A stretch of DNA of 64,000 nt from Streptomyces niveus (lineage in GTDB: Bacteria > Actinomycetota > Actinomycetes > Streptomycetales > Streptomycetaceae), in the NCBI RefSeq assembly GCF_002009175.1, contig NZ_CP018047.1, forward strand, positions 2,232,001 to 2,296,000, read 5' to 3'. This document shows positions 1 to 64,000 of the stretch, one piece after another; within the stretch, counting starts at the first letter, position 1; each line of letters opens with the position of its first letter. The notes under the pieces are model-generated. The model was given only the letters and a program-made list of their open reading frames with translations, was not told the DNA's origin and searched no databases. The translations under genes were made by a program, and so were the position numbers.

Positions 1-423
1 GCGGCGGCGGATGTCACGGACGGCGCGGCGTACACGGCGCGGCTCGACGACCTGCTGGTGCGGGGGCGGCGGGACGAGGCCGTGGAGCTGTTCCTGTCGA
101 TGGTCGGGGTGGCGCCCGACGTGGTGGCGAGGATGCGCCGGGCGACGATGTGGCGGGGTATGACGGCGCTGGCGCACACCCTCGCGTACGACAACGCCGT
201 GATGGGTCCCGGCCGGGTCCCGGTGGAGCGGCTCGCCCGGATCAGCGCGCGGGTGATGGTCGTGGACGGGGGCGCGAGTCCGCCGCCGATGCGGGTGGCG
301 GCGCGGGCGGTGGCCGCCGCGGTGCCGCGCGGGCGGCACCGCACCCTGACGGGTCAGGTGCACGAGGTGGCGCCGCATGTGCTGGCGCCGGTCCTCGCGG
401 AGTACTTCGCCGCGGCGGCGTGA
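1..423 (+). CDS. alpha/beta hydrolase, C-terminal part (5' end outside window)
   Basis: Frame 1 is open from the first base to the TGA at 421-423, giving 140 residues of a cytosolic alpha/beta-hydrolase fold. The helical cap is followed by the strand before the catalytic acid (RVMVVDGG, then VRVAARAVAAAVP) and ends with TLTGQVHEVAPHVLAPVLAEYF, where the His of GQVHEV fits the catalytic His position. The nucleophile elbow and start codon lie upstream of the window. An internal ATG at about 106 would give a shorter product, but the reading frame clearly runs in from the left. Substrate cannot be told. Confidence 0.75.
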   Translation, partial: AAADVTDGAAYTARLDDLLVRGRRDEAVELFLSMVGVAPDVVARMRRATMWRGMTALAHTLAYDNAVMGPGRVPVERLARISARVMVVDGGASPPPMRVAARAVAAAVPRGRHRTLTGQVHEVAPHVLAPVLAEYFAAAA

Positions 424-513
424 GCACGGTGACGCCGAGGACGGTGCCGCCGGTGACGGTGACCGGCGGCGTGCTCGCCTCCCACGCCCGCTGCCGGCAC
501 GGGCGCGTGGGCT

Positions 514-1437
514 TCAGCGGATCGCGCCGTCCGGCAGCACCGCGTGCACGCCCCACACCTGATTGGCCACCTGTGTCACCCGCAGATCGACCGTCGTACT
601 GGCCAGGGCCAGCGCCGTCCCCCGCTTCACCCCGTACAGCAACGTCATCCACGTCAGCATCGCGTCCAGGGCCCGCGCCGAAGCCTCGTTGAGGTCCGCG
701 TCGAATCCGAAGGTGATCCGGCCCGCCGGGGTGACCGCGTGCGGTGTCGGGATCGGCGGGGAGGGTTCGAGGCCGACGGTCAGGCGGGTCGTCATGCCGC
801 ACTCGACCGCCGTGCCGGAGACCTCGCCGTCGCCCTGCGCGGCATGGCCGTCACCGACGCTGAGCAACGCGCCGGGCGCGGTGACGGGCAGGAACAGGGT
901 CGATCCGGCGACCAGTTCGCGGCAGTCGATGTTGCCGCCGCCGAAGGTACGGGGCGGGGTCGTGGAGTGCTCGCCCGGTTCGTCGGGGGGTGTGCCGATG
1001 ACGCCGAGGAAGGGCGCGAGGGAGACCGTGTGACCGTACTGGTCGGTCCCGGTGCCCTTGTCCGCGTCGAGGTCCCACAGCAGCCACTCGGCGTCCTCGG
1101 CGGTCATGCCCAGCCGGCGGGCGAGCGGGGTGTCGGACGTCGCCGCCGCCGTGAAGCCCCACTCGTCGGGGCGAAGTGACTCCAGTCGTACGGAGAGGGC
1201 CATGCCCGGCTCGGCGCCGCGTACGGCGATCGGGCCCACCAGGCAGTGGCCGCGCCGCTCGTCGAACATGCGCGGGACGCTCTCGTCCGCCGTGCGCCGG
1301 CGCTCCAGATGGCCCGCGCAGTCGAGCGTGTGGACGGTGAGGGTGTCGCCGGGGTCGACGGTCAGCACCGGGGGCAGTTCGCGCGAGAAGACGTCGCTCA
1401 CCGTGCCGGGCACGGAGTCCAGGATGTGCTCGGCCAC
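514..1437 (-). CDS. acetamidase/formamidase family protein
   Basis: A 307-residue cytosolic amidohydrolase of the FmdA/AmdA family (hydrolysis of formamide, acetamide or related short amides to ammonia and acid). Family blocks are visible: AEPGMALSVRLESL, GGNIDCRELV near the middle, VGDGHAAQGDGEVSG and VECGMTTRLTV. The start is taken as GTG at 1437 because GAAGGAAG sits 6 nt upstream and the product then begins VAEHILDS; an ATG at 1569 would add 44 Arg/Gly-rich residues unlike the family. It runs on the same strand as the beta-galactosidase, downstream of it but separated by a hairpin, so it probably has its own promoter. True substrate unknown. Confidence 0.88.
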   Translation of the reverse strand: MAEHILDSVPGTVSDVFSRELPPVLTVDPGDTLTVHTLDCAGHLERRRTADESVPRMFDERRGHCLVGPIAVRGAEPGMALSVRLESLRPDEWGFTAAATSDTPLARRLGMTAEDAEWLLWDLDADKGTGTDQYGHTVSLAPFLGVIGTPPDEPGEHSTTPPRTFGGGNIDCRELVAGSTLFLPVTAPGALLSVGDGHAAQGDGEVSGTAVECGMTTRLTVGLEPSPPIPTPHAVTPAGRITFGFDADLNEASARALDAMLTWMTLLYGVKRGTALALASTTVDLRVTQVANQVWGVHAVLPDGAIR

Positions 1438-1568
1438 GGTGGACTTCCTTCGGTCGGAGAGACGGGTGCGGTCGGTACGGGGCGGGGCGCCCGCGCCCGG
1501 TGCCCGCGCCCCGTCACCGTAGTCCGCCGCGCGGTCCCTCCCGCGGCAGCCCCCACAGGACGGGGCCA

Positions 1569-1604
1569 CGCGGCCCGGGGTGCGGGGAGTTCCCCCGGGC
1601 CGCG
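1569..1604 (-). terminator. hairpin terminator after the beta-galactosidase gene
   Basis: Perfect 12-bp GC inverted repeat 1569-1580 / 1593-1604 with a 12-nt loop, beginning 11 nt past the stop codon of the minus-strand gene ending at 1615. No U-run, as is usual for Streptomyces terminators. Confidence 0.65.
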
Positions 1605-1614
1605 CGGTCCCGGG

Positions 1615-4164
1615 TCAGCCGCGGCGCACGGTGAACTCCGCCCGGCGTACGCGCAGTACCGTGCGACCGCCCTCTGTAGAGGTACGCGCGCCGTCGCACC
1701 GCGCCGCGCCCTCCACCACGACCACCGATTCCCCGCCGGGAGCGCCGAGCGCGCGGAAGGTCGCCCGGCCGTCGGCGGCGCCGGTGAGTTCCGCCGTCGC
1801 GTACGCGATGCGCAGACCGCCCGCGGTCAGCCCGAGCGGCAGGATCGCCGCCGTACGACCGGGCAGGTGCAGCTTCTCGCCGCCGAAGAGGGGCTTGCCG
1901 TTCTCCGTGACGGTGAAGTCCTGGTCGTAGCCCGAGGAGACGTTGAAGGCGTGCAGCAGCCGTCCGCGCTCGTCGTCCGCCGTCGTCAGCAGGAAGACTC
2001 CCGGATCGCTCGCGCTGTGCCGGATGACGGGGGCGGCGTCCAGGGCGCGGAAGGCACGTTCCCAGAAGGTGAGGTCGCACTGGTAGTCGGTGGTGATCAC
2101 GACGGCCCGCCCCTTCCCGAGCGGGATGTCGAAGCCGCAGCCCTTGCCCGTGGACAGTTCGCGCAGCACCGTCGCACCTCGCGAGGGCTCGCACAACTGG
2201 GTGCGTGACAGCCGTACTTCGGGCAGCGGCGCCGCCCAGCCGTGCGCGGTGACCGAGAGCCAGAAGCGGTTCGCGTCGGTGAGCGTGGTCCCGGCCTTGA
2301 GGCCCAGCGCGTCCGCGAGGACGGTGCAGCTCTTGTCGGCCATGTCCTTGACCGGCAGCCTCCCGGACAGCAGCAGCTTGCCGCCCGCCTCCGTGTAGCG
2401 GACCAGGCGCCGCTGAAGTTCGGCCCCCAGGTGCTCGCCCGTGGCCAGCGCGAGCACCGGTACGGTCTTCGGGTCGAGATCGCCCGCCTGAAGGTTCACG
2501 CTGCGGTAGCGGAAGCCGCCGAGGAGCATCGCGCGGGCCAGGGAGCCGCGCGGGCCAGCACCGCGCGTGTTCACCGCCTCGTCCAGCACGCGCTGTACGG
2601 AGGCGAGCTTCGGCGGGTGGTACTCGGTCAGATAGTGATCGGGTACGAAGCCGAGCACGACGTCGTCGTACGTCGTGCGCATCGGCGCGAGGACGTCGGC
2701 CAGACCGCCCATCGCGCGCACCGTCTGCCGCGTCGGCTCGTAGCTGACCCCCGCCCGGCCCTCCGGATCGACCGGTGCGGCGAAGCCGTGCCGCTCGCCC
2801 GTGATGCCGATCCGGTCGTTCCCGTCGCCCGTCGGCTTGTCGAGCTTGGGGTTGAACCCGCCCGCGAACAGGTAGTAGTTGAGCATTTTGGCGCCCTGCG
2901 CGATACACAGCCGGGTCTTGAGATCGACGCCCGACGGGCTGGTCTGGCTGTCCAGGTTCTGACCGTAGTCGGCGTGGCCGGCGTCGAACTCCAGCGCCGT
3001 GACCGGCTGATCCTTGTCGTTGATCGCGTCCATGAAGGCGTTGATGAGATACAGGTCGGTAACATTGCGCAGGGTCAGGTCGCCGAGGTAGAAGTCCGCG
3101 CCGGAGATCGTCCCCTCGATCCCCCCGTAGGTCTCCATCAGCTGGCTGATGCCGATGGGGAACGGCTCGGCGCGGCTGTCGGAGGTGCCGTGGATGTTGA
3201 TCACGAACGGGATGCCGGTGATCCCGTACTCCTCGGCGGCCGACCGCAGTTCGGTGACGTAGCGCGCGAAGCGGCCCCGCATGAAGCGGCCCAGATCGTG
3301 CATCAGGGCCGCGCCGTACGCCTCTTCCGGGTTACGGATCGCCTTGCGCCGCCCGGCCAGGTCCTCGCCCGTGAAGGGGTAGCGCTTGGCGAGCCCGTCG
3401 CCGTACTCCTCGCGCAGCCAGCCGTCGAAGTCGGCCGTCAAATGGTCGGTGAGGTCGGGTGAGTTGCTGACCCAGGCCAGCATCCCGATCTCGTTGTCGA
3501 GCTGGAGGGAGATGACGGGGCCGCCGTTGCTGTGCAGCCGCTTCGCGAGTACCGGCATGACCGCCGCGTACCAGTGGCGCATCTCCTTGAGGAACGCGGG
3601 CGCGAGGTAGTCGACGGTGGGTGTGGTGGCGGGAGCGTCGTTCCAGCCGGTGGAGACGATCTCGGGGTGGTCCTTCCGTACCCGCTCGGGGACGCCCTCG
3701 CCCTTCAACTCGGCCATGGTGAAGGGGCCGGGGCGGGCTATGAAGAGGAAGCCGTTGCGGTGGCAGAGGTCGATGAAGGCGCCGAGGTCGCGCTCGGGGC
3801 GGGTACGGCCGGTGACGTCGATGGTGCCGTCGGGCAGTTCGTGCCACATCCAGGGGATGTACGTGGCGATGGTGTTGAGGCCGGCGGCCTTGGCCTTGTC
3901 GAGCCTGGACTGCCAGTCCGCCTTCTTCAGCCTGAAGTAGTGGATCTCCCCGGCGAGTACGAGCGCGGGCTTGCCGCCGACGAGGATCTGCTTGTTCCGG
4001 TACGAGACCGCGCCGGCCGGGGCGGTGTCGCCGGGCGGCGCGGGGGCGACGGGGGCTGCCGGGGCGGCCACGGCTTCCTGTACGGACAGGCCCGCGGTGG
4101 CGAGCGTACCGAGGGCGGCCCCGCCCAGAACGGTGCGGCGGCGTGGGGCGGGGACATGCGTCAT
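1615..4164 (-). CDS. Tat-exported glycoside hydrolase family 35 beta-galactosidase
   Basis: An 849-residue secreted enzyme expected to remove terminal beta-galactosyl residues. The start is ATG 4164, preceded by AAGGAAG. The N-terminus has a twin-arginine signal (PRRRTVLGG, hydrophobic stretch, then AVAAPAAP near residue 35). The GH35 TIM barrel follows: GGKPALVLAGEIHYFRL around 63-79, QLDNEIG with acid/base Glu225 (family QxENEYG), and ALEFDAGH with candidate nucleophile Glu392. The C-terminal half (about 430-849) holds the usual beta-sandwich domains. Both motifs deviate slightly from well-studied GH35 enzymes, so the natural substrate may be an unusual galactoside. No sugar ABC genes are adjacent; a palindromic operator lies 61-94 bp upstream. 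Confidence 0.88.
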   Translation of the reverse strand: MTHVPAPRRRTVLGGAALGTLATAGLSVQEAVAAPAAPVAPAPPGDTAPAGAVSYRNKQILVGGKPALVLAGEIHYFRLKKADWQSRLDKAKAAGLNTIATYIPWMWHELPDGTIDVTGRTRPERDLGAFIDLCHRNGFLFIARPGPFTMAELKGEGVPERVRKDHPEIVSTGWNDAPATTPTVDYLAPAFLKEMRHWYAAVMPVLAKRLHSNGGPVISLQLDNEIGMLAWVSNSPDLTDHLTADFDGWLREEYGDGLAKRYPFTGEDLAGRRKAIRNPEEAYGAALMHDLGRFMRGRFARYVTELRSAAEEYGITGIPFVINIHGTSDSRAEPFPIGISQLMETYGGIEGTISGADFYLGDLTLRNVTDLYLINAFMDAINDKDQPVTALEFDAGHADYGQNLDSQTSPSGVDLKTRLCIAQGAKMLNYYLFAGGFNPKLDKPTGDGNDRIGITGERHGFAAPVDPEGRAGVSYEPTRQTVRAMGGLADVLAPMRTTYDDVVLGFVPDHYLTEYHPPKLASVQRVLDEAVNTRGAGPRGSLARAMLLGGFRYRSVNLQAGDLDPKTVPVLALATGEHLGAELQRRLVRYTEAGGKLLLSGRLPVKDMADKSCTVLADALGLKAGTTLTDANRFWLSVTAHGWAAPLPEVRLSRTQLCEPSRGATVLRELSTGKGCGFDIPLGKGRAVVITTDYQCDLTFWERAFRALDAAPVIRHSASDPGVFLLTTADDERGRLLHAFNVSSGYDQDFTVTENGKPLFGGEKLHLPGRTAAILPLGLTAGGLRIAYATAELTGAADGRATFRALGAPGGESVVVVEGAARCDGARTSTEGGRTVLRVRRAEFTVRRG

Positions 4165-4224
4165 GGCGTCGTACTTCCTTGGGGGGAGAGCAGAACGGGG
4201 GGCGGCTCGACGGAGCTGGGGGCG

Positions 4225-4258
4225 GCATGTATGCGCTGTCTGTATGCGCATACATGCA
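4225..4258. promoter_or_regulatory. palindromic operator candidate upstream of the GH35 gene
   Basis: Contains a perfect 14-bp palindrome TGTATGCGCATACA (4241-4254) plus an upstream direct copy of its half (4228-4236). Together they form a larger inverted repeat, GCATGTATGCGC (4225-4236) against 4246-4257. It is AT-rich relative to its surroundings and lies 61-94 nt before the beta-galactosidase ATG. The central CG step and symmetry suit a LacI- or GntR-type sugar repressor; none is encoded in this window. Confidence 0.55.
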
Positions 4259-4433
4259 CCCTGGAGCAGGCCCCCACGGGCCACAAGAGTCCGCTTGATT
4301 ACGCTTGGATAACGGGCGCGGCAGGCCGAAGCCCCCGCGCGACGCGGCCGACTCTCCTGAGGAGGGAGCCCTCCAGGAACCGGTGGGACCGGTCGGCCGG
4401 CACAAATCGCGCAGGTTGGGCGGGGCGGGGCGG

Positions 4434-5564
4434 TCAGCCGGCGAGGGCTCCCGTACGGCGCTCCGTCGTCGCGATCGTGGCCGAGCCGACCACGCGGGTG
4501 CCGTCGTACAGCACGATCGCCTGGCCCGGGGCCACGCCCCGTACGGCCTCCGCGAAGCTCACGTGCAGGGTGCCGTCGATCAGCTCGGCGGTGACCGCCG
4601 TCTCGTCTCCGTGGGCCCGCAGCTGCGCCGTGTAGGCGCCGGGGCCGGACGGGGCCGTGCCGCCGCACCAGCGGGGCCTGATGGCCGTCAGGGCGCCGAC
4701 GTCGAGGGCGGCGACGGGGCCGACCGTCACGGTGTTGTCGACGGGCGAGATGTCCAGCACGTAGCGCGGCTTGCCGTCCGGTGCCGGGTGGCCGATCCGC
4801 AGGCCCTTGCGCTGGCCGATGGTGAAGCCGTGCGCGCCGTCGTGGGTGCCGACCTTGGACCCCGACTCGTCCACGATGTCCCCCTCGGCCTTGCCCAGTC
4901 GGGCGGCGAGGAAGCCCTGGGTGTCGCCGTCGGCGATGAAGCAGATGTCGTGGCTGTCGGGCTTCTTCGCGACGGCCAGGTCGCGGCGCTCGGCCTCCGC
5001 GCGGATCTCGTCCTTCGTGGTGAGGGTGTCGCCGAGCGGGAACATGGCGTGCGCGAGCTGGCGCTCGTCGAGCACGCCCAGTACGTACGACTGGTCCTTG
5101 GCCATGTCACTCGCGCGGTGCAGCTCACGGGCCCCGTCGGGGCCCGTGACGACCGTCGCGTAATGGCCGGTGCAGACGGCGTCGAAGCCCAGCGCGACGG
5201 CCTTGTCGAGCAGCGCCGCGAACTTGATCTTCTCGTTGCAGCGCAGGCAGGGGTTCGGGGTGCGGCCGGCCTCGTACTCGGCGATGAAGTCCTCGACGAC
5301 ATCCTCACGGAAGCGCTCGGCGAGGTCCCATACGTAGAAGGGGATACCGATCACGTCGGCGGCCCGTCGCGCGTCGCGCGAATCCTCGATGGTGCAGCAG
5401 CCCCGCGCGCCCGTACGGAACGACTGCGGGTTCGCGGAGAGCGCGAGGTGGACGCCGGTGACGTCGTGACCGGCTTCTACGGCGCGGGCGGCCGCGACGG
5501 CGGAGTCCACACCGCCGGACATGGCGGCGAGCACACGGAGGGGGCGCTGGGGTGTCTGAGTCAT
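4434..5564 (-). CDS. mnmA: tRNA-specific 2-thiouridylase MnmA
   Basis: A 376-residue cytosolic enzyme that adenylates and thiolates U34 of tRNA-Lys, -Glu and -Gln. The PP-loop SGGVDS is at residues 16-21. The catalytic cysteine is Cys106 in NPCLRCN, and the partner cysteine Cys208 is in the SHDICFI block. The central tRNA-recognition domain and C-terminal beta barrel ([15 protein letters not shown]-like IVLYDG) follow, and the length is normal. ATG 5564 gives the canonical start before VLAAMSGG. The sulfur comes from a cysteine desulfurase, and one is encoded 1.4 kb away on the same strand. It is divergent from the amidase, sharing a 60-bp promoter region. Confidence 0.95.
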
Positions 5565-5624
5565 AGCCCCACAAGCGTAAGGGTGCCGGGGAACCAGAGT
5601 CGCGCGAGTATCCGTTGTCGGTCC

Positions 5625-6377
5625 ATGGGCAAGAGGAAGCGGGGCGCCGCGAGCAGCGGTGCGGGCGGGGACACCTCCGGTGCGGAAGGCTCCGGCACGG
5701 GCGGGACACCGGTCGGGGAAGGACCGGGGATCGGGCGGCGCGGGCTGCTGATCGGCGGCGCGGCCGTGGTGGTGGGCGGCGGGGTGGCGGCGGTCCTGGC
5801 GGGTCAGGACCAGGCGACGCGGCTCTGGTACCGGGTGCCGGGGGTGGAGAAGCCGCGCAAGCCGGGTGAGCTGGATCACGCGGGCGCCGAGTGGGTGGCG
5901 GCGTCCTCGGCGAACTGGCGCCGGGCGGACCGGCCGGACGACTACACCGTGGACCGGGTGATCATCCATGTCGTGCAGGGCAGCTACAGCACGGCCCTCA
6001 AGGTCTTCAAGGACCCGGCGCACCAGGCGGCCACGCACTACGTGGTGCGCAAGGACGGGCATGTGGCGCAGATGATCCGTGAGCTGGACGTGGCGTACCA
6101 GGCGGGGAACCGCGCCTACAACGAACGCGGTGTCGGCATCGAGCACGAGGGGTTCGTGGACCGGCCGCAGGACTTCACGGACGCGATGTACCGCTCGTCG
6201 GCGCGGCTGACGGCGGGCATCTGTGAGCGGTACGGGATACCGGTCGACCGGAAGCACATCATCGGGCACGTGGAGGTGCCGGGGACGGACCACACGGATC
6301 CCGGGCCGCACTGGGACTGGGACCGCTACATGAAGCTGGTGCGGGCGGAGTTGGAGACGGTGGAGGCGGCGGGGTGA
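5625..6377 (+). CDS. N-acetylmuramoyl-L-alanine amidase, exported (Amidase_2)
   Basis: A 250-residue peptidoglycan amidase that should cleave the MurNAc-L-Ala bond with Zn2+. The N-terminus is a low-complexity Gly/Ser stretch, then [16 protein letters not shown] (38-53), a Tat-like signal or signal anchor. The Amidase_2 fold starts near 105: VIIHVVQG with Zn ligand candidate His115, [10 protein letters not shown], the [10 protein letters not shown] strand, then IIGHVEVPG (His215) and TDPGPHWDW (225-232). The start ATG 5625 is the first Met before the charged n-region. It sits between mnmA and the cysteine desulfurase gene but on the opposite strand. Possibly used in cell-wall turnover during growth or sporulation. 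Confidence 0.85.
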
Positions 6378-6560
6378 GCCCGCAGGGCCGTTCGCGGCTG
6401 CGGGCCGGGCTTGGTTGGTGCGAGGTTTCGTTGACCGGTGCCGCCCGGTGGTCGGGTTGTCCTCAATCGCCGGACGGGCTTAAGAGGTACCCGCCCGGCG
6501 ACGGGACGGGCGCCTGTGGCGCCGCGCCTGGTGGTTGCGGTGGTGGCCGGGTGCCGCTTC

Positions 6561-6864
6561 GGGGTCATGCCCGGACGGCGTGATTTACGGCGCGTGCACC
6601 GCTCGTTGGACCCAGGGGACCCGGGTTTCCCACGCGCCACAAATCAGCCTGAGTGTCCGGCCACGACCCCTGCACGTCCCCCTTCCAACCCGCGGGAGAC
6701 GGACGGCAGTCGCTCACCGTTGTGGTCGACGGCGTGAGGGGGGCGGGGTCGCAGGAGGGGTGTGTTCGGACACTCAGGCTGATTTGTGGCGCGTGAACAA
6801 GCAGGGTCAGCGGGTCCAACGAACGGGGCACGCGCCGTAAATCACGCCGTCCGGACATACCCCT
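6561..6864. repeat. about 300-bp inverted-repeat element in the 6378-6978 intergenic region
   Basis: Two arm segments pair across a 107-bp centre. Positions 6631-6659 match the reverse complement of 6767-6795 over 29/29 bases. Positions 6571-6613 match 6812-6854 over 41/43, and the match continues with an indel to about 6561/6864. The unpaired 16-17-nt segments between the arm blocks differ. No transposase or credible coding frame lies inside. The element is flanked by partial copies of a CCTCAATCGCCGGACGGG-type repeat (about 6462-6479 and, inverted, 6917-6930). Apart from this element and those copies, I see nothing else in the 600-bp gap between the amidase and cysteine desulfurase genes. 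Confidence 0.8.
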
Positions 6865-6978
6865 CCGGAGACCCCGAACCCCGACCACGACCGACAACCG
6901 CAACCACCCCCAGCCCGGCCGGCGATTGAGGCCACAACGGCCCGCAGCCACAAACGCAGACGCAGACGCGGACAGCGC

Positions 6979-8142
6979 CTAGCTCAGCCCCGCCGTCCGC
7001 GCCCGTTCCACCGCCGGACCGATCGCCGAGGCGACCGCCGCGACATCGGCCTCCGTAGAGGTGTGGCCGAGGGAGAACCGCAGTGTGCCGCGCGCCAGTT
7101 CGGGGTCGGTGCCGGTGGCCAGCAGTACGTGGCTGGGCTGCGCGACCCCCGCCGTACAGGCCGATCCGGTCGAGCACTCGATGCCCTGCGCGTCCAACAG
7201 CAGGAGCAGGGAGTCGCCCTCGCAGCCGGGGAAACTGAAGTGGGCGTTGGCGGGGAGGCGGTCGACGGGGTCACCGCCGAGGACCGCGTCCGGCACGGCC
7301 TTGAGTACGGAGGCGATCAACTCGTCCCGCAGGGCTCCGATGTCGCGGGTGAACTCGCCCCGCCGTTCGGCGGCGAGCCGCCCCGCGACGGCGAACGCCG
7401 CGATCGCGGGGACGTCGAGGGTGCCCGAGCGCACGTGGCGTTCCTGGCCGCCGCCGTGCATGACGGGGACGGGGGTGTACTCACGGCCGAGAAGCAGCGC
7501 GCCGACGCCGTAGGGGCCGCCGATCTTGTGGCCGGTGACGGTCATCGCGGCGAGCCCGGACGCGGCGAAGTCGACCTCGGTCTGGCCGAAGGCCTGGACG
7601 GCGTCCGAGTGCAGCGGGACACCGAACTCGGCGGCCACCTCGGCGAGTTCCCGTACGGGGAGAATCGTGCCGATCTCGTTGTTCGCCCACATGACGGTGG
7701 CCAGCGCGACGTCGTCGGGGTCGCGTTCGATGGCCGCCCGCAAGGCCTCCGGAGAGACCCTGCCGTAGCGGTCGACGGGCAGGTACTCGACGTTCGCGCC
7801 CTCGTGCTCGCCGAGCCAGTCGACGGCGTCGAGGACGGCGTGGTGCTCCACGGGGCTGGCGAGCACGCGCGTCCTGGCCGGGTCGGCGTCACGGCGGGAC
7901 CAGTAGAGGCCCTTCACCGCGAGGTTGTCGGCCTCCGTACCGCCGGAGGTGAAGACGACCTCGCTGGGCCGCGCGCCGAGGGATTCGGCGAGCTCTTCGC
8001 GCGCCTCCTCGACGGTACGCCGGGCCCGCCGCCCGGCGGCGTGCAACGAGGACGCGTTCCCGACATCGGCGAACCGTGCGGTCATCGCCTCGATCGCCTC
8101 GGGAAGCATCGGGGTGGTCGCGGCGTGGTCGAGATAGGCCAT
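6979..8142 (-). CDS. cysteine desulfurase (IscS/NifS-like, class V aminotransferase)
   Basis: A 387-residue PLP enzyme that takes sulfur from L-cysteine as a persulfide, leaving alanine. It starts [11 protein letters not shown], the canonical N-terminus. Motifs include [12 protein letters not shown] (64-75), [10 protein letters not shown] (178-187), the PLP lysine Lys206 in [16 protein letters not shown], and the persulfide cysteine Cys329 in STGSACTAG. The short active-site loop is of the IscS type rather than SufS. No iscU or suf genes are adjacent. Its neighbour mnmA needs exactly this sulfur donor, so tRNA thiolation is the likeliest role, with a general Fe-S role possible. Confidence 0.92.
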
Positions 8143-8343
8143 GGTGCTGACGATTCTACGAGCCGCGCCGGGCGCGGATCGCCGTGGGCACGGGTGCGGA
8201 TCGCCGTGGACGGGGGTGACGGCGGCGCGGGGCCGCCCCGGAGGGTGCACGCGGCCCGGTCCGGCCCCTGGTGGGGCGGCAGGAACGGCTGTACCCGCCA
8301 CGTGAATGATGGCGGCAGGACCGGTCGCAGCAGGAGAGCAGAG

Positions 8344-8670
8344 ATGTTCGTCACCGCCGGGCCGGATCGGCGGTTCGACACCCGGACCACCGGCGACGAG
8401 CGCGCGATGCTCATGGACTCTCTCGGCGCCCGGCGGGCCACGCGGTGCGTCATGTCCGGGCAGGACGCGCCGCCCCGGTTCTCAGACGGCGCGGTCCCCG
8501 ATCCGGACGTGGTCGCCGCCCCGTGGGAGACCTGGGGCGCGGAGGTGGCCTTCGCCGACCGCTTCGTCGCGGCGGCGCCCGGCCCGGACATCGTGGGCGA
8601 GGAGTACGCCCGGCACAACGGCCACGCCGGTCTGCTCCGCGAACGGATCGACGGGGCGCGGGGCCTGTGA
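8344..8670 (+). pseudogene. internally deleted DinB/DUF664-family gene remnant
   Basis: The frame reads 108 residues with a good RBS (AGGAGAG) before ATG 8344. The N-terminus ([17 protein letters not shown]) and C-terminus (EEYARHNGHAGLLRERIDGA) match the two ends of DUF664/DinB_2 proteins, normally about 165-175 residues. The middle is missing: the helix with the NLxRHLA-type motif, and the SLRWxLxHMI segment just before EEYARHNGH. What remains cannot form the four-helix bundle or the metal site. The family is thought to include thiol-linked S-transferases. It may still be translated, since the frame is intact, but activity is unlikely. Confidence 0.6.
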
Positions 8671-8739
8671 CCCGTCGCGGGCGCCCTCACGCACCGGTGC
8701 TCAGGGGGAATGTCAGACCCGGGAATTAGCCTGGGGCGC

Positions 8740-9591
8740 ATGGATGGATGGACTCTCGACCGCACGTTCAACAGCTCCTCCGGTGAGGTCCGGTGGGCCG
8801 TCCTCGGGCCCGAAGAGTCTGTTGAGCTAGTCGACGGGCCGCCGGTCGTGCTGCTGCACGGGACGGCCTTCTCGTCGTACGTGTGGCGGGGCGTCGCGCG
8901 GGCCCTCGCGGGGCGGCACCGGGTGTACGTGTGGGACATGCCCGGATTCGGCGCGTCGGAGATGCGGCAGGGGCAGGACGTGTCGCTGGACGCGCAGGCG
9001 AGGGTCTTCGGCGAACTGCTGGCGCACTGGGGGCTGGAGCGGCCCGCCGTCGTCGCGCACGACTTCGGGGGGTGCGTCGCCCTGCGCGCGACGCTGCTGC
9101 ACGGCGCGGTGTACGAACGGCTGGCCCTCGTGGATCCCGTGGCGCTCGCGCCGTGGGGCTCGCCCACGTACCGGCTGCTCGGCGAACACGGCGACGTCTT
9201 CTCGCGGTTGCCCGCCGGCCTGCACCGCGCGCTCCTGCGGGAGTACGTTGGCTCGGCCAGCCACCCCGGCCTGCGCGCCGACATCCTGGACGCGCTGGTG
9301 GAGCCGTGGTGCACGGAGGAGGGGCGGGCCGCGTTCTACCGACAGATCGCGCAGAACGACCAGCGTTTCACGGACGAGATCGAGGGCCGTTACGGCGAGT
9401 TGGACCTGCCGGTGCTGATCTGCTGGGGCGAGGAGGACACCTGGATCCCGCCGGCGAAGGGCCGGCAGCTCGCCGGGCTGATCCCCGGTGCCGAGCTGCG
9501 TCCGGTCGCGGGCGCGGGCCATCTCGTACAGGAGGACGCCCCCGCCGAACTCACCCTGGCGCTGGGCGACTTCCTCCGTACAGCTCCATGA
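8740..9591 (+). CDS. alpha/beta hydrolase with Asp nucleophile (haloalkane dehalogenase/epoxide hydrolase type)
   Basis: A 283-residue cytosolic hydrolase. The oxyanion motif HGTAFSSYVW is at 40-49 and DMPGFGAS at 66-73. The nucleophile elbow reads VAHDFGG with Asp108 where esterases have Ser. A cap domain spans about 130-215, WGEEDTWIP supplies the acid, and GAGHLVQED carries catalytic His261. An Asp nucleophile is typical of haloalkane or fluoroacetate dehalogenases and epoxide hydrolases, but the substrate cannot be inferred. I prefer ATG 8740 because TAGCCT lies 7 nt upstream, as in leaderless Streptomyces promoters; ATG 8710 in the same frame would add 10 residues. Confidence 0.8.
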   Translation: MDGWTLDRTFNSSSGEVRWAVLGPEESVELVDGPPVVLLHGTAFSSYVWRGVARALAGRHRVYVWDMPGFGASEMRQGQDVSLDAQARVFGELLAHWGLERPAVVAHDFGGCVALRATLLHGAVYERLALVDPVALAPWGSPTYRLLGEHGDVFSRLPAGLHRALLREYVGSASHPGLRADILDALVEPWCTEEGRAAFYRQIAQNDQRFTDEIEGRYGELDLPVLICWGEEDTWIPPAKGRQLAGLIPGAELRPVAGAGHLVQEDAPAELTLALGDFLRTAP

Positions 9592-9626
9592 CCGCGGCGA
9601 CGGCCCCGCGCGCACGCGGCGCCAGG

Positions 9627-10493
9627 TCACCGCGCCCCGGGCACCCTGGCTTCCCTTGGTGCCCTGGCCAGTTGGCGGGACTGGGCGACCAGCCGGTCCG
9701 CGCTGTCCCAGACGTCGGCGTCCTCCTCCAGATAGCCGCCCGCCAGGTTCCGCGTGGTCACGAAGACCCGCAGCGGTCCGGGCGCAGGGCGGCACCGGAT
9801 GTGCGTGGTCAGTTCGACCGTCGGGGTCCAGCCGGTGAGCCCGAGGTCGAAGGCGGTCGGCGGGAACGCGTCGACCGTCAGCAGCAGGGAGAGCGGGTCG
9901 GGCTCGCGCGGGTCGGCCAGCGAGAACCAGCCGCGCACCTCGCCCTTACCCGACGGCTCGCCTACCGCCCAGCCGGTGGTCTCGGGATCCAGCTTGACCA
10001 CCACGCGCCGGGTGAAGCCGGAGTCGGCGGGGAAGGCGGCCGGGCCGTCCTCCGTACCCAGGCACTCCTCGGCGGGCGGCAGTGTGGGCGGCTTCACGGA
10101 GGTGCGGACGTCGTCGCTGAGGGTGTCCAGCGCGCCGTACGCCGCGAGGACCCGGACGCGTTCGACCTCCGTGCCGTCGGGCTCGTACTGGAAGAGCGAC
10201 GCCTGGCCGGTGGCGAGGGTGCGCCCGCCGCGTACGGTCTCGGTGCGCACGACGGCCGGGCCGGGCCTCGACGGGGTCAGGTAGTGGGCGGTGACCGTGA
10301 ACGGATCGGGGTGCGGCAGCGCGTCGCTCAGGGCGCGCCCGACGATCGCCAGCAGATAGCCGCCGTTGACGGCGGAGAGGATCGCCCAGCCCTCGGAGAG
10401 GTCCGCGTCGTAGACGCCCGGTTCGCGAAGGGTGACGGAGGTGTCGCGGTCGAACTCGTTGTCCGCGGTGGGTGTCTGCGCTGCCTGTGCCAT
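9627..10493 (-). CDS. TesB-like acyl-CoA thioesterase family protein
   Basis: A 288-residue predicted double-hotdog thioesterase releasing fatty acids from acyl-CoA. The first hotdog contains EGWAILSAVNGGYLLAIVGRAL (the NGG motif before the central helix) and PDPFTVTAHYLTPSRPGPA. The second hotdog includes DPLSLLLTVDAFPPTAFDLG and TVELTTHIRC, ending YLEEDADVWDSADRLVAQSRQLA. ATG 10493 is used because it gives the usual short leader; GTG/ATG codons a few residues upstream lack an RBS. It lies 38 bp downstream of the TRIC-type gene on the same strand and may be co-transcribed. The actual acyl chain length is unknown. Confidence 0.8.
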   Translation of the reverse strand: MAQAAQTPTADNEFDRDTSVTLREPGVYDADLSEGWAILSAVNGGYLLAIVGRALSDALPHPDPFTVTAHYLTPSRPGPAVVRTETVRGGRTLATGQASLFQYEPDGTEVERVRVLAAYGALDTLSDDVRTSVKPPTLPPAEECLGTEDGPAAFPADSGFTRRVVVKLDPETTGWAVGEPSGKGEVRGWFSLADPREPDPLSLLLTVDAFPPTAFDLGLTGWTPTVELTTHIRCRPAPGPLRVFVTTRNLAGGYLEEDADVWDSADRLVAQSRQLARAPREARVPGAR

Positions 10494-10531
10494 GGGAAGC
10501 ACGGTACAACAATGCATTACTGAGCGGTAGC

Positions 10532-11206
10532 TTATATTTTCGGTCCCGGTGGCTCCTCGGCCGCCGTCGAACGGCGGTTGTACGCGCGCGGCGCCCGCCA
10601 GTGGAAGCGCATCGCGAGCAGCCGCAGCACGAACGCGGTGACGACGGCGAGCACGCTCGTCAGCCCGTTCAGCGCGTCGAAACGGATGCAGACGACGACC
10701 ATCGTCGCCCCGACGATCGCGGGGACGGCGTACAGGTCACGGTCCCAGCGCAGCAGCGACGGCACCTCGTTGGCGAGCACGTCACGCAGGACACCGCCGC
10801 CCGCCGCCGTGGCGAGCCCGAGCGCGGCGGACGCGGTGAGGCCGAGCCCGTACTCGTGCGCCTTCACGGTGCCGGTCACACAGAACAGCCCGAGCCCCGC
10901 CGCGTCGAAGACGTTGACCGCGCCTTGAATGCGCTCGACATGCGGGTGCAGGAAGAACACCAGGACGGTCGCCACCAGCGGCATGGTGAAGTACCCGAGA
11001 TCGGTGAACGCCGCCGGCGGTACGGCTCCGATGATCAGGTCCCGGATCAGCCCGCCGCCGAGCCCGGTGACCTCGGCGAGCACCGCCATGCCGAAGACGT
11101 CGAAGTTCTTGCGGACGGCGAGCAGCGCGCCGGAGATCGCGAAGACGAAGATGCCGGCGAGGTCGAGCGAGTGCTGGACGGAGGGGCTGAACAGTTCCTG
11201 GAACAC
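10532..11206 (-). CDS. trimeric intracellular cation (TRIC) channel family protein, formerly UPF0126
   Basis: A 224-residue integral membrane protein with seven predicted helices. It carries the duplicated family motif: FAISGALLAVRKNFDVFGM with GLGGGLIRDLI in the first repeat, and FCVTGTVKAHEYG with ATAAGGGVLRDVLAN in the second. These GGG-x-x-R-D motifs line the pore in TRIC homologues. Prokaryotic members conduct K+/Na+ or may transport small organic substrates; which applies here is unknown. It starts ATG 11206 and is divergent from the unknown gene at 11324. Confidence 0.9.
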   Translation of the reverse strand: MFQELFSPSVQHSLDLAGIFVFAISGALLAVRKNFDVFGMAVLAEVTGLGGGLIRDLIIGAVPPAAFTDLGYFTMPLVATVLVFFLHPHVERIQGAVNVFDAAGLGLFCVTGTVKAHEYGLGLTASAALGLATAAGGGVLRDVLANEVPSLLRWDRDLYAVPAIVGATMVVVCIRFDALNGLTSVLAVVTAFVLRLLAMRFHWRAPRAYNRRSTAAEEPPGPKI

Positions 11207-11323
11207 CAGACAGTTCTACCTGGGGCGGGTGAACACCGGACAGCCGCCCGCGTGGGCGGCTTTCTCGCACGAGCTCCCGCCCTCCCCCAGTACATTCGGA
11301 CCCGGCGACCGGAGGGGGAGTCC

Positions 11324-11893
11324 ATGTCGGACGGAAGTCGGTTCCGGGCAAGCGGGTGGCGCGGGCGAGAGGTTGAGATACCGCGACCCGGCCCGGAGCA
11401 GGGGCCGGTCCCGTTGGAGTTCACCGGAGGGCTGACCACTTCGTTCGAGGTGGTCGCGGTGCGGCGGTCGACGACGCGCAAGGAGTACGGCGGGAAGCTG
11501 CTGCACGCGTATGGGCCCGGCGCACACAGAGTGCTGCTGCCCGGCGGTTACGACCGGGTGGAGGTGACCCGGGTGAAGCCGAGGCCGAGCTCGGGGACCG
11601 GCTTCTCCCGGTGGCGTCTGCGAACGGTGGAGGCCGCTGAACTGCCCGCGCTCGCGGACTCGGGCACCATGTCCGGCAGGAACGAGGACCTTGTGTACTT
11701 CGAGGGCCACGCACGCGTGTCGTACGCCTGGCTGGGCGCCACCGAACACGGTGAACTGCACTTCACGTCCGCCTCCGGAGGCACGGCCCGCAGACTCACG
11801 CGGCAGGGCGACATCCGGGGTGAGGTCACCGTCCCGGGCAGCGGTTTCCTCGCGATCTCCACCTGGGGCAAGTGGACGCTGGAGAGGCGGTAG
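11324..11893 (+). CDS. hypothetical protein, 189 residues
   Basis: The start ATG 11324 has an excellent RBS (GGAGGGGGAG). No family is recognised. The protein is soluble, beta-rich by appearance, with no signal or membrane segment. It alternates hydrophobic strands (TTSFEVVAVRR, KLLHAYGPGAHRVLLPGGYDRVEVTRV, DLVYFEGHARVSYAWLG) with basic loops and ends ISTWGKWTLERR. Codon usage matches its neighbours, so it is very likely real. It is convergent with the oligopeptide ABC operon, from which a strong bidirectional hairpin separates it. Confidence 0.7.
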   Translation: MSDGSRFRASGWRGREVEIPRPGPEQGPVPLEFTGGLTTSFEVVAVRRSTTRKEYGGKLLHAYGPGAHRVLLPGGYDRVEVTRVKPRPSSGTGFSRWRLRTVEAAELPALADSGTMSGRNEDLVYFEGHARVSYAWLGATEHGELHFTSASGGTARRLTRQGDIRGEVTVPGSGFLAISTWGKWTLERR

Positions 11894-11932
11894 CGGACAG
11901 GCTCGGCCCGCCCTTGCGTGAACACGGGCGCG

Positions 11933-11978
11933 GGCGACGGGGCGGCCGGGGCGGGCTCGCCCCGGCCGCCCCGTCGCC
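11933..11978. terminator. bidirectional hairpin terminator
   Basis: A 21-bp perfect GC inverted repeat (11933-11953 / 11958-11978) with a 4-nt loop sits between convergent genes ending at 11893 (+) and 12000 (-). Confidence 0.8.
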
Positions 11979-11999
11979 CTGTCGCCCTGTCGGCCCGGC

Positions 12000-13061
12000 T
12001 CAGACGGGTTCCGACACCGTCCCCGTCTCCGTCACCGCCGCGATCCCCGTCGCCCTCGTCCGCTCCACCGTCCCCGCCTCGATCTCCGCCGCGAAGTGGC
12101 ACGCCACCCGGTGGCCGTCGCCCAGAACCGTCAGCTCCGGGCGCTCCGTCGCGCACCGCGTCTCCTGCTTCCACGGGCAGCGCGTGTGGAAGCGGCAGCC
12201 GGCCGGCGGCGCCGCCGGGGAGGGGAGGTCGCCGCGGAGCAGGATCCGTTCGCGTTTGTCCTCCACCTCCGGGTCGGGCACCGGCACCGCCGACATCAGC
12301 GCCTTCGTGTACGGGTGCCTCGGCTCGGCGTACAGCGCGTCGCTCGGGGCCTCCTCGACCAGCGAGCCCAGATACATGACCCCGATGACGTCCGAGATGT
12401 GGCGGACCACGGCCAGGTCGTGGGCGATGACGAGATACGTCAGGCCCTTGGACTCCTGAAGCTCCTCAAGAAGGTTGATCACCTGCGCCTGGATGGAGAC
12501 GTCGAGCGCGGAGACCGGCTCGTCGCAGATGATCACGTCCGGTTCCAGGACGAGCGCCCGCGCGATGCCGATGCGCTGGCGCTGGCCGCCGGAGAACTCG
12601 TGCGGGTAGCGGGAGAGCGCGTTGGTCGGCAGGCCGACCTCGGCGAGGATCTTCTTGATCCGCTCTCGGCGCTCCTCCTGGTCGGCGCCGATGCCGTGCG
12701 CCGCCATGCCCTCGGAGAGGATCGACTCGATGTTCTGCCGGGGGTTGAGGCTGCCGAGCGGGTCCTGGAAGACCATCTGGAGGCGGTGCCGGATCTTGCG
12801 CATCTCCTCCTCGGGCAGCTTCGCCAGATCCGTGCCGTCGAAGACGACCTCGCCCTCGGTGATGTCGACGAGGCGCAGGACGGCGCGGCCGAGGGTGGTC
12901 TTGCCGCAGCCCGACTCCCCCACCAGGCCGTACGTCTGACCCGCCTCGACCTTCAGCGAGATACCGTCGACGGCGTACACATGACCGACGGTACGGTCGA
13001 AGAAGACGCCCCTCTTGACGGGGAAGTGGACCTTCACGCCGTCCAGTTCGAGCAGACTCAT
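12000..13061 (-). CDS. oligopeptide ABC transporter ATP-binding protein (DppF/OppF type)
   Basis: A 353-residue ATPase, last gene of the five-gene peptide importer. Walker A is GESGCGKTT (about 47-55), the Q-loop VFQDPLGSLNPR, the signature FSGGQRQR, Walker B VIICDEPVSALD and the H-loop IAHD. The C-terminus carries the oligopeptide-specific domain with a Cys-rich cluster (CRFHTRCPWKQETRC), which in Opp/Dpp ATPases can bind an Fe-S cluster. The start ATG 13061 overlaps the stop of the preceding ATPase gene by 4 bp, so translation is coupled. Confidence 0.93.
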   Translation of the reverse strand: MSLLELDGVKVHFPVKRGVFFDRTVGHVYAVDGISLKVEAGQTYGLVGESGCGKTTLGRAVLRLVDITEGEVVFDGTDLAKLPEEEMRKIRHRLQMVFQDPLGSLNPRQNIESILSEGMAAHGIGADQEERRERIKKILAEVGLPTNALSRYPHEFSGGQRQRIGIARALVLEPDVIICDEPVSALDVSIQAQVINLLEELQESKGLTYLVIAHDLAVVRHISDVIGVMYLGSLVEEAPSDALYAEPRHPYTKALMSAVPVPDPEVEDKRERILLRGDLPSPAAPPAGCRFHTRCPWKQETRCATERPELTVLGDGHRVACHFAAEIEAGTVERTRATGIAAVTETGTVSEPV

Positions 13062-14155
13062 GAGGAGACCTCCGCCGTGGGTTCGGCCGGACCGGCCGGC
13101 TCGGTCGGTTCGACCGCGTCAGCCGCGTCGGCCGCCTCGGCCCCGGGCACCGCGTCCGCGGAATCCGCCGGCAGGACCGGGTTGACGCAGCGCACCTGGT
13201 GGCCGGGCGCACGCGGTTCGGTGAGTTCCGGGGTGCCCGTCAGGCACTCCATCGTGTAGAAGTCGCACCGCGGCGCGAACGCGCAGCCGTCGGCCCACGC
13301 GATCTTGTCGTTGATCGAGCCGCGGATCGGCCTGAGCGGCTCGCCGCGCGGTGCGTCGAGGCGCGGGATGGAGCCGAGCAGGCCGTGCGCGTACGGATGG
13401 GTGGGGTGCGCGAACAGTTCGCGGCGGCCGGCCGTCTCCACCGCGCGCCCCGCGTAGAGCACGTTCACCTGGTCGCACAGCCCGGCGACGACACCCAGGT
13501 CATGAGTGATCATCAGGAGCGCCGTGCCCTCCTGGTCCACCAACTCCTTGAGGAGTTCGAGGATCTGGGCCTGGATGGTGACGTCGAGCGCCGTCGTCGG
13601 CTCGTCCGCGATCAGCAGGCGCGGCGCGCACGCGACCGCCATGGCGATGAGCGCGCGCTGCCGCATTCCGCCGGAGAGCTGGTGCGGGTACTCCTTGAGC
13701 CGCCTGTTCGGGTCGGGGATGCCGACGCGGTCGAGCAGCGTGGCGGCCTCCTTGCGGGCGGCCTCGCCCTTCAGTCCCCGGTGGCGGCTCAGGATCTCGG
13801 TGACCTGGATACCGATGGGGACGACCGGGTTGAGCGAGGAGAGCGGGTCCTGGAAGATCATCGCCATCCGGCTGCCGCGCAGGTCGCGGATCTTCTTCTC
13901 GTCCATGGACAGCAGGTCCGCGCCGTCGTACTCGGCGCGCCCGCCGACGCTCACCCCCTTGCGCGGGAGCAGACCCATCAGGGCGAGCGCGGTCACGGAC
14001 TTGCCGCAGCCCGACTCGCCCACCAGGCCGACGACCTGGCCCTCGGCGACGTCGAAGGAGACGCCGTCGACGGCCCTGGTGTCGCGCCCCGCGCCCCGGC
14101 CAGTCGCGTGCCCGGCAAAGGTGACCGACAGTGCGTCAACTGAGAGAAGTGACAT
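13058..14155 (-). CDS. oligopeptide ABC transporter ATP-binding protein (DppD/OppD type)
   Basis: A 365-residue ATPase that pairs with the product of the next gene to power peptide import. Walker A is GESGCGKSVT, the Q-loop IFQDPLSSLNP, the signature LSGGMRQR, Walker B LLIADEPTTALD and the H-loop ITHD. The C-terminal oligopeptide domain has CAFAPRCDFYTMEC. After about residue 320 there is an Ala/Glu/Pro-rich tail of about 40 residues that is not part of the family and probably disordered. It lies 6 bp after the permease stop. Confidence 0.93.
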   Translation of the reverse strand: MSLLSVDALSVTFAGHATGRGAGRDTRAVDGVSFDVAEGQVVGLVGESGCGKSVTALALMGLLPRKGVSVGGRAEYDGADLLSMDEKKIRDLRGSRMAMIFQDPLSSLNPVVPIGIQVTEILSRHRGLKGEAARKEAATLLDRVGIPDPNRRLKEYPHQLSGGMRQRALIAMAVACAPRLLIADEPTTALDVTIQAQILELLKELVDQEGTALLMITHDLGVVAGLCDQVNVLYAGRAVETAGRRELFAHPTHPYAHGLLGSIPRLDAPRGEPLRPIRGSINDKIAWADGCAFAPRCDFYTMECLTGTPELTEPRAPGHQVRCVNPVLPADSADAVPGAEAADAADAVEPTEPAGPAEPTAEVSS

Positions 14156-14161
14156 GGGACT

Positions 14162-15133
14162 TCAGCCTCGCAGCTTCGGATCGAGAGCTTCCCGCATCGC
14201 CTCACCGAGCAGCGTGAAGCCGAGGGCGGTGATGATGATCCCGACCGCCGGATAGACCGACATCATCGGCGCGTTGTCGAAGAAGCGCTGTGCCTGTGAC
14301 AGCATCACGCCCCACTCAGGGATCGCCGGATCCGGACTGCCGAGGCCCAGGTAGGACAGGGCGGCGGCCTCGATGATCGCGGTGGCGAGGCTGAGCGTCG
14401 CCTGGACGATCACCGGGCTGAGCGAGTTGGGCAGGATCTGTGTGAGGACGATACGGCGCTTGCGGATGCCGACCGCCTTGGCGGCCAGCACATAGTCCGA
14501 GTTGCCCTGCGCGAGCATCGAGCCACGCAGCAGCCGTGCGAACACCGGCACTTGGACCACGCCCACCGCGATCATCACCGTGGTCAGCGACTGGCCGAGC
14601 ACGGCGGCGACGGAGACCGCCAGCAGCAGCGAGGGCAGCGCCAGCATCATGTCGGTGACGCGCATGATGACGGTGTCCACGCGCTTGCCGGCCTCGCCGC
14701 CGAGCGTCGCCGCCGCGCCGGACACGGCGCCGACGATCGCACCGGCCACCAGACCGATGAGCATCGACACGACGCCGACGAGCAGCGTCTGGCGGGCACC
14801 GACGAGCATCCGGGAGAACTCGTCGCGGCCCAGGTGGTCCAGGCCGAACCAGTTCTCGCCGCGCGGTCCGACGAAGCGTCCCTGGTTGGGGAAGACCTCG
14901 CCGCGCCAGTCCTGCGCGGTGGGGCTGTACGGGGCGAGCCACGGGCCGACGATCGCGATCAGCACGAACAGGCCGATGACGACGCCGCCGATGATCGCGG
15001 TCTTGCTGGTGCGCAGCCGCCGGAAGGCCTCGCGCCACAGCCCGGCGCCCGAGGTGGCCTCGGTCCGCTCGGTGAGCTGCGCGAGCCGGTCGATCTTGTC
15101 GGCCTTCTTCGTCATGTTCGGGATGGCGTTCAC
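14162..15133 (-). CDS. oligopeptide ABC transporter permease (DppC/OppC type)
   Basis: A 323-residue inner-membrane permease with an N-terminal OppC_N segment (about 25-80, including TSKTAIIGGVVIGLFVLIAI) and a BPD_transp_1 domain of six helices. The EAA-loop-like segment is AAKAVGIRKRRIVLTQILPN, which docks on the ATPases. The C-terminus GLTLLGE/LREALDPKLRG is characteristic. The ATG at 15133 directly follows the stop of the other permease (gap of one base), so the two are coupled and form the heterodimeric channel. Confidence 0.93.
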   Translation of the reverse strand: MNAIPNMTKKADKIDRLAQLTERTEATSGAGLWREAFRRLRTSKTAIIGGVVIGLFVLIAIVGPWLAPYSPTAQDWRGEVFPNQGRFVGPRGENWFGLDHLGRDEFSRMLVGARQTLLVGVVSMLIGLVAGAIVGAVSGAAATLGGEAGKRVDTVIMRVTDMMLALPSLLLAVSVAAVLGQSLTTVMIAVGVVQVPVFARLLRGSMLAQGNSDYVLAAKAVGIRKRRIVLTQILPNSLSPVIVQATLSLATAIIEAAALSYLGLGSPDPAIPEWGVMLSQAQRFFDNAPMMSVYPAVGIIITALGFTLLGEAMREALDPKLRG

Positions 15134-15134
15134 G

Positions 15135-16139
15135 TCAGTGCACCCGCACTCTCGGGTCGATGAGGCTGTACGCCACGTCGACCAGCAGATTGATCAGGAC
15201 GTACACCAGCGCGATGAAGAGGATGAACCCGACGAGCACGGGGTAGTCGCGGGCGTCGATCGAGGTACGGATGAACTGCCCGATCCCGCCGAAGCTGAAG
15301 ACCGACTCGGTGAGGACGGCGCCGGACAGCAGGCTGCCGGTCAGCAGACCGACGGCGGTGATCACCGGCAGCAGCGCGTTGCGCAGGACGTGCCGGCCGC
15401 GTACGACACGCTTCTCCAGGCCCTTGGACTCGGCCGTACGTACGTAGTCCTCACCCAGCACTTCGAGCACGCTGGCCCGGGTCATCCGCACGATGACGGC
15501 GAGCGGGATGGAGGCGAGCGCGACGGCGGGCAGCACCAGATGCATGATCGCGTCCCAGGACGCGTCGAACTCGCCGGTCAGCAGACCGTCCAGGACGGCG
15601 AATCCGGTGATCTTCGTCGCGTCGATGCCGGTCGACAGCCGGCCGAAGCTCGGGAAGATCCCGAGGTTGACGGCGAAGAGCCCCTTGAGGAGCAGCGCCA
15701 GGAAGAAGACCGGGATACAGATGCCGAGCAGCGAGCCCGAGACCGCGGTCACGTCCAGCCAGCTGCCGCGGCGCCGCGCGGCGAAGTAGCCCAGCGGGAC
15801 GCCGATCACGACCGCGATGAGTATCGCGGCGACGCTGAGTTCGACGGTCGCCGGGAAGCGCAGGGTGAATTCCTCCCACACCGGCTGGCCGGTCTGTGTG
15901 GAGGTACCGAGGTCCAGTTCGAAGATCCGTTTGATGAACCGCCAGTACTGGACCCAGACCGGCTCGTCGAGCCCCAGCGCCCGGTTGATCCGGGCCACTT
16001 CGGCGTCGGTCGCCCGCTCGCCCAGGATCGCCGAAGCGGGTCCGCCGGGCAGCCGGTTCAGCCACAGGAAGAGCAGAACCGACAGACCGAGCAGGGTGGG
16101 TATCAGCTGTAGCAGTCGTCGTGCGACGAGTCGCAGCAC
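15135..16139 (-). CDS. oligopeptide ABC transporter permease (DppB/OppB type)
   Basis: A 334-residue inner-membrane permease. The first helix starts almost at once (MLRLVARRLLQLIPTLLGLS), followed by the OppB periplasmic region with PGGPA and six further helices. The coupling loop reads YVRTAESKGLEKRVVRGRHVLRNALLP, and the C-terminus ends LIDPRVRVH. It is separated from the substrate-binding gene by 160 bp holding a strong hairpin, which probably gives higher SBP than permease levels. Confidence 0.93.
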   Translation of the reverse strand: MLRLVARRLLQLIPTLLGLSVLLFLWLNRLPGGPASAILGERATDAEVARINRALGLDEPVWVQYWRFIKRIFELDLGTSTQTGQPVWEEFTLRFPATVELSVAAILIAVVIGVPLGYFAARRRGSWLDVTAVSGSLLGICIPVFFLALLLKGLFAVNLGIFPSFGRLSTGIDATKITGFAVLDGLLTGEFDASWDAIMHLVLPAVALASIPLAVIVRMTRASVLEVLGEDYVRTAESKGLEKRVVRGRHVLRNALLPVITAVGLLTGSLLSGAVLTESVFSFGGIGQFIRTSIDARDYPVLVGFILFIALVYVLINLLVDVAYSLIDPRVRVH

Positions 16140-16239
16140 CCCGCTTGCCCCTTTCTCATTGCGTACTCCTGGCGTCGTTCATCTGTGTTCGTCAGTCTGT
16201 TTCAGGTCGTCCGTGTGCGGGACGGGCCGTCAGCGAGAC

Positions 16240-16283
16240 GGGTCCGCCCGGTCGCGGGACGTGCTCCGCGACCGGGCGGACCC
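16240..16283 (-). terminator. intercistronic hairpin between SBP and permease genes
   Basis: A perfect 18-bp inverted repeat, 16240-16257 / 16266-16283, with an 8-nt loop, 17 nt after the SBP stop codon. It could be a partial terminator or an mRNA 3' stabiliser that enriches the SBP transcript over the permease/ATPase part of the operon. Confidence 0.7.
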
Positions 16284-16299
16284 GGCGTGCACGCTGTCC

Positions 16300-17970
16300 T
16301 TACTTGAAGGACACCTCGGCGAAGTACTCCTGCGTCAGCGGGGAGACCTTCGGCGGGTTGACGTTCGCGGCGAACGCGATCGCCGGCGGCGACGAGGAGA
16401 TCGGCACACCCGGCAGGTACGCCATGATCGTCTCGTTGGCCTTCTTGTACAGGTCGGTCCGCTTGGCCGGGTCGGTCTCGATCGACGCGGCCTTCAGCGC
16501 GGCGAAGACGCCCTTGTCCTTGAAGCCCCACTGCTTGTCGTACTCGGCGAACCAGGTGCCGATGAAGTTGTAGCCGTCGTTGAAGTCACCGGTCCAGCCG
16601 AGCATGTGCAGCGCGCAGCTGCCCGCCTCGGTGGCGTCCAGGTAGTCCGGGGCCCACTTCATGGGCTTCGGGGTGACGGTGATGCCGGCCTTCTCCAGGT
16701 CGGCCTTCATCAGCTCGAACATGTCCTGCGGAGCGGGCATGTACGGGCGGGTGACCTCGGTCGGGTAGCAGAACTCGACCTTCAGGGCGCTCTCACCGGC
16801 GTCCTTGAGCAGCGACTTCGCCTTGGCGGTGTCGAAGGGGTACGTCTTCACGGCGTCCGAGTAGCCGGCGACCGTGTCGGGCATGAACTGCGTGGCGGCG
16901 ACGCCGCCCTCGGGCAGCTGGGTCTTGACCAGGTTGTCGCGGTCGATGGCGTGCGCGATGGCCTGCCGGACCTCGGGCTTCTTCAGCGCCGGGTTCTTAC
17001 CCTGGCTCATGCCGACGTAGAAGATGTTGAAGACGTCACGCGTGGGAACCTGGAACTTGCCGTTCTCCAGCGTCTTCACATCGGCGGGCGCGACGAGGTC
17101 GTAGCCGTCGATGTCACCGGCCTGGAGGGCCTGACGGCGGCCGTCCTCGGTGTCGATGGTGCGGAAGACGAGATTCTTGATCTTCGCCTTGGTGCCCCAG
17201 TAGTCGTCGAAACGCTCCAGCGAGACTTCCTTGTTGCCCTTGTTCCACTCGCTGATCTTGTACGGGCCGGTGCCCGCGACCGTGCCGGCCACCTGGCTGT
17301 ACTTGGGGTACGTGATCGCGTCACCCTTGGCGGTGGCTTCCTGCTTCGCGTACTCCTTCAGGGCCTTCGGCGAGTGGATCGCCAGCGCCTGGAGGGAGAA
17401 GCCGCCCGGCAGGTTCGCGGAGGGCTCGTTGACCTCGATGACAGCGGTGCTGTCGTCCGTCGCGGTGCAGGACTTGTAGTTCGCCTTCGGCGTCTCCGGG
17501 TCCTCGTTCTTCGCGAAGCCGCCCATGATGGTCTGCCAGTAGTAGGAGACCGCGCTGGACTGGTACGTGCCCGTCCAGTTGAACCAGTAGTCGTAATTCG
17601 CGCAGACGGCGGCGGCGTTGAACTTCTCGCCGTCGTGGAAGGTCACGTCCTTGCGGAGGTTGAACGTCCAGACCGTACCGGCCTCGTTGCTCGACCACTT
17701 CTCGGCGAGGCCGGGGGCCAGTTCGCTGCCGCCCGACTCGTGCTCCAGCAGCGCCTCGAAGGCCTGACGGGTGACCCGGAAGGTCTCGCCGTCGCTCGCG
17801 AGCGCCGGGTCGAGCGAACCGGGGTCACCGGGGCCGCCGAAGACGAAGGTGTCCTTCGCGCCGCCCGAGTCACCTTCCTCGTCACGCTCGCTGGAGCAGC
17901 CGGTGGCGATCAGCGCGACGGCCAACGCCGTCACGATCGCCCCAGCGGCTCGGGACTTGATTATTCGCAT
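16300..17970 (-). CDS. oligopeptide-binding lipoprotein (SBP_bac_5), ABC transporter
   Basis: A 556-residue extracellular solute-binding lipoprotein that captures peptides for the permease downstream. The n-region MRIIKSR is followed by a hydrophobic core and lipobox IATGC with lipidated Cys25, then an acidic linker. The mature fold shows PGSLDPALASD, LAPGLAEKW, TWTFNLRKDVTFHDGEKF (the family signature), TGPYKISEWNKG and the C-terminal YLPGVPISSSP segment. It is first in the operon; its promoter must lie in 17971-18100. BldK-type oligopeptide importers in Streptomyces have the same layout and take up developmental peptide signals; whether this one does is unknown. Confidence 0.93.
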   Translation of the reverse strand: MRIIKSRAAGAIVTALAVALIATGCSSERDEEGDSGGAKDTFVFGGPGDPGSLDPALASDGETFRVTRQAFEALLEHESGGSELAPGLAEKWSSNEAGTVWTFNLRKDVTFHDGEKFNAAAVCANYDYWFNWTGTYQSSAVSYYWQTIMGGFAKNEDPETPKANYKSCTATDDSTAVIEVNEPSANLPGGFSLQALAIHSPKALKEYAKQEATAKGDAITYPKYSQVAGTVAGTGPYKISEWNKGNKEVSLERFDDYWGTKAKIKNLVFRTIDTEDGRRQALQAGDIDGYDLVAPADVKTLENGKFQVPTRDVFNIFYVGMSQGKNPALKKPEVRQAIAHAIDRDNLVKTQLPEGGVAATQFMPDTVAGYSDAVKTYPFDTAKAKSLLKDAGESALKVEFCYPTEVTRPYMPAPQDMFELMKADLEKAGITVTPKPMKWAPDYLDATEAGSCALHMLGWTGDFNDGYNFIGTWFAEYDKQWGFKDKGVFAALKAASIETDPAKRTDLYKKANETIMAYLPGVPISSSPPAIAFAANVNPPKVSPLTQEYFAEVSFK

Positions 17971-18268
17971 GCTCCACCCCAGGGGTCCGACGAGTCAGGG
18001 CTCGGTCTTGACGGCCGAACATTACAGCCAAGAAGGTGCTTACTGAACCGGCCGCAATGCGGAGTTGCAGACCTGAGATCCGGACAGTCGACAAATAGGC
18101 CGACTCAGTGACATTGCAGCGGAATCACTCAAATCGTGCCAGGTGAACCGCAGCCAGGTGGAGCAGAACAGGCGAAACGCCCGTACGACACGGAAGCCGC
18201 ATGTCCGCATGGTGGACCACGCGGGACGAGGGACGTGCCTGAACTGCGCTGCCGGGGCGCTTCCTTGG

Positions 18269-18316
18269 CGAGACCCTTCGGCACCTCGGAGGTCTCCGCG
18301 GTGCCGAAGGGTCTCG
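18269..18316 (-). terminator. hairpin terminator in the 17971-18497 gap
   Basis: A perfect 17-bp inverted repeat (18269-18285 / 18300-18316, loop 14) lies 180 bp downstream of the kinase-SBP gene's stop and upstream of the SBP lipoprotein gene. The rest of this 527-bp gap shows no convincing gene. Short frames there have neither RBS nor recognisable products, and the part next to 17970 should hold the importer promoter. The hairpin implies that the kinase and importer are separate transcripts. Confidence 0.65.
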
Positions 18317-18497
18317 GAGGCCCTCGGAGCCTTCAGCGACTTGCTGCCGACCTCCGGCGCATCCCCTTCCTTCACCACGTCACCCACCAGCGCGATCGCC
18401 ACGGGCGCTGTGGCGAACACCCTCATGTCGTCCGGAATCCGATCCGGCCGTTCTCCGGATGACGGCAGGCCCGCCTCGTGCCCCGGCTCCAGCTGGA

Positions 18498-21215
18498 TCA
18501 GGAGGTGGAGCCGATCAGCAGGTAGTCGTACATACCGGAATACGCCTGGGTCACGGTGACGTTGGTCGCCGAGTCCGGGCGGTACAGCAGGTTCCTGCGG
18601 TAGATCAGCGGCACGGCCGAGGCGTTCTCCAGGACGAGCTTGTCGACCTCGCCCCAAGCCTTGGCGCGGGCGGTGGCGTCGGTCTGCGCGATACCGTCCG
18701 AGAGCGCCTTGTTGATCTTCGGGTCGTCCAGCTCCATCAGGTTGGAGCTGGACGAGGGCCTGATGGCGGAGCCGTTGACGATCTGGTCGAGGAAGCCGAA
18801 ACCGGTCGGCCATTCGGCGCCCCACGCCATCATCATCATGCCGAGGTCGTGCTTCTTGACGTACGAGGGAACACCGGCGAAGTCACTGAAGTACTCGACC
18901 GACGGGTACTGCTTGATCTCGGTCTGGATGCCGACCTTCTTCAGGGAGGCCTGGATGGCGGCCGCCATCTGCACCTCATCGGGGCGGTCGGAGCGAGCCG
19001 TCAGGTTGGTCTTGAAGCCGTTCGGCTTGCCGCACCTGGTCAGCGCGTCCTTGGCCTTGGCGATGTCGCCCTTGTTGCCCTCGGTCCGGTACAGGTCGAA
19101 CTTCTGGTACCCGTTGACCGTCGGCGGGAGCAGCGTGCTCGCCACGTCGCCCTTGGTGTCGCCACCGAGCGCGGTCTGGACGGACGCCTTGTCGATCGCG
19201 TAGTGGACGGCCTTGCGGCAGTCCGCGTTGTCGAAGGGCTCCACCTTCGTCGACAGCGCGAGGTACGAGGTGGCGCCGGCGTACGGGTTGTCCGTCTTCG
19301 TCCTCTCACTCTCTTTGGTGACGACCTTCGGCCGGGTCGTCGCCTGAAGGCCGGTGCCGGCGGCGTCCACCGTGATGTTGTCGCTCATCAGGTGCTGGTC
19401 GACCGTGGTGGGGTCGACCTTGAACGTGATGGTGATCCTGTCGGCGAGCGCCGGGCGGATGGGGTCGGTGTCCTGGTCCCAGTGCGGGTTGCGCACGAGG
19501 GTCGCGCCGCGGCCCTCGCCGTACGACTGGAACTTGTACGGGCCCGACGACGAGATCTGCTTGACGTACTCGGCGCCCGTGTCCTTCGCCTGCGGCACGG
19601 GGGCCGTCTGCGAGGAGGTCGCCAGATAGTCGAAGTCGGCCAACGGCTTGTTGAGCTCGAAGACGATCGTCCGGTCGTCGGGGGTCCCGATGGACTCCAG
19701 ACCGCCGGGCGACTTGTCCTTGTACGGACCCTGGTACTTCTCGCCGCCCACCAGGTAGGCCTTGAAGTAGGTGGGTCCCTGCGAGAGGACCTCGGGCGCG
19801 AAGTTGCTGCGCTCGATGGCGTACTTGACGTCCTGGGACGTGACCGGGCTGCCGTCGTCGAACTTGACGCCCTTACGGAGCTTGTACGTCCAGGTCTTGG
19901 CGTCCGCGCTCGCCTTGCCCAGCGACTCGGCGAGGTCGGGGACGACCTCCAGCCCTTCCTTACCGGCGGCCGGCTTGAAGGTGGTGAGTGTGCGGCCGTA
20001 CAGCCGGGAGAAGTTCTGCACCCAGGCGTTGTAGGTGTTGCCCGGGTCGAGGGAGTCCGGCACTTTCGAGTGCTCGAAGGTGACAGTGCCCCCCACCTCG
20101 GCGGACTTGTTGACGATCGACGTCAGTCCGGCGTCGATACCGGCGTCGTCGCTCTTGTTGTCGTCGTTCGAGCCGTTGAGCCCGTACACGCCGTAGCCCG
20201 CGCCTGCGATCACGAGCAGGGCGCCGGCCGCACCGGCGGCCAGCAGCCGGGTGCGCTTCTTCCCCGGCGGAGTGGTCGTGGGTACCTGATCCCGGGGCGC
20301 CTGTTGCGGAGACAGAGGCCGGGGCTCGGCGCGCTCGGTGTCGACAACGGTCGCGTCAGGCTCGACGCCCCCCGCGCCCGGTGCGGCAGCCGCCCCGTCG
20401 GCCGGTACCGGCAGGTTCGGCGGGTACGGAGCGGTGTCCGGCGCCAAGAGGTCCAGCAGCTGCTCCGGCGTGGGCCTTTGTGAGGGTTCCTTGGCCAGAC
20501 AGTCGGCGACCACCGGCAGGAGGCCCTGGGGCAGGGCGGACAGGTCCGCGGGCTCGTGCACCGAGCGATACATCAGCCCCATCGGCGTGCCTTCACCGAA
20601 AGCACTGCCACCGGCCGCCGCGACCAGCACCGCGCCCAGCGCGAACACATCGGCCGCGCTGCCGACTTCCAAGCCCTGAGCCTGCTCGGGGGCCAGGAAA
20701 CCGGGCGTGCCGAAGGCCGCCCCGGTGGCAGTCAGCCGGGTCGACTCCACCGCCCGGGCGATGCCGAAGTCGAGGACGCGTGGGCCGTCATCGGCCATGA
20801 TGATGTTGCCCGGTTTGAGGTCACGGTGGATCAGGCCGCAGGCATGAATGGCCTGCAGTGCCTCTGCCAACGCAGCGCCGAGCGAGTGTAGTTGGGGCTC
20901 GTCCATCGGGCCTTGCCCGGCGAGCAGCCCCGACAGCGTCGGCCCCGCGATGTAGGCGGTCGCCAGCCAGGGCGCCTCGGCGTCGGGATCGGCGTCGACG
21001 ACCGGCGCCGTGTGGAACCCGCCGACCTTGCGGGCGGCCGCGACCTCGGCACGGAACCGCGCGCGGAAATGCGGATCGGCGGCCAGCTCGGGACGGGCCA
21101 CTTTCACGGCCACGGCGCGTCCGCCACGGGACCGCGCGAGATACACCGTCCCCATGCCGCCCGCGCCCAGCACCCGCTCCACGACGTACCCGCCGATGCG
21201 TCCTGGCAGGTCCAC
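18498..21215 (-). CDS. membrane Ser/Thr protein kinase fused to an oligopeptide-binding (SBP_bac_5) domain
   Basis: A 905-residue single-frame fusion. Residues 8-258 are a Hanks-type kinase: glycine loop LGAGGMGTVY (16-25), VAVK with Lys38, catalytic HRDLKPGN (130-137, Asp132), DFG at 149-151 and APE near 175-177. A Pro/Ala-rich juxtamembrane linker (260-320) leads to one membrane helix (about 324-345). Residues about 375-905 are a full extracellular peptide-binding fold: DSLDPGNTYNAW, TWTYKLRKGVKFDDGSPV (the SBP_bac_5 signature) and YAIERSNFAPEV. No lipobox is present; the kinase's helix is the anchor. GTG 21215 is preferred because GGGAGG lies 7 nt upstream; ATG 21230 would add five residues. 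The peptide importer operon follows 0.5 kb downstream, so the outer domain probably senses peptides and signals across the membrane. Confidence 0.92.
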   Translation of the reverse strand: MDLPGRIGGYVVERVLGAGGMGTVYLARSRGGRAVAVKVARPELAADPHFRARFRAEVAAARKVGGFHTAPVVDADPDAEAPWLATAYIAGPTLSGLLAGQGPMDEPQLHSLGAALAEALQAIHACGLIHRDLKPGNIIMADDGPRVLDFGIARAVESTRLTATGAAFGTPGFLAPEQAQGLEVGSAADVFALGAVLVAAAGGSAFGEGTPMGLMYRSVHEPADLSALPQGLLPVVADCLAKEPSQRPTPEQLLDLLAPDTAPYPPNLPVPADGAAAAPGAGGVEPDATVVDTERAEPRPLSPQQAPRDQVPTTTPPGKKRTRLLAAGAAGALLVIAGAGYGVYGLNGSNDDNKSDDAGIDAGLTSIVNKSAEVGGTVTFEHSKVPDSLDPGNTYNAWVQNFSRLYGRTLTTFKPAAGKEGLEVVPDLAESLGKASADAKTWTYKLRKGVKFDDGSPVTSQDVKYAIERSNFAPEVLSQGPTYFKAYLVGGEKYQGPYKDKSPGGLESIGTPDDRTIVFELNKPLADFDYLATSSQTAPVPQAKDTGAEYVKQISSSGPYKFQSYGEGRGATLVRNPHWDQDTDPIRPALADRITITFKVDPTTVDQHLMSDNITVDAAGTGLQATTRPKVVTKESERTKTDNPYAGATSYLALSTKVEPFDNADCRKAVHYAIDKASVQTALGGDTKGDVASTLLPPTVNGYQKFDLYRTEGNKGDIAKAKDALTRCGKPNGFKTNLTARSDRPDEVQMAAAIQASLKKVGIQTEIKQYPSVEYFSDFAGVPSYVKKHDLGMMMMAWGAEWPTGFGFLDQIVNGSAIRPSSSSNLMELDDPKINKALSDGIAQTDATARAKAWGEVDKLVLENASAVPLIYRRNLLYRPDSATNVTVTQAYSGMYDYLLIGSTS

Positions 21216-21405
21216 GCCACCACCTCCCATGCGCCGCACGCCCCCCCCCGTTGTCGAGATGCCGCGCGCCAGTATGACTGACACTCCCGCCACTCCCCGT
21301 GCCAGGGCGCCGGCCGCGCGAGGTCGAGCGGACGCGCTCACCGCCTCGCGGAATCGTCTGTGACAGACGCCTCTGTGGCCGGGTCGGGTCAGTGCGCGGA
21401 ACGGT

Positions 21406-21423
21406 GCCGGCCTTTCGGCCGGC
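21406..21423. terminator. short GC hairpin in the 21216-21630 gap
   Basis: GCCGGCC - TTTC - GGCCGGC (21406-21423), followed on the plus strand by CCTTTT. It lies 208 bp past the stop of the minus-strand SseB-like gene, upstream of the kinase-SBP gene, and may end the SseB transcript. Confidence 0.45.
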
Positions 21424-21477
21424 CCTTTTCCCCGACCCGCCCGCCGCACCCGCCGTCCTGCCCGGTGGTCAGCCGCC

Positions 21478-21505
21478 GATAACGGATCAGACACCCACCG
21501 TTATC
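21478..21505. promoter_or_regulatory. inverted-repeat operator candidate upstream of the kinase-SBP gene
   Basis: GATAACGG (21478-21485) and CCGTTATC (21498-21505) form an 8-bp inverted repeat with a 12-bp spacer. It lies about 265 bp before the kinase-SBP start, in a gap of 415 bp that otherwise holds only the hairpin at 21406 and no gene. The binding protein is unknown. Confidence 0.4.
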
Positions 21506-21630
21506 CGGGCGTTGTGATCGCGTGAGCGGAACGGAGGGCGGTTTTCGCTACGTTCCGGTGCGGCTCGCGGCGTCCGGAGGACGTACCGCCGCAGGGTGCC
21601 CGTGCTGGTCGGTACGGGGCGGGAGCCGGG

Positions 21631-22455
21631 TCAGTAGGCGCGCGGCGCGGCGGGCGGATAGCCGTAACCGGAAGCGGCCTGCGGCGCCCCGTGGGCCTCC
21701 CGGTCGTAGAACGGCCGCGAGTTGGCCCGCAGCCACATCGTGACCGGGTCGTACTCGTCGGACATCGCGACGGTGGACACCGGCAGCCCTTCGGGCACCG
21801 CGCCGATGGACTGCTGCATCATCGCGCGTACGGCGTCGACGGACGCCGGGCTCGTGTCGTACAGATCCAGACCGATGGTGAGATACGGCGCGCCGAGCGC
21901 GGGGTGGACCCACGCGCGGCGCAACGACCGTACGGCGGGGGTGCGGTGGGCGTTCTGCGTGAGCAGCGCGTAGAACTGCGGGATCTCCACGGCCGGTTCG
22001 GACAGCCGCAGCGGTCCGGCCGGCATCCGGTCGAGACCCGTCGCGATCCGGCGCAGATCGAGCCACGGGATGCCGACGCCGCCGCCCGGCGCGTGCGGGT
22101 TGAGCCAGATTCCCCAGCGCTCGGGGTAGAGGGCGCGGGCGATGTCGCGGCCGGTGACGACCTCGTGCGCGCGGTTCCAGCCACTGACGGAGAGCTCCTG
22201 GGCGGAGGTGACACAGGGCGCGTAGCCGAGGCCGTCGACCTCCATGTTCCCGTACTGCGCGTCGGGCGAGCCCGCGCGGCCGTGCCAGAGCAGCATCCAC
22301 ACCTGGCCGGCGGTGCTGTCGGCGAGCGCCTGGAGCAGCGCCTCGTAGGCGTCGTAGCGTCCTGGCGTCACCTGGCGCAGCATGTGCTCGACCTGCCCCG
22401 TCGCCGCGGTGCCTGACGCGCTCACTCTTGGTCCCGCCCCTCGTCGATCCACCAT
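21631..22455 (-). CDS. SseB-like (enhanced serine sensitivity) family protein
   Basis: A 274-residue soluble protein with two SseB-type modules. The N-terminal part (about 40-130) has QVWMLLWHGRAG and YAPCVTSAQELSVSGWNR. The C-terminal part has GPLRLSEPAVEIPQFYALL and YLTIGLDLYD, then a tail WLRANSRPFYDREAHG and a Tyr/Pro/Ala-rich end. It resembles the adjacent gene product, which ends with the same LERVRPFYQR-type motif, so the pair arose by duplication. ATG 22455 has GGGAGG 9 nt upstream. SseB overproduction in E. coli alters serine sensitivity; the molecular role is unknown. The position next to glycine/serine genes is suggestive. Confidence 0.75.
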   Translation of the reverse strand: MVDRRGAGPRVSASGTAATGQVEHMLRQVTPGRYDAYEALLQALADSTAGQVWMLLWHGRAGSPDAQYGNMEVDGLGYAPCVTSAQELSVSGWNRAHEVVTGRDIARALYPERWGIWLNPHAPGGGVGIPWLDLRRIATGLDRMPAGPLRLSEPAVEIPQFYALLTQNAHRTPAVRSLRRAWVHPALGAPYLTIGLDLYDTSPASVDAVRAMMQQSIGAVPEGLPVSTVAMSDEYDPVTMWLRANSRPFYDREAHGAPQAASGYGYPPAAPRAY

Positions 22456-22557
22456 CCGGACCGGCCTCCCCCGCTTCGGGCCCGTGCCGGCCGGGCCATC
22501 AAACCAGCTTAGTCCGGCGGGTCATTGCCGGTTCCGGGGCTGACGTGCCACGGCGTG

Positions 22558-23307
22558 TTACACGGGCGGCGCGGCCGTCCTTTGGTAGAAGGGCCGCACC
22601 CGCTCCAGCATCCAGGTGCCGACGGGGTCCTGGGTGGCGTCCAGCAGCACGAGATTGACCGGCCAGCCGACCTGCATCCGGCCGAGCGCCCTGCCGAGCG
22701 CGTCCATGGGCGCGTTGCGCTCGGCGGCCTCCCAGGAGGAGAGCTGGACGCCGACGAAGAGAACGGGGGGCTCGCCCTCGATGCTCGCGAGGCCGCGGCG
22801 CGCGCTGAGGACGACGCCGGACGCCTCGAACTCCTCGGCCGCCGCCGTCAGGAAGTCGACGGGGTCCTCCTGCCAGTCGGGCTCGAAGAGCCGCACCCGG
22901 CCTCCGCTGGCGGGGCCGTCCAGCGGCGTTCGGCCCACCCGGCACAGCTCCGCGACGGCGAGCGGCGGCAGCGGCGCCCCGACCGTGCCGCCGGGGTTCA
23001 CGGCTATTCCGAGCCGAGGAGGCAGGCCGCGGGCGAACTCACGGGCCGGGGCGACGGTGAAGGGCATATGGGCCCCGACGCACTGGAGGAACTGCTGCTC
23101 GGAGCTGAAGACGGGGACGTACGGCACGCCCTCGATCTCCATGGTCGGCAGATCGAGTCCGGGGCTGTCGGGTCCGCCGCCGTTGGGCAGCGGCACCCAG
23201 AGCTGACTCCGGCCGAGTACCTCGACCAGCCGCCCGCCCGCCGAGGCGTTCCCGAGCGAGGCGGCGAGCACCTCTTCCAGCTCGTTGCCCGGCCATGCTG
23301 TGTTCAC
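22558..23307 (-). CDS. SseB family protein
   Basis: A 249-residue soluble protein. The N-terminal SseB domain includes SQLWVPLPNGGG, the EGVPYVPVFSSEQQFLQCVG segment (the family hallmark, a strand, turn and helix before the fold core), FARGLPPRLGIAVNPGG and, after about 130, a C-terminal SseB_C domain (VRLFEPDWQEDPVDFL, PPVLFVGVQLSS, VNLVLLD). It starts ATG 23307. It is upstream of the paralogue at 21631 in the same direction, with a 102-bp gap, so the two are probably one operon. No enzymatic motif is visible. Confidence 0.85.
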   Translation of the reverse strand: MNTAWPGNELEEVLAASLGNASAGGRLVEVLGRSQLWVPLPNGGGPDSPGLDLPTMEIEGVPYVPVFSSEQQFLQCVGAHMPFTVAPAREFARGLPPRLGIAVNPGGTVGAPLPPLAVAELCRVGRTPLDGPASGGRVRLFEPDWQEDPVDFLTAAAEEFEASGVVLSARRGLASIEGEPPVLFVGVQLSSWEAAERNAPMDALGRALGRMQVGWPVNLVLLDATQDPVGTWMLERVRPFYQRTAAPPV

Positions 23308-23455
23308 TGACTCTCCCGTATCCGCCCGTGCGTACTGCGCGCCGCGGAAACCCTAACGCCGGTGGGGCGTGGCCGGGCGACGCCGACGGCGGATCCACGG
23401 ACCGCCCGCCCGCCGCGAGGCGGAGCCCCGGCCGTCCGGCCCGCCCCGGTGGGCG

Positions 23456-23514
23456 GTTCGTCCTCAATCGCCGGACGGGCCGCGTGTGCAGCCGTCCGGC
23501 GATTGAGGACGAAC
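23456..23514. terminator. perfect 23-bp inverted repeat made of the genome-wide CGCCGGACGG-type repeat
   Basis: Arms 23456-23478 and 23492-23514 pair perfectly around a 13-nt loop. The arms contain the CCTCAATCGCCGGACGG sequence that also occurs near 6462 and 6917. It lies 70 bp past the stop of the P-loop kinase gene (minus strand), so it likely terminates that transcript. Confidence 0.75.
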
Positions 23515-23582
23515 GCCGGCCCGAGGGCCGGCGATGCCGCTGCCGCGCGGGCCGGGCGCCGAACTCCGCCGGGCCCCGCCTC

Positions 23583-24257
23583 TCACGTGCCCGGGAAGTC
23601 GATACCCGTCAGCGCGCCCGCGGCGGCGCGGTCCAGGAGGACCGCCGACGCGCAGCCCGCCGGGAGCCGCCCCGTCTCCGCGTCCGCCACGAGGCGGGCC
23701 ACCGCGCGCCGGTGGCGCGCGAAGGCGTACCCCGACACCCCGCGCCCGCGCTCGCGCTGGCCCGCGCGGGCGGTCTTCGGGGTCACGTCCAGCAGGACGA
23801 GATGAAGCCGTCTGCCACGTCTGCGCGCCTCGCGCGCCAGCCAGCGCCGTACCCACGCCTGGGTGCCGCAGTCGTGCACGACGACGCTCTCGCCGGAGCG
23901 CAGCGCACGCCGCAGTCCCGCGTAGTGCGCGAGGCGCACGAGCGGCCGGTAGACGGCGTACGGCAGCCTCCCCGGCAGCCGGCGCGCCCAGTGGTCGCGG
24001 GTGTCCTGCGAGTCGATCCCCCGGCCGGCGGCCGCCCGGGCGATCAGCGTGGACTTCCCGCTGCCCGGCAGACCCGAGACGACGACCACGTCGCCGTCGC
24101 CGAACACCAGGCGCCGGGGCCCCCGGCGCCCCCGCTCCCGCAGGTCGCGGACGACCGGCGGGACGGCCGCCAGGGCCTTGCGTGGGACCGCTTCCGGCTG
24201 GGCGGGCACCCCCGCGGTCGTCGCGTACGCACTTGCACGGGACCGCTGCAACGTCAT
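23583..24257 (-). CDS. AAA-family P-loop ATPase / small kinase
   Basis: A 224-residue cytosolic NTP-binding protein of the nucleotide-kinase-like P-loop type. Walker A is VVVSGLPGSGKSTLI (around 60-74). A DSQDTRD motif follows the P-loop and probably binds substrate, VVVHDCGT is the second core strand, and LHLVLLDVTPKTARAGQRERGRGVSGYAFARH is the lid with arginines. The tail reads CASAVLLDRAAAGALTGIDF. ATG 24257 is chosen because AGGGGGAGG precedes it. It is divergent from the glycine riboswitch and gcvT. The substrate is unknown; ATP-dependent phosphorylation of a small molecule or RNA is the family pattern. Confidence 0.75.
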   Translation of the reverse strand: MTLQRSRASAYATTAGVPAQPEAVPRKALAAVPPVVRDLRERGRRGPRRLVFGDGDVVVVSGLPGSGKSTLIARAAAGRGIDSQDTRDHWARRLPGRLPYAVYRPLVRLAHYAGLRRALRSGESVVVHDCGTQAWVRRWLAREARRRGRRLHLVLLDVTPKTARAGQRERGRGVSGYAFARHRRAVARLVADAETGRLPAGCASAVLLDRAAAGALTGIDFPGT

Positions 24258-24490
24258 CGCCCTCCCCCTGTCGGGTCCATCGTCATCGCCGATGACCCTT
24301 GCCCATGAAGTGTAAAGAACTGGTAATGCGGCACAAGCGTTTTGCTGATCACGGCCCTGTCGGTCCCGTCGGCCCGACCGGAGGGATGTCACCGGCGGTG
24401 GCTCCGCCGACGTCCCCGCCGCCCTCCCTCCCTACGGAGGCCGACGCGTGCGATGATGTGCGCGCCAACTCCATACCGGCCGTTCGAATC

Positions 24491-24688
24491 CGCGCGGGAG
24501 AGTCCTGGTCACCGTGGGTGCCGGGCGCCGAAGGAGCAAGTTCCTCCCTTGAATCTCTCAGGCCCAGTACCGCGCGGACGAGGCAGATCTGAAAAGCGAG
24601 TCGCCGTCAGGCGGTTCCACCCAAGGTGCAAGTCGTGACTCCGTACGCGTAGGTGTACGTGCGGTCGTGATGAACCTCTCAGGTTCCG
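24491..24688 (+). promoter_or_regulatory. tandem glycine riboswitch controlling gcvT-gcvH-glyA
   Basis: Aptamer 1 (24491-24577) has the P1 pair GCGCGG/CCGCGC, GGGAGAG, the core GCGCCGAAGGAGCAAG and the 3' conserved CTCTCAGG (24555-24562). Aptamer 2 (about 24578-24688) has ACCCAAGGTGCAAG in the core position and CCTCTCAGG at 24675-24683. This is the standard two-aptamer arrangement in which glycine binding switches on the glycine-cleavage genes. It lies 50 nt before the gcvT start. The remaining upstream stretch to 24258 should hold the promoter. Confidence 0.92.
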
Positions 24689-24721
24689 ATGACAGATGGG
24701 GAGGATTGTCCTCTCTGTCAT
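24689..24721 (+). promoter_or_regulatory. expression-platform hairpin of the glycine riboswitch
   Basis: ATGACAGA (24689-24696) pairs with TCTGTCAT (24714-24721), with GGAGGA/TCCTC pairing inside, forming a 13-bp stem immediately after aptamer 2. No U-run follows; it ends 6 nt before the SD GGGAG of gcvT (24727-24731). It could act at transcription (intrinsic terminator-like) or by shaping access to the ribosome site. Confidence 0.65.
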
Positions 24722-24739
24722 GCCCTGGGAGCCACACCT

Positions 24740-25903
24740 ATGAGCAATACGTCTCACACCCCCGCCCCCGAAGCGGCCGGTCCCGACGCCCCGCGCCTCA
24801 CCGCGCTGGACGCCGTGCACCGCTCACTGGGCGCCACGATGACCGACTTCGCCGGCTGGGACATGCCGCTGCGCTACGCCAGTGAGCGTGAGGAGCACCT
24901 CGCCGTCCGTACGAAGGCGGGTCTCTTCGACCTCTCCCACATGGGCGAGATCACGGTCACCGGCTCGCAGGCGGCCGAGGCACTGGACTACGCGCTGGTC
25001 GGCAACATCGGCTCCCTCGCCGTGGGCCGCGCCCGCTACACCATGATCTGCCAGGAGGACGGCGGAATCCTGGACGACCTGATCGTGTACCGCCTCGACA
25101 CCCACGGTGCCCCGGAGTTCATGGTCGTCGCGAACGCCTCCAACGCGCAGGTGGTGCTCGACGAGCTGACCGGCCGCGCCGCGGACTTCGACGTCGAGGT
25201 GCGGGACGACCGCGACGCGTACGCGCTGCTCGCCGTCCAGGGCCCCCGCTCGCCCGGCATCCTCGCCCAGCTCACGGACGCCGATCTGGCCGGGCTCAAG
25301 TACTACGCCGGGCTGCCCGGCACCGTCGCCGGGGTGCCCGCGCTGATCGCCCGTACCGGCTACACGGGTGAGGACGGCTTCGAGCTGTTCGTGGAGCCCC
25401 GGCACGCGGAAGGGCTGTGGCAGGCCCTGATGGCCGCGGGCGCGTCCGCCGGGCTCGTACCGGCCGGCCTCTCGTGCCGCGACACCCTCCGTATGGAGGC
25501 CGGCATGCCGCTGTACGGGCAGGAGCTGACGACCGGCCTCACGCCCTTCGACGCGGGCCTCGGCCGGGTGGTCAAGTTCGAGAAGGAGGGCTACTTCGTG
25601 GGCCGTACGGCGCTGGAGGCCGCCGCCGAGCGCGCCGAGAGCGCGCCGCCGCGCAAGCTGACGGGGCTCGTCGCCGAGGGCCGCCGGGTGCCGCGCGCCG
25701 GATACCCGGTCGTGGCCGGCGGTCAGGTGGTGGGCCATGTCACCTCCGGCGCGCCGTCGCCGACGCTCGGCCGGCCGATCGCGATGGCCTACGTGGACGC
25801 GTCGCACGCCGCGGCGGGCACGGCGGGCGTCGGGGTCGACATCCGGGGCTCGATCGAGCCGTACGAGGTTGTCGCGCTGCCCTTCTACAAGCGTCCGAAG
25901 TGA
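24740..25903 (+). CDS. gcvT: glycine cleavage system T protein (aminomethyltransferase)
   Basis: A 387-residue cytosolic enzyme that transfers the aminomethyl carbon from lipoyl-GcvH to tetrahydrofolate, giving methylene-THF and ammonia. Motifs: [20 protein letters not shown], the folate loop [29 protein letters not shown] and [12 protein letters not shown], then [17 protein letters not shown] and the C-terminal barrel with [17 protein letters not shown]. The start ATG 24740 has GGGAG 9 nt upstream; an in-frame ATG at 24689 lies inside the riboswitch hairpin and is rejected. It is first in gcvT-gcvH-glyA. The P protein (gcvP) is not in this window. Confidence 0.96.
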
Positions 25904-25982
25904 CCCTCGGGTACCGCACAGCGTCTCAGTCCGCAAGACACGTGTTCACCACCACTCCCCCGCGTACAGGAGAATTCACGAC

Positions 25983-26360
25983 ATGAGCAACCCCCAGCAG
26001 CTGCGCTACAGCAAGGAGCACGAGTGGCTGTCGACCGCCGATGACGGCGTGTCGACGGTCGGTATCACGGAGTTCGCGGCGAACGCCCTCGGCGACGTCG
26101 TGTACGCCCAGCTCCCCGCGGTCGGTGACACGGTGACCGCGGGCGAGACCTGCGGCGAGCTGGAGTCGACCAAGTCGGTCAGCGACCTGTACTCCCCCGT
26201 GACGGGCGAGGTCACCGAGGCGAACCAGGACGTCGTGGACGACCCCTCGCTGGTGAACTCCGCACCCTTCGAGGGCGGCTGGCTGTTCAAGGTACGCGTC
26301 GCGGAGGAGCCGAAGGACCTGCTCTCCGCCGACGAGTACACGGAATTCTCCGGCAACTGA
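25983..26360 (+). CDS. gcvH: glycine cleavage system H protein
   Basis: A 125-residue lipoyl carrier that shuttles the methylamine group between the P, T and L proteins. The motif [20 protein letters not shown] carries the lipoylated Lys64. The N-terminal YSKEHEWL and the [19 protein letters not shown] strand are canonical, and the length is normal. It starts ATG 25983 after AGGAGAA, 79 bp after gcvT, in the riboswitch-controlled transcript; glyA follows 16 bp later. Confidence 0.97.
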
Positions 26361-26376
26361 GACCCCAGGGACTGTG

Positions 26377-27645
<1,269 letters not shown>

Positions 27646-27659
27646 TCACACCGGGTCCA

Positions 27660-27698
27660 GGGGCACCGTGTACGCCCGACCGGCGCACACGGTGCCCC
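27660..27698 (+). terminator. terminator after glyA
   Basis: GGGGCACCGTGT (27660-27671) pairs perfectly with ACACGGTGCCCC (27687-27698) around a 15-nt loop, 15 nt beyond the glyA stop and 80 nt before sdaA. Confidence 0.7.
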
Positions 27699-27777
27699 GC
27701 CCCGCACCACCTGTACGTACGGTTCTCTGCACCACCCCGGCAGACAACGGCGTCTACCACCAGCAAGGAGTCCCACC

Positions 27778-29160
27778 GTGGCCATCTCGGTCTTCGACCT
27801 GTTCTCGATCGGCATCGGCCCGTCCAGCTCCCACACCGTCGGCCCCATGCGGGCGGCGCGCCTCTTCGCACGGCGGCTGAAGAACGAGGGTCTGCTGGTC
27901 CACACCGCCTCCGTACGGGCCGAGCTGTTCGGCTCGCTCGGCGCCACCGGGCACGGCCACGGCACCCCCAAGGCGGTGCTGCTCGGCCTGGCGGGCGAGT
28001 CCCCCCGTACGGTCGACATCGAGTCCGCCGACGCACGGGTGGACGCCATCCGTACGGAGGGCCGCATCAGCCTCCTCGGGATGCACGAGATCCCCTTCGA
28101 CTTCGACGCGGACCTGATCCTGCACCGGCGCAAGGCGCTGCCGTACCACGCGAACGGCATGACGGTCCTCGCGTACGACTCCGACGGCGGCGTCCTCCTG
28201 GAGAAGACGTACTACTCGGTCGGCGGCGGCTTCGTCGTGGACGAGGACGCGGTGGGCGAGGACCGCATCAAGCTGGACGACACCGTCCTGACGTACCGCT
28301 TCCGCAGCGGCGACGAACTGCTGCGGCTGGCCCGCGAGACCGGGCTCTCGATCTCCGCGCTGATGATGGAGAACGAGAAGGCGTGGCGCACGGAGACCGA
28401 GATCCGCGAGGGTCTGCTGGAGATCTGGGGCGCCATGCGGGCGTGCGTGTCGCGCGGCATGGCGCGCGAGGGCATCCTGCCCGGCGGCCTCAAGGTCCGG
28501 CGCCGCGCGGCGAATTCGGCCCGGCAGCTGCGCGCCGAGGGTGACCCGGCGGCGCGCGCGATGGAGTGGATCACCCTCTACGCGATGGCGGTCAACGAGG
28601 AGAACGCGGCGGGCGGGCGTGTCGTCACCGCCCCCACCAACGGCGCTGCGGGCATCATCCCGGCGGTGCTGCACTACTACCTGAACTTCGCGGCGGCGGG
28701 TCACACCGACGCCGAGAAGGACGACGACATCGTCCGTTTCCTGCTCGCGGCCGGCGCGATCGGCATGCTCTTCAAGGAGAACGCCTCCATCTCGGGCGCC
28801 GAGGTCGGCTGCCAGGGCGAGGTCGGCTCGGCCTGCTCGATGGCGGCGGGCGCCCTCGCGGAGGTCCTGGGCGGCAGCCCCGAACAGGTCGAGAACGCCG
28901 CCGAGATCGGCATGGAACACAACCTCGGCCTGACCTGCGACCCGGTCGGCGGTCTCGTACAGATCCCGTGCATCGAGCGCAACGGCATGGCGGCGGTGAA
29001 AGCGGTGACGGCGGCGAAGATGGCACTGCGCGGCGACGGCAGCCACAAGGTGTCCCTGGACAAGGTCATCAAGACGATGAAGGACACGGGCGCCGACATG
29101 TCGGTCAAGTACAAGGAGACCGCGCGGGGCGGACTCGCGGTGAACATCATCGAGTGCTGA
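27778..29160 (+). CDS. sdaA: L-serine ammonia-lyase (iron-sulfur, single chain)
   Basis: A 460-residue enzyme deaminating L-serine to pyruvate. The N-terminal beta domain begins with [23 protein letters not shown], the family signature. The alpha domain has [26 protein letters not shown] and the [4Fe-4S] cysteines among Cys345 and Cys353 ([11 protein letters not shown]), Cys387 (LTCDPVGG) and Cys398 (IPCIERN). The GTG start at 27778 has AAGGAG 8 nt upstream. It sits just after the glycine-cleavage operon, so serine made from excess glycine by GlyA can be drained to pyruvate. The terminator before it suggests its own promoter. Confidence 0.95.
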
Positions 29161-29188
29161 GCGCGCGGGCCCGGACCGAATATCAATA

Positions 29189-29201
29189 AGTTTGTTAAAC
29201 T
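29189..29201 (+). promoter_or_regulatory. AT-rich leaderless promoter/operator of the toxin-antitoxin pair
   Basis: AGTTT - GTT - AAACT (29189-29201) is an inverted repeat overlapping a TAAACT -10-like box that ends 6 nt before the ATG at 29208. There is no Shine-Dalgarno, so the antitoxin mRNA is probably leaderless. The repeat would suit autoregulation by the antitoxin. Confidence 0.5.
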
Positions 29202-29207
29202 CGCCGC

Positions 29208-29480
29208 ATGGCTAGCCCCCCAGCTCCCGGCGAAGGCCCCGTCCGCCCGGTCTCGGTCTCACTCCACGAAGGCACCATCTCCGCCCTCAAAGCGCGGACC
29301 GGCAAACGAGGCATGTCCGCGTACGTCGAAGCGCTCATTCAGCGCCAGTTGGAGCGGGACCGGCTGCGAGAGCTCATCGAGGACGCGGAAGCCGAACACG
29401 GCCCGTCCGACCAGAGCGCCGTCGACGCCAAACGAGCGATCCTGCGGGGCGACGCGGCCGGCTCGGCGGATGCCGCGTGA
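29208..29480 (+). CDS. putative VapB/RHH-like antitoxin
   Basis: A 90-residue protein preceding a PIN-domain gene with a 4-bp overlap, the standard layout of type II toxin-antitoxin pairs. The strand PVRPVSVSLHEGTISALKARTG looks like the DNA-binding beta strand and helix of ribbon-helix-helix antitoxins. The charged helix SAYVEALIQRQLERDRLRELIEDAEAEHG and the acidic/Ala tail would wrap the toxin. It starts ATG 29208, apparently leaderless. Expected role: neutralise the PIN toxin and repress the operon. Confidence 0.75.
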   Translation: MASPPAPGEGPVRPVSVSLHEGTISALKARTGKRGMSAYVEALIQRQLERDRLRELIEDAEAEHGPSDQSAVDAKRAILRGDAAGSADAA

Positions 29481-29869
29481 GCGGAACACTCGTCCTGGAC
29501 TGCGAAGGCCTGTCCGCTCTCGTACAACGCGCGCCCGAGGTCACCGAGTGGCTGGCCGCGGCCGAGGCGGAGGACGTCCGCGTCATCATCAGCTCGGTGA
29601 CTCTTGTCGAGGCACGCGACCCGAGAACCAATCAGGCCCGCTTCGATGACGCCGTGTCCCGCGTGAACATCATCCCGCCCAGCGAAGCCCTCGCCCGCCG
29701 TGCGAGCAAACTGCTCGCGGCGGCGGGCCTGCACGGTCACAAGTACGCGCTCGACGCAATCGTGGCCGCCACCGCACTCGCCTCGCCCTCCCCCGTGACC
29801 GTCCTGACGTCGGACCCCGAAGACCTCGTCATGTTGTGCGGCCCCGGCGTCCGCGTGATCAAAGTCTGA
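29477..29869 (+). CDS. PIN-domain ribonuclease toxin (VapC-like)
   Basis: A 130-residue PIN protein, predicted Mg2+-dependent endoribonuclease. The four acidic positions are visible: Asp8 (LVLDCEG), Glu45 (TLVEARD), Asp93 (KYALDAIVAA) and Asp113 (LTSDPED), with the VTVLTSDPEDL strand typical of the fold. GTG 29477 overlaps the antitoxin stop (GTGA), giving coupled translation. VapC toxins usually cut tRNA or rRNA; the target is not predictable. It is convergent with the M56 peptidase gene 18 bp away. Confidence 0.85.
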   Translation: MSGTLVLDCEGLSALVQRAPEVTEWLAAAEAEDVRVIISSVTLVEARDPRTNQARFDDAVSRVNIIPPSEALARRASKLLAAAGLHGHKYALDAIVAATALASPSPVTVLTSDPEDLVMLCGPGVRVIKV

Positions 29870-29886
29870 CGCGGCTCGACCCGGGG

Positions 29887-30801
29887 TCAGGGCATCGGGC
29901 CGCAGGCGAGCAGCAGGGGGAGCAGGGGGGCCGCGGAGGAGGTCAGGACGATCGCCGGGGTTGTCGCGCGGCGGGGTTTCGGGGGTGGGTCCAGGACGCG
30001 GCGCATGCGGATGAGCGAGCCGGAGCCGCCCGCGCCCATCGCGAGGTGCGGGGTCTGGCCGGCCGCGACCTCGTACATGGCCGCCGCGAGCGCCTCTCGC
30101 GGATGGCCGCGCAGCGCCCGGTCGTCCGCCGCCATCTCCAGGAGCAGCGCCGTCTGTTCCCGGGCCAGCCGGGCGAGCGGCAGGAACGGGAACGCGCGGG
30201 CGAAGGCCGCCACGGCGGCGTGCACCAGATGGTGGCGCCCCTTGATGTGGGCGTCCTCGTGCGCGAGTACGGCGCGCAGTTGCTCGTCGGAGAGGGCCCG
30301 CAGCGCGCCGCTGGTGACGACGATGCGCGGGGCGCGGCCCGGCAGGCAGTAGACGGCGGGCACCTCGTGCTCCACGATCGTGGCGCCGTACCGGGGCGAG
30401 GGCGTGCCGACGAGGGCGAGCATGTCGCGCTGCCGGCGCCGGGTCCGGTGCGCACGCCACGAGATCCGTGTCAGACAGACCGCCGGGAGCAGCACGAGGG
30501 CCGCCGGGAGCAGGACGGCGGCGAGATCGACGGGCGTCGGCGGCGCGCCCCGTGCCGGGCCGCCCGTCACCAGGCCGCACGCGGTGAGCAGGCCGACGAG
30601 ACCGTCGTGCACATGCGGCTCGGTCAGCAGCAGGTGGTAACAGGCCAGCGCGCCGGAGACGACGAATGTCACGGCCAGCCCCAGCCAGGCGGTGATCGCG
30701 GCCGCCGGGGCGCGGTGGAGCCACCGGGCGCGCGCCAGGAGGTACGGGGCCGCGGTCCCGGTCAGGAGGGCGTAGCCGGACAGCACGGCGGCCGTGGTCA
30801 C
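29887..30801 (-). CDS. M56 family metallopeptidase (BlaR1/MecR1-like membrane protease)
   Basis: A 304-residue membrane protease. About four hydrophobic segments (1-24, 35-60, 65-80, 93-112) surround a cytoplasmic zinc protease domain with HEDAH (181-185). Preceding RIVVTSGALRALSDEQLRAVLAHE is the usual M56 approach. There is no C-terminal penicillin-binding sensor domain, so the signal is not necessarily a beta-lactam. The GTG start overlaps the BlaI-type regulator gene by 4 bp. In such pairs the activated protease cleaves the regulator and derepresses the operon. Confidence 0.88.
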   Translation of the reverse strand: MTTAAVLSGYALLTGTAAPYLLARARWLHRAPAAAITAWLGLAVTFVVSGALACYHLLLTEPHVHDGLVGLLTACGLVTGGPARGAPPTPVDLAAVLLPAALVLLPAVCLTRISWRAHRTRRRQRDMLALVGTPSPRYGATIVEHEVPAVYCLPGRAPRIVVTSGALRALSDEQLRAVLAHEDAHIKGRHHLVHAAVAAFARAFPFLPLARLAREQTALLLEMAADDRALRGHPREALAAAMYEVAAGQTPHLAMGAGGSGSLIRMRRVLDPPPKPRRATTPAIVLTSSAAPLLPLLLACGPMP

Positions 30802-31169
30802 GGTGTGCCTCTGCGCCGCTTGGCCACCCGCAGGGCTTCGCGGAGCGCGTCGGCCTCGCCCGGTGAGATCCGCTCCACGAAGCTGAGGAGCGCGCCCGCC
30901 GGGTCGGGGTTGGAGCCGAGCGCCTCCTGCATGAGCGCCGCGGTGTACTGCTGGCGCGTGCAGGTCGGCTCGTACAGCCAGGCCCGCCCCTCCTTCTCGC
31001 GCCGGAGCATGCCCTTGCGGTACAGGATGTCGGCCACGGTCTTGACCGTGCTGTAGGCGATGGGCCGCTGGGTGTTGATGTCGGTGAGCACGTCACGTGC
31101 GGTCGCGGGCCGTCCCCAGGACCACAGGCGGTGCATGATCTCCGCCTCCAGCTCGCCGAGTTGACGCAA
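30798..31169 (-). CDS. BlaI/MecI/CopY-family transcriptional repressor
   Basis: A 123-residue dimeric winged-helix repressor. It starts at TTG 31169 (GGAGTGGGG upstream) with LRQLGELEAEIMHRLWSWG, the standard N-terminus. The recognition region is ARDVLTDIN..PIAYSTVKTVADILYRKGMLRREKEGRAWLYEP. The C-terminal dimer helix is ALLSFVERISPGEADALREAL, in the part of the family that holds the protease cleavage site. It is followed by the M56 protease, a complete two-gene sensing pair. The likely operator is the AACTGCTTAGCAGTT palindrome upstream. Confidence 0.92.
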   Translation of the reverse strand: MRQLGELEAEIMHRLWSWGRPATARDVLTDINTQRPIAYSTVKTVADILYRKGMLRREKEGRAWLYEPTCTRQQYTAALMQEALGSNPDPAGALLSFVERISPGEADALREALRVAKRRRGTP

Positions 31170-31273
31170 CGCCCCACTCCCCTCGCCCCGGCCCGGGGGC
31201 CGTACGGTCCTCCGTGGTCCTCCGTCGTCGGTGACCGCGACGGCCCATCCTATGTCTCCTCCCCCTCCTCACT

Positions 31274-31302
31274 TTGTCACTAAACTGCTTAGCAGTTACG
31301 CT
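31274..31302. promoter_or_regulatory. divergent promoter with a 15-bp palindromic BlaI-type operator
   Basis: AACTGCTTAGCAGTT (31283-31297) is a perfect inverted repeat. It lies between a plus-strand TTGTCA (31274-31279) and TACGCT (31297-31302) spaced by 17 bp, so a bound repressor would block that promoter. It also lies about 115 bp upstream of the BlaI-type gene on the other strand. Joint control of both sides is inferred. Confidence 0.6.
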
Positions 31303-31374
31303 CTGGATCGCCCTTCGTGGCGGTCGGCCACCGAACGGAGGTGGCGGGCGGAGGAGGCGGAAGGAGTTCACCGC

Positions 31375-31860
31375 GTGGCGTCCCACCGCCGCTCCGAGGC
31401 TCGGCCCGGCAGGCTCTGCCAACGAGCTACGCGGCAGAAGCCGAACTCGCCCCGGAACAGAGCGGGTTCGCTCGCGAGCGCACGCCTCCTGTTGATCGCG
31501 GTGCTCGCGCTCGGTGTGTTCGCCATGCATACGGTCGGGCATCCCGACGAGGCGTACGGCTCGGGGACGGGCGCGATGACCCATGCCTCCGCCGAGGTGG
31601 CTCCTCCACCGGAGCGGCCTCTCCCCCATCCGGCCCCGGCGGCCGGGCGGACCATGGGCATGGACGGCATGGGCATGGACATGGCCTCCCTGTGCGTGGC
31701 GGTGCTCGGCACATGGGCACTCGCGGCGCTGCTGCTCGCGGCGTTCACCAGACGGCCGGGACGGTTCACCGATCCCGTCGCGGGCCTCGCCGTCGAACCG
31801 CGGTCCAACTCCCCGCCCCGTACTCCGGACTTGGCGTCGCTGTCGGTCCTGCGGATATAG
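31375..31860 (+). CDS. DUF6153-like membrane protein
   Basis: A 161-residue protein. GTG 31375 has AAGGAG 8 nt upstream. A basic N-terminus of about 33 residues leads to a helix SARLLLIAVLALGVFAMHTVGH, then an external His/Met-containing loop with a GMDGMGMDMA cluster that could bind copper. A second helix SLCVAVLGTWALAALLLAAF and a Pro-rich tail complete it. This two-helix layout is that of Streptomyces DUF6153 proteins, often found beside DUF305 genes. Function unknown; a metal-handling role is inferred from the Met/His content and neighbours. Confidence 0.7.
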   Translation: MASHRRSEARPGRLCQRATRQKPNSPRNRAGSLASARLLLIAVLALGVFAMHTVGHPDEAYGSGTGAMTHASAEVAPPPERPLPHPAPAAGRTMGMDGMGMDMASLCVAVLGTWALAALLLAAFTRRPGRFTDPVAGLAVEPRSNSPPRTPDLASLSVLRI

Positions 31861-31931
31861 GCCGGGCCGTCCTCACGGACCCGAAGCCGCGTACGCACAC
31901 ATCCGTATGACCGACCACGAGGTGTACCGAC

Positions 31932-32600
31932 ATGAGTTCCATCAAGCGCGCCGCCCACCGCCCGCTGAGGCGCCGCCTCGCCGTCGCGGGCGCGATCACC
32001 GCCGGCGCCCTTCTGCTCGCCGCGTGCGGCGGCGACGGCGACATGGCCGGCATGGACCACGGTGGCGAGTCCCGCGAGTCCTCGCCCACGGCCTCCGGAA
32101 AGGCCGGCGCCGGCCGCGGTCCGGGCGCGTTCAACGACGCGGACGTCGCCTTCGCCCAGGGGATGATCCCGCACCACCAGCAGGCCGTCGAGATGTCCGC
32201 GCTGGCCGAGGGCCGCGCGTCCGGCGCCGAGATCAAGGCCCTGGCCGGGGAGATCGAGAAGGCGCAGGACCCGGAGATCACGACCATGCGCACCTGGCTC
32301 AGGGCGTGGGGCGAGCCGGAGTCGGCCGGGGAGGACATGCCCGGCATGGACCACGGCTCGGGTGACACGGCCGGGATGATGTCCGACCAGGACATGCGGG
32401 AGCTGACCGCCGCCAAGGGCGCCGACTTCGACAAGAAGTTCGCCCGGCTGATGATCGAGCACCACAACGGGGCGATCGCGATGGCCCGGGACGAGCGGAG
32501 GAACGGCGACAACGCCGCGGCCAGGAAGCTCGCCGCCGATGTGATCGAGGCCCAGACGGCCGAGGTCGAGCAGTTGAACGCGATCCTCGACCAGCTCTGA
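31932..32600 (+). CDS. DUF305 lipoprotein, probable metal (copper)-binding
   Basis: A 222-residue exported lipoprotein: RRRLAVAGAITAGALLLAAC with lipobox LAAC (Cys near residue 32). Two ferritin-like DUF305 repeats follow, each with a His/Met motif: FAQGMIPHHQQAVEMS in the first and FARLMIEHHNGAIAMA in the second. Extra GMDHG clusters occur near 45 and 135. DUF305 proteins are commonly found in copper loci. It follows the DUF6153 gene by 71 bp and precedes a CsoR-like operator, which may double as its terminator. Confidence 0.88.
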   Translation: MSSIKRAAHRPLRRRLAVAGAITAGALLLAACGGDGDMAGMDHGGESRESSPTASGKAGAGRGPGAFNDADVAFAQGMIPHHQQAVEMSALAEGRASGAEIKALAGEIEKAQDPEITTMRTWLRAWGEPESAGEDMPGMDHGSGDTAGMMSDQDMRELTAAKGADFDKKFARLMIEHHNGAIAMARDERRNGDNAAARKLAADVIEAQTAEVEQLNAILDQL

Positions 32601-32616
32601 CCGTTCCCGACGGGAG

Positions 32617-32657
32617 CCCCCCTGGGGTATCACTCGACTGATACCCCAGGGGGGTAT
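32617..32657. promoter_or_regulatory. CsoR-like copper operator, duplicated, also a hairpin
   Basis: ATACCCC - AGG - GGGGTAT (32641-32657) is a perfect 7-3-7 inverted repeat of the CsoR/RcnR operator type. A degenerate copy lies at 32617-32631 (CCCCCCTGGGGTATC). The two copies also pair as a 16-bp perfect hairpin (32617-32632 / 32639-32654) that could terminate the DUF305 transcript. It lies 64 bp before the DUF4396 start. Confidence 0.65.
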
Positions 32658-32720
32658 ACAGTGACGTCGTGTCGGGCCACGACGGGGCCTCCCTACGGAA
32701 CCGGAAAGAGGTCATGCCCC

Positions 32721-33227
32721 ATGGACCACAGCGACCACAGTCATCACGGCGACCACGCGTCACACATGGCGGCCGGTACGGACGCCGCCGGCGGCGCGTC
32801 CTGGAGCATGGCCGTCAAGGCGACACTGCACTGTCTGACCGGGTGCGCCATCGGCGAGATCCTCGGCATGGTCATCGGCACCGCCCTGCTCTGGGGCAAC
32901 GTGCCCACCATGGTCCTGGCGATCTCCCTGGCCTTCGTCTTCGGCTACTCCTTCACCCTGTTCGCGGTCCGCAGGGCCGGCCTCGACTGGAAGTCGGCCG
33001 TCAGGATCGCGCTGGCCGCCGACACCGTGTCCATCGCCGTCATGGAACTCGTCGACAACAGCATCATCGCCCTCACCCCCGGAGCGATGGACGCGCATCT
33101 GTCCGACGGACTGTTCTGGTACGCGCTCCTCGGCGGCTTCGCCGTCGCGTTCCTGATCACGACCCCGGTCAACAAGTGGATGATCGGCCGCGGCAAGGGC
33201 CACGCCGTGGTCCACTCCCTGCACTGA
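32721..33227 (+). CDS. DUF4396 membrane protein with His-rich N-terminus
   Basis: A 168-residue protein. MDHSDHSHHGDHASHM provides a His/Asp metal-binding head. The DUF4396 body has four predicted helices: VKATLHCLTGCAIGEILGMVIGTAL, TMVLAISLAFVFGYSFTLF, SAVRIALAADTVSIAVMELVDN and LFWYALLGGFAVAFLI. The start ATG 32721 has AGAGG upstream. It lies directly behind a CsoR-like operator, suggesting copper induction. Function unknown; the HCLTGC motif in helix 1 might be a metal path. Confidence 0.85.
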   Translation: MDHSDHSHHGDHASHMAAGTDAAGGASWSMAVKATLHCLTGCAIGEILGMVIGTALLWGNVPTMVLAISLAFVFGYSFTLFAVRRAGLDWKSAVRIALAADTVSIAVMELVDNSIIALTPGAMDAHLSDGLFWYALLGGFAVAFLITTPVNKWMIGRGKGHAVVHSLH

Positions 33228-33272
33228 CCGCACGCCCGCCCTGCCGCGCGCCGGGCCGAACCGACCGGACCG

Positions 33273-33623
33273 TCAGCGCGGGAAGTGCCACAGCAAGACG
33301 CACCCGAGGCCGATCAGAGCGATGAGGTAGGCGCACAGCAGCCGGCGCTTGAGCAGTTCGTAGCGCGCCGTGTACTCAGCCCTCAGCTCGCCCGCGCGTG
33401 CCACGACCGCCTCCAGCGCCCGGCGGGACATCGCGATGTGGTCCTGGGTGTAGAGGCTGACGACTTCCTCGTGCTGAGCGCTGGTCAGCCACGGCATGCG
33501 GTCGGCGAAGATCACGGCGTGCGTACGCGCCTCCCGCACCCGGCTCTGCGCCAGCAGGTAGCCCTCCAACTGCTGGATGCCGGAGGACGCCTCGCCGGGC
33601 GACGGCGCCGACTCGCCGGTCAC
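33273..33623 (-). CDS. small membrane protein coupled to cytochrome oxidase subunit I gene
   Basis: A 116-residue protein with no family recognised. Residues 10-85 are helical and highly charged ([43 protein letters not shown]), probably a coiled coil. One C-terminal membrane helix follows ([20 protein letters not shown]), leaving almost nothing outside. The GTG start overlaps the ctaD stop by 4 bp, so it is translationally coupled to the oxidase subunit and may assist its assembly. Confidence 0.65.
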
Positions 33624-35389
33624 GACCGGCCCTTGTCGTCTCCCAGCGGAGCGGCGGCGCCCTGCCCGGGTTCAACAACGTCCCGCCGGCCCGAGTTGTG
33701 CGCGTCGTCGAGAGCGGACACCTCGGGGTGGTGCAGGTCGAACGCCGGGGATTCGGAGCGGATCCGGGGCAGGGTGATGAAGTTGTGCCGCGGGGGCGGG
33801 CAGGAAGTCGCCCATTCGAGCGAACGGCCGTAGCCCCACGGGTCGTCCTCCTCGACCTTCTTCCCGTACTTGGCGGTCTTCCAGACGTTGTAGAAGAACG
33901 GCAGCATCGACAGACCGAGCAGGAAAGAGCTGATCGTGGAGATGGTGTTCAGCGTGGTGAATCCGTCGGCGGCGAGATAGTCCGCGTACCGGCGCGGCAT
34001 TCCCTCCGCGCCGAGCCAGTGCTGCACCAGGAACGTGCCGTGGAATCCGACGAACAGCGTCCAGAAGGTGATCTTCCCGAGCCGTTCGTCGAGGATCTTG
34101 CCCGTCATCTTCGGCCACCAGAAGTGGAATCCGGCGAACATCGCGAACACCACCGTGCCGAAGACCACGTAATGGAAGTGCGCGACCACGAAGTACGAGT
34201 CGGAGACATGGAAGTCCATCGGCGGCGACGCGAGGATGACGCCCGTCAGACCACCGAAAAGGAAGGTGACGAGGAATCCGATCGACCAGAGCATCGGTGT
34301 CTCGAAGGACAGCGAGCCTTTCCACATCGTGCCGATCCAGTTGAAGAACTTCACACCGGTCGGCACCGCGATCAGGAACGTCATGAACGAGAAGAACGGC
34401 AACAGCACACCGCCGGTGACGAACATGTGGTGCGCCCACACCGTGGCGGAGAGACCCGCGATGGCGATCGTCGCGCCCACCAGCCCGATATAGCCGAAGA
34501 TCGGCTTCCGGCTGAACACCGGAATGATCTCGGTGACGATTCCGAAGAAGGGCAGGGCGATGATGTACACCTCCGGATGCCCGAAGAACCAGAACAGGTG
34601 CTGCCACAGCAACGCCCCGCCGGTGGCGGCGTCGAAGATGTGCGCACCGAATTTCCGGTCGGCCTCCAGCGCGAGCAACGCACCGGCGAGGACGGGGAAG
34701 GCGAGCAGGACCAGTACGGCGGTCAGCAGCACGTTCCAGCAGAAGATCGGCATCCGGAACATCGTCATGCCGGGCGCGCGCATACAGACGATCGTGGTGA
34801 TGAAGTTGACCGAACCGAGAATGGTGCCGAAGCCGGAGAAGGCCAGACCCATGATCCACAGATCGGCGCCGACACTCGGTGAACGGACCGCGTCGGACAA
34901 CGGCGAATAGGCGAACCAGCCGAAGTCCGCCGCGCCCTGCGGGGTGATGAAACCGGCCACCACGATCGTCGAGCCGAACAGATAGAGCCAGTAGGCGAAC
35001 ATGTTCAGCCGGGGGAACGCCACATCGGGCGCGCCGAGCTGGAGCGGCATGATCCAGTTGGTGAATCCGGCGAACAGCGGTGTCGCGAACATCAGCAGCA
35101 TGATCGTGCCGTGCATCGTGAACGCCTGGTTGAACTGCTCGTTCGACACGATCTGCAGCCCCGGACGCGCCAGCTCGGCGCGCATGACCAGCGCCATCAC
35201 CCCGCCGATCACGAAGAACGCGAACGACGTGACCAGATAGAGCGTCCCGATCGTCTTGTGGTCGGTACTGGTCAGCCATTTGATGACGACGGTGCCTGGC
35301 TTCTTGCGCCGTACCGGCAGTTCGTCCGCGTACGAGTCGTCGTCACTCTCCTGCGGCGCGTCGACCTCAAATCCGGGCTGTGCGGCCAC
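33620..35389 (-). CDS. ctaD: cytochrome c oxidase subunit I (aa3 type), solitary paralogue
   Basis: A 589-residue, 12-helix heme-copper oxidase subunit reducing O2. It shows the CuB ligands in [13 protein letters not shown] and [12 protein letters not shown], the heme pair in [13 protein letters not shown], and the N-terminal HGTIMLLMF heme a ligand. A cytoplasmic acidic tail of about 60 residues is normal for Streptomyces. GTG 35389 is the start. No subunit II, III or bc1 genes are adjacent, so it is an extra copy that must borrow partners or form an alternative oxidase. It is neighbour to copper-type genes. Confidence 0.93.
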
Positions 35390-35475
35390 ACCAACTCCAG
35401 TTCAGTCACCGACCGCCAAAGCGAACTCGCCTGTGCCGGCAGGGCAAACCACGACAAACAAAGATGATTACGCCC

Positions 35476-35487
35476 GCAATGTATTGC
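35476..35487. promoter_or_regulatory. small inverted repeat upstream of ctaD
   Basis: GCAAT - GT - ATTGC (35476-35487), in an AT-richer stretch 87-98 bp before the ctaD start. A possible operator; nothing else distinctive lies in 35390-35592. Confidence 0.3.
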
Positions 35488-35592
35488 ATGCCGGTTGCGC
35501 GGAGTGACACGGAAGCGGGCATCTGGCCCGGTTTCACACGTTCGTGGGGCGCGGGGGTGCGCACCTCGACCGCGTACTCATGATGATCTGTC

Positions 35593-36276
35593 TTACGGCC
35601 TTCGGTCCCCGGACCTGGTCCTGGTGGCCAGGACGAGCGGTGTCGTGCCGCCGGCCTCGGCGAACCGTTCCGGTGTCAGGCCGGCGTCCAGGAAGGCGTG
35701 CAGCAGCTCCGGCAGGGGACGGTGCGTCGCGCCGACCTTGTCGCGCAGGCCCTGGTCCGTCCAGGAGTCCGTGGTCCAGTGGCCGTCGAGATAGCCGGGC
35801 CGGACGACGACCCTGTCCGGGTCGCTGCGGTCGGCGAAGCCTCCGCAGAAGCAGGGGTGGACGCCGATGTGCACGAACACCCCGCCGGGGCTCAGCACCC
35901 GCGCCACCTCTTGGAGCACCGCGGGGTAGTGGGGCATGTCGGTGTGCACCATCACCGCGAGTACGGCCGGCAGCGATCCGTCCCGGAACGGCAGCCGCTC
36001 GGCGTCGGCCCGCGCCACCGGCAGCCGGCCGCGGGCGTGGCCCAGCATCCCGGCCGCGAGGTCCACACCGACGGGGGTCCGGCCGAGCGCCCGGACGCGG
36101 GCGGCGTGGATGCCGGTGCCGCAGCCGATCTCCAGGCAGGGGCCGGTGCCCTCGCCGAGCAGGTCACCGATGAGGTCGCCGAGACCGAGCGGGTCGGCGT
36201 GCCCTTCGTCGGTGGCACCGAGGAATTCGTGCTCGTACCAGTCCGCGATCTCGTCGTACGCCGCCGTCGTCGCCAT
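35593..36276 (-). CDS. class I SAM-dependent methyltransferase
   Basis: A 227-residue cytosolic methyltransferase. Motif I is CLEIGCGTGIHAARV (near 47-61), with VGVDLAAGML binding the ribose. Motif II-like LPFRDGSLPAVLAVMVHTDM and RVLSPGGVFVHIGVHPCF complete the Methyltransf_11 core. A Cys-containing loop (CFCGGFADRSD) and C-terminal helices may form the substrate site. It is the gene after the conservon P450s on the same strand, 82 bp away, so it may act on the same product or simply be transcribed with them. Substrate unknown. Confidence 0.88.
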   Translation of the reverse strand: MATTAAYDEIADWYEHEFLGATDEGHADPLGLGDLIGDLLGEGTGPCLEIGCGTGIHAARVRALGRTPVGVDLAAGMLGHARGRLPVARADAERLPFRDGSLPAVLAVMVHTDMPHYPAVLQEVARVLSPGGVFVHIGVHPCFCGGFADRSDPDRVVVRPGYLDGHWTTDSWTDQGLRDKVGATHRPLPELLHAFLDAGLTPERFAEAGGTTPLVLATRTRSGDRRP

Positions 36277-36358
36277 GGGCCCGCCCTCTCGTTCCGCCGC
36301 CGCTGTCCGCCGTAGGGGCCCGGGGTCCGGCCGGACGGGCCGGTGCCGGCCGTCCCGG

Positions 36359-37612
36359 TCAGGCTTCCAGGCGTACCGGCAGTGTGGCCGAGCTGTTGGA
36401 GAACAGCGAGGGTACGGGGGTCAGGTCGGCCGGGTCGACGGCCAGGGTCAGCTCCGGGTACCGCTTGAACACCGCCGGTATCGCCAGCGCCGCTTCGAGC
36501 CTGGCCAGCGGGGCGCCGAGACAGAAGTGCGGACCGTGGCTGAACGCCAGGTGCTTGCGCTGCTCCCTGGTGATGTCGAACTCGTCGGCGGACTCGCCGT
36601 GTTGGGCCCGGTCGCGGCCGACCGCGCTGTACGGGGCCATGATCGCCTCGCCCTTGGCGATGCGTACGCCCGCGATCTCCACGTCCTCCAGGGGATAGCG
36701 GAAGGGGAAGTTGCCGATCGGGGCGTCCCAGCGCAGGGTCTCCTCGACCACGTCCGCCCAGACCGCCTCGTCCCCCCGCTCGGCGAGGGCGTGCTGGTCG
36801 GGGTGGGTGAGCAGGGCGCGTACGGCGTTGGTGATCAGGCTGAGCGTGGTCTCCTGACCGGCGGAGAGCATCAGCAGCAGGGTGCCGACCAGTTCCTCCT
36901 CGCTGAGCGAGTCGGGGTCCTCGTCGCGGGCGGCGATGAGCGCGCTGGTCAGGTCGGCGCCGGGATTCCGGCGGCAGTTGTCGACCACCCGCGCGAGGAG
37001 CTGGTACTGCTCGATCTGACTGGCCGTCACTTCCTCCGGTCCCAGGTCGGAGCGGAAGATGTTGTCCATCAGCTCCTTGAGGCGGGGCCGCTCGTGCTCG
37101 GGGACGCCGAACAGTTCGCAGATCACCCGCATGGGCACCGGATGGGCGAAGTGACGCCGGAGGTCGACGTTGCCGTCGGCGTCCGCGTGCGAGGGCAGCG
37201 CGTCCAGCAGCTCGCCCACGATCTGCTCGATGCGCGGGCGCAGCTCCTGGACCCGGCGGGGCGTGAACGTCTGGGTGACCAGCTTCCGCAGCCTTCGGTG
37301 CTCCTGGCCGTCCGAGGTGACCATGTTGGTGACCTTGACCATGCCGATGAGCGGCCAGCCGTCGGATATCTCGCCGCGCAGGACGGCGTTCCAGTTGCGC
37401 CAGTCCTTGCTGAACCGCGGGTCGGCGATCATGTCGTTGAGCAGGGCGTGGTCGGTCACGGACCACGCCATGACGTCTCCGGGCAGCTTGATACGGACCA
37501 CGGGGCCGAGTTCGCGGAGCCTGGCCGCCTCGCCGTGGTGGTCGCCGCCGTGCGGGTCGAGGGTGACGACGGGTATGCCGGCCTCGGACGAGGCTGCCTC
37601 TTGCGTGGTCAT
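36359..37612 (-). CDS. cytochrome P450 (CYP154-like), conservon-associated
   Basis: A 417-residue soluble class I P450. The I-helix is AGQETT (251-256), the K-helix ETLR with Glu291/Arg294, and the heme loop FSHGPHFCLG with Cys364. B-helix EHRRLRKLVTQTFTP is typical of actinomycete P450s. ATG 37612 is preceded by GGAGAAG. It follows the CYP157-like gene by 91 bp. In Streptomyces conservons a CYP157 and a CYP154 gene are often paired, which supports this call. Redox partners are not encoded nearby, and the substrate is unknown. Confidence 0.9.
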   Translation of the reverse strand: MTTQEAASSEAGIPVVTLDPHGGDHHGEAARLRELGPVVRIKLPGDVMAWSVTDHALLNDMIADPRFSKDWRNWNAVLRGEISDGWPLIGMVKVTNMVTSDGQEHRRLRKLVTQTFTPRRVQELRPRIEQIVGELLDALPSHADADGNVDLRRHFAHPVPMRVICELFGVPEHERPRLKELMDNIFRSDLGPEEVTASQIEQYQLLARVVDNCRRNPGADLTSALIAARDEDPDSLSEEELVGTLLLMLSAGQETTLSLITNAVRALLTHPDQHALAERGDEAVWADVVEETLRWDAPIGNFPFRYPLEDVEIAGVRIAKGEAIMAPYSAVGRDRAQHGESADEFDITREQRKHLAFSHGPHFCLGAPLARLEAALAIPAVFKRYPELTLAVDPADLTPVPSLFSNSSATLPVRLEA

Positions 37613-37702
37613 GTTGCTTCTCCAGAACTCGGGCTGGTGTGTGCGGTTGTCCGGGAAGTTCCGCCGGGATCGGGCCACTTCGGCCGCTTCGGCCGCTCGG
37701 GG

Positions 37703-38971
37703 TTACCCCCGGCCGGCGCGGACCGGGATCCGGGCCGCCGAGAAGCGGGCCGGGAGCGCGACGGGGACCCGCGTCCAGGGTGACGGGCGCCAGGTCACCT
37801 CCCCGGCGGGAATGGCGAGCTTCATGTCCGGCAGCAGGTTCAGCGCGGTGTTCACCGCCGTACGGGTGATGAGCCGCGCCGGTACCTGCGCCGGGCAGAC
37901 GTGCGGTCCGGCCGAGAAGGCGAGATGGGCGCGGTTGCCCGGCTCCTCGTCGCCCTCGTCGGGGCGGATCGCGGGGTCGTCGTTGGCGGCGGCGTGGCCG
38001 AGGATGAGGCAGTCGCCGCGCCGGATGAACCGGCCGCCCAACTCCGTGTCGTGCAGGGCGTACCGGGCCGGCATGTTGTTCATCGGCGGGTCGCGCCACA
38101 GCGCCTGGTCGAGCGCGTCGTCGACACCGAGACGGCCGCCGTGCAGCCGGGCGGCGAACCGCGGGTCGGTGAGCATCAGGCGCAGCGTGTGCGAGATCCA
38201 GGCGGTGACGGTCTCGTTGCCGGCGGAGATCATCACCACGATGGACTGGAGTCGCTCGGCCTCGTTGCGGAGGTTCGGGTGGTTGATGAAGACCGTCGTC
38301 ATGTCGTCGGTCGGGTTGCGCCGCCGCTCGCGCACCGTGTCGAGCAGGATCTCCTCGAAGTGCCGGTTGCCCGCCTGCGAGTCGCCCGCGCTGCCGAACA
38401 GCGCGATGAGCGCGTCCAGCAACTCCCGCCCCTCGATGGCGTCGAGACCGAACAGCGAGGCGAGGGACAGCATCGGGACGATCGTGGCGTACTCGTTCAC
38501 CAGGTCCGCGCTGCCGCGCTCGGAGAACTCCGCGATCAGGTCGGTGCAGATCTTCTCGACATGGCGGCGCACCTTGCGCTGGTCGATCCGTGCGATGCCG
38601 TCGTCGAGCGGCTTGCGCAGCCGCCGGTGCTCGGCGCCGTCGGCGCCGATGACGTTGGCGCGCCAGCCCATCATCGGCAGCAGGCCCGAGTCGGGCGAGA
38701 CGACGCCGTCGTGCATATGGCGCCACTTGCGGCCGTCGCGGGAGTAGATCTGCTCCTGGCGGGTGATGGTCAGCAGTTCCCGGTAGCCCATCACGAGCCA
38801 GGCGGGGACGCCCGGTTCGAGCTCCACCTTGGCCACGTTGCCCCACTCCGCGCGGAGCCTGCGGTAGACGGCGCGCGGGTCGGGGGCGCCCACCGCGGCG
38901 GACAGCGGGAGCAGCCCCGTACCGCCGCCGTGGGAGTGGTGCGCAGGGCAGCCGGGCGGGGGCGAACTCAT
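37703..38971 (-). CDS. CYP157-like cytochrome P450 lacking the ExxR motif, conservon-associated
   Basis: A 422-residue P450. The heme loop FSAGPHVCPA keeps Cys359, but the following residue pattern is CPA rather than CxG. The I-helix is ISAGNETV (248-255). At the K-helix position, where P450s carry ExxR, this protein reads DQALW (288-292), then RDPPMNN, so both the Glu and the Arg are missing. That loss is described for the Streptomyces CYP157 family. The ATG overlaps the end of the GTPase gene by 4 bp, so it is part of the conservon operon. It may still bind heme, with an altered redox or signalling role. Confidence 0.88.
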   Translation of the reverse strand: MSSPPPGCPAHHSHGGGTGLLPLSAAVGAPDPRAVYRRLRAEWGNVAKVELEPGVPAWLVMGYRELLTITRQEQIYSRDGRKWRHMHDGVVSPDSGLLPMMGWRANVIGADGAEHRRLRKPLDDGIARIDQRKVRRHVEKICTDLIAEFSERGSADLVNEYATIVPMLSLASLFGLDAIEGRELLDALIALFGSAGDSQAGNRHFEEILLDTVRERRRNPTDDMTTVFINHPNLRNEAERLQSIVVMISAGNETVTAWISHTLRLMLTDPRFAARLHGGRLGVDDALDQALWRDPPMNNMPARYALHDTELGGRFIRRGDCLILGHAAANDDPAIRPDEGDEEPGNRAHLAFSAGPHVCPAQVPARLITRTAVNTALNLLPDMKLAIPAGEVTWRPSPWTRVPVALPARFSAARIPVRAGRG

Positions 38972-39573
38972 GAGGCGGTCTCCGGGGTGCGTGCCGAGCC
39001 GACCGAGACGTACTCGACCAGGCTGATCAGGGCGTCGACGGACGAGGCGTGGTCACGCGCGTCGCACACCATCACGGGTGTCTCGGGCAACAGGTCGAGT
39101 GCGTCGCGGAGTTCGTCCGCCTCGTACCGCTCGCTGTCGGGGAACTGGTTGACCGCGACCGCGAACGGCAGTCCGCGCAGTTCCAGTTGTTCGAGGACGT
39201 CGAAGCTGTCCTCCAGTCTGCGGGTGTCGACGATGACGAGCACGCCGAGCGCGCCCTCCGCCAGCCCCTCCCACAGATCCCAGAAGCGGCGCTGTCCCGG
39301 GGTCCCGAACAGATAGAGGACGAGGCGGGAGTTGAGGGTGATCCGGCCGAAGTCCATCGCGACGGTGGTCGTGGTCTTCGTGCTCATTCCGGCCAGGACG
39401 TCCACGCCGACGCTCGCCTGTGTCATGACCTCCTCGGTGCGCAGCGGCTCGATCTCGCTGACCGAGCCGACCAGCGTGGTCTTGCCGACGCCGAACGCGC
39501 CCACGACGAGGATCTTGACGGCCTGCTGGACAGTGTCGGGCAGGTAGCGGTCAGCGGAGCCGACGGAGACCAT
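38968..39573 (-). CDS. conservon GTP-binding protein (CvnD-like)
   Basis: A 201-residue small Ras-like GTPase of the MglA-related ATP/GTP-binding family found in conservons. The P-loop GAFGVGKTT is at 25-33. The switch region contains TQASVGVDVL, followed by the G3-like YLFGTPGQRRFWDLWEGLAEGALGVLVIVD and the G4-like AVAVNQFPDS. ATG 39573 overlaps the DUF742 gene by 23 bp, marking tight coupling. It would transmit the state of the sensor/roadblock complex. Confidence 0.93.
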   Translation of the reverse strand: MVSVGSADRYLPDTVQQAVKILVVGAFGVGKTTLVGSVSEIEPLRTEEVMTQASVGVDVLAGMSTKTTTTVAMDFGRITLNSRLVLYLFGTPGQRRFWDLWEGLAEGALGVLVIVDTRRLEDSFDVLEQLELRGLPFAVAVNQFPDSERYEADELRDALDLLPETPVMVCDARDHASSVDALISLVEYVSVGSARTPETAS

Positions 39574-39922
39574 CCAGTACCTCCTGGAGGAGTTGCGAGT
39601 CGGGCAGGGCGGCCCTGGGGACACCGGAACGGGCGGACAGATGACCGCTGTCGACGAGATCGGAGGCCAGCACCTTCACCAGGCTGACCGGCAGACCGAG
39701 ATGGGCGGCCGCCTCCACGAGGGACAGCAGCCGCTCGCACATCCGCACCAGGGCGCGTTCCTCCCTGGTCGCCGAGACCGGCAGGGCGCGTGGAGGGCTG
39801 ATCGCCACGAGGAGTGTCTCGATGTTTATGGTGTTGCGGCTCGGCCGGGAGCGCCCCTTGGTGATGACGTACGGACGTAACGCTCCGGCGCTGTCGTCGT
39901 ACTCCCCTCCCGGTCCGTTCAT
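39551..39922 (-). CDS. DUF742 conservon protein (CvnC-like), contains a TTA codon
   Basis: A 123-residue DUF742 protein with a winged-helix-like body. RPYVITKGRSRP begins the domain, then NIETLLVA, MCERLLSLVEAAAHLGLPVSLVKVLASDLVDSGHL and PDSQLLQEVLDGLRRL at the C-terminus. Leu15 is encoded by TTA (complement 39878-39880), the rare codon read by the bldA tRNA in Streptomyces, so production of this and downstream conservon proteins may be limited to late growth. The ATG overlaps the roadblock gene's stop by 4 bp. Confidence 0.93.
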   Translation of the reverse strand: MNGPGGEYDDSAGALRPYVITKGRSRPSRNTINIETLLVAISPPRALPVSATREERALVRMCERLLSLVEAAAHLGLPVSLVKVLASDLVDSGHLSARSGVPRAALPDSQLLQEVLDGLRRLR

Positions 39923-40332
39923 ACGGAGTCCTGCCTCGGCGGGCTGCTCAGGTTGCCCGCGCCGATCTTCATCACCTGCGCCTGCATCTGCCGGGCGACG
40001 AGCTTCGGGTCCACCACGGGGCCCGTCACCACCGCGAGATGGGCGCCGTTGGCGCTGCGCATGAAGAGGAAACCGCCGTTGAACTCCACCATCTGCTGGT
40101 GCACCGCTCCGCCGTCCGCGCCGAACTCCCGGCCGAGACTGCGGCCGAGGGACTGGAGCCCGGAACAGCTGGCCGACAGGCGCTCGGCGGCGTCCCGGTC
40201 CATTCCGTCCGAACTGGCCAGCAGGAGTCCGTCGGCGCTGAACACGATGACCCGCTCGACGCCCGGTACGACGGCGACGTCGGCGATCATCCAACCGCGC
40301 TGCTCCGGGTTCTCCACGTAGCTCATACTCAC
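39919..40332 (-). CDS. roadblock/LC7-domain protein (CvnB-like)
   Basis: A 137-residue GTPase-partner protein. The roadblock fold shows WMIADVAVVPGVERVIVFSADGLLLASSDGMDRDAAERLSASCSGLQSLG (15-64), then MVEFNGGFLFMRSANGAHLAVVTG and VDPKLVARQMQAQV. The GTG start overlaps the sensor gene's stop (GTGA). In conservons it is thought to regulate the nucleotide state of the small GTPase, like MglB for MglA. Confidence 0.93.
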   Translation of the reverse strand: MSMSYVENPEQRGWMIADVAVVPGVERVIVFSADGLLLASSDGMDRDAAERLSASCSGLQSLGRSLGREFGADGGAVHQQMVEFNGGFLFMRSANGAHLAVVTGPVVDPKLVARQMQAQVMKIGAGNLSSPPRQDSV

Positions 40333-41969
40333 GTCTGTCCTTCTGGGGGGTGGGGGATGGCGGAGGAAGACGGGCCGTGCAGGCCCTCGTTGGGGGCGGA
40401 GTCCACGGCCGGGTCCGGGGCGGTGGACGCGGTGGGGGCGTCCGCGGGCTCGTCGGGGGACGGCCAGGAGCGGCTGCCCTCGAAGAACTGCTCCATCCAG
40501 TCGCCGGCCTCTTCCGGCGAGCCGGGCGGGGTGACGGCGGACGGGGCGGGGGTCACCGCCTCGGCGCGGGGCGCGTAGTCCTCGCGCCGCGAACGCCGCT
40601 GCGGGAGCCGTCGGGCGGTGCGCGGCGCGTCGGGGTCGGAAGCCGGAGGGGGGACGACGGGCGCGGCGGCGGAAGCCGGTGCCTCGGCCGGTGCGGGGAC
40701 GGCGGCGGGCGCGGCCTGTGGCTCCGTTCTCGGCGCGGGGGACGGCGCGGGCGCGGGGACCTCCGGGACCGGCTGCGCCGCGGGCAGGACCCGCCCCGTC
40801 GGCGTACCGGCCGGCGCGAGCGTTTCCAGTACATCCACCGGCACCAGGACCACGGCGCGGACACCGCCGTACGGCGAGGGCCCGAGGTCGACCTGGAAAC
40901 CGTGCCGTTCGGCGAAGCGGCCGACCACCGCGAGGCCGGTCTGCGGGATCTCGCCGACGTCGCCGACGCCGAGGAGGCGGCGGCCCGAGACGATCTCGCG
41001 GGCCTCGGCGAGCCGGTACTCGTCCAGGCCCAGGCCGCCGTCGTCGACCTCGATGACCGCGCCGCGCTGCACCGTGCGCACCGTCACGGGCACGCCCGTC
41101 TTCGGCGGCGAGTACTCCGTGGCGTTGGCGAGCAGCTCGGCCATGAGGTGGATCAGCGGTTCGACCACGGACGGGGTGACGCCCACGTCGGGGTCACCGC
41201 TGACCTCGACCCGCTTGAAGGCGACGATACGGCCGGACGCCGCGCGGACCACGTCCACCAGCGCGAGCGGCCGCTGCCACTGCTGGCCGGGCCACTCGCC
41301 GCACAGCACCTTGAGACTCTGCGCGTGCCTGGCCTGCTGCGTGGCGGCGTGGTCCACCAGCATGGTGGTCTCCAGCAGGTCCGTGTCGCCGGGGTAGCGG
41401 TCGGCCAGACCGGTCACGGTCGCCTGGATCCGGTGCGCGGAGGTCTGCACCCGGCTCGCCAGCTCGACCAGCGAGAGGCGCTGCGACTCCTCGCGGTCGT
41501 CGGCCTCCTCCGTGACCGCGAGGAGCAGCCGGTCGAACCACTCGGCGACGCCCGCGCCCAACTCGTCGTCGCTGTAGTGCGGTCGGGGGATCTCGGTCCG
41601 GGAGAAGGCCGCGGGCAGCCGCTTCGTGACGAGGAACTCGACTTCCGCGCGCACCAGTTCGGCGCGGTTCTGGGTCTGCCGGTGCCAGTGGGCCTCACGG
41701 CCGGCCGCCTCGGCCCGTACGCGATCGACCTCGGCCCGCCGCTCGGCGGCGTCCGACACGGCGTCACGGTGCCGTCTGCGCAGGGATTCCATGGTGACCG
41801 GCACCAGCAGGGCGACCGCGCCGTACGCCACCGCCGCCCCGATGTGTACGCCCGCGAGGGCCACCACACCGACGGCGACGGCGAGAAGGGCCAGAAGCTG
41901 CGCCACCGGCCACAGGAGCCGCGCCCCACGGTCGCGTGGTGGGGATGCGGGGGTGGGGGTTCGGACCAT
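40329..41969 (-). CDS. conservon sensor-like histidine-kinase ATPase (CvnA-like)
   Basis: A 546-residue membrane protein, first of the six-gene conservon. Two helices (about 20-38 and 44-60) are joined by a tiny loop, with no sensor domain between them. A coiled coil with RRRHRDAVSDAAERRAEVDRVRAEA and HRIQATVTGLADRYPGD follows, then a HATPase_c domain with ELLANATEYSPP (N box) and IEVDDGGLGLD (G1 box). The dimerisation helix carries LVDHAATQQARH, and a phospho-acceptor His is not certain. A Pro/Ala-rich tail (420-546) completes it. ATG 41969 has GAAGG 6 nt upstream. No response regulator is encoded, as usual for conservons. Confidence 0.92.
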   Translation of the reverse strand: MVRTPTPASPPRDRGARLLWPVAQLLALLAVAVGVVALAGVHIGAAVAYGAVALLVPVTMESLRRRHRDAVSDAAERRAEVDRVRAEAAGREAHWHRQTQNRAELVRAEVEFLVTKRLPAAFSRTEIPRPHYSDDELGAGVAEWFDRLLLAVTEEADDREESQRLSLVELASRVQTSAHRIQATVTGLADRYPGDTDLLETTMLVDHAATQQARHAQSLKVLCGEWPGQQWQRPLALVDVVRAASGRIVAFKRVEVSGDPDVGVTPSVVEPLIHLMAELLANATEYSPPKTGVPVTVRTVQRGAVIEVDDGGLGLDEYRLAEAREIVSGRRLLGVGDVGEIPQTGLAVVGRFAERHGFQVDLGPSPYGGVRAVVLVPVDVLETLAPAGTPTGRVLPAAQPVPEVPAPAPSPAPRTEPQAAPAAVPAPAEAPASAAAPVVPPPASDPDAPRTARRLPQRRSRREDYAPRAEAVTPAPSAVTPPGSPEEAGDWMEQFFEGSRSWPSPDEPADAPTASTAPDPAVDSAPNEGLHGPSSSAIPHPPEGQT

Positions 41970-42207
41970 GGGAAACCTTCGAGTTGGCTGAAGTCGATGT
42001 CCGGCGGTGAGTCGTCCGCAGCGGTCCGTGGGCTCATCTGGATGCGCGCGACTCGTCAACTACCCCCGTGCCGGACATTGTTGAGTGATCGTATATCCGA
42101 TCGGCATATGAAGCGGTCACTTCGCGAACACGGGCGGTGACGTGCCCGGTTCGCGCCGCGACCGCCTGAGCCCGAGCCCGAACGGGCCGCCGTTCCGGGG
42201 CAGTTGG

Positions 42208-42609
42208 CTACCTCGCGAAACGCGGCAGCCATCTCGCCTGGTAGTCGCCGTGCCCGGCGTGCTCCGCCGCCATCTGGCGGACGACGAAGCCCAGCCCCAC
42301 GGCGCGGCCGGAGGGGAAGTCGTGCTCGGGGCGGTCGACGTCCAGGTGCGCGACCTCCGCGTACTCGCCCAGGAGCACTCTGCTCGTCTCGATCCGGCGC
42401 AGCGTGCGAGCCGGGTCCTGGAGGGCGATATGGCGGTCGTAGCCCTGTGTCCGCACACTGAACGAGATGCCGCCGGACCGGTCGTGGACCTCGCCCGGCG
42501 CCTCGGGCGGGCACCGCCAGCGCTCCCCGCCGGCCGCCCGCGCGACCTGCTCCTCCTCGTCCAGGCGTGCCCGAACAAAAGCCAGCATGTCCGTGTTCTC
42601 TGTTCTCAC
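42208..42609 (-). CDS. DUF6221 family protein
   Basis: A 133-residue soluble protein of a family common in Streptomyces. It has the typical N-terminus LAFVRARLDEEEQVARAAGG, a Trp-containing acidic stretch ERWRCPPEAPGEVHD, the DRHIALQDPARTLRRIETSRVLLGEY helix and a C-terminal VVRQMAAEHAGHGDYQARWLP (the family ends AxxYxxHPxYxxxW). The start is GTG 42609, with GAGGGA 10 nt before it. The function is unknown; the scattered, strain-variable occurrence of this family makes it a mark of accessory DNA. Confidence 0.82.
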   Translation of the reverse strand: MRTENTDMLAFVRARLDEEEQVARAAGGERWRCPPEAPGEVHDRSGGISFSVRTQGYDRHIALQDPARTLRRIETSRVLLGEYAEVAHLDVDRPEHDFPSGRAVGLGFVVRQMAAEHAGHGDYQARWLPRFAR

Positions 42610-42893
42610 GATCCGTGTTCCCTCGCCGTGCCGCTCATCTCGTACTCGTCCACGTCGTTCAACAGAGGATGCCGCACGGAGGTAGCGGCGGACACCTCCA
42701 CCGTCCGGTACGGCGGGATGTGCCGCCATACGCCCCTCGACGACTCCCCTCTTCCGCTTCACCATGCCCGGCCGGGGCCGGAGTATGGCCGCGCGGGGGC
42801 CCGGCGCGCACCGATACGATCATCGCCCCGGAGTCCCGATACGGACCCGGTACCCACCGATCACGTACGCGATGTCCCAGGAGCGGCCCGGCC

Positions 42894-43427
42894 ATGTACC
42901 CCGACAGCTGCTGGGAGCCGGTTCCCGTGCGGTCCGCCGTGAATCTCGTGGCGCGCTTCGTTCTCACGGTCGTCCTGCTGCCGCTGCACTGGGCACTCGT
43001 CCTGGCGGGGTTCGTCGCGCTGCTCGCGTTCAGCCTGGTGGGCGATCTGCTCAAGCTGATTCCCGGCGCGGAGAAGGGGTTCTTCAAGGGCCTCGACGCG
43101 TTGGGTGACCGCGTGGAGGTGTGGCCCCGGTGGTTCGTGTCGTGGCCCGAGCTGCGGCACGAGGGGGACGTGGACTTCTACCGGGCGCGCGCCGACGAGG
43201 CCGTGGCGAGGCACACGAGCGCGGCGACCACCACCCGCAAGGGCGTGGTGCCGCCGTGGACCTGTGAGATACCGGTACGCAAGTACCGCGCCGTGGGCGC
43301 CGGTTACGTGCTCAGGACCGCCGAGTCGCAGGGCTGGGCGCTGCGGCACGACGAGTACTCGGACCTGCCGAACGAGATCAGGCTGCGGCGCGTACCCGAC
43401 GATCCGGCGCCGGACGCCGCCGCCTGA
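42894..43427 (+). CDS. hypothetical membrane-anchored protein, 177 residues
   Basis: No family recognised. After a short N-terminus a long hydrophobic segment (about 13-50: VNLVARFVLTVVLLPLHWAL, VLAGFVALLAFSLVGDLL) makes one or two membrane helices. A cytosolic domain follows with GDRVEVWPRWFVSWPELRHEGDVDFYRARADEAV and AVGAGYVLRTAESQGWALRHDEYSDLPNEIRLRRV at the C-terminus. An AGGAG lies 11 nt before ATG 42894, a long spacing, so a start a little downstream cannot be excluded. It is convergent with the copD-like gene. Confidence 0.7.
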   Translation: MYPDSCWEPVPVRSAVNLVARFVLTVVLLPLHWALVLAGFVALLAFSLVGDLLKLIPGAEKGFFKGLDALGDRVEVWPRWFVSWPELRHEGDVDFYRARADEAVARHTSAATTTRKGVVPPWTCEIPVRKYRAVGAGYVLRTAESQGWALRHDEYSDLPNEIRLRRVPDDPAPDAAA

Positions 43428-43459
43428 CCCTGGCCGGAGCGGCGGGGCGGCGGGGTCGC

Positions 43460-44362
43460 TCAGCGTGTACTGAGCCAGTGCGGGTCCGGGACCACCGTGA
43501 GGACGGCGGAGAGCAGCACCACGGCCGCCAGGACGACCAGTTCGACGCGGGCCGCCAGATGCGCGTCGCGGCTGCGCAGCAGACGTCGGCGGGCCACCAG
43601 GGCCAACGCGCTGGCCGCCGCGACCAGTACGAGCTTGGCGATCAGGACCCGGCCGTACGCCGATGTCACCACCACGTCGGCGGGCAGCCGGCGCAGCGTG
43701 GACAGCGTTCCGGTGGCGGCCAGCACGACCAGCAGCCAGACGGCGCCGCGCGCGTAGCGGGTCAGTACGGCGCGGGCGCCCGCCGGGTCGGCGCGCCGCA
43801 GCCACATCGTGCGCAGGACGTGGCAGAGTCCGCCGGCCCACAGGGACGCGGCGGTCAGATGGACGACGGTCAGGGCCGTGCCCAACTCCGGTGAGTACGG
43901 CTCCGGGTGGGCGCGCAGCGCCTCCGCGAGGACGACCCCGGCGAGCGGGACGAGCGCCCAGCGGGGCCGGCCGAGACCAGCGCAGCCGGCGGCGAGCAGG
44001 AAGCCGTTGGCCATGACGAGCAGCAGGCCGCCCTCGCGGGTGCCGTACGTCGCGGGGATGTCGAGGTCGCTCACCACCGCGAGGACCACGATCTGCCCGG
44101 CCGACGCGGCGGCTCCGGCCAGCGCGGCGGGGAGCGCCAGGGCGCGGGGCAGTGGGTCGGTGCGGGCGATCGCGGCGCCGGCCAGTTCGCCCAGGTGCAG
44201 CGCGAGCGCGGTGAAGACGGCGGCGCGCAGGAGGGAGGTGGTGCCGGCAGCGGGTATGCGCAGCTCGCCGGTGCCGCGCGAGGCGACGCCCGCGCCGTAC
44301 AGCACGACGAGCAGCGCCAGCACGGCGCCGCCGACGCCCACGGCCCTGGCCCGTGTCGGCAC
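43460..44362 (-). CDS. CopD-family copper resistance membrane protein
   Basis: A 300-residue protein with about eight membrane helices. The C-terminal CopD domain has ALTVVHLTAASLWAGGLCHVLRTMWLRRADP (the HLxxxxxWxG motif), LTRYARGAVWLLVVLAATGTLS and SAYGRVLIAKLVLV, with histidines that may coordinate copper. GTG 44362 is chosen for its RBS AGGAGGGG. No copC gene is adjacent. Expected role: copper passage into the cell or delivery to oxidases. Confidence 0.82.
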   Translation of the reverse strand: MPTRARAVGVGGAVLALLVVLYGAGVASRGTGELRIPAAGTTSLLRAAVFTALALHLGELAGAAIARTDPLPRALALPAALAGAAASAGQIVVLAVVSDLDIPATYGTREGGLLLVMANGFLLAAGCAGLGRPRWALVPLAGVVLAEALRAHPEPYSPELGTALTVVHLTAASLWAGGLCHVLRTMWLRRADPAGARAVLTRYARGAVWLLVVLAATGTLSTLRRLPADVVVTSAYGRVLIAKLVLVAAASALALVARRRLLRSRDAHLAARVELVVLAAVVLLSAVLTVVPDPHWLSTR

Positions 44363-44655
44363 CCTCGTCCCCTCCTGTGCGGTGGCCGGTCGCCCGATCG
44401 GTCGCCGGACATGCCCGGGAGCCCGCCCGGCGACCGAGAACGAGCACGACGCACCCGGGGCCCCCGAGGGTCTGCCGGCCAGGGACCCGGTCCTGTCCGG
44501 CGGATATTCGGGAATCGGCCCGGGGCGTCTGGTGCGGTGCATCGCAAGGCGGAGGATCGGGCTTGTACTGGCCGTACTTGACCGACTCCGTCAACGCGGC
44601 GAGGTGCCGTGCCGTGCCAGACGTTCCGGGCCTCCGAAGATCCCCCGGCCGGGAA

Positions 44656-44871
44656 CTAGCCCTTGGCGCGGGAGGCCAGGAATTCCTCGAAGGTGAGGAG
44701 GCCGTCGTTGTTGGAGTCGTGGGCGTTGATCACGGCCTGGGCCACGGTCTCCGTCACATGGAAGTCGCCGAGCTGCGCCATCGCGCTCTTGTACTCCGCC
44801 GCCGTGATCAGCCCGTCGCTGTTCCCGTCGAAACGGTCGAATGCCTTGCGCGCCTCTTCGATGTCCGCCAC
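44656..44871 (-). CDS. EF-hand calcium-binding protein, 71 residues
   Basis: A small cytosolic protein with two canonical EF-hand loops. The first is DGNSDGLITAAE (D1, N3, D5, G6, I8, E12) and the second DSNNDGLLTFEE, separated by the helix GDFHVTETVAQAVINAH. It starts GTG 44871 with GAAGGGG upstream. The pair makes one calmodulin-like lobe. Such small Ca2+ binders in Streptomyces are thought to buffer or sense Ca2+ during development. No partner is adjacent. Confidence 0.92.
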   Translation of the reverse strand: MADIEEARKAFDRFDGNSDGLITAAEYKSAMAQLGDFHVTETVAQAVINAHDSNNDGLLTFEEFLASRAKG

Positions 44872-45008
44872 TGCTTCCGCCCCTTCTTGATCCCTACTGA
44901 CAGCGGTCAGATTATCGGCACACCTCCGCCACCTCGGCGGCAGCCCGGTAGCAGCCCGGCGGCAGGCGGTGCGGCTCCCGGCGACGCCGCTTCTCAGGGA
45001 TACGGACC

Positions 45009-45518
45009 TCAGGGACGGCGGTCCGACACCCGCATCTCGAACCAGGTCGTCTTGCCGCGCGGCAGCAGATCCACGCCCCACCGGTCGGAGAGCTTGTCCA
45101 CCAGGAACAGCCCCCGCCCGCTGGTGTCCATCTCGCGCACCGGCAGCAGGCACGGCAGTCCGCGGGAGGGGTCCCGCACCTCGACGCGGATCCAGCCGCG
45201 GCGGCGCAGCATCCGCAGGCCGAAGACGCGTGCGCCGGTGTGCCGTACGGCGTTGCCGACGAGTTCGGAGACGAGCAGCACCGCGTGCTCGGCCATCTGC
45301 GGGGACAGCGCCCACTGGCGCAGCACGACGACATGGGTGAGTCTGCGCGCCGCCAGGGCCGACTCGGGGCGGGACGGCAGCCGGACTTCCGCTTCCGTCG
45401 GGTTACCGAACAGTTCGAGTACTCCGCGTGCCTGTTCGTCCTCGACGGCCGGCGTCAATCGCGTAGCGGCCGCGTCGCCGCCATGCCGCGGTTGTTCCAC
45501 ACCCTCAAGGCCCGCCAT
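45009..45518 (-). CDS. ATP-binding (HATPase_c) anti-sigma-factor-like protein
   Basis: A 169-residue GHKL ATPase of the RsbW/SpoIIAB-like type widespread in Streptomyces. The core is AVLLVSELVGNAVRHTGARVFGLR (N box), RVEVRDPSRGLP, and SGRGLFLVDKLSDRWGVDLLPRGKTTWFEMRV. The start is uncertain. ATG 45518 is used; the frame stays open with plausible coding to an ATG at 45644 (211 residues), and the extra part looks conserved-type (LPWSYAKLPCPGG). The kinase probably sequesters an unknown sigma or anti-sigma antagonist. Confidence 0.85.
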   Translation of the reverse strand: MAGLEGVEQPRHGGDAAATRLTPAVEDEQARGVLELFGNPTEAEVRLPSRPESALAARRLTHVVVLRQWALSPQMAEHAVLLVSELVGNAVRHTGARVFGLRMLRRRGWIRVEVRDPSRGLPCLLPVREMDTSGRGLFLVDKLSDRWGVDLLPRGKTTWFEMRVSDRRP

Positions 45519-45674
45519 GTGTCCATCATGGCTGCCCAGACGGGCTGCCGGGGGCGTTCCGAGGGATTGGGTACCCCCGAACAGCCCACCCGGACAAGGG
45601 AGTTTGGCATATGACCATGGCAGGAAGCAGCCCTCACTACCCATCCTGATCTGCGATAACACGTCACACACGGG

Positions 45675-45693
45675 TGATCACCGGATGTGATCA
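45675..45693. promoter_or_regulatory. operator candidate upstream of the HATPase gene
   Basis: TGATCAC - CGGAT - GTGATCA (45675-45693) is a perfect 7-bp inverted repeat with a 5-bp spacer. It lies 31 bp before the alternative ATG at 45644 and 157 bp before 45518. It suits a dimeric regulator, but the protein is unknown. Confidence 0.5.
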
Positions 45694-45696
45694 ACC

Positions 45697-45727
45697 GCTC
45701 CGCCTTAAGGTTGTCTTAAGGCGGAGC
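45697..45727 (-). terminator. hairpin terminator after the enoyl-CoA hydratase gene
   Basis: GCTCCGCCTTAAG (45697-45709) pairs perfectly with CTTAAGGCGGAGC (45715-45727) around a 5-nt loop, 54 nt beyond the minus-strand stop at 45781. Confidence 0.75.
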
Positions 45728-45780
45728 TGAGCCGGGCACCAGGTTGACGCACCCGCTCCGGCTGTCCAACCACGCCGCGA

Positions 45781-46551
45781 TCAGAGGAACTTGGCCTTGC
45801 CCGGCCCCTCCTCGACGAAGCTGCGCATGCCGCGCTCGCGGTCCTCGGTGGCGAACAGGCCCGCGAACCAGTTGCGTTCGATCGCGAGGCCCGTCTCCAG
45901 ATCGGTCTCCAGACCGGCGTCCACGGTCTCCTTGGCGGCCCGCAGCGCGAGGGCCGGTCCCTGGGCGAGCCTCGCGGCCCAGGCGTGCGCCTGCTCGTAG
46001 ACCTCCTCCGGCGGTACGACACGGTCCACGAGGCCCATGGCGAGCGCCTCGGGCGCCTTCACCTGACGGCCGGTGAAGATGAGGTCCTTGGCCTTGGAGG
46101 GGCCGATCAGCCGGGCCAGGCGCTGGGTGCCGCCCGCGCCCGGGATCAGACCGAGCAGGATCTCGGGCTGGCCGAGCTTCGCGTTGTCGGCGGCGATCCG
46201 GAAGTCGGCGCAGAGCGCCAACTCGCAGCCGCCGCCCAGCGCGTAGCCGGTGACGGCGGCGACCACGGGCTTCGGGATGCGCGCCACGGCCGTGAACGAC
46301 TCCTGGAGGGCCCGGGACCGTACGACCATCGCCGCGTGGTCCATGTCGCGCATCTCCTTGATGTCCGCGCCGGCGGCGAACACCTTCTCGCCGCCGTAGA
46401 GGATCACGGCGCGGACGTCGTCGCGGCGCCCCGCCTCCGCCGCGAGTTCGAGAAGGCGGTCCTGGATCGCGATGTTCAGCGCGTTCATGGGCGGGCGGTC
46501 CAGCCGGATGGTGCCGACGCCGCCGGAGACTTCGAGATTCACAGATGACAT
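45781..46551 (-). CDS. enoyl-CoA hydratase/isomerase family protein (crotonase)
   Basis: A 256-residue crotonase. The oxyanion-hole motifs are EKVFAAGADIKEM (near 63-75) and VTGYALGGGCELALCADFRIA. Glutamates in QPEILLGLIPGAGGTQRL match the catalytic pair of true hydratases (Glu near 132 with GLIPGAGGT). The C-terminal helix ends FVEEGPGKAKF, with the typical xFxGR-like lid. ATG 46551 is used. Role: hydration of trans-2-enoyl-CoA in beta-oxidation. It stands alone, without neighbouring acyl-CoA genes. Confidence 0.92.
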   Translation of the reverse strand: MSSVNLEVSGGVGTIRLDRPPMNALNIAIQDRLLELAAEAGRRDDVRAVILYGGEKVFAAGADIKEMRDMDHAAMVVRSRALQESFTAVARIPKPVVAAVTGYALGGGCELALCADFRIAADNAKLGQPEILLGLIPGAGGTQRLARLIGPSKAKDLIFTGRQVKAPEALAMGLVDRVVPPEEVYEQAHAWAARLAQGPALALRAAKETVDAGLETDLETGLAIERNWFAGLFATEDRERGMRSFVEEGPGKAKFL

Positions 46552-46599
46552 ACCAGGCAGATTAGGGGGTGTCACGCGCGAGGACGCCGGTACGCGGAA

Positions 46600-46635
46600 G
46601 GGCCCGGCGCATCCTGGTCGGGGTGCGCCGGGCCC
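46600..46635 (-). terminator. hairpin terminator after the first L,D-transpeptidase
   Basis: GGGCCCGGCGCA (46600-46611) pairs with TGCGCCGGGCCC (46624-46635), loop 12, 53 nt past the stop at 46688 on the minus strand. Confidence 0.7.
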
Positions 46636-46687
46636 TCGGGGGACCGCGTCGGGACTGCCGGTGGCCTGCTTCGGAACTACGCCGGGA

Positions 46688-47947
46688 CTACTTCGTCCAC
46701 TGCGCCCAGGGCATGTTCCAGCCGTTGAGGCCGTTGTCCGGGGCGATCTTCTTGTCGTCGGAGTTCTTCACGATCACCACGTCACCGATGATCGACTGGT
46801 CGTAGAACCACGCGGACGGCATGTTCTTGTCGTAGCCGCCGCGCACGTCGCGCAGCCCGACGCACCCGTGGCTGACGTTGGCCGAGCCGAACGTCCCGGC
46901 GGACGCCCAGTAGTTGCCGTGGATGAAGGTGCCCGACGTGGACAGCCGCATCGCGTGCGGCACGTCCTTGATGTCGTACTCACCGCCGAAGCCCACCGTG
47001 GCGCCGTTCATCCGCGTCACCTTGTGCTTCTCGCTGATGACCATCTCGCCGTTGTACGTGGTGGTCGACGGCGCGCCCGCGGTGATCGAGATCTTCTTGA
47101 TCTGCTTGCCGTCCTTGACGACCTTCATCGTCTTGGCCTTGGCGTCCACCGTGGAGACCATGGAGCGGCCGATGGTGAACTTCACCGTCTTGGCCTGCTC
47201 GCCGTAGACCCCGGGCCGCCCCTCGACACCGTCGAGGTTCAGCTCCACGGTCACCTTCGTGCCCGCGGCCCAGTACTTCTCGGGCCGGAAGTCGAGCCGG
47301 TCGTTGCCGAACCAGTGCCCCTCGATGGGGACCGAAGGCACGGCGGTCACCTTGATGGCCCGCTCCACCGCCTCGGGATCGGTGATCCCACGCGTGAAGT
47401 TGAGCGAGACTGGCATGCCGACGCCGACCGTCGAACCGTCCTCGGGCGTGTAGTGACCGATGAAGGTGTTCTTCGGTACGAGGGTGGTGAAGGTGCTGTC
47501 CTTCGCCGACACGCGGCCCTCGGAGTCCTTGGCGATGGCGTGCACCGTGTACTTGGTGGCGCCGGCCAGATGGCGGGCCGGCTCCCAGGCCGTGCCGCCG
47601 GCGGCGATCTTGCCGTCGACCGCGTTGCCCTTGCTGTCCTTGACGTCGACGGTCGTCAACTTGCCCTTGCTCGCGGTGATCTTGAGCGCGCCGCTCGTCG
47701 CGACCGACTTCGCGCCGTCCTTGGGCGCGACCGTCACGACGGCCTGCGAGGCGGCGTTCTCGACCTTCCCGCCGTCTTTCTCGCCCTTGCCGTCACCGCT
47801 GTCGCCGCCCTCGCCGCCCCCGCCGCCGCACGCCGTCACGAACAGGAGCAGGCCCCCCAGCGCGAACGCCGCGAACCCCCTGCTCCGTCCCGGTCGCCGT
47901 GCCCGGCCGGCTTCCGCCGATGCCCCCGATATCGGCTGCCCGTTCAA
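46688..47947 (-). CDS. L,D-transpeptidase lipoprotein with Ig-like domains (Ldt)
   Basis: A 419-residue surface enzyme making 3-3 peptidoglycan cross-links. A long n-region leads to lipobox FVTAC (Cys40) and a Gly/Lys linker. Two Ig-like domains (about 68-155 and 160-260) are followed by the YkuD domain (about 262-385). The active site is His343 in FIHGNYW and Cys362 in VSHGCVGLRD. The start is TTG 47947 with AGGGGAGA upstream. The domain architecture matches mycobacterial LdtMt2-type enzymes, insensitive to most penicillins but inhibited by carbapenems. A paralogue lies just upstream. Confidence 0.92.
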   Translation of the reverse strand: MNGQPISGASAEAGRARRPGRSRGFAAFALGGLLLFVTACGGGGGEGGDSGDGKGEKDGGKVENAASQAVVTVAPKDGAKSVATSGALKITASKGKLTTVDVKDSKGNAVDGKIAAGGTAWEPARHLAGATKYTVHAIAKDSEGRVSAKDSTFTTLVPKNTFIGHYTPEDGSTVGVGMPVSLNFTRGITDPEAVERAIKVTAVPSVPIEGHWFGNDRLDFRPEKYWAAGTKVTVELNLDGVEGRPGVYGEQAKTVKFTIGRSMVSTVDAKAKTMKVVKDGKQIKKISITAGAPSTTTYNGEMVISEKHKVTRMNGATVGFGGEYDIKDVPHAMRLSTSGTFIHGNYWASAGTFGSANVSHGCVGLRDVRGGYDKNMPSAWFYDQSIIGDVVIVKNSDDKKIAPDNGLNGWNMPWAQWTK

Positions 47948-48196
47948 TGGTCGTCTCCCCTCACACGGCCGGGCCCCGCCTCGGCCTCGGAGCCGGGTGC
48001 GAACGACGCACGACCGGGCTCCACACCCCCGCGCGCTTTGCTCGCGCGCACGGCGCTAGATAATCACACCGCGAGCCGTCCCGGACTCCCCGGGATTGTC
48101 ACTGTTCCGTTCCAACGTCCTCTGGAATCAGGGACGGTCACGCAGGTGAGGGTGGGTGCGGGGCCGGTTCTTGGGGAGCCGTACGGCTCGGTGCCG

Positions 48197-49420
48197 TCAG
48201 CCGGCGACCGCGGAACCCGCCTTCCACTTGGCCCAGTCGACGTTCCAGCCGCCCAGTCCGTTGTCCGGAGCGACAGTCTTGTCACGGGAGTTGACCACTT
48301 CCACGACGTCGCCGACGAGCGTCCTGTCGAAGAACCAGCCCGCCGGGGTGTCGGCGCTGCCGCCCTTGACGTCACGCAGTCCGACGCACCCGTGGCTGAC
48401 GTTGGTCGTGCCGAACGTGTCCGGCGTGGCCCAGTAGTTGCCGTGCAGGAACGTCCCCGACGTCGTCAGGCGCAGGGCGTGCGGCACGTCCTTGATGTCG
48501 TACTCGCCGCCGAAGCCGACCGTCGCGCCGTTCATCCGTGTCACGTCGTACAGCTCGGAGACGACCATCTTCCCGTTGTACGTCGTGGTCTTGGGCGCCC
48601 CGGCCGTGATCGGCACCGTGGAGACCAGCGCACCGTCGCGCCGTACCTCCATGGTGTGTTTCTCCGCGTCCACGAGGGACACCTGGGAGCGGCCGACCGT
48701 GAATCCGACGGTCTTCTCCTGGATGCCGAAGACACCCGGCGCCGCCTGGACGTCCCGCAGCCGCACATCGATCGTGACCTCGGTGCCCGGTTTCCAGTAC
48801 TCGCGGGGCCGGAAGTCCAGCCGCCGGTCGCCGAACCAGTGGCCGACGACCTCGACCGGTGGGTTCGAGGTGACGCGCACGGCGCGCTGGACGGCGGCGC
48901 GGTTCTCGATCTTCCGGTTGAAGTCGAAGGAGACGATCATGCCGGTGCCGACGGTCGAGCGGTTCTCTGGCTGGAAGTAGCCGATGAAGCGGTGCTTCGG
49001 TACGGCGGTGGTGAAGGTGGAGTGCCGGGCCGATCTGCGGCCCGCGCCGTCCACGGCGACCACGTCGATGCTGTATTTGGCGGCGAGCACGACGCGCGCG
49101 TCCTCCTCCGGCGACCACACGAGTCCGTCGTCGGAGGTCCGGCCCGGCAGTTTCGTGCGCTGCGCGCCGTCGACCCGCGCGACCTCGACCCGCTCCAGCC
49201 GGCCGTCGGGAATCCTCACCTCGATCCGGTCACCTCGGTTGATGTTCCTGGCCCCGTCCTCGGGGCTGATACGAATCGTGTCCCCAGGCGCCCGGGACTT
49301 GCTTTCGGTGAAGGTCTCGCCGACGGAGCAGCCCGTCAGTCCGGCCACCCCCGCCATCAGGCCTGCCCATGTCAGGACGGCGGCTGCGCCGGTCCTCGCC
49401 CGCTTCAGTACGTGTGTCAC
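48197..49420 (-). CDS. L,D-transpeptidase lipoprotein, paralogue of the neighbour
   Basis: A 407-residue Ldt with the same layout: signal peptide and lipobox GLTGC (Cys31), two Ig-like domains (about 45-140, 142-240) and YkuD with FLHGNYW and VSHGCVGLRD (Cys345). The C-terminal stretch NGLGGWNVDWAKW matches the paralogue's NGLNGWNMPWAQW. It starts GTG 49420. The two are separated by 250 bp without a gene, so they are a tandem duplication with separate promoters. They probably cross-link different cell-wall sites or growth stages. Confidence 0.92.
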   Translation of the reverse strand: MTHVLKRARTGAAAVLTWAGLMAGVAGLTGCSVGETFTESKSRAPGDTIRISPEDGARNINRGDRIEVRIPDGRLERVEVARVDGAQRTKLPGRTSDDGLVWSPEEDARVVLAAKYSIDVVAVDGAGRRSARHSTFTTAVPKHRFIGYFQPENRSTVGTGMIVSFDFNRKIENRAAVQRAVRVTSNPPVEVVGHWFGDRRLDFRPREYWKPGTEVTIDVRLRDVQAAPGVFGIQEKTVGFTVGRSQVSLVDAEKHTMEVRRDGALVSTVPITAGAPKTTTYNGKMVVSELYDVTRMNGATVGFGGEYDIKDVPHALRLTTSGTFLHGNYWATPDTFGTTNVSHGCVGLRDVKGGSADTPAGWFFDRTLVGDVVEVVNSRDKTVAPDNGLGGWNVDWAKWKAGSAVAG

Positions 49421-49571
49421 GACGCACCCAACGACGACCCCCCTTCGGGGGAAACGTGAGCCAGGGCCTTCCGGGGGGCAGAACAGGTGGGAGGACCACG
49501 CGAGGGGGAGCCACGGCCGGGACGCCGTGGCCGCCGGATGCGCGGGGCCGACGAGCCGGGAGGCCTGACAG

Positions 49572-51977
49572 GTGGCGAGCGCAGCCGAGCAGGAAACAGT
49601 GCGGGAACCGGTCCAGGATCCGATGATGGATCATGTGAGAGATCCGGTCGAAGAGGTCGAGCCGGGCGTCGGGACGGACGTCGGGCGGGAGCCGGGGAGC
49701 GGGACACGGGCCGTCGGGGAGGCGGCCTCCGCCGCTCCCCCGCCCGAGGTGTGGCCGGGAGCGCCGACACCGCTGGGAGCGCGGTACCGGGTGGGTCCGG
49801 ACGGCGTCGCGGGGACGAACTTCGCCCTCTGGGCGGGCGGCGCGGAGGCCGTGGAGCTGTGCCTCTTCGACGACGCCGGAGCGCCGGAGGGAGGCCTGGC
49901 CGACGACGCGGCCTCTGTAGGAGGCGGCGTCGTGGGAAGCGGTGTCGTAGAAGGCGGCGTCGTGGAGACCCGCCTTCCACTGACCGAGCTGACGCACGAG
50001 ATCTGGCACGGCTTCGTGCCCGGCATACGACCCGGACAGCGGTACGGCTTCCGGGTGCACGGCCGCTGGGACCCCTGGACGGGCGCCCGCTGGAATCCGG
50101 CGAAGCTGCTCCTCGACCCGTACGCGCGCGCGGTCGACGGCGACTTCGCGCTGCCGCCCGAGGTGTACGGCCATGTGCGCGACTGGCCGCAGCAGCAGGT
50201 CGCCGACACGGTCCGCGACGAGCACGACTCCGCGCCGTACGTCCCCAAGGGGGTCGTCGTCCACGACGACGCCCCCGACGACACCTGGGCCGACGACCGC
50301 CGCCCCAAGACGCCCTGGGCGGACACGGTCATCTACGAGCTGCACGTACGCGGCTTCACCATGCGCCATCCGGGCATCCCCGACGAGCTGCGCGGCACCT
50401 ACGCGGGCCTCGCCCACCCGGCGGCGATCGAACATCTCGTACGGCTCGGGGTGACCGCCGTCGAGCTGCTGCCGGTGCACCAGTTCGCGCACGAGGACCA
50501 TCTGCTGCGGCGCGGACTGCGCAACTACTGGGGCTACAACTCCATCGGCTACTTCGCCCCGCACGCCGACTACGCGGCGGGCGGCACCCGGGGCCAGCAG
50601 GTCGGCGAGTTCAAGCAGATGGTGCGCGCCCTGCACGACGCCGGGATCGAGGTCATCCTCGACGTCGTCTACAACCACACGGCGGAGGCGGGCGAGCTCG
50701 GACCGACGCTGTCCCTGCGCGGCATCGACAACCGCGGCTACTACCGCCTCCAGGCCGACGCCCGCAGATACAGCGACTACACCGGCTGCGGCAACACCCT
50801 CCATGTCGTCCAGCCGCAGGTCCTGCGGCTGATCACGGACTCGCTGCGGTACTGGGTCACGGAGATGGGCGTCGACGGGTTCCGCTTCGACCTGGCGGCG
50901 GCGCTCGCCCGCTCCATGCACGACGTCGACATGCTGTCGCCCTTCCTGGCCGTGATCGCGCAGGACCCGGTGCTGCGGCGGGTGAAGCTCATCGCCGAAC
51001 CGTGGGACGTCGGCGACGGCGGATACCAGGTCGGGGCGTTCCCGCCGCTGTGGGCCGAGTGGAACGACCGCTACCGGGACGCCGTACGCGACTTCTGGCG
51101 CGGCGCCACACCCGACGTACGCGATCTGGGCTACCGGCTGTCCGGGTCGAGCGACCTGTACGCCTGGGGCGGCCGGCGGCCGTACGCGTCCGTCAACTTC
51201 GTCACCGCCCACGACGGCTTCACGCTGCGCGACCTCGTCAGTTACGAGCACAAGCACAACGAGGCCAACGGGGAGGGCAACAGGGACGGCACCGACGACA
51301 ACCGCGCCTGGAACTGCGGCGTGGAGGGCGAGAGCGACGACCCCGAGATCAACGCCCTGCGGCGGCGCCAGCTGCGCAATCTGCTCACCACCCTCCTGCT
51401 GTCGACCGGTGTGCCGATGCTGGTCGCGGGCGACGAGATGGGCCGTACGCAGGGCGGCAGCAACAACGCGTACTGCCAGGACAACGAGACGAGCTGGCTC
51501 GACTGGTCCCTGCTCGACCAGCCGGGCTCCTACGGCCTCTACCGGCTCACCAGGCGGCTCCTGGCGCTGCGGCAGACGCATCCGGTGCTGCGCCGCCGCG
51601 CGTTCTTCTCCGGCCGCGCGCAGGCGCCCGACGGGCTGCGTGACCTGGCGTGGTTCCGGCCCGACGGCAAGGAGATGACCGAGCGGGACTGGTACGCGCC
51701 CGCCTCGACGCTCGGGCTGTTCCTGTCGGGGCGCGACATCCCGGGGCGGGACGCACGCGGGCGGAAGATCACCGACGACAGCTTCCTGGCGGTCCTGCAC
51801 TCGGGGGCGGAGCCGCAGGACTTCGCACTGCCCGGCGAGCCGTGGGCGCGGTCGTACGAGCTGGTGGTCGACACCTCGTCGGAGGACCAGGAGGAGGAGC
51901 CGGGGACGGTGCTCGACGGGGGGACGGTCACTACGGTGCCGGCGCGGTCGGTGCTGCTGCTGCGCGTACAGGGGTGA
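49572..51977 (+). CDS. glgX: glycogen debranching enzyme GlgX, with N-terminal extension
   Basis: An 801-residue GH13 enzyme hydrolysing alpha-1,6 branches of phosphorylase-limit glycogen. A CBM48 domain (about 68-215, PTPLGARYRVGPDGVAGTNFALWA) precedes the (beta/alpha)8 barrel. The nucleophile is Asp440 in DGFRFDLAAAL, the acid/base Glu476 in LIAEPWDVG, and the third acid is in VTAHDGFTL. GTG 49572 has GGGAGG 8 nt upstream. The first 60 residues are acidic low complexity. A Gly/Val insertion (around 117-136) interrupts the CBM48 domain, absent in typical GlgX. It could also be read as TreX-type isoamylase. Confidence 0.93.
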   Translation: MASAAEQETVREPVQDPMMDHVRDPVEEVEPGVGTDVGREPGSGTRAVGEAASAAPPPEVWPGAPTPLGARYRVGPDGVAGTNFALWAGGAEAVELCLFDDAGAPEGGLADDAASVGGGVVGSGVVEGGVVETRLPLTELTHEIWHGFVPGIRPGQRYGFRVHGRWDPWTGARWNPAKLLLDPYARAVDGDFALPPEVYGHVRDWPQQQVADTVRDEHDSAPYVPKGVVVHDDAPDDTWADDRRPKTPWADTVIYELHVRGFTMRHPGIPDELRGTYAGLAHPAAIEHLVRLGVTAVELLPVHQFAHEDHLLRRGLRNYWGYNSIGYFAPHADYAAGGTRGQQVGEFKQMVRALHDAGIEVILDVVYNHTAEAGELGPTLSLRGIDNRGYYRLQADARRYSDYTGCGNTLHVVQPQVLRLITDSLRYWVTEMGVDGFRFDLAAALARSMHDVDMLSPFLAVIAQDPVLRRVKLIAEPWDVGDGGYQVGAFPPLWAEWNDRYRDAVRDFWRGATPDVRDLGYRLSGSSDLYAWGGRRPYASVNFVTAHDGFTLRDLVSYEHKHNEANGEGNRDGTDDNRAWNCGVEGESDDPEINALRRRQLRNLLTTLLLSTGVPMLVAGDEMGRTQGGSNNAYCQDNETSWLDWSLLDQPGSYGLYRLTRRLLALRQTHPVLRRRAFFSGRAQAPDGLRDLAWFRPDGKEMTERDWYAPASTLGLFLSGRDIPGRDARGRKITDDSFLAVLHSGAEPQDFALPGEPWARSYELVVDTSSEDQEEEPGTVLDGGTVTTVPARSVLLLRVQG

Positions 51978-52013
51978 GCTGCGGCCTCCTTGGGAGGAGA
52001 ACGGTACGGGGGC

Positions 52014-52652
52014 TCAGCCAAGGATCTTGCGGTCGTACCCCACCGCGACCGCCGCCGCCCGGTCCTTGACGCCCAACTTGGCGTATATGTGCGTGAGATG
52101 GGTCTTCACCGTCGCCTCGCTGATGAACAGCTCGGCGGCGATCTCGCGGTTCGACGTGCCCCGCGCGACGAGTTCGAGGACCTCGCGCTCACGCGCGGAG
52201 AGCGCTTCGTTGCCCGCGACGGGCGTACGGACGCGGGAGACCAGCCGGGACGCGACGGCGGGCGACAGGACCGTGCGCCCCTCGGCCGCCGCCCGTACCG
52301 CCGTGAACAGCTCCTCGCGGGGCGCGTCCTTGAGGAGGTAGCCGGTGGCTCCCGCCTCGATGGCGGGGATGGTGTCGGAGTCCGTGTCGTACGTGGTGAG
52401 GACGAGCACCTTGGCACGGGCGCCGCGCCGGGTCAGGGCCGCTATCGCGTCGACTCCCCCGCCTTCGGGCATCCGCAGGTCCATCAGGACGACGTCCGGG
52501 TCCAGCCGGAGGGCCAGCTCGACGCCCTCGACGCCGCCGGACGCCTCGCCCAGCACCTCGAAGCCGGACGCCGATTCGAACATGCCGCGCAGACCGTCCC
52601 GTACGACGGGATGGTCGTCCACGACGATCAGGGTGATGGTCCGTTCAGGCAT
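52014..52652 (-). CDS. NarL/FixJ-family response regulator
   Basis: A 212-residue regulator. The receiver domain has acidic pocket VDDHP (11-15), phospho-acceptor Asp58 in VVLMDLRMP, and LKDAPREEL near the end. The LuxR-type HTH reads LSAREREVLELVARGTSNREIAAELFISEATVKTHLTHIYAKLGV. ATG 52652 overlaps the kinase gene's end by 8 bp, so it is the cognate regulator. The two-component pair sits next to an ABC exporter, an arrangement common for stress- or antibiotic-inducible efflux. Confidence 0.95.
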   Translation of the reverse strand: MPERTITLIVVDDHPVVRDGLRGMFESASGFEVLGEASGGVEGVELALRLDPDVVLMDLRMPEGGGVDAIAALTRRGARAKVLVLTTYDTDSDTIPAIEAGATGYLLKDAPREELFTAVRAAAEGRTVLSPAVASRLVSRVRTPVAGNEALSAREREVLELVARGTSNREIAAELFISEATVKTHLTHIYAKLGVKDRAAAVAVGYDRKILG

Positions 52653-53931
52653 GACGCACCAACGGTACGCGAGCCGAGACGGCCGTGCCGCCGCCCTCCT
52701 CGGACTCGACGGTGACGGCGCCCGCGATGCGTTCCGCGCGGGCCCGCATGCCGTCGAGCCCGAAGCCGTTCGCACCGGAGCGCGGGCGCAGCACCAGCGG
52801 GTCGAAGCCGCGCCCGTCGTCCCGTACGTCGAGGGTGATCTCGTCGCCCATGTACGACAGGGTGACGCCGGCCCGGCGGGCGCCGGCGTGCCTGGCGGTG
52901 TTGGCGAGTGCTTCCTGGGCGATGCGCAGCAGGGTGGCCGCGACCTCGTCGTGCAGGGGTTCCTCGGTGCCGGTGACGGTGAACCGGGCGTCCACTCCGG
53001 TCCGTTCGGCCCACTCGACGACGGTCTTCTTCAGGGCCTCGGCGAGGGTGTCGTGGTCCAGGGCGGTCGGGCCGAGGTTCTGCACGGAGCGGCGGGCCTC
53101 GCCGAGGCTGTGCCGGGCGAGGGCCGCGGCGCGGTTCAGATGCTCGCGGGCCAGCTCCGGGTCGGAGGTGGCAGTGACCACCTGGAGCTGGGCGATGATG
53201 CCGGTCAGCCCCTGGGCGATGGTGTCGTGGATCTCGGCGGCGAGCCTGCGCCGCTCGTCGGCGACGCCCGCCTCCCTGGCCTGGACGAGAAGCTGGGCGT
53301 GGAGCCCCGCGTTCTCCTCCAGGGCCTGCTCCAGACGGAAGTTGGCCTGTTCCAGCTCGGTGATGGTGGCGGACCGCTCGGCGGCGATCTCGGACTCCCT
53401 GCGGCCGAGATGCGCGAAGACGAGGGTCAGGGAGCCGTTGAGCAGCAGGAGTCCGGCGAAGAGGGCCCACTGGAGGGCGCCGGCCGGCGGCAGTCCCCCG
53501 GATTGCGAGCCCGCCATGATGACGGCGTGGACGAGCAGTCCGGCCCGGACGGCGCGTTCGGGCAGCAGATGGCCGCTGTCGAAGTAGCCGAGGACGGCGT
53601 AGATGGCGAAGAGCGGGTTGAGCCAGGTGAGGACGAAGGCGATGACGGTCCGCAGGCCGTAGTAGACCAGGCCGGCGGTGGACGGCTCGCGCTCGTGCAG
53701 CGACAGGCCGCGCCCGGTCCGGCCCCAGCACAGCTGGAGGACGACGGCGAGGACGACCAGCGCCCCGGCCGTGTACTGCTCGGCGCGGGTCATGCCGAAG
53801 GCGTTCACGCTGAGGGCCGAGATCACGGTGGAGAGCGCCAGCAGGGCATAGGGGCCCCACCGGTGGAACTGTTCCCAGCGCTCCTCCACGGAGACCGGCA
53901 CGCGCGCCGCCCTGGCTGTCGTCATCCCCAC
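52645..53931 (-). CDS. sensor histidine kinase (HisKA_3, NarX-type)
   Basis: A 428-residue membrane kinase. Five or six hydrophobic helices (about 27-175) lead to a coiled coil, then the HisKA_3 dimerisation domain with AAEIHDTIAQGLTGI (phospho-His235). The HATPase core has AQEALANTARHAGARR and LDVRDDGRGFDPL, FGLDGMRARAERI. GTG 53931 is preferred over ATG 53925, because GGGG lies 6 nt before it; the difference is two residues. No extracellular sensor domain is visible, so it probably senses a signal within the membrane, as the kinases next to ABC exporters often do. Confidence 0.93.
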   Translation of the reverse strand: MGMTTARAARVPVSVEERWEQFHRWGPYALLALSTVISALSVNAFGMTRAEQYTAGALVVLAVVLQLCWGRTGRGLSLHEREPSTAGLVYYGLRTVIAFVLTWLNPLFAIYAVLGYFDSGHLLPERAVRAGLLVHAVIMAGSQSGGLPPAGALQWALFAGLLLLNGSLTLVFAHLGRRESEIAAERSATITELEQANFRLEQALEENAGLHAQLLVQAREAGVADERRRLAAEIHDTIAQGLTGIIAQLQVVTATSDPELAREHLNRAAALARHSLGEARRSVQNLGPTALDHDTLAEALKKTVVEWAERTGVDARFTVTGTEEPLHDEVAATLLRIAQEALANTARHAGARRAGVTLSYMGDEITLDVRDDGRGFDPLVLRPRSGANGFGLDGMRARAERIAGAVTVESEEGGGTAVSARVPLVRHA

Positions 53932-54055
53932 AGTGTGCCCCGTCCCGCGCGGCGGCCGGAGGGGGCCGGGGCGGCTGCGGACCCCCCTGTGGTCCGCACC
54001 CGTCCGGTCCCCGTGTCCCGCCCCGGCACGCGCTCCCGCGACCGTCCGCCGGTGG

Positions 54056-54799
54056 TCATTCCCAGCGGAACCAGCGGGCGGCGCCGGCGGTCAGCAGAAC
54101 CGTCCACAGGGCCAGCACGCCCAGGTCCACCCAGTGCGGCCAGCCGCCGCGCATCGCGGCGTCGAGCGCCTCGGAGGCGGCGCCCATGGGCGAGTAGCCG
54201 ACGATGTCGCGCAGCAGATCGGGCATCGTCTGGACGGGCAGCCACACGCCCGCGGTGAACATCGACGGAAAGAACAGGGCGGAGCCGATGGCCTGACCCG
54301 CCTTCTGGGTAGGGGCGATCGCGCAGACGAGCCCGCCCAGCGCCAGGGCGCCGGCCGTCGCGAGGATCAGCGCCAGCAGATAGCCGGCGATCTGACCGGG
54401 CAGCGCGACGCCGAAGGCGATCCTGCCGACGGCGATCACGAGTACGGCCGAGGCGAGCGCGCCGCCGCCGAGGAGTACGAGCTGCGAGACGAGCAGCGTG
54501 GTGGGGCGCACGGGCGTCGTGGACATACGGCGCAGGATGCCGCGCTCGCGGTAGCCGATCAGGATCGGCGGCATGGCCTGGAGCCCGGCCATGATCACGG
54601 CGAGCAGGGCGGCGACGGGGACGTACAGGTCGATGACCCGTCGGCCGCCGAGGTCGGGGTCGGGGTCGTCGAAGCCCGGGATCAGTCCGAGGATCACCAT
54701 CAGGAGGGTCGGGAAGGTAATGATCCAGAAGAGCACCCCCGGCTCGCGGGTCAGCAGGCGTGCCTCGGTCTTGAGGACGGCGGTGGAGGCGGAGGCCAT
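54056..54799 (-). CDS. ABC-2 type transporter permease (drug/lipid export)
   Basis: A 247-residue membrane protein with six helices. It has the ABC2_membrane features: N-terminal LKTEARLLTREPGVLFWIITFPTLLMVILGLIPG, then DLYVPVAALLAVIMAGLQAMP and ERGILRRMSTTPVRPTTLLVSQLVL (the conserved cytoplasmic loop), with SALFFPSMFTAGVWLP. Its start is 1 bp from the ATPase stop, so it forms the exporter together with it. Its neighbour two-component system may control it. Confidence 0.93.
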   Translation of the reverse strand: MASASTAVLKTEARLLTREPGVLFWIITFPTLLMVILGLIPGFDDPDPDLGGRRVIDLYVPVAALLAVIMAGLQAMPPILIGYRERGILRRMSTTPVRPTTLLVSQLVLLGGGALASAVLVIAVGRIAFGVALPGQIAGYLLALILATAGALALGGLVCAIAPTQKAGQAIGSALFFPSMFTAGVWLPVQTMPDLLRDIVGYSPMGAASEALDAAMRGGWPHWVDLGVLALWTVLLTAGAARWFRWE

Positions 54800-54800
54800 G

Positions 54801-55784
54801 TCAGACCCTCTCTTCGGGCTGCGGGGCGGTGGAGGCGGTCTGCGTGGCGGTGCCGCTCGCTGTGTCGGTGCTCGTCGCCGTGCCCGTCTGTGTCTCGGTC
54901 AGGTCGAGGAAAGCGTCGTCCAACGTCGCCTCGGTGACCCGCAGCTGGTGAGCGGTGACGCGGTGCCGGGCGAGCAGCGTGATGACCGCGTTGACGGTCT
55001 CGTCGGTGCCGTTGATGACGATCCGGTCGCCCTTCGTCTCCACCGACACCGCCTTGGGCAGCGCGGCCAGATCCTCGTCGCGCAGCGGCTGCGACGGCGT
55101 GAAGGAGATGACGGTGGACGCCGCCGAGCGGGCGATCAGCCCGGCGGGGGTGTCGAGCGCGGCGACCTTTCCCCGGTCGATGACGGCGATCCGGTCGCAG
55201 AGCCGCTGCGCCTCCTCCATGAAATGGGTGACCAGCAGCACCGTCACCCCGGAGTCGCGGATCTCCTCGATCAGGCTCCAGGTGTCGCGGCGGGCGCGCG
55301 GGTCCAGACCGGTGGTCAGCTCGTCGAGCACGACCACCCGAGGACCGCCGATCAGGGACAGCGCGATGAACAGCCGCTGTTTCTGGCCGCCGGAGAGTTT
55401 CGCGAAGCGCGTCGAGAGCTTGGCGTCGAGTCCGAGGCGGCCGGCGAGCGGACGCCAGTCGACGGGCTTGGGATAGAACGCGGAGTACAGCTCGAGCGCC
55501 TCGCGCACCGTCAGCTTCGGCTGGAGTTCACTCTCCTGGAGCTGGGCACCGAGAAGTTGTGTGACCTGCTCGTGGTCGCCGACCGGATCGAGTCCGGCGA
55601 CGCGGACCGTACCGGCGTCGGGGACCCTTAGCCCCTCGACGCATTCGACGGTCGTCGTCTTGCCCGCACCGTTGGGACCGAGGATCCCGAAGATCTCGCC
55701 CTCCTCGACGGTGAAATCGACACCGTCGACGGCGGGCTTGCCCCCGTAGGCCTTGCGCAGGCCGTTCACTTCGATGATCGCCAT
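54801..55784 (-). CDS. ABC exporter ATP-binding protein (DrrA-like)
   Basis: A 327-residue ATPase. Walker A is GPNGAGKTTT (about 35-44), the Q-loop QLQESELQPKL, the signature LSGGQKQRL, Walker B VVVLDELTTGLD and the H-loop VTHF. The C-terminal domain (about 220-300) is the drug-exporter regulatory part, then a Thr/Ala/Ser-rich tail. ATG 55784 is chosen since the product starts MAIIEVNGLRKAYGG. A TetR-type palindrome lies 59-76 bp upstream of its start, between it and the divergent ABC exporter. Confidence 0.93.
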   Translation of the reverse strand: MAIIEVNGLRKAYGGKPAVDGVDFTVEEGEIFGILGPNGAGKTTTVECVEGLRVPDAGTVRVAGLDPVGDHEQVTQLLGAQLQESELQPKLTVREALELYSAFYPKPVDWRPLAGRLGLDAKLSTRFAKLSGGQKQRLFIALSLIGGPRVVVLDELTTGLDPRARRDTWSLIEEIRDSGVTVLLVTHFMEEAQRLCDRIAVIDRGKVAALDTPAGLIARSAASTVISFTPSQPLRDEDLAALPKAVSVETKGDRIVINGTDETVNAVITLLARHRVTAHQLRVTEATLDDAFLDLTETQTGTATSTDTASGTATQTASTAPQPEERV

Positions 55785-55842
55785 GGCAGCAGGATGCCGC
55801 CGCGCGGCGCGGGGCGGCATCGGCCATCGCGCTCGACCTCGT

Positions 55843-55860
55843 ATCAACCGATCGGTTGAT
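55843..55860. promoter_or_regulatory. perfect 18-bp TetR-type operator
   Basis: ATCAACCGATCGGTTGAT (55843-55860) is an exact palindrome of the TetR-family operator type. It lies in the 200-bp gap between divergent ABC exporter operons (starts 55784 minus, 55985 plus). No TetR gene lies in the window. It is 59 bp from one start and 125 bp from the other, so it more likely controls the minus-strand exporter. Confidence 0.7.
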
Positions 55861-55984
55861 GCCGGCATCAGCCGACGCCTGCGCCCGGCGCCCCTGGTGG
55901 ATCCCGACACCGACACGGACACCGGCGCCCACGTCAGCCGGAAATCGGTGGGCACTGTCAGTGGTGATACGTAGGCTCGCCTTG

Positions 55985-57874
55985 ATGCCGACCTCCGAAG
56001 ATGTATCTACCAAGGACCCTGCCGCCGTCCAGAACCGCTCAGCCGTGCGTTCGCTGCTCAGGCTGTGGCCGTATGTACGGCCGGTGCGCGTGCGCCTGTT
56101 CAGCGCCGCGTTCGTCGCGGTGCTGGCCTCGTCCCTGGCCCTGGTCTTCCCCCTCGTACTGAAGTGGATGGTCGACGGCCCCATCGCGGAGGGTGACACG
56201 GGCGGCATCTGGCGCGGCGCGCTGTATCTGCTCCTGCTCGGGATCCTCGAAGCCGTGCTCTTCGGCTTCCGCAGGTGGTTGGTGGCCAGGCCGCTGGCGG
56301 GGGTCGAGGCGGCGATGCGGGCGGATCTCTACCGGCATCTGCAACGGCTGCCGATCGCGTTCCACGACCGGTGGCCCTCGGGTCAGCTGCTGTCGCGCGG
56401 CACGACGGACCTGATGCTGCTGCGTATGTTTCTGGCCTTTCCGCTGACCTTCCTGCTGGTGAACGGGACGACGATCCTGGTCGGATTCCTGATCCTGCTG
56501 ATGCAGGAGTGGACGCTCGGGCTGGTGCTGCTGGCGCCCGTGGTGCCGCTGGTGATCCTCTGCTCGGTCTTCGAGGCGAAGTACTCACTGGTCGCGCGCA
56601 AGGCGCAGGACCAGGTGGGCGATCTGACGACGGTGGTCGAGGAGAGCGTCCTCGGCGTACGGATCGTGAAGGGCTTCGGCAGGCACCGCAGCCAGGCTCT
56701 CGCGTTCCGGGCGCTGGCGGAGCGGCTGCGCGGTACGGAGCTGGGCAAGGCCCGCCTGCTGGCGGGCATCTGGGCGCTGATCATGGTCATCCCCGAGGTG
56801 GCGATCGGCGCGGCGCTGGTGCTGGGGACGGTCCAGGTCGCCGACGGTCATCTGTCCACGGGCACGCTGGTCGCCTTCCTGTCGACGGCGCTGGCGCTGC
56901 GCTGGCCGGTGGAGTCGATCGGCTTCCTGCTGGCGATGAGCCAGGAGTCGGCGACCGCGACGGAGCGGTACTTCGAGGTGATGGACGCCAAGGAGGAGAC
57001 GGCGGACGCGGACGGGGCGGCGGTGGTCGCGGCCGGGAGCGGTGCAGCCGTACGGAGGGAGTCCGACGGGCTGCGCTTCGAGCGCGTGTCGTTCCGGTAT
57101 CCCGACGCCGAGGCCGGGTCCGTGCCCGTACTGGCGGAGGTGGACCTGCACATCAGGTCCGGCGAGACGATGGCGCTCGTCGGCGCGACGGGCTCGGGGA
57201 AGACGACGCTCACCGCGCTGGTGCCCCGGCTGCACGAGGTGACGGGCGGGCGGATCACGCTCGACGGCGAGGACATCTCACTGATGCCCCGGCAGCGGCT
57301 GCGTGAACTGGTGTCGGTGGCCTTCGAGGAACCGACGCTGTTCTCGGCGACGGTTGGCGACAACGTCCGCATGGGCGCCGAGAGCGCGGACGGAGCGGCG
57401 CTGCTGCGGGCGCTGGACGTGGCGCAGGCCGACTTCGTCCAGGACCTGCCGCACGGTGTGCACACGGAGGTCGGCGAGCAGGGACTCAGCCTCTCCGGCG
57501 GCCAGCGGCAACGGCTGGCGCTGGCCAGGGCGGTCGTGGGCGGGCCGCGCTTCCTGGTGCTCGACGATCCGCTGTCCGCGCTCGACGTGCACACGGAGGC
57601 GCTGGTCGAGGCGGCGCTGCGCCGGGTGCTCGACGAGACGACGGCACTGGTCGTGGCGCACCGGCCGTCGACGGTGATGCTGGCGGACCGGGTGGCGCTG
57701 ATCTCGGACGGCCGGATCACGGCGGTGGGCACACATCACGAACTGCTGCGGGACAACGCGGAGTACGCGTGGCTGATGTCGGGGGCCGACGCGGAGACGG
57801 GGTCGCGGTCGGACGCCGGCTGCGACGAGGGAAGCGACACGGGGGCGGAATCCGTCGAAGGGAGCATGCGATGA
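55985..57874 (+). CDS. ABC exporter half-transporter 1 (membrane + ATPase)
   Basis: A 629-residue half-transporter. Six membrane helices (about 25-300) are of the ABC_membrane type, e.g. LFSAAFVAVLASSLALVFPLVLK. The ATPase has Walker A GATGSGKTT (400-408), the signature LSGGQRQR and a Walker B FLVLDDPLSALDVHT, where the catalytic Glu after Asp-Asp is replaced by Pro (DDP). The D-loop is SALDV. Such degenerate sites are typical of heterodimeric exporters. TAGGCT lies upstream of ATG 55985, in the leaderless style. It overlaps the next gene by 4 bp. Confidence 0.92.
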   Translation: MPTSEDVSTKDPAAVQNRSAVRSLLRLWPYVRPVRVRLFSAAFVAVLASSLALVFPLVLKWMVDGPIAEGDTGGIWRGALYLLLLGILEAVLFGFRRWLVARPLAGVEAAMRADLYRHLQRLPIAFHDRWPSGQLLSRGTTDLMLLRMFLAFPLTFLLVNGTTILVGFLILLMQEWTLGLVLLAPVVPLVILCSVFEAKYSLVARKAQDQVGDLTTVVEESVLGVRIVKGFGRHRSQALAFRALAERLRGTELGKARLLAGIWALIMVIPEVAIGAALVLGTVQVADGHLSTGTLVAFLSTALALRWPVESIGFLLAMSQESATATERYFEVMDAKEETADADGAAVVAAGSGAAVRRESDGLRFERVSFRYPDAEAGSVPVLAEVDLHIRSGETMALVGATGSGKTTLTALVPRLHEVTGGRITLDGEDISLMPRQRLRELVSVAFEEPTLFSATVGDNVRMGAESADGAALLRALDVAQADFVQDLPHGVHTEVGEQGLSLSGGQRQRLALARAVVGGPRFLVLDDPLSALDVHTEALVEAALRRVLDETTALVVAHRPSTVMLADRVALISDGRITAVGTHHELLRDNAEYAWLMSGADAETGSRSDAGCDEGSDTGAESVEGSMR

Positions 57875-60408
57875 CGTCGTCGCCGACGACCACGAGCGAC
57901 GACCCGACCGAACCGGGCCGGGACGACGCCGGCACGGTCCCGGACGCCGGGGTCGGGGCGGACGGCGCGGGCGCCGCGACCGGGTCCGGCGTCGGGGCCT
58001 GTACGGCCGCATCGGCCCCGCCCCTCGTGGGCACGGGCACGCCCGCCGGCACAGGCTCGGACACGGTCGGTGTCACCACCGGCACGGCCGCAGACGCGGG
58101 CACCACCGTCACGGGCACAACCGCCGGCACGGTCCCGGACACCGGGGCGGACGGCGCGGGCGCCGCGACCGGGGTCAGGAACGGAGCCGGGTCCGATGGC
58201 GCGGGAACGGGACCGACCGCCGCAGGCACTGCTGCGAGCACAGGAACGCGTGCGGGCACGGCTGCGGCAGCGGACACCGTCGTGGCTGGGAGCGCGCGTG
58301 CGGGCACACCTGCGGGCAGCGCCACGGGCGCGGGAACGGGACCGACCGCCGCGGTTACGGATGCGGGCACCGCTGCGGGAACAGGAACGCGTGCGGGCAC
58401 GGCTGCGGCGGCGGACACCGTCGCGGCTGGGAGCGCGCGTGCGGGCACACCTGCGGGCAGCGCCACGAGCGCGGGCGCCCACACCGCCACCGCCACGGTC
58501 CCCGACGCCGGGCACAGTCCAAGCGTCGGGACCCTCGGGGCTCCCGCCGACGCCCCCGGCGTCGAGGCATCCCCGGCCCCCGACCGCCACAGACCCCCGG
58601 CCCCCGACTCCCCCGACGACGACCCCTTCTCGCAGGACGCGCTGCCCGCGCCGCGAGGCGCCACCGGTGCGCTGCTCCGGTCGCTGCTGCGCGCCCGGCG
58701 CGGCCGGGTCGCGGTGACCGCGCTGCTCCTGCTGCTCCAGCAGGCCGCCGTCCAGGCGGGCCCGCTGCTCGTCGCGTACGCCATCGACCGGGGCGTGCCC
58801 GCCTACCGTGCCGACGACAACGGCCCGCTGATCGCGGTCGCCGTCGGCTATCTGCTCTGCGCCGCCGGAGCCGGTGTCTTCCAGTACGCCTTCATCCGCT
58901 CGTCCGCCCGTGTGAACCAGGACGTGCTCCTCGATCTGCGCGGCCGGATCTTCCGCCACGCCCAGGCGCTGAGCGTGGACTTCCACGAGCGCTACACCTC
59001 CGGACGGCTGATCTCCCGCTCCACCACGGACGTCGAGTCCCTGCGTGAACTGCTCGCCGAAGGACTCCAGGAACTCGTCGCGGTCGTCCTCGCCTTCGTC
59101 TACATCTCGGCGATGCTGCTCTATCTCGACCTCGGCATAGGCGGACTCGCCGTGCTCTCCTTCGTACCGCTGTACGCGCTGGTGCGGCTCTACCAGCGCA
59201 GGGCCGGCGCCATATTCGGCAAGCGCTCCACCGCCATCGCGGCGGTCATCGTGAAGTTCGCGGAGACGATGAACGGCATCAGGCCCGTGCAGGCGTTCCG
59301 CCGCGAGCGCGCCAACGACGCCGAGTTCCACGCGCTCAACCACCACCACGAGCGCACCAACGGCGACGCCATACTCGAAATGGCGCGCTACGTGATCGGT
59401 TCACGGCTCACCGCGAACATCGCCGTGGCCGGAATCGTGCTGTGGGGCGCCTTCCGGGTCGCCGACGGGACGCTCGCCCTCGGTGTGCTCGCCGCGTCGG
59501 TGCTGTTCCTGCGGAGGCTGTACGACCCGATCGACCGGCTCGGGATGTTCCTCAACTCCTACCAGTCGGCGGCCGCTTCGCTGGAGAAGATCGCGGGTCT
59601 GCTCGCCCAGACCCCGTCCGTGCCGGAGGCGGCGGACCCCCGCCCGCTGCCGGAGCTGACGGGCGGGCACCCGGGCCGGGAGGTCGTGTTCGACTCGGTC
59701 AGCTTCTCGTACCGGACGGGTGGCGAGGTCCTGCCCCGCTTCGATCTGACCCTCCCGGCCGGTCAGACCGTGGCCGTCGTCGGCTCGACCGGCGCGGGCA
59801 AGTCCACGCTGGCCAAGTTGCTGGCCCGGTTCTACGACCCCACCGAGGGCCGTGTCCTGCTCGACGGCACCGATCTGCGGGATCTGGACACCCCCGAACT
59901 GCGGCGCGGTGTCGTCATGGTGACCCAGGAGGCGTTCCTCTTCTCGGGCACCGTCGCCGAGAACATCGCGATCGGCCGTCCCGACGCGTCGCGCGACGAC
60001 ATCGAGCGGGCCGCGAAGGCGATCGGCGCGCACGACTTCATCACCGGCCTGCCGGACGGGTACGACACCGACGTACGGAAGCGGGGCGGCCGGATCTCGG
60101 CGGGCCAGCGCCAGTTGGTGGCGTTCGCCCGCGCGCTGCTCGCCGATCCGTCCGTGCTGATCCTGGACGAGGCGACGAGTTCGCTCGACATCCCGGGTGA
60201 GCGGGCGGTGCAGCGCGCGATGGACACGGTGCTCAACGGCCGTACGGCGGTGGTGATCGCGCACCGTCTGTCGACGGTGGAGATCGCCGACCGGGTGCTG
60301 GTGATGGAGCACGGCCGCATCGTCGAGGACGGCTCCCCGGCCGAACTGATCGGCGGCGTGGGCCGGTTCGCCGGCCTGCACCGCGCGTGGCGCGACAGCC
60401 TGGCCTGA
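57871..60408 (+). CDS. ABC exporter half-transporter 2 with about 250-residue repetitive N-terminal extension
   Basis: An 845-residue half-transporter, second of the heterodimer. The membrane domain (about 285-590) begins RSLLRARRGRVAVTALLLL. The ATPase has Walker A GSTGAGKST (638-646), signature RISAGQRQ and a complete Walker B VLILDEATSSLD with catalytic Glu, complementing the degenerate partner site. The first ~250 residues are Gly/Ala/Thr-rich with few charges, including an internal 43/47-residue tandem repeat, quite unlike normal ABC exporters. The start ATG overlaps the preceding stop (ATGA), leaving no doubt that translation begins before this tract. Confidence 0.9.
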   Translation: MTSSPTTTSDDPTEPGRDDAGTVPDAGVGADGAGAATGSGVGACTAASAPPLVGTGTPAGTGSDTVGVTTGTAADAGTTVTGTTAGTVPDTGADGAGAATGVRNGAGSDGAGTGPTAAGTAASTGTRAGTAAAADTVVAGSARAGTPAGSATGAGTGPTAAVTDAGTAAGTGTRAGTAAAADTVAAGSARAGTPAGSATSAGAHTATATVPDAGHSPSVGTLGAPADAPGVEASPAPDRHRPPAPDSPDDDPFSQDALPAPRGATGALLRSLLRARRGRVAVTALLLLLQQAAVQAGPLLVAYAIDRGVPAYRADDNGPLIAVAVGYLLCAAGAGVFQYAFIRSSARVNQDVLLDLRGRIFRHAQALSVDFHERYTSGRLISRSTTDVESLRELLAEGLQELVAVVLAFVYISAMLLYLDLGIGGLAVLSFVPLYALVRLYQRRAGAIFGKRSTAIAAVIVKFAETMNGIRPVQAFRRERANDAEFHALNHHHERTNGDAILEMARYVIGSRLTANIAVAGIVLWGAFRVADGTLALGVLAASVLFLRRLYDPIDRLGMFLNSYQSAAASLEKIAGLLAQTPSVPEAADPRPLPELTGGHPGREVVFDSVSFSYRTGGEVLPRFDLTLPAGQTVAVVGSTGAGKSTLAKLLARFYDPTEGRVLLDGTDLRDLDTPELRRGVVMVTQEAFLFSGTVAENIAIGRPDASRDDIERAAKAIGAHDFITGLPDGYDTDVRKRGGRISAGQRQLVAFARALLADPSVLILDEATSSLDIPGERAVQRAMDTVLNGRTAVVIAHRLSTVEIADRVLVMEHGRIVEDGSPAELIGGVGRFAGLHRAWRDSLA
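58201..58470 (+). repeat. tandem repeat inside the ABC exporter gene
   Basis: Copy 1 (58201-58329, 129 bp) and copy 2 (58330-58470, 141 bp) are nearly identical apart from a 12-bp insertion near the start of copy 2. Both are in frame and encode a Gly/Ala/Thr/Arg-rich unit. Looser copies of a DGAGAATG-type unit flank it (around 57960 and 58150). Confidence 0.8.
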
Positions 60409-60445
60409 CTCCCGGCCGTTCCCGGCCCGCCCGTCCCGGACCCAT

Positions 60446-61792
60446 TCAGCCGGGCGGGCGGACCGAGGTCGCGAGGGCGGGGCCGTCGGGGCGGACCGTG
60501 ATGCCGTACACCGTCTTCGCCGGGGTGGCGGAGAAGGCCAGGGTGTGGGCCGGGAGCAGGTGTTCGAGCAGGACGGTCGACTCGCGGAGCGCGAACTGCA
60601 GACCGAGACAGGCGCGGGGCCCGAGCCCGAAGGGGAAGTAGGCGCCCGGGTGCGCGGGCCGGCCGTCCGGGGCGATGAAGCGCCGGGGGTCGAAGTGCTC
60701 GGGATCCGGCCACAGTTCGGGGTCGCGGTGCGTGAGGTACGGGCAGACCAGGATGTCGGTGCCCGCTTCGACGGTGTAACCCGCGAGGGTGTCGGCCTCG
60801 GCGGCGTGGCGGGGCAGGATCCAGGCGGACGGGTAGAGCCGGAGCGTCTCGTGGACCAGCGCCTGGACGGCCCGGCGGCGCTGCTCCGAGCCCTCGCCGC
60901 CGGCGGCGAGGGCCTGCGCGCGGGCGGCCGGATGCCGGTCGAGGAGGAGATGAAGCCAGGTGAGGGTGGTGGCGGTGGTCTCGTGCCCGGCCACGAGCAG
61001 CGTGACCATCTCGTCGCGGATCAGCCGGTCGGTGTACTCGGGACGCTCAGCGGCGGCTTCGGTCAGCACATGCAGTAGGCCGGGGCCGTCGGGACCGGCC
61101 GCCCCGTCGCGGGCGGCCTCGACGGCGTGCCGGGCAACGGCGTCGATCCGGGCGAGGTCGGCCGCGACGGCGTCGTGCGCGTCGGTGACATCGGCGGGCA
61201 GGGTCGGCAGGGCGGTCGCCACGGCGGCCACGGCGTCCAGTTCGCGCTCGGTCCCGTCGTCGAGGGGGAATCCGGTGAGGGCGCGCCAGATGGCGTCCAG
61301 CGCGAAGCGGCGCATCTCCCGCCCGACGTCGAAGGTCTCTCCGGTACGGGCGTAGGTGTCCCAGCGTCCGGCGGTGGTCCGGGCGGCCCCGGTGATCCGC
61401 TGTTCGTAGCAGCGCATGCCGGGACCGGTGAACTGGGACTGAAGCAGGCGGCGTTGGGATTTCCACGCGTCCCCGGTGGCGGCGAGGACTCCGTCGCCGA
61501 TCAGCAGACGGGCGCGGTGGGAACGCTTGACGTACCGGTCCGGGTGCCGGGCGAGTACATGCTGTACGGCGTCCGGATCGGTGACGAGAACGGTGGGGGC
61601 GGGCCCGAGGCGGAAGGCGGCGACGCCGCCGAACCGCTCGCGCACCTCGGACAGCAGCTCGACCAGTTCACCGCCCCCGGACAGCCGGCGCCGCACGAGT
61701 TCGGGCTCGGCCTCGGGTAAGGGCCGCGCCGTGAGGGGCTGTCCCGTTCCGGGTGCGTGGGTGAGGGTGTCGGGAGTGGCTTCGGGCTCCAT
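60446..61792 (-). CDS. cytochrome P450 (long-chain fatty-acid-hydroxylase-like architecture)
   Basis: A 448-residue P450. The I-helix is LVAGHETTATT (AGHETT 268-273), the K-helix ETLRLYPSAWILPR (Glu315, Arg318), the PERF-like region DPEHFDPRRF and heme loop FPFGLGPRACLGLQFALRE with Cys395. These sequences, particularly ETLRLYP and the long form, resemble eukaryote-like bacterial CYPs (CYP102/CYP4 side) more than the conservon P450s. ATG 61792 is preceded by GGAGAGG. No redox partner is fused or adjacent. Substrate unknown; fatty acid or terpenoid is plausible. Confidence 0.9.
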   Translation of the reverse strand: MEPEATPDTLTHAPGTGQPLTARPLPEAEPELVRRRLSGGGELVELLSEVRERFGGVAAFRLGPAPTVLVTDPDAVQHVLARHPDRYVKRSHRARLLIGDGVLAATGDAWKSQRRLLQSQFTGPGMRCYEQRITGAARTTAGRWDTYARTGETFDVGREMRRFALDAIWRALTGFPLDDGTERELDAVAAVATALPTLPADVTDAHDAVAADLARIDAVARHAVEAARDGAAGPDGPGLLHVLTEAAAERPEYTDRLIRDEMVTLLVAGHETTATTLTWLHLLLDRHPAARAQALAAGGEGSEQRRRAVQALVHETLRLYPSAWILPRHAAEADTLAGYTVEAGTDILVCPYLTHRDPELWPDPEHFDPRRFIAPDGRPAHPGAYFPFGLGPRACLGLQFALRESTVLLEHLLPAHTLAFSATPAKTVYGITVRPDGPALATSVRPPG

Positions 61793-61918
61793 GGTTCCTC
61801 TCCTGGTCAACCGCTGTGCTGACGGAGCAGTGACGCCACGGACTGTACGGGAGCGGGCGTGGCCGCCGGACGGAAACGCGGCCGGTGTCAGCCGCCCGTG
61901 AGCGGCCCGCAATATGGG

Positions 61919-62720
61919 GTGCGTCCCCGGCGACGGCGGCCCTACAGTCGCCCGAGGGCCGACAGCCTCTTCGCGGATCCGGCGCTCGCCTCCTGGTACG
62001 ACGCGCTCAGCCCCACCGGCGAGCGGGGCGACTTCGGACTTCGGGTTCTATCTGCCCCGCGTCATGGCCGCGCGGTCCGTGCTCGACGTCGGCTGCGGTA
62101 CGGGGAGTCTGCTGGCTCTCGCGCGGGAGGCCGGACACAAGGGGCGGCTCCGCGGTCTCGACCCCGGTGCCGGCATGCTGGAACAGGCCCGCCGACGTCC
62201 GGAACCGGACATCGAGTGGATTGCCGGTGACCTCGAATCCACGTCCTGGGAGCGCGAGTTCGACTTCGTGGTGATGACCGGACACGCGTTCCAGGTGCTG
62301 CTCGGGGACGACGGACTGCGCGCCGCGCTGACCGCCGTACGCGCGGCGCTGACCGACGAAGGACGGTTCGGCTTCGAGACGCGCAATCCGCTCGCGCGCA
62401 CGTGGGAGTCGTGGACGACGGTGGCGCCCGTGGATGTGCCGGGACCGGGCGCGGACGGCTCCGCCGCCCTGCGGATGACCCGTCAAGTCCGGTCTGTGGA
62501 AGGGGAGATCGTCTCCTTCAGGACCAGCCTCACCCTCCCCGGAGAGCCCGCCCCGCGGCACAGCGACAGCACCCTGCGGTTCCTCGGCGCCGACCGGCTC
62601 GACGCGTTCCTCGCCGACGCGGGGCTGGTGGCCGAGGAGCGGTACGGCGACTGGGACGGCGGGCCGCTGACCGACGCGAGTCCGGAGATCATCACGGTCG
62701 CCCGGCGTACCCCCGCGTAA
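61919..62720 (+). pseudogene. SAM-dependent methyltransferase disrupted by a 7-bp tandem duplication
   Basis: The first part in one frame encodes LFADPALASWYDALSPTGERGDFG, and the rest in another frame continues FYLPRVMAARSVLDVGCGTGSLLAL, motif I of a class I methyltransferase, up to 62720. The shift is due to ACTTCGG present twice in tandem (62031-62037, 62038-62044); dropping one copy restores an uninterrupted protein. A GTG at 61919 is the only credible start in the first frame. The downstream frame is open from ATG 61914 and could give an N-terminally altered 268-residue protein. It may be an assembly error or a genuine recent lesion. Confidence 0.65.
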
Positions 62721-62858
62721 CACCGCCGCAACAGTGGCGCGGATTTCGCTTAACGAACACGGCAGTTCGCGCAGCGGACGATTTCCGGCCAACTTGTTGA
62801 CGCGCCCCTGACAGAGTGACCGAATTCCTGGGACTCTCTCTCCGTTCTGAGCACCACC

Positions 62859-62902
62859 GCTCCGCATCTCGTGCACCACAGCTCCGTATCCCGTGCACCA
62901 CA
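62859..62902. repeat. 22-bp tandem direct repeat upstream of the M4 protease gene
   Basis: Positions 62859-62880 and 62881-62902 are adjacent copies with 20/22 identical bases, each containing GTGCACCACA. A partial third copy follows to 62911. They are followed by CTGCTCCTGC-type repeats. The stretch lies 100-150 bp upstream of the protease start, after a TTGACG box at 62798. Confidence 0.6.
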
Positions 62903-63007
62903 TCTCGTGCTCCAGCCTGCTCCTGCACCTGCTCCTGCGCTTGCCCCTGCACTGTCCGGGCCGCCCACCCGAGAGCGGTCCGGTACCCCCTCGCAGAAGG
63001 AGTTCGC

Positions 63008-64000
63008 GTGAGACCCACGCCCAGCCGCCGCATCACCGCGACCGGCGCTCTGATCGCTGTCACAGCACTTCTCGCCGTCGGAGTCCAGGCCGGCAGCGCC
63101 GCCGCCGCCCCCGACTCGGCACCCGCGGCACCGGTCGCCGGCAAGGCCGACCCCGGCGCGCTCCCCAAGGCCCTCTCGCCCGCCCAGCGCGCCGAGCTGA
63201 TACGCGAGGCCAACGCCACCAAGGCGGCGACGGCCGACGAACTCGGCCTCGGCGCCCAGGAGAAGCTCGTCGTCCGGGACGTCGTCCAGGACCGTGACGG
63301 CACCACGCACACCCGCTACGAGCGCACCTACGCGGGCCTTCCCGTCCTCGGCGGTGACCTCGTCGTCGCCACCTCGAAGGCGGGCGCCACCGAAGGGGTC
63401 AGCAAGGCCTCGAAGGCCGCCCTCAAGTCCGTCGACACCAACGCCGACGTGCCGGCCTCCGCCGCCACGAAGCAGGCGCTGTCCGCGGCGAAGGCCGACG
63501 GCTCGACGAAGGCGGCGACCGAACGCGCGCCGCGCAAGGTCGTCTGGATGGCCAACGACAAGCCGACCCTCGCGTACGAGACGGTCATCGGCGGCGTCCA
63601 GGAGGGCGGCACCCCGAACGAGCTGCACGTCGTCACCGACGCCGCCACCGGCGAGAAGCTCTTCGAGTGGCAGGGCGTCCACGAGGGCACGGGCAACACC
63701 CAGTACAGCGGCCAGGTCACCCTGGGCACCGCCCCCTCGTTCACGCTGACCGACACCACGCGGGGCAACCACAAGACGTACAACCTGAACCGCGGTACCT
63801 CGGGCACCGGCACCCTCTTCTCGGGTCCGGACGACATCTGGGGCAACGGCGCCGCCTCCAACCTGGAGACGGCCGGCGCCGACGCGCACTTCGGCGCCGC
63901 GCTCACGTGGGACTACTTCAAGAACGTGCACGGCCGCTCGGGCATCAGGGGCGACGGCGTAGGCGCGTACTCCCGCGTGCACTACGGCAACAACTACGTC
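63008..64000 (+). CDS. M4-family metallopeptidase (thermolysin-like) precursor, 3' end cut by window
   Basis: The first 331 residues of a secreted zinc protease. GTG 63008 is preceded by AAGGAG. The signal peptide is RRITATGALIAVTALLAVGVQAGSAAAA. The FTP propeptide (about 55-115) has RDGTTHTRYERTYAGLPVLGGDLVV, followed by a PepSY-like segment with RKVVWMANDKPTLAYETVI. The mature enzyme begins near 215 (GNTQYSGQVTLGT), with AHFGAALTWDYFKNVHGRSGIRGDG, the M4 alpha-domain entrance. The HEXXH zinc site lies beyond 64000. It should be an abundant extracellular protease. Confidence 0.9.
   Translation, partial: MRPTPSRRITATGALIAVTALLAVGVQAGSAAAAPDSAPAAPVAGKADPGALPKALSPAQRAELIREANATKAATADELGLGAQEKLVVRDVVQDRDGTTHTRYERTYAGLPVLGGDLVVATSKAGATEGVSKASKAALKSVDTNADVPASAATKQALSAAKADGSTKAATERAPRKVVWMANDKPTLAYETVIGGVQEGGTPNELHVVTDAATGEKLFEWQGVHEGTGNTQYSGQVTLGTAPSFTLTDTTRGNHKTYNLNRGTSGTGTLFSGPDDIWGNGAASNLETAGADAHFGAALTWDYFKNVHGRSGIRGDGVGAYSRVHYGNNYV

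Follow-up and report, generated by a model that had tools for sequence, protein, structure and literature searches.

How did a Streptomyces genome come to encode a Ser/Thr kinase and an oligopeptide-binding protein in one gene, beside a peptide importer, and could the product act as a receptor? The locus lies in a 64,000-nucleotide stretch of Streptomyces niveus contig NZ_CP018047.1, hereafter the window. An earlier note, made from this DNA alone, had read one uninterrupted frame as kinase, membrane helix and full SBP_bac_5 domain (SBP, substrate-binding protein), and the open frame and the Pfam matches bear that reading out. By its sequence, the gene is a true fusion of an intact Ser/Thr kinase, a probable helix and a complete SBP_bac_5 domain. 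The stop-free frame spans positions 18498-21494 on the minus strand. Of the extent given in the note, 18498..21215, the frame stands but the start probably does not: 21215 is a downstream in-frame GTG, and the ATG at 21230 is most likely the start codon, since the donor-type kinases at loci L065 and L066 have their initial Met at the same place in the alignment (Table 1). Residues are numbered here from a GTG at 21239, which gives 913 aa.

Pfam matches cover residues 18-262 (Pkinase, E 1.3e-32) and 431-824 (SBP_bac_5, E 2.4e-70), the latter taking in positions 1-364 of the 368 in profile PF00496. The kinase motifs named in the earlier note, VAVK, HRDLKPGN and DFG, are found at residues 43 (as VAVKV), 138 and 157, and are accompanied by GAGGMG at 25 and APEQ at 183; with a Pkinase match and the catalytic Lys, HRD, DFG and APE motifs, the kinase is of the Hanks type. 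Against NCBIfam it stays below the cut-offs of both the AfsK model (270.7 of 1300) and the PASTA-kinase model (180.6 of 450), and no PASTA repeats occur among the Pfam matches of the protein. In the helix region hydropathy peaks at residues 332-333 (1.77), and it is equally high (1.81) at residues 190-196 inside the kinase domain, so the helix at about 329-352 is placed by its position and by homology with the donor kinases. Among solved structures, the SBP part is closest to S. clavuligerus OppA2 (2WOK, E 7.4e-123), with homology along its whole length. In a structure comparison of the kind that the note had proposed, 2wop and 2wok rank first in Foldseek, at 37-38% identity, but the AlphaFold2 ectodomain model behind it is poor (pLDDT 61.8) and served fold recognition only.

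Table 1. Coordinates of the fusion gene, its parts and its neighbours in the window
Feature	Position	Strand	Basis or remark
ATPase F, neighbouring importer	12000..13061	minus	
ATPase D, neighbouring importer	13058..14155	minus	
Permease C, neighbouring importer	14162..15133	minus	
Permease B, neighbouring importer	15135..16139	minus	
SBP of neighbouring, separate importer	16300..17970	minus	SBP_bac_5
3'-end remnant of F' (lost ATPase gene), about 258 bp	18243..18501	minus	homology to L032 15057-15315
Scar of 3.2 kb deletion (B', D', most of F' removed)	18492..18501	.	short shared word ATCCAGC
Kinase-SBP fusion gene	18498..21230	minus	open frame and Pfam; 910 aa from ATG 21230
SBP ectodomain (predicted)	18501..20167	minus	taken from the ancestral lipoprotein, directly behind its lipobox Cys
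Codon 809, Glu for family-wide Asp	18813..18815	minus	E. coli OppA D445 (mature 419), DppA D436, by alignment
Fusion point, overlap of kinase-like and SBP-like halves	20162..20167	minus	blastn against L065 and L031
Probable membrane helix, from kinase partner	20184..20255	minus	residues 329-352; homology with L065, hydropathy
Hanks-type Ser/Thr kinase domain	20454..21188	minus	residues 18-262, with its catalytic motifs
SseB_C-domain gene, syntenic anchor of the locus	21631..22455	minus	
SseB-like gene, syntenic anchor	22558..23307	minus	

The two halves derive from different parents. Positions 11-1078 of the gene match the kinase gene at L065 (85.8% nucleotide identity by blastn), and positions 1073-2740 match the SBP gene at L031 (91.2%; 90-92% to SBPs of the S. 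niveus clade). The word at the join, CGGCTCGGAC, is common to both parents, with one base changed in the window. The nearest kinases (L065, L066 and L137) occupy frames 532-575 aa long, which also encode a helix and a small C-terminal part, and related accessory kinases differ in their C-terminal parts. No close kinase was found in the genomes of L031-L033, where those listed are at most 56% identical; a search of plasmid records returned, on four Streptomyces plasmids, kinases with 78-86% identity across the kinase domain. Two kinases near that of the fusion, L156:2992-4488 and L157:3010-4200, are carried on linear plasmids of Streptomyces, with transposase genes of the IS5 type and IS701 next to them, and one of the two kinases is annotated as a RodZ domain-containing protein.

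Six peptide patterns, scanned against genome contigs, hit 65 loci, 35 matching the SBP half and 30 the kinase half, and in none of the 65 are both halves in one gene. The SBP is standalone in all 35 of its loci, in the importer order C'-SBP-B'-D'-F' (in L046 the contig end cuts F'), with glyA and gcvT on the far side in 32 of the 35, as in the window. In L031-L033, from S. niveus, Streptomyces sp. NP-1717 and S. camponoticapitis, this importer is followed by the A-B-C-D-F importer that adjoins the fusion in the window, and the SBPs of the first importer start with a signal peptide and a lipobox-type Cys. The window lacks the lipobox, C', B', D' and most of F', which leaves the fused SBP with neither the cognate partners nor the anchor of an ABC importer component. 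What remains of F' lies between the fusion gene and the neighbouring importer. Both the SBP stop region and the F' tail contain ATCCAGC in L031 and L033. A whole-genome DNA search for B'D'F' elsewhere found no long match above 76% nucleotide identity among the 40 candidates scored out of 486.

These comparisons point to an accessory kinase that arrived in the locus of an oligopeptide importer, after which two deletions, both at short shared words, would have produced the gene as it now stands. One would have taken the kinase's small ectodomain, permease C' and the SBP lipoprotein signal, placing kinase and helix in frame with the mature SBP, and the other would have taken B', D' and most of F'. 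Read in this way, the locus is the recent birth of a fusion with both deletion scars still readable.

Among the sets searched, the window's fusion was found in the source genome alone. It was absent from 295 other genomes of the class (three candidates scored per genome), from 60 other relatives (10 of which are also in the class set) and from the six genomes reached via the loci, and no match covering 80% of the query occurred among 72,556 plasmid records. This narrow distribution weakens the comparative case for maintenance of the fusion, a point against the receptor reading. Three other SBP genes of the source genome lie in long frames, in which no kinase part was found. A further SBP_bac_5 protein of the same genome (L132:2009-4831; G000:C1:2657973-2659781) has its domain match in three pieces and contains long low-complexity stretches.

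Fusions of the same general design do occur elsewhere. From the class-wide search, three candidates whose match ran into the kinase end, in genomes G056, G111 and G198, were picked, and all three proved to be fusions. In total, two further types comprising eight proteins have a kinase, a linker and an SBP_bac_5 domain in one frame; five of the eight show both domains by Pfam, and the other three by BLAST together with a profile of standalone SBPs. The first type includes G348 (S. camponoticapitis) and G073, which are 77% identical, and the Streptomyces plasmid proteins WP_329468636.1 and WP_168720682.1 (NBC_01431 and SAT1); the G348 protein, searched against 148 class genomes, was present in one. 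The second includes G056, G111 and two proteins near each other in G198. Unlike the window's fusion, they are not at this locus and belong to different kinase and SBP lineages: G348 is 34% identical to the window's protein over 10-879, and the SBP parts of the G111 type are 37-38% identical. Between G348 and G073, dN/dS is 0.253 for the kinase and 0.240 for the SBP, so both parts are under purifying selection, a point in favour of the receptor reading that comes from another, older type; for the pair G198 and G111 the two ratios are 0.164 and 0.451. The two plasmid proteins (L154:8007-10664 and L155:7992-10802) carry no annotation beyond ABC transporter substrate-binding protein, with the kinase half unnamed, so the class may be overlooked. 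Related kinases neighbour one another in G198 and G111 (L148:6742-9732, 11500-13602 and 13683-16922; L149:6896-14054), some with an SBP_bac_5 ectodomain and others without an SBP match, which looks like local ectodomain swapping. Within the 2-13 kb of flank fetched, Dpp-type permeases or importer genes stand beside none of the eight (0/8). The G348 flank has one distantly similar ABC ATPase, and the NBC_01431 locus has an annotated AzlC-family permease.

The fused SBP has evolved in a manner quite different from that of its standalone relatives. Compared with L031-L033 it shows 80-85 nonsynonymous and 41-58 synonymous differences, against 16-32 and 32-46 among those three. The fusion branch carries 66-75 nonsynonymous and 28-32 synonymous changes, for a dN/dS of about 0.66-0.84, whereas the ratio is 0.15-0.26 among the three nearest standalone SBPs, 0.02-0.27 in four neighbouring genes and 0.184 for the kinase against L065, a comparison that includes time before the fusion. 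The branch value is close to neutral and counts against the receptor reading, as does the nonsynonymous share of the changed codons (45/67, with 78% expected if neutral). The fused SBP departs from its family at 12 of 192 invariant columns, more than any other of the 46 entries aligned, two of which are repeats, and L055 is next with eight; the kinase breaks 1 of 133 columns that do not vary among 31 homologues with 70% identity or more. Given the high branch ratio and this excess of broken columns, with the kinase at 1/133, the fused SBP is relaxed or redirected. Invariant columns are only slightly spared by its changes (12/194, with 23/214 and 15/116 at variable ones), again a point against a receptor. 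No stop or indel was found over its 1584 nt. Only 5 of 52 changes fall at hydrophobic residues, with 22-30% expected under neutrality (binomial P 0.04 at 20% and 0.0004 at 30%), but the share is similar in standalone relatives (4/27 and 13/75), which lessens its value for the receptor reading. Positive selection was not detected, the nine multi-hit codons being near chance level (6-7 by our own estimate). Gene conversion within the family was considered as the source of the fast change and rejected, as only 21 of 50 changes yield a residue that also occurs at another place in the alignment.

The changes also reach the ligand pocket. A passage of PMC5736914 describes the Asp equivalent to codon 809 as binding the peptide amino group in OppA. 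All 89 standalone entries, which comprise 83 distinct sequences, have Asp at this anchor; the set includes E. coli OppA, DppA and the neighbouring SBP, was gathered mostly by likeness to the fused SBP and leaves out matches that contain a stop or are shorter than 400 residues. The fused SBP, with Glu at 809, departs from the peptide-SBP pattern; an acid is retained, so ligand binding would still be possible. Its broken invariant columns number 5 of 17 near the pocket and 7 of 175 elsewhere (Fisher p 0.0016, in a test designed post hoc), and 3 of 14 when only the exact OppA contacts are taken (p 0.15, not significant). These contacts come from a docking study (PMC6305025), and the fused SBP was aligned to OppA by sequence only. 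Near-pocket breaks make up 0/8, 2/5 and 1/4 of those in the standalone SBPs of L055, L056 and L034. The anchor Asp is absent from seven of the nine fusion proteins, this one included, and is kept in G056 and in one of the two in G198. Among 12 other SBP_bac_5 paralogues in the genome, nine can be aligned at the anchor and only four have Asp, so its loss in G348-type fusions may predate fusion. Since pocket positions have changed, the peptide-amino anchor among them, the ligand of the old importer cannot be assumed for the fusion.

Proximity suggests other explanations. The earlier note was right that a complete oligopeptide importer with its own SBP lies next door: the operon at 12000-17970 has an SBP, two permeases and two ATPases. 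As the fusion's partner, as the note had proposed, this importer finds no support, because the fused SBP comes from another importer, which is complete at this place in three relatives. The adjacent importer was likewise ruled out as the fused SBP's own, the two being separate systems side by side in L031-L033. A promoter and terminator scan of 17900-18560 found nothing. Sensing of the neighbouring importer's cargo by the kinase, or competition for it, is improbable; the fusion and the importer's SBP do sit side by side, 527 bp apart, and are both SBP_bac_5 proteins, but they are of different lineages, their adjacency predates the fusion as that of two separate importers, and the importer's SBP retains the anchor Asp, in contrast to the altered pocket of the fusion. 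Linkage of homologues with peptide importers, a test on which the note had beforehand staked this idea, is missing from the flanks fetched for all eight other fusions. Slightly less probable still is a tethered SBP that hands peptides to the neighbouring permease, with the kinase regulating uptake. The loss of the SBP's own permeases next to a related importer would suit such an arrangement, but that importer already has an SBP, and no such pairing is seen in other fusions. An assembly or sequencing artefact joining two genes, which the occurrence in one genome might bring to mind, is very improbable, because the source genome is a single 7.99 Mb contig and both halves carry substitutions of their own, neither being a copy of any relative seen; moreover, the join is in frame at a short shared word and a second scar lies downstream.

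The main rival is that the ectodomain is a passenger: only the kinase matters, the deletion was tolerated, and the SBP senses nothing as it drifts. The near-neutral branch ratio, set against those of standalone SBPs and of the kinase, the record number of broken invariant columns and the different C-terminal parts on related accessory kinases all agree with this explanation, which we regard as a real but less probable alternative. It accounts poorly for the few changes at hydrophobic residues and the lack of a stop or indel, for the clustering of broken invariant residues near the pocket rather than at random, and for another kinase-SBP type that is conserved with its SBP under purifying selection. 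We favour, with a probability of about 0.5, the reading that the fusion is a young single-pass receptor Ser/Thr kinase, with the kinase inside, a helix, and outside an SBP whose pocket has been retuned. Its anatomy and its parentage support the suggestion of the earlier note that the receptor part was borrowed from a peptide importer. The receptor reading builds on the fusion itself, its two parent lineages, both scars, the loss of the importer, a kinase with its motifs and conserved residues, an SBP free of stops and indels, and breaks biased to the pocket; it presumes the order of events, the topology in vivo, expression, ligand binding and kinase activation. The SBP would have lost transport and become an ectodomain. 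With the scaffold kept and the pocket being rewritten, closure of the SBP on a ligand would alter kinase pairing and trans-autophosphorylation, and the pocket changes suggest that this ligand differs from that of the ancestral importer.

NCBI product names exist for kinases fused to substrate-binding proteins, and single cases may be annotated. In those parts of the open-licence literature that our searches for fusions, kinases and the locus covered, no description of a kinase-SBP_bac_5 fusion was found. Kinases with extracellular sensors are known, as are SBPs; the unusual part is a birth with readable scars. The locus is a recent example of a transporter part turned candidate receptor, for which the importer intact in sister species is a direct control. 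More tentatively, ABC importers may repeatedly have given rise to receptor kinases in Actinobacteria, with SBPs captured, transport lost and the pocket rewritten, the window representing the birth and the conserved, mislabelled members the end state. The abstract of PMC6069109 calls the stimuli that activate bacterial Ser/Thr kinases an outstanding question; here binding screens could address it, as the ligand pocket of the ectodomain is of a well-studied kind.

Three known systems are instructive by comparison. The fusion is homologous along its whole SBP part to standalone OppA2-like SBPs such as S. clavuligerus 2WOK/2WOP, from which it differs in having a kinase and helix in place of the signal peptide and lipobox, and Glu in place of the anchor Asp. 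With the PASTA receptor kinases (PknB/PrkC) it shares a Hanks-type kinase and an extracellular ligand-binding part, the latter predicted in the fusion, but its ectodomain is an SBP with no PASTA match. Ligand-induced dimerisation is described for PASTA kinases in a passage of PMC6213207, and it is by analogy with these that ligand-dependent pairing is suggested for the fusion. In the mycobacterial GlnH-GlnX-PknG system, an SBP is proposed to report nutrients to a Ser/Thr kinase (PMC6069109). There the parts are three separate proteins, with a lipoprotein that binds Asp, Glu and Asn, whereas here a kinase and an SBP_bac_5 domain are joined in one polypeptide.
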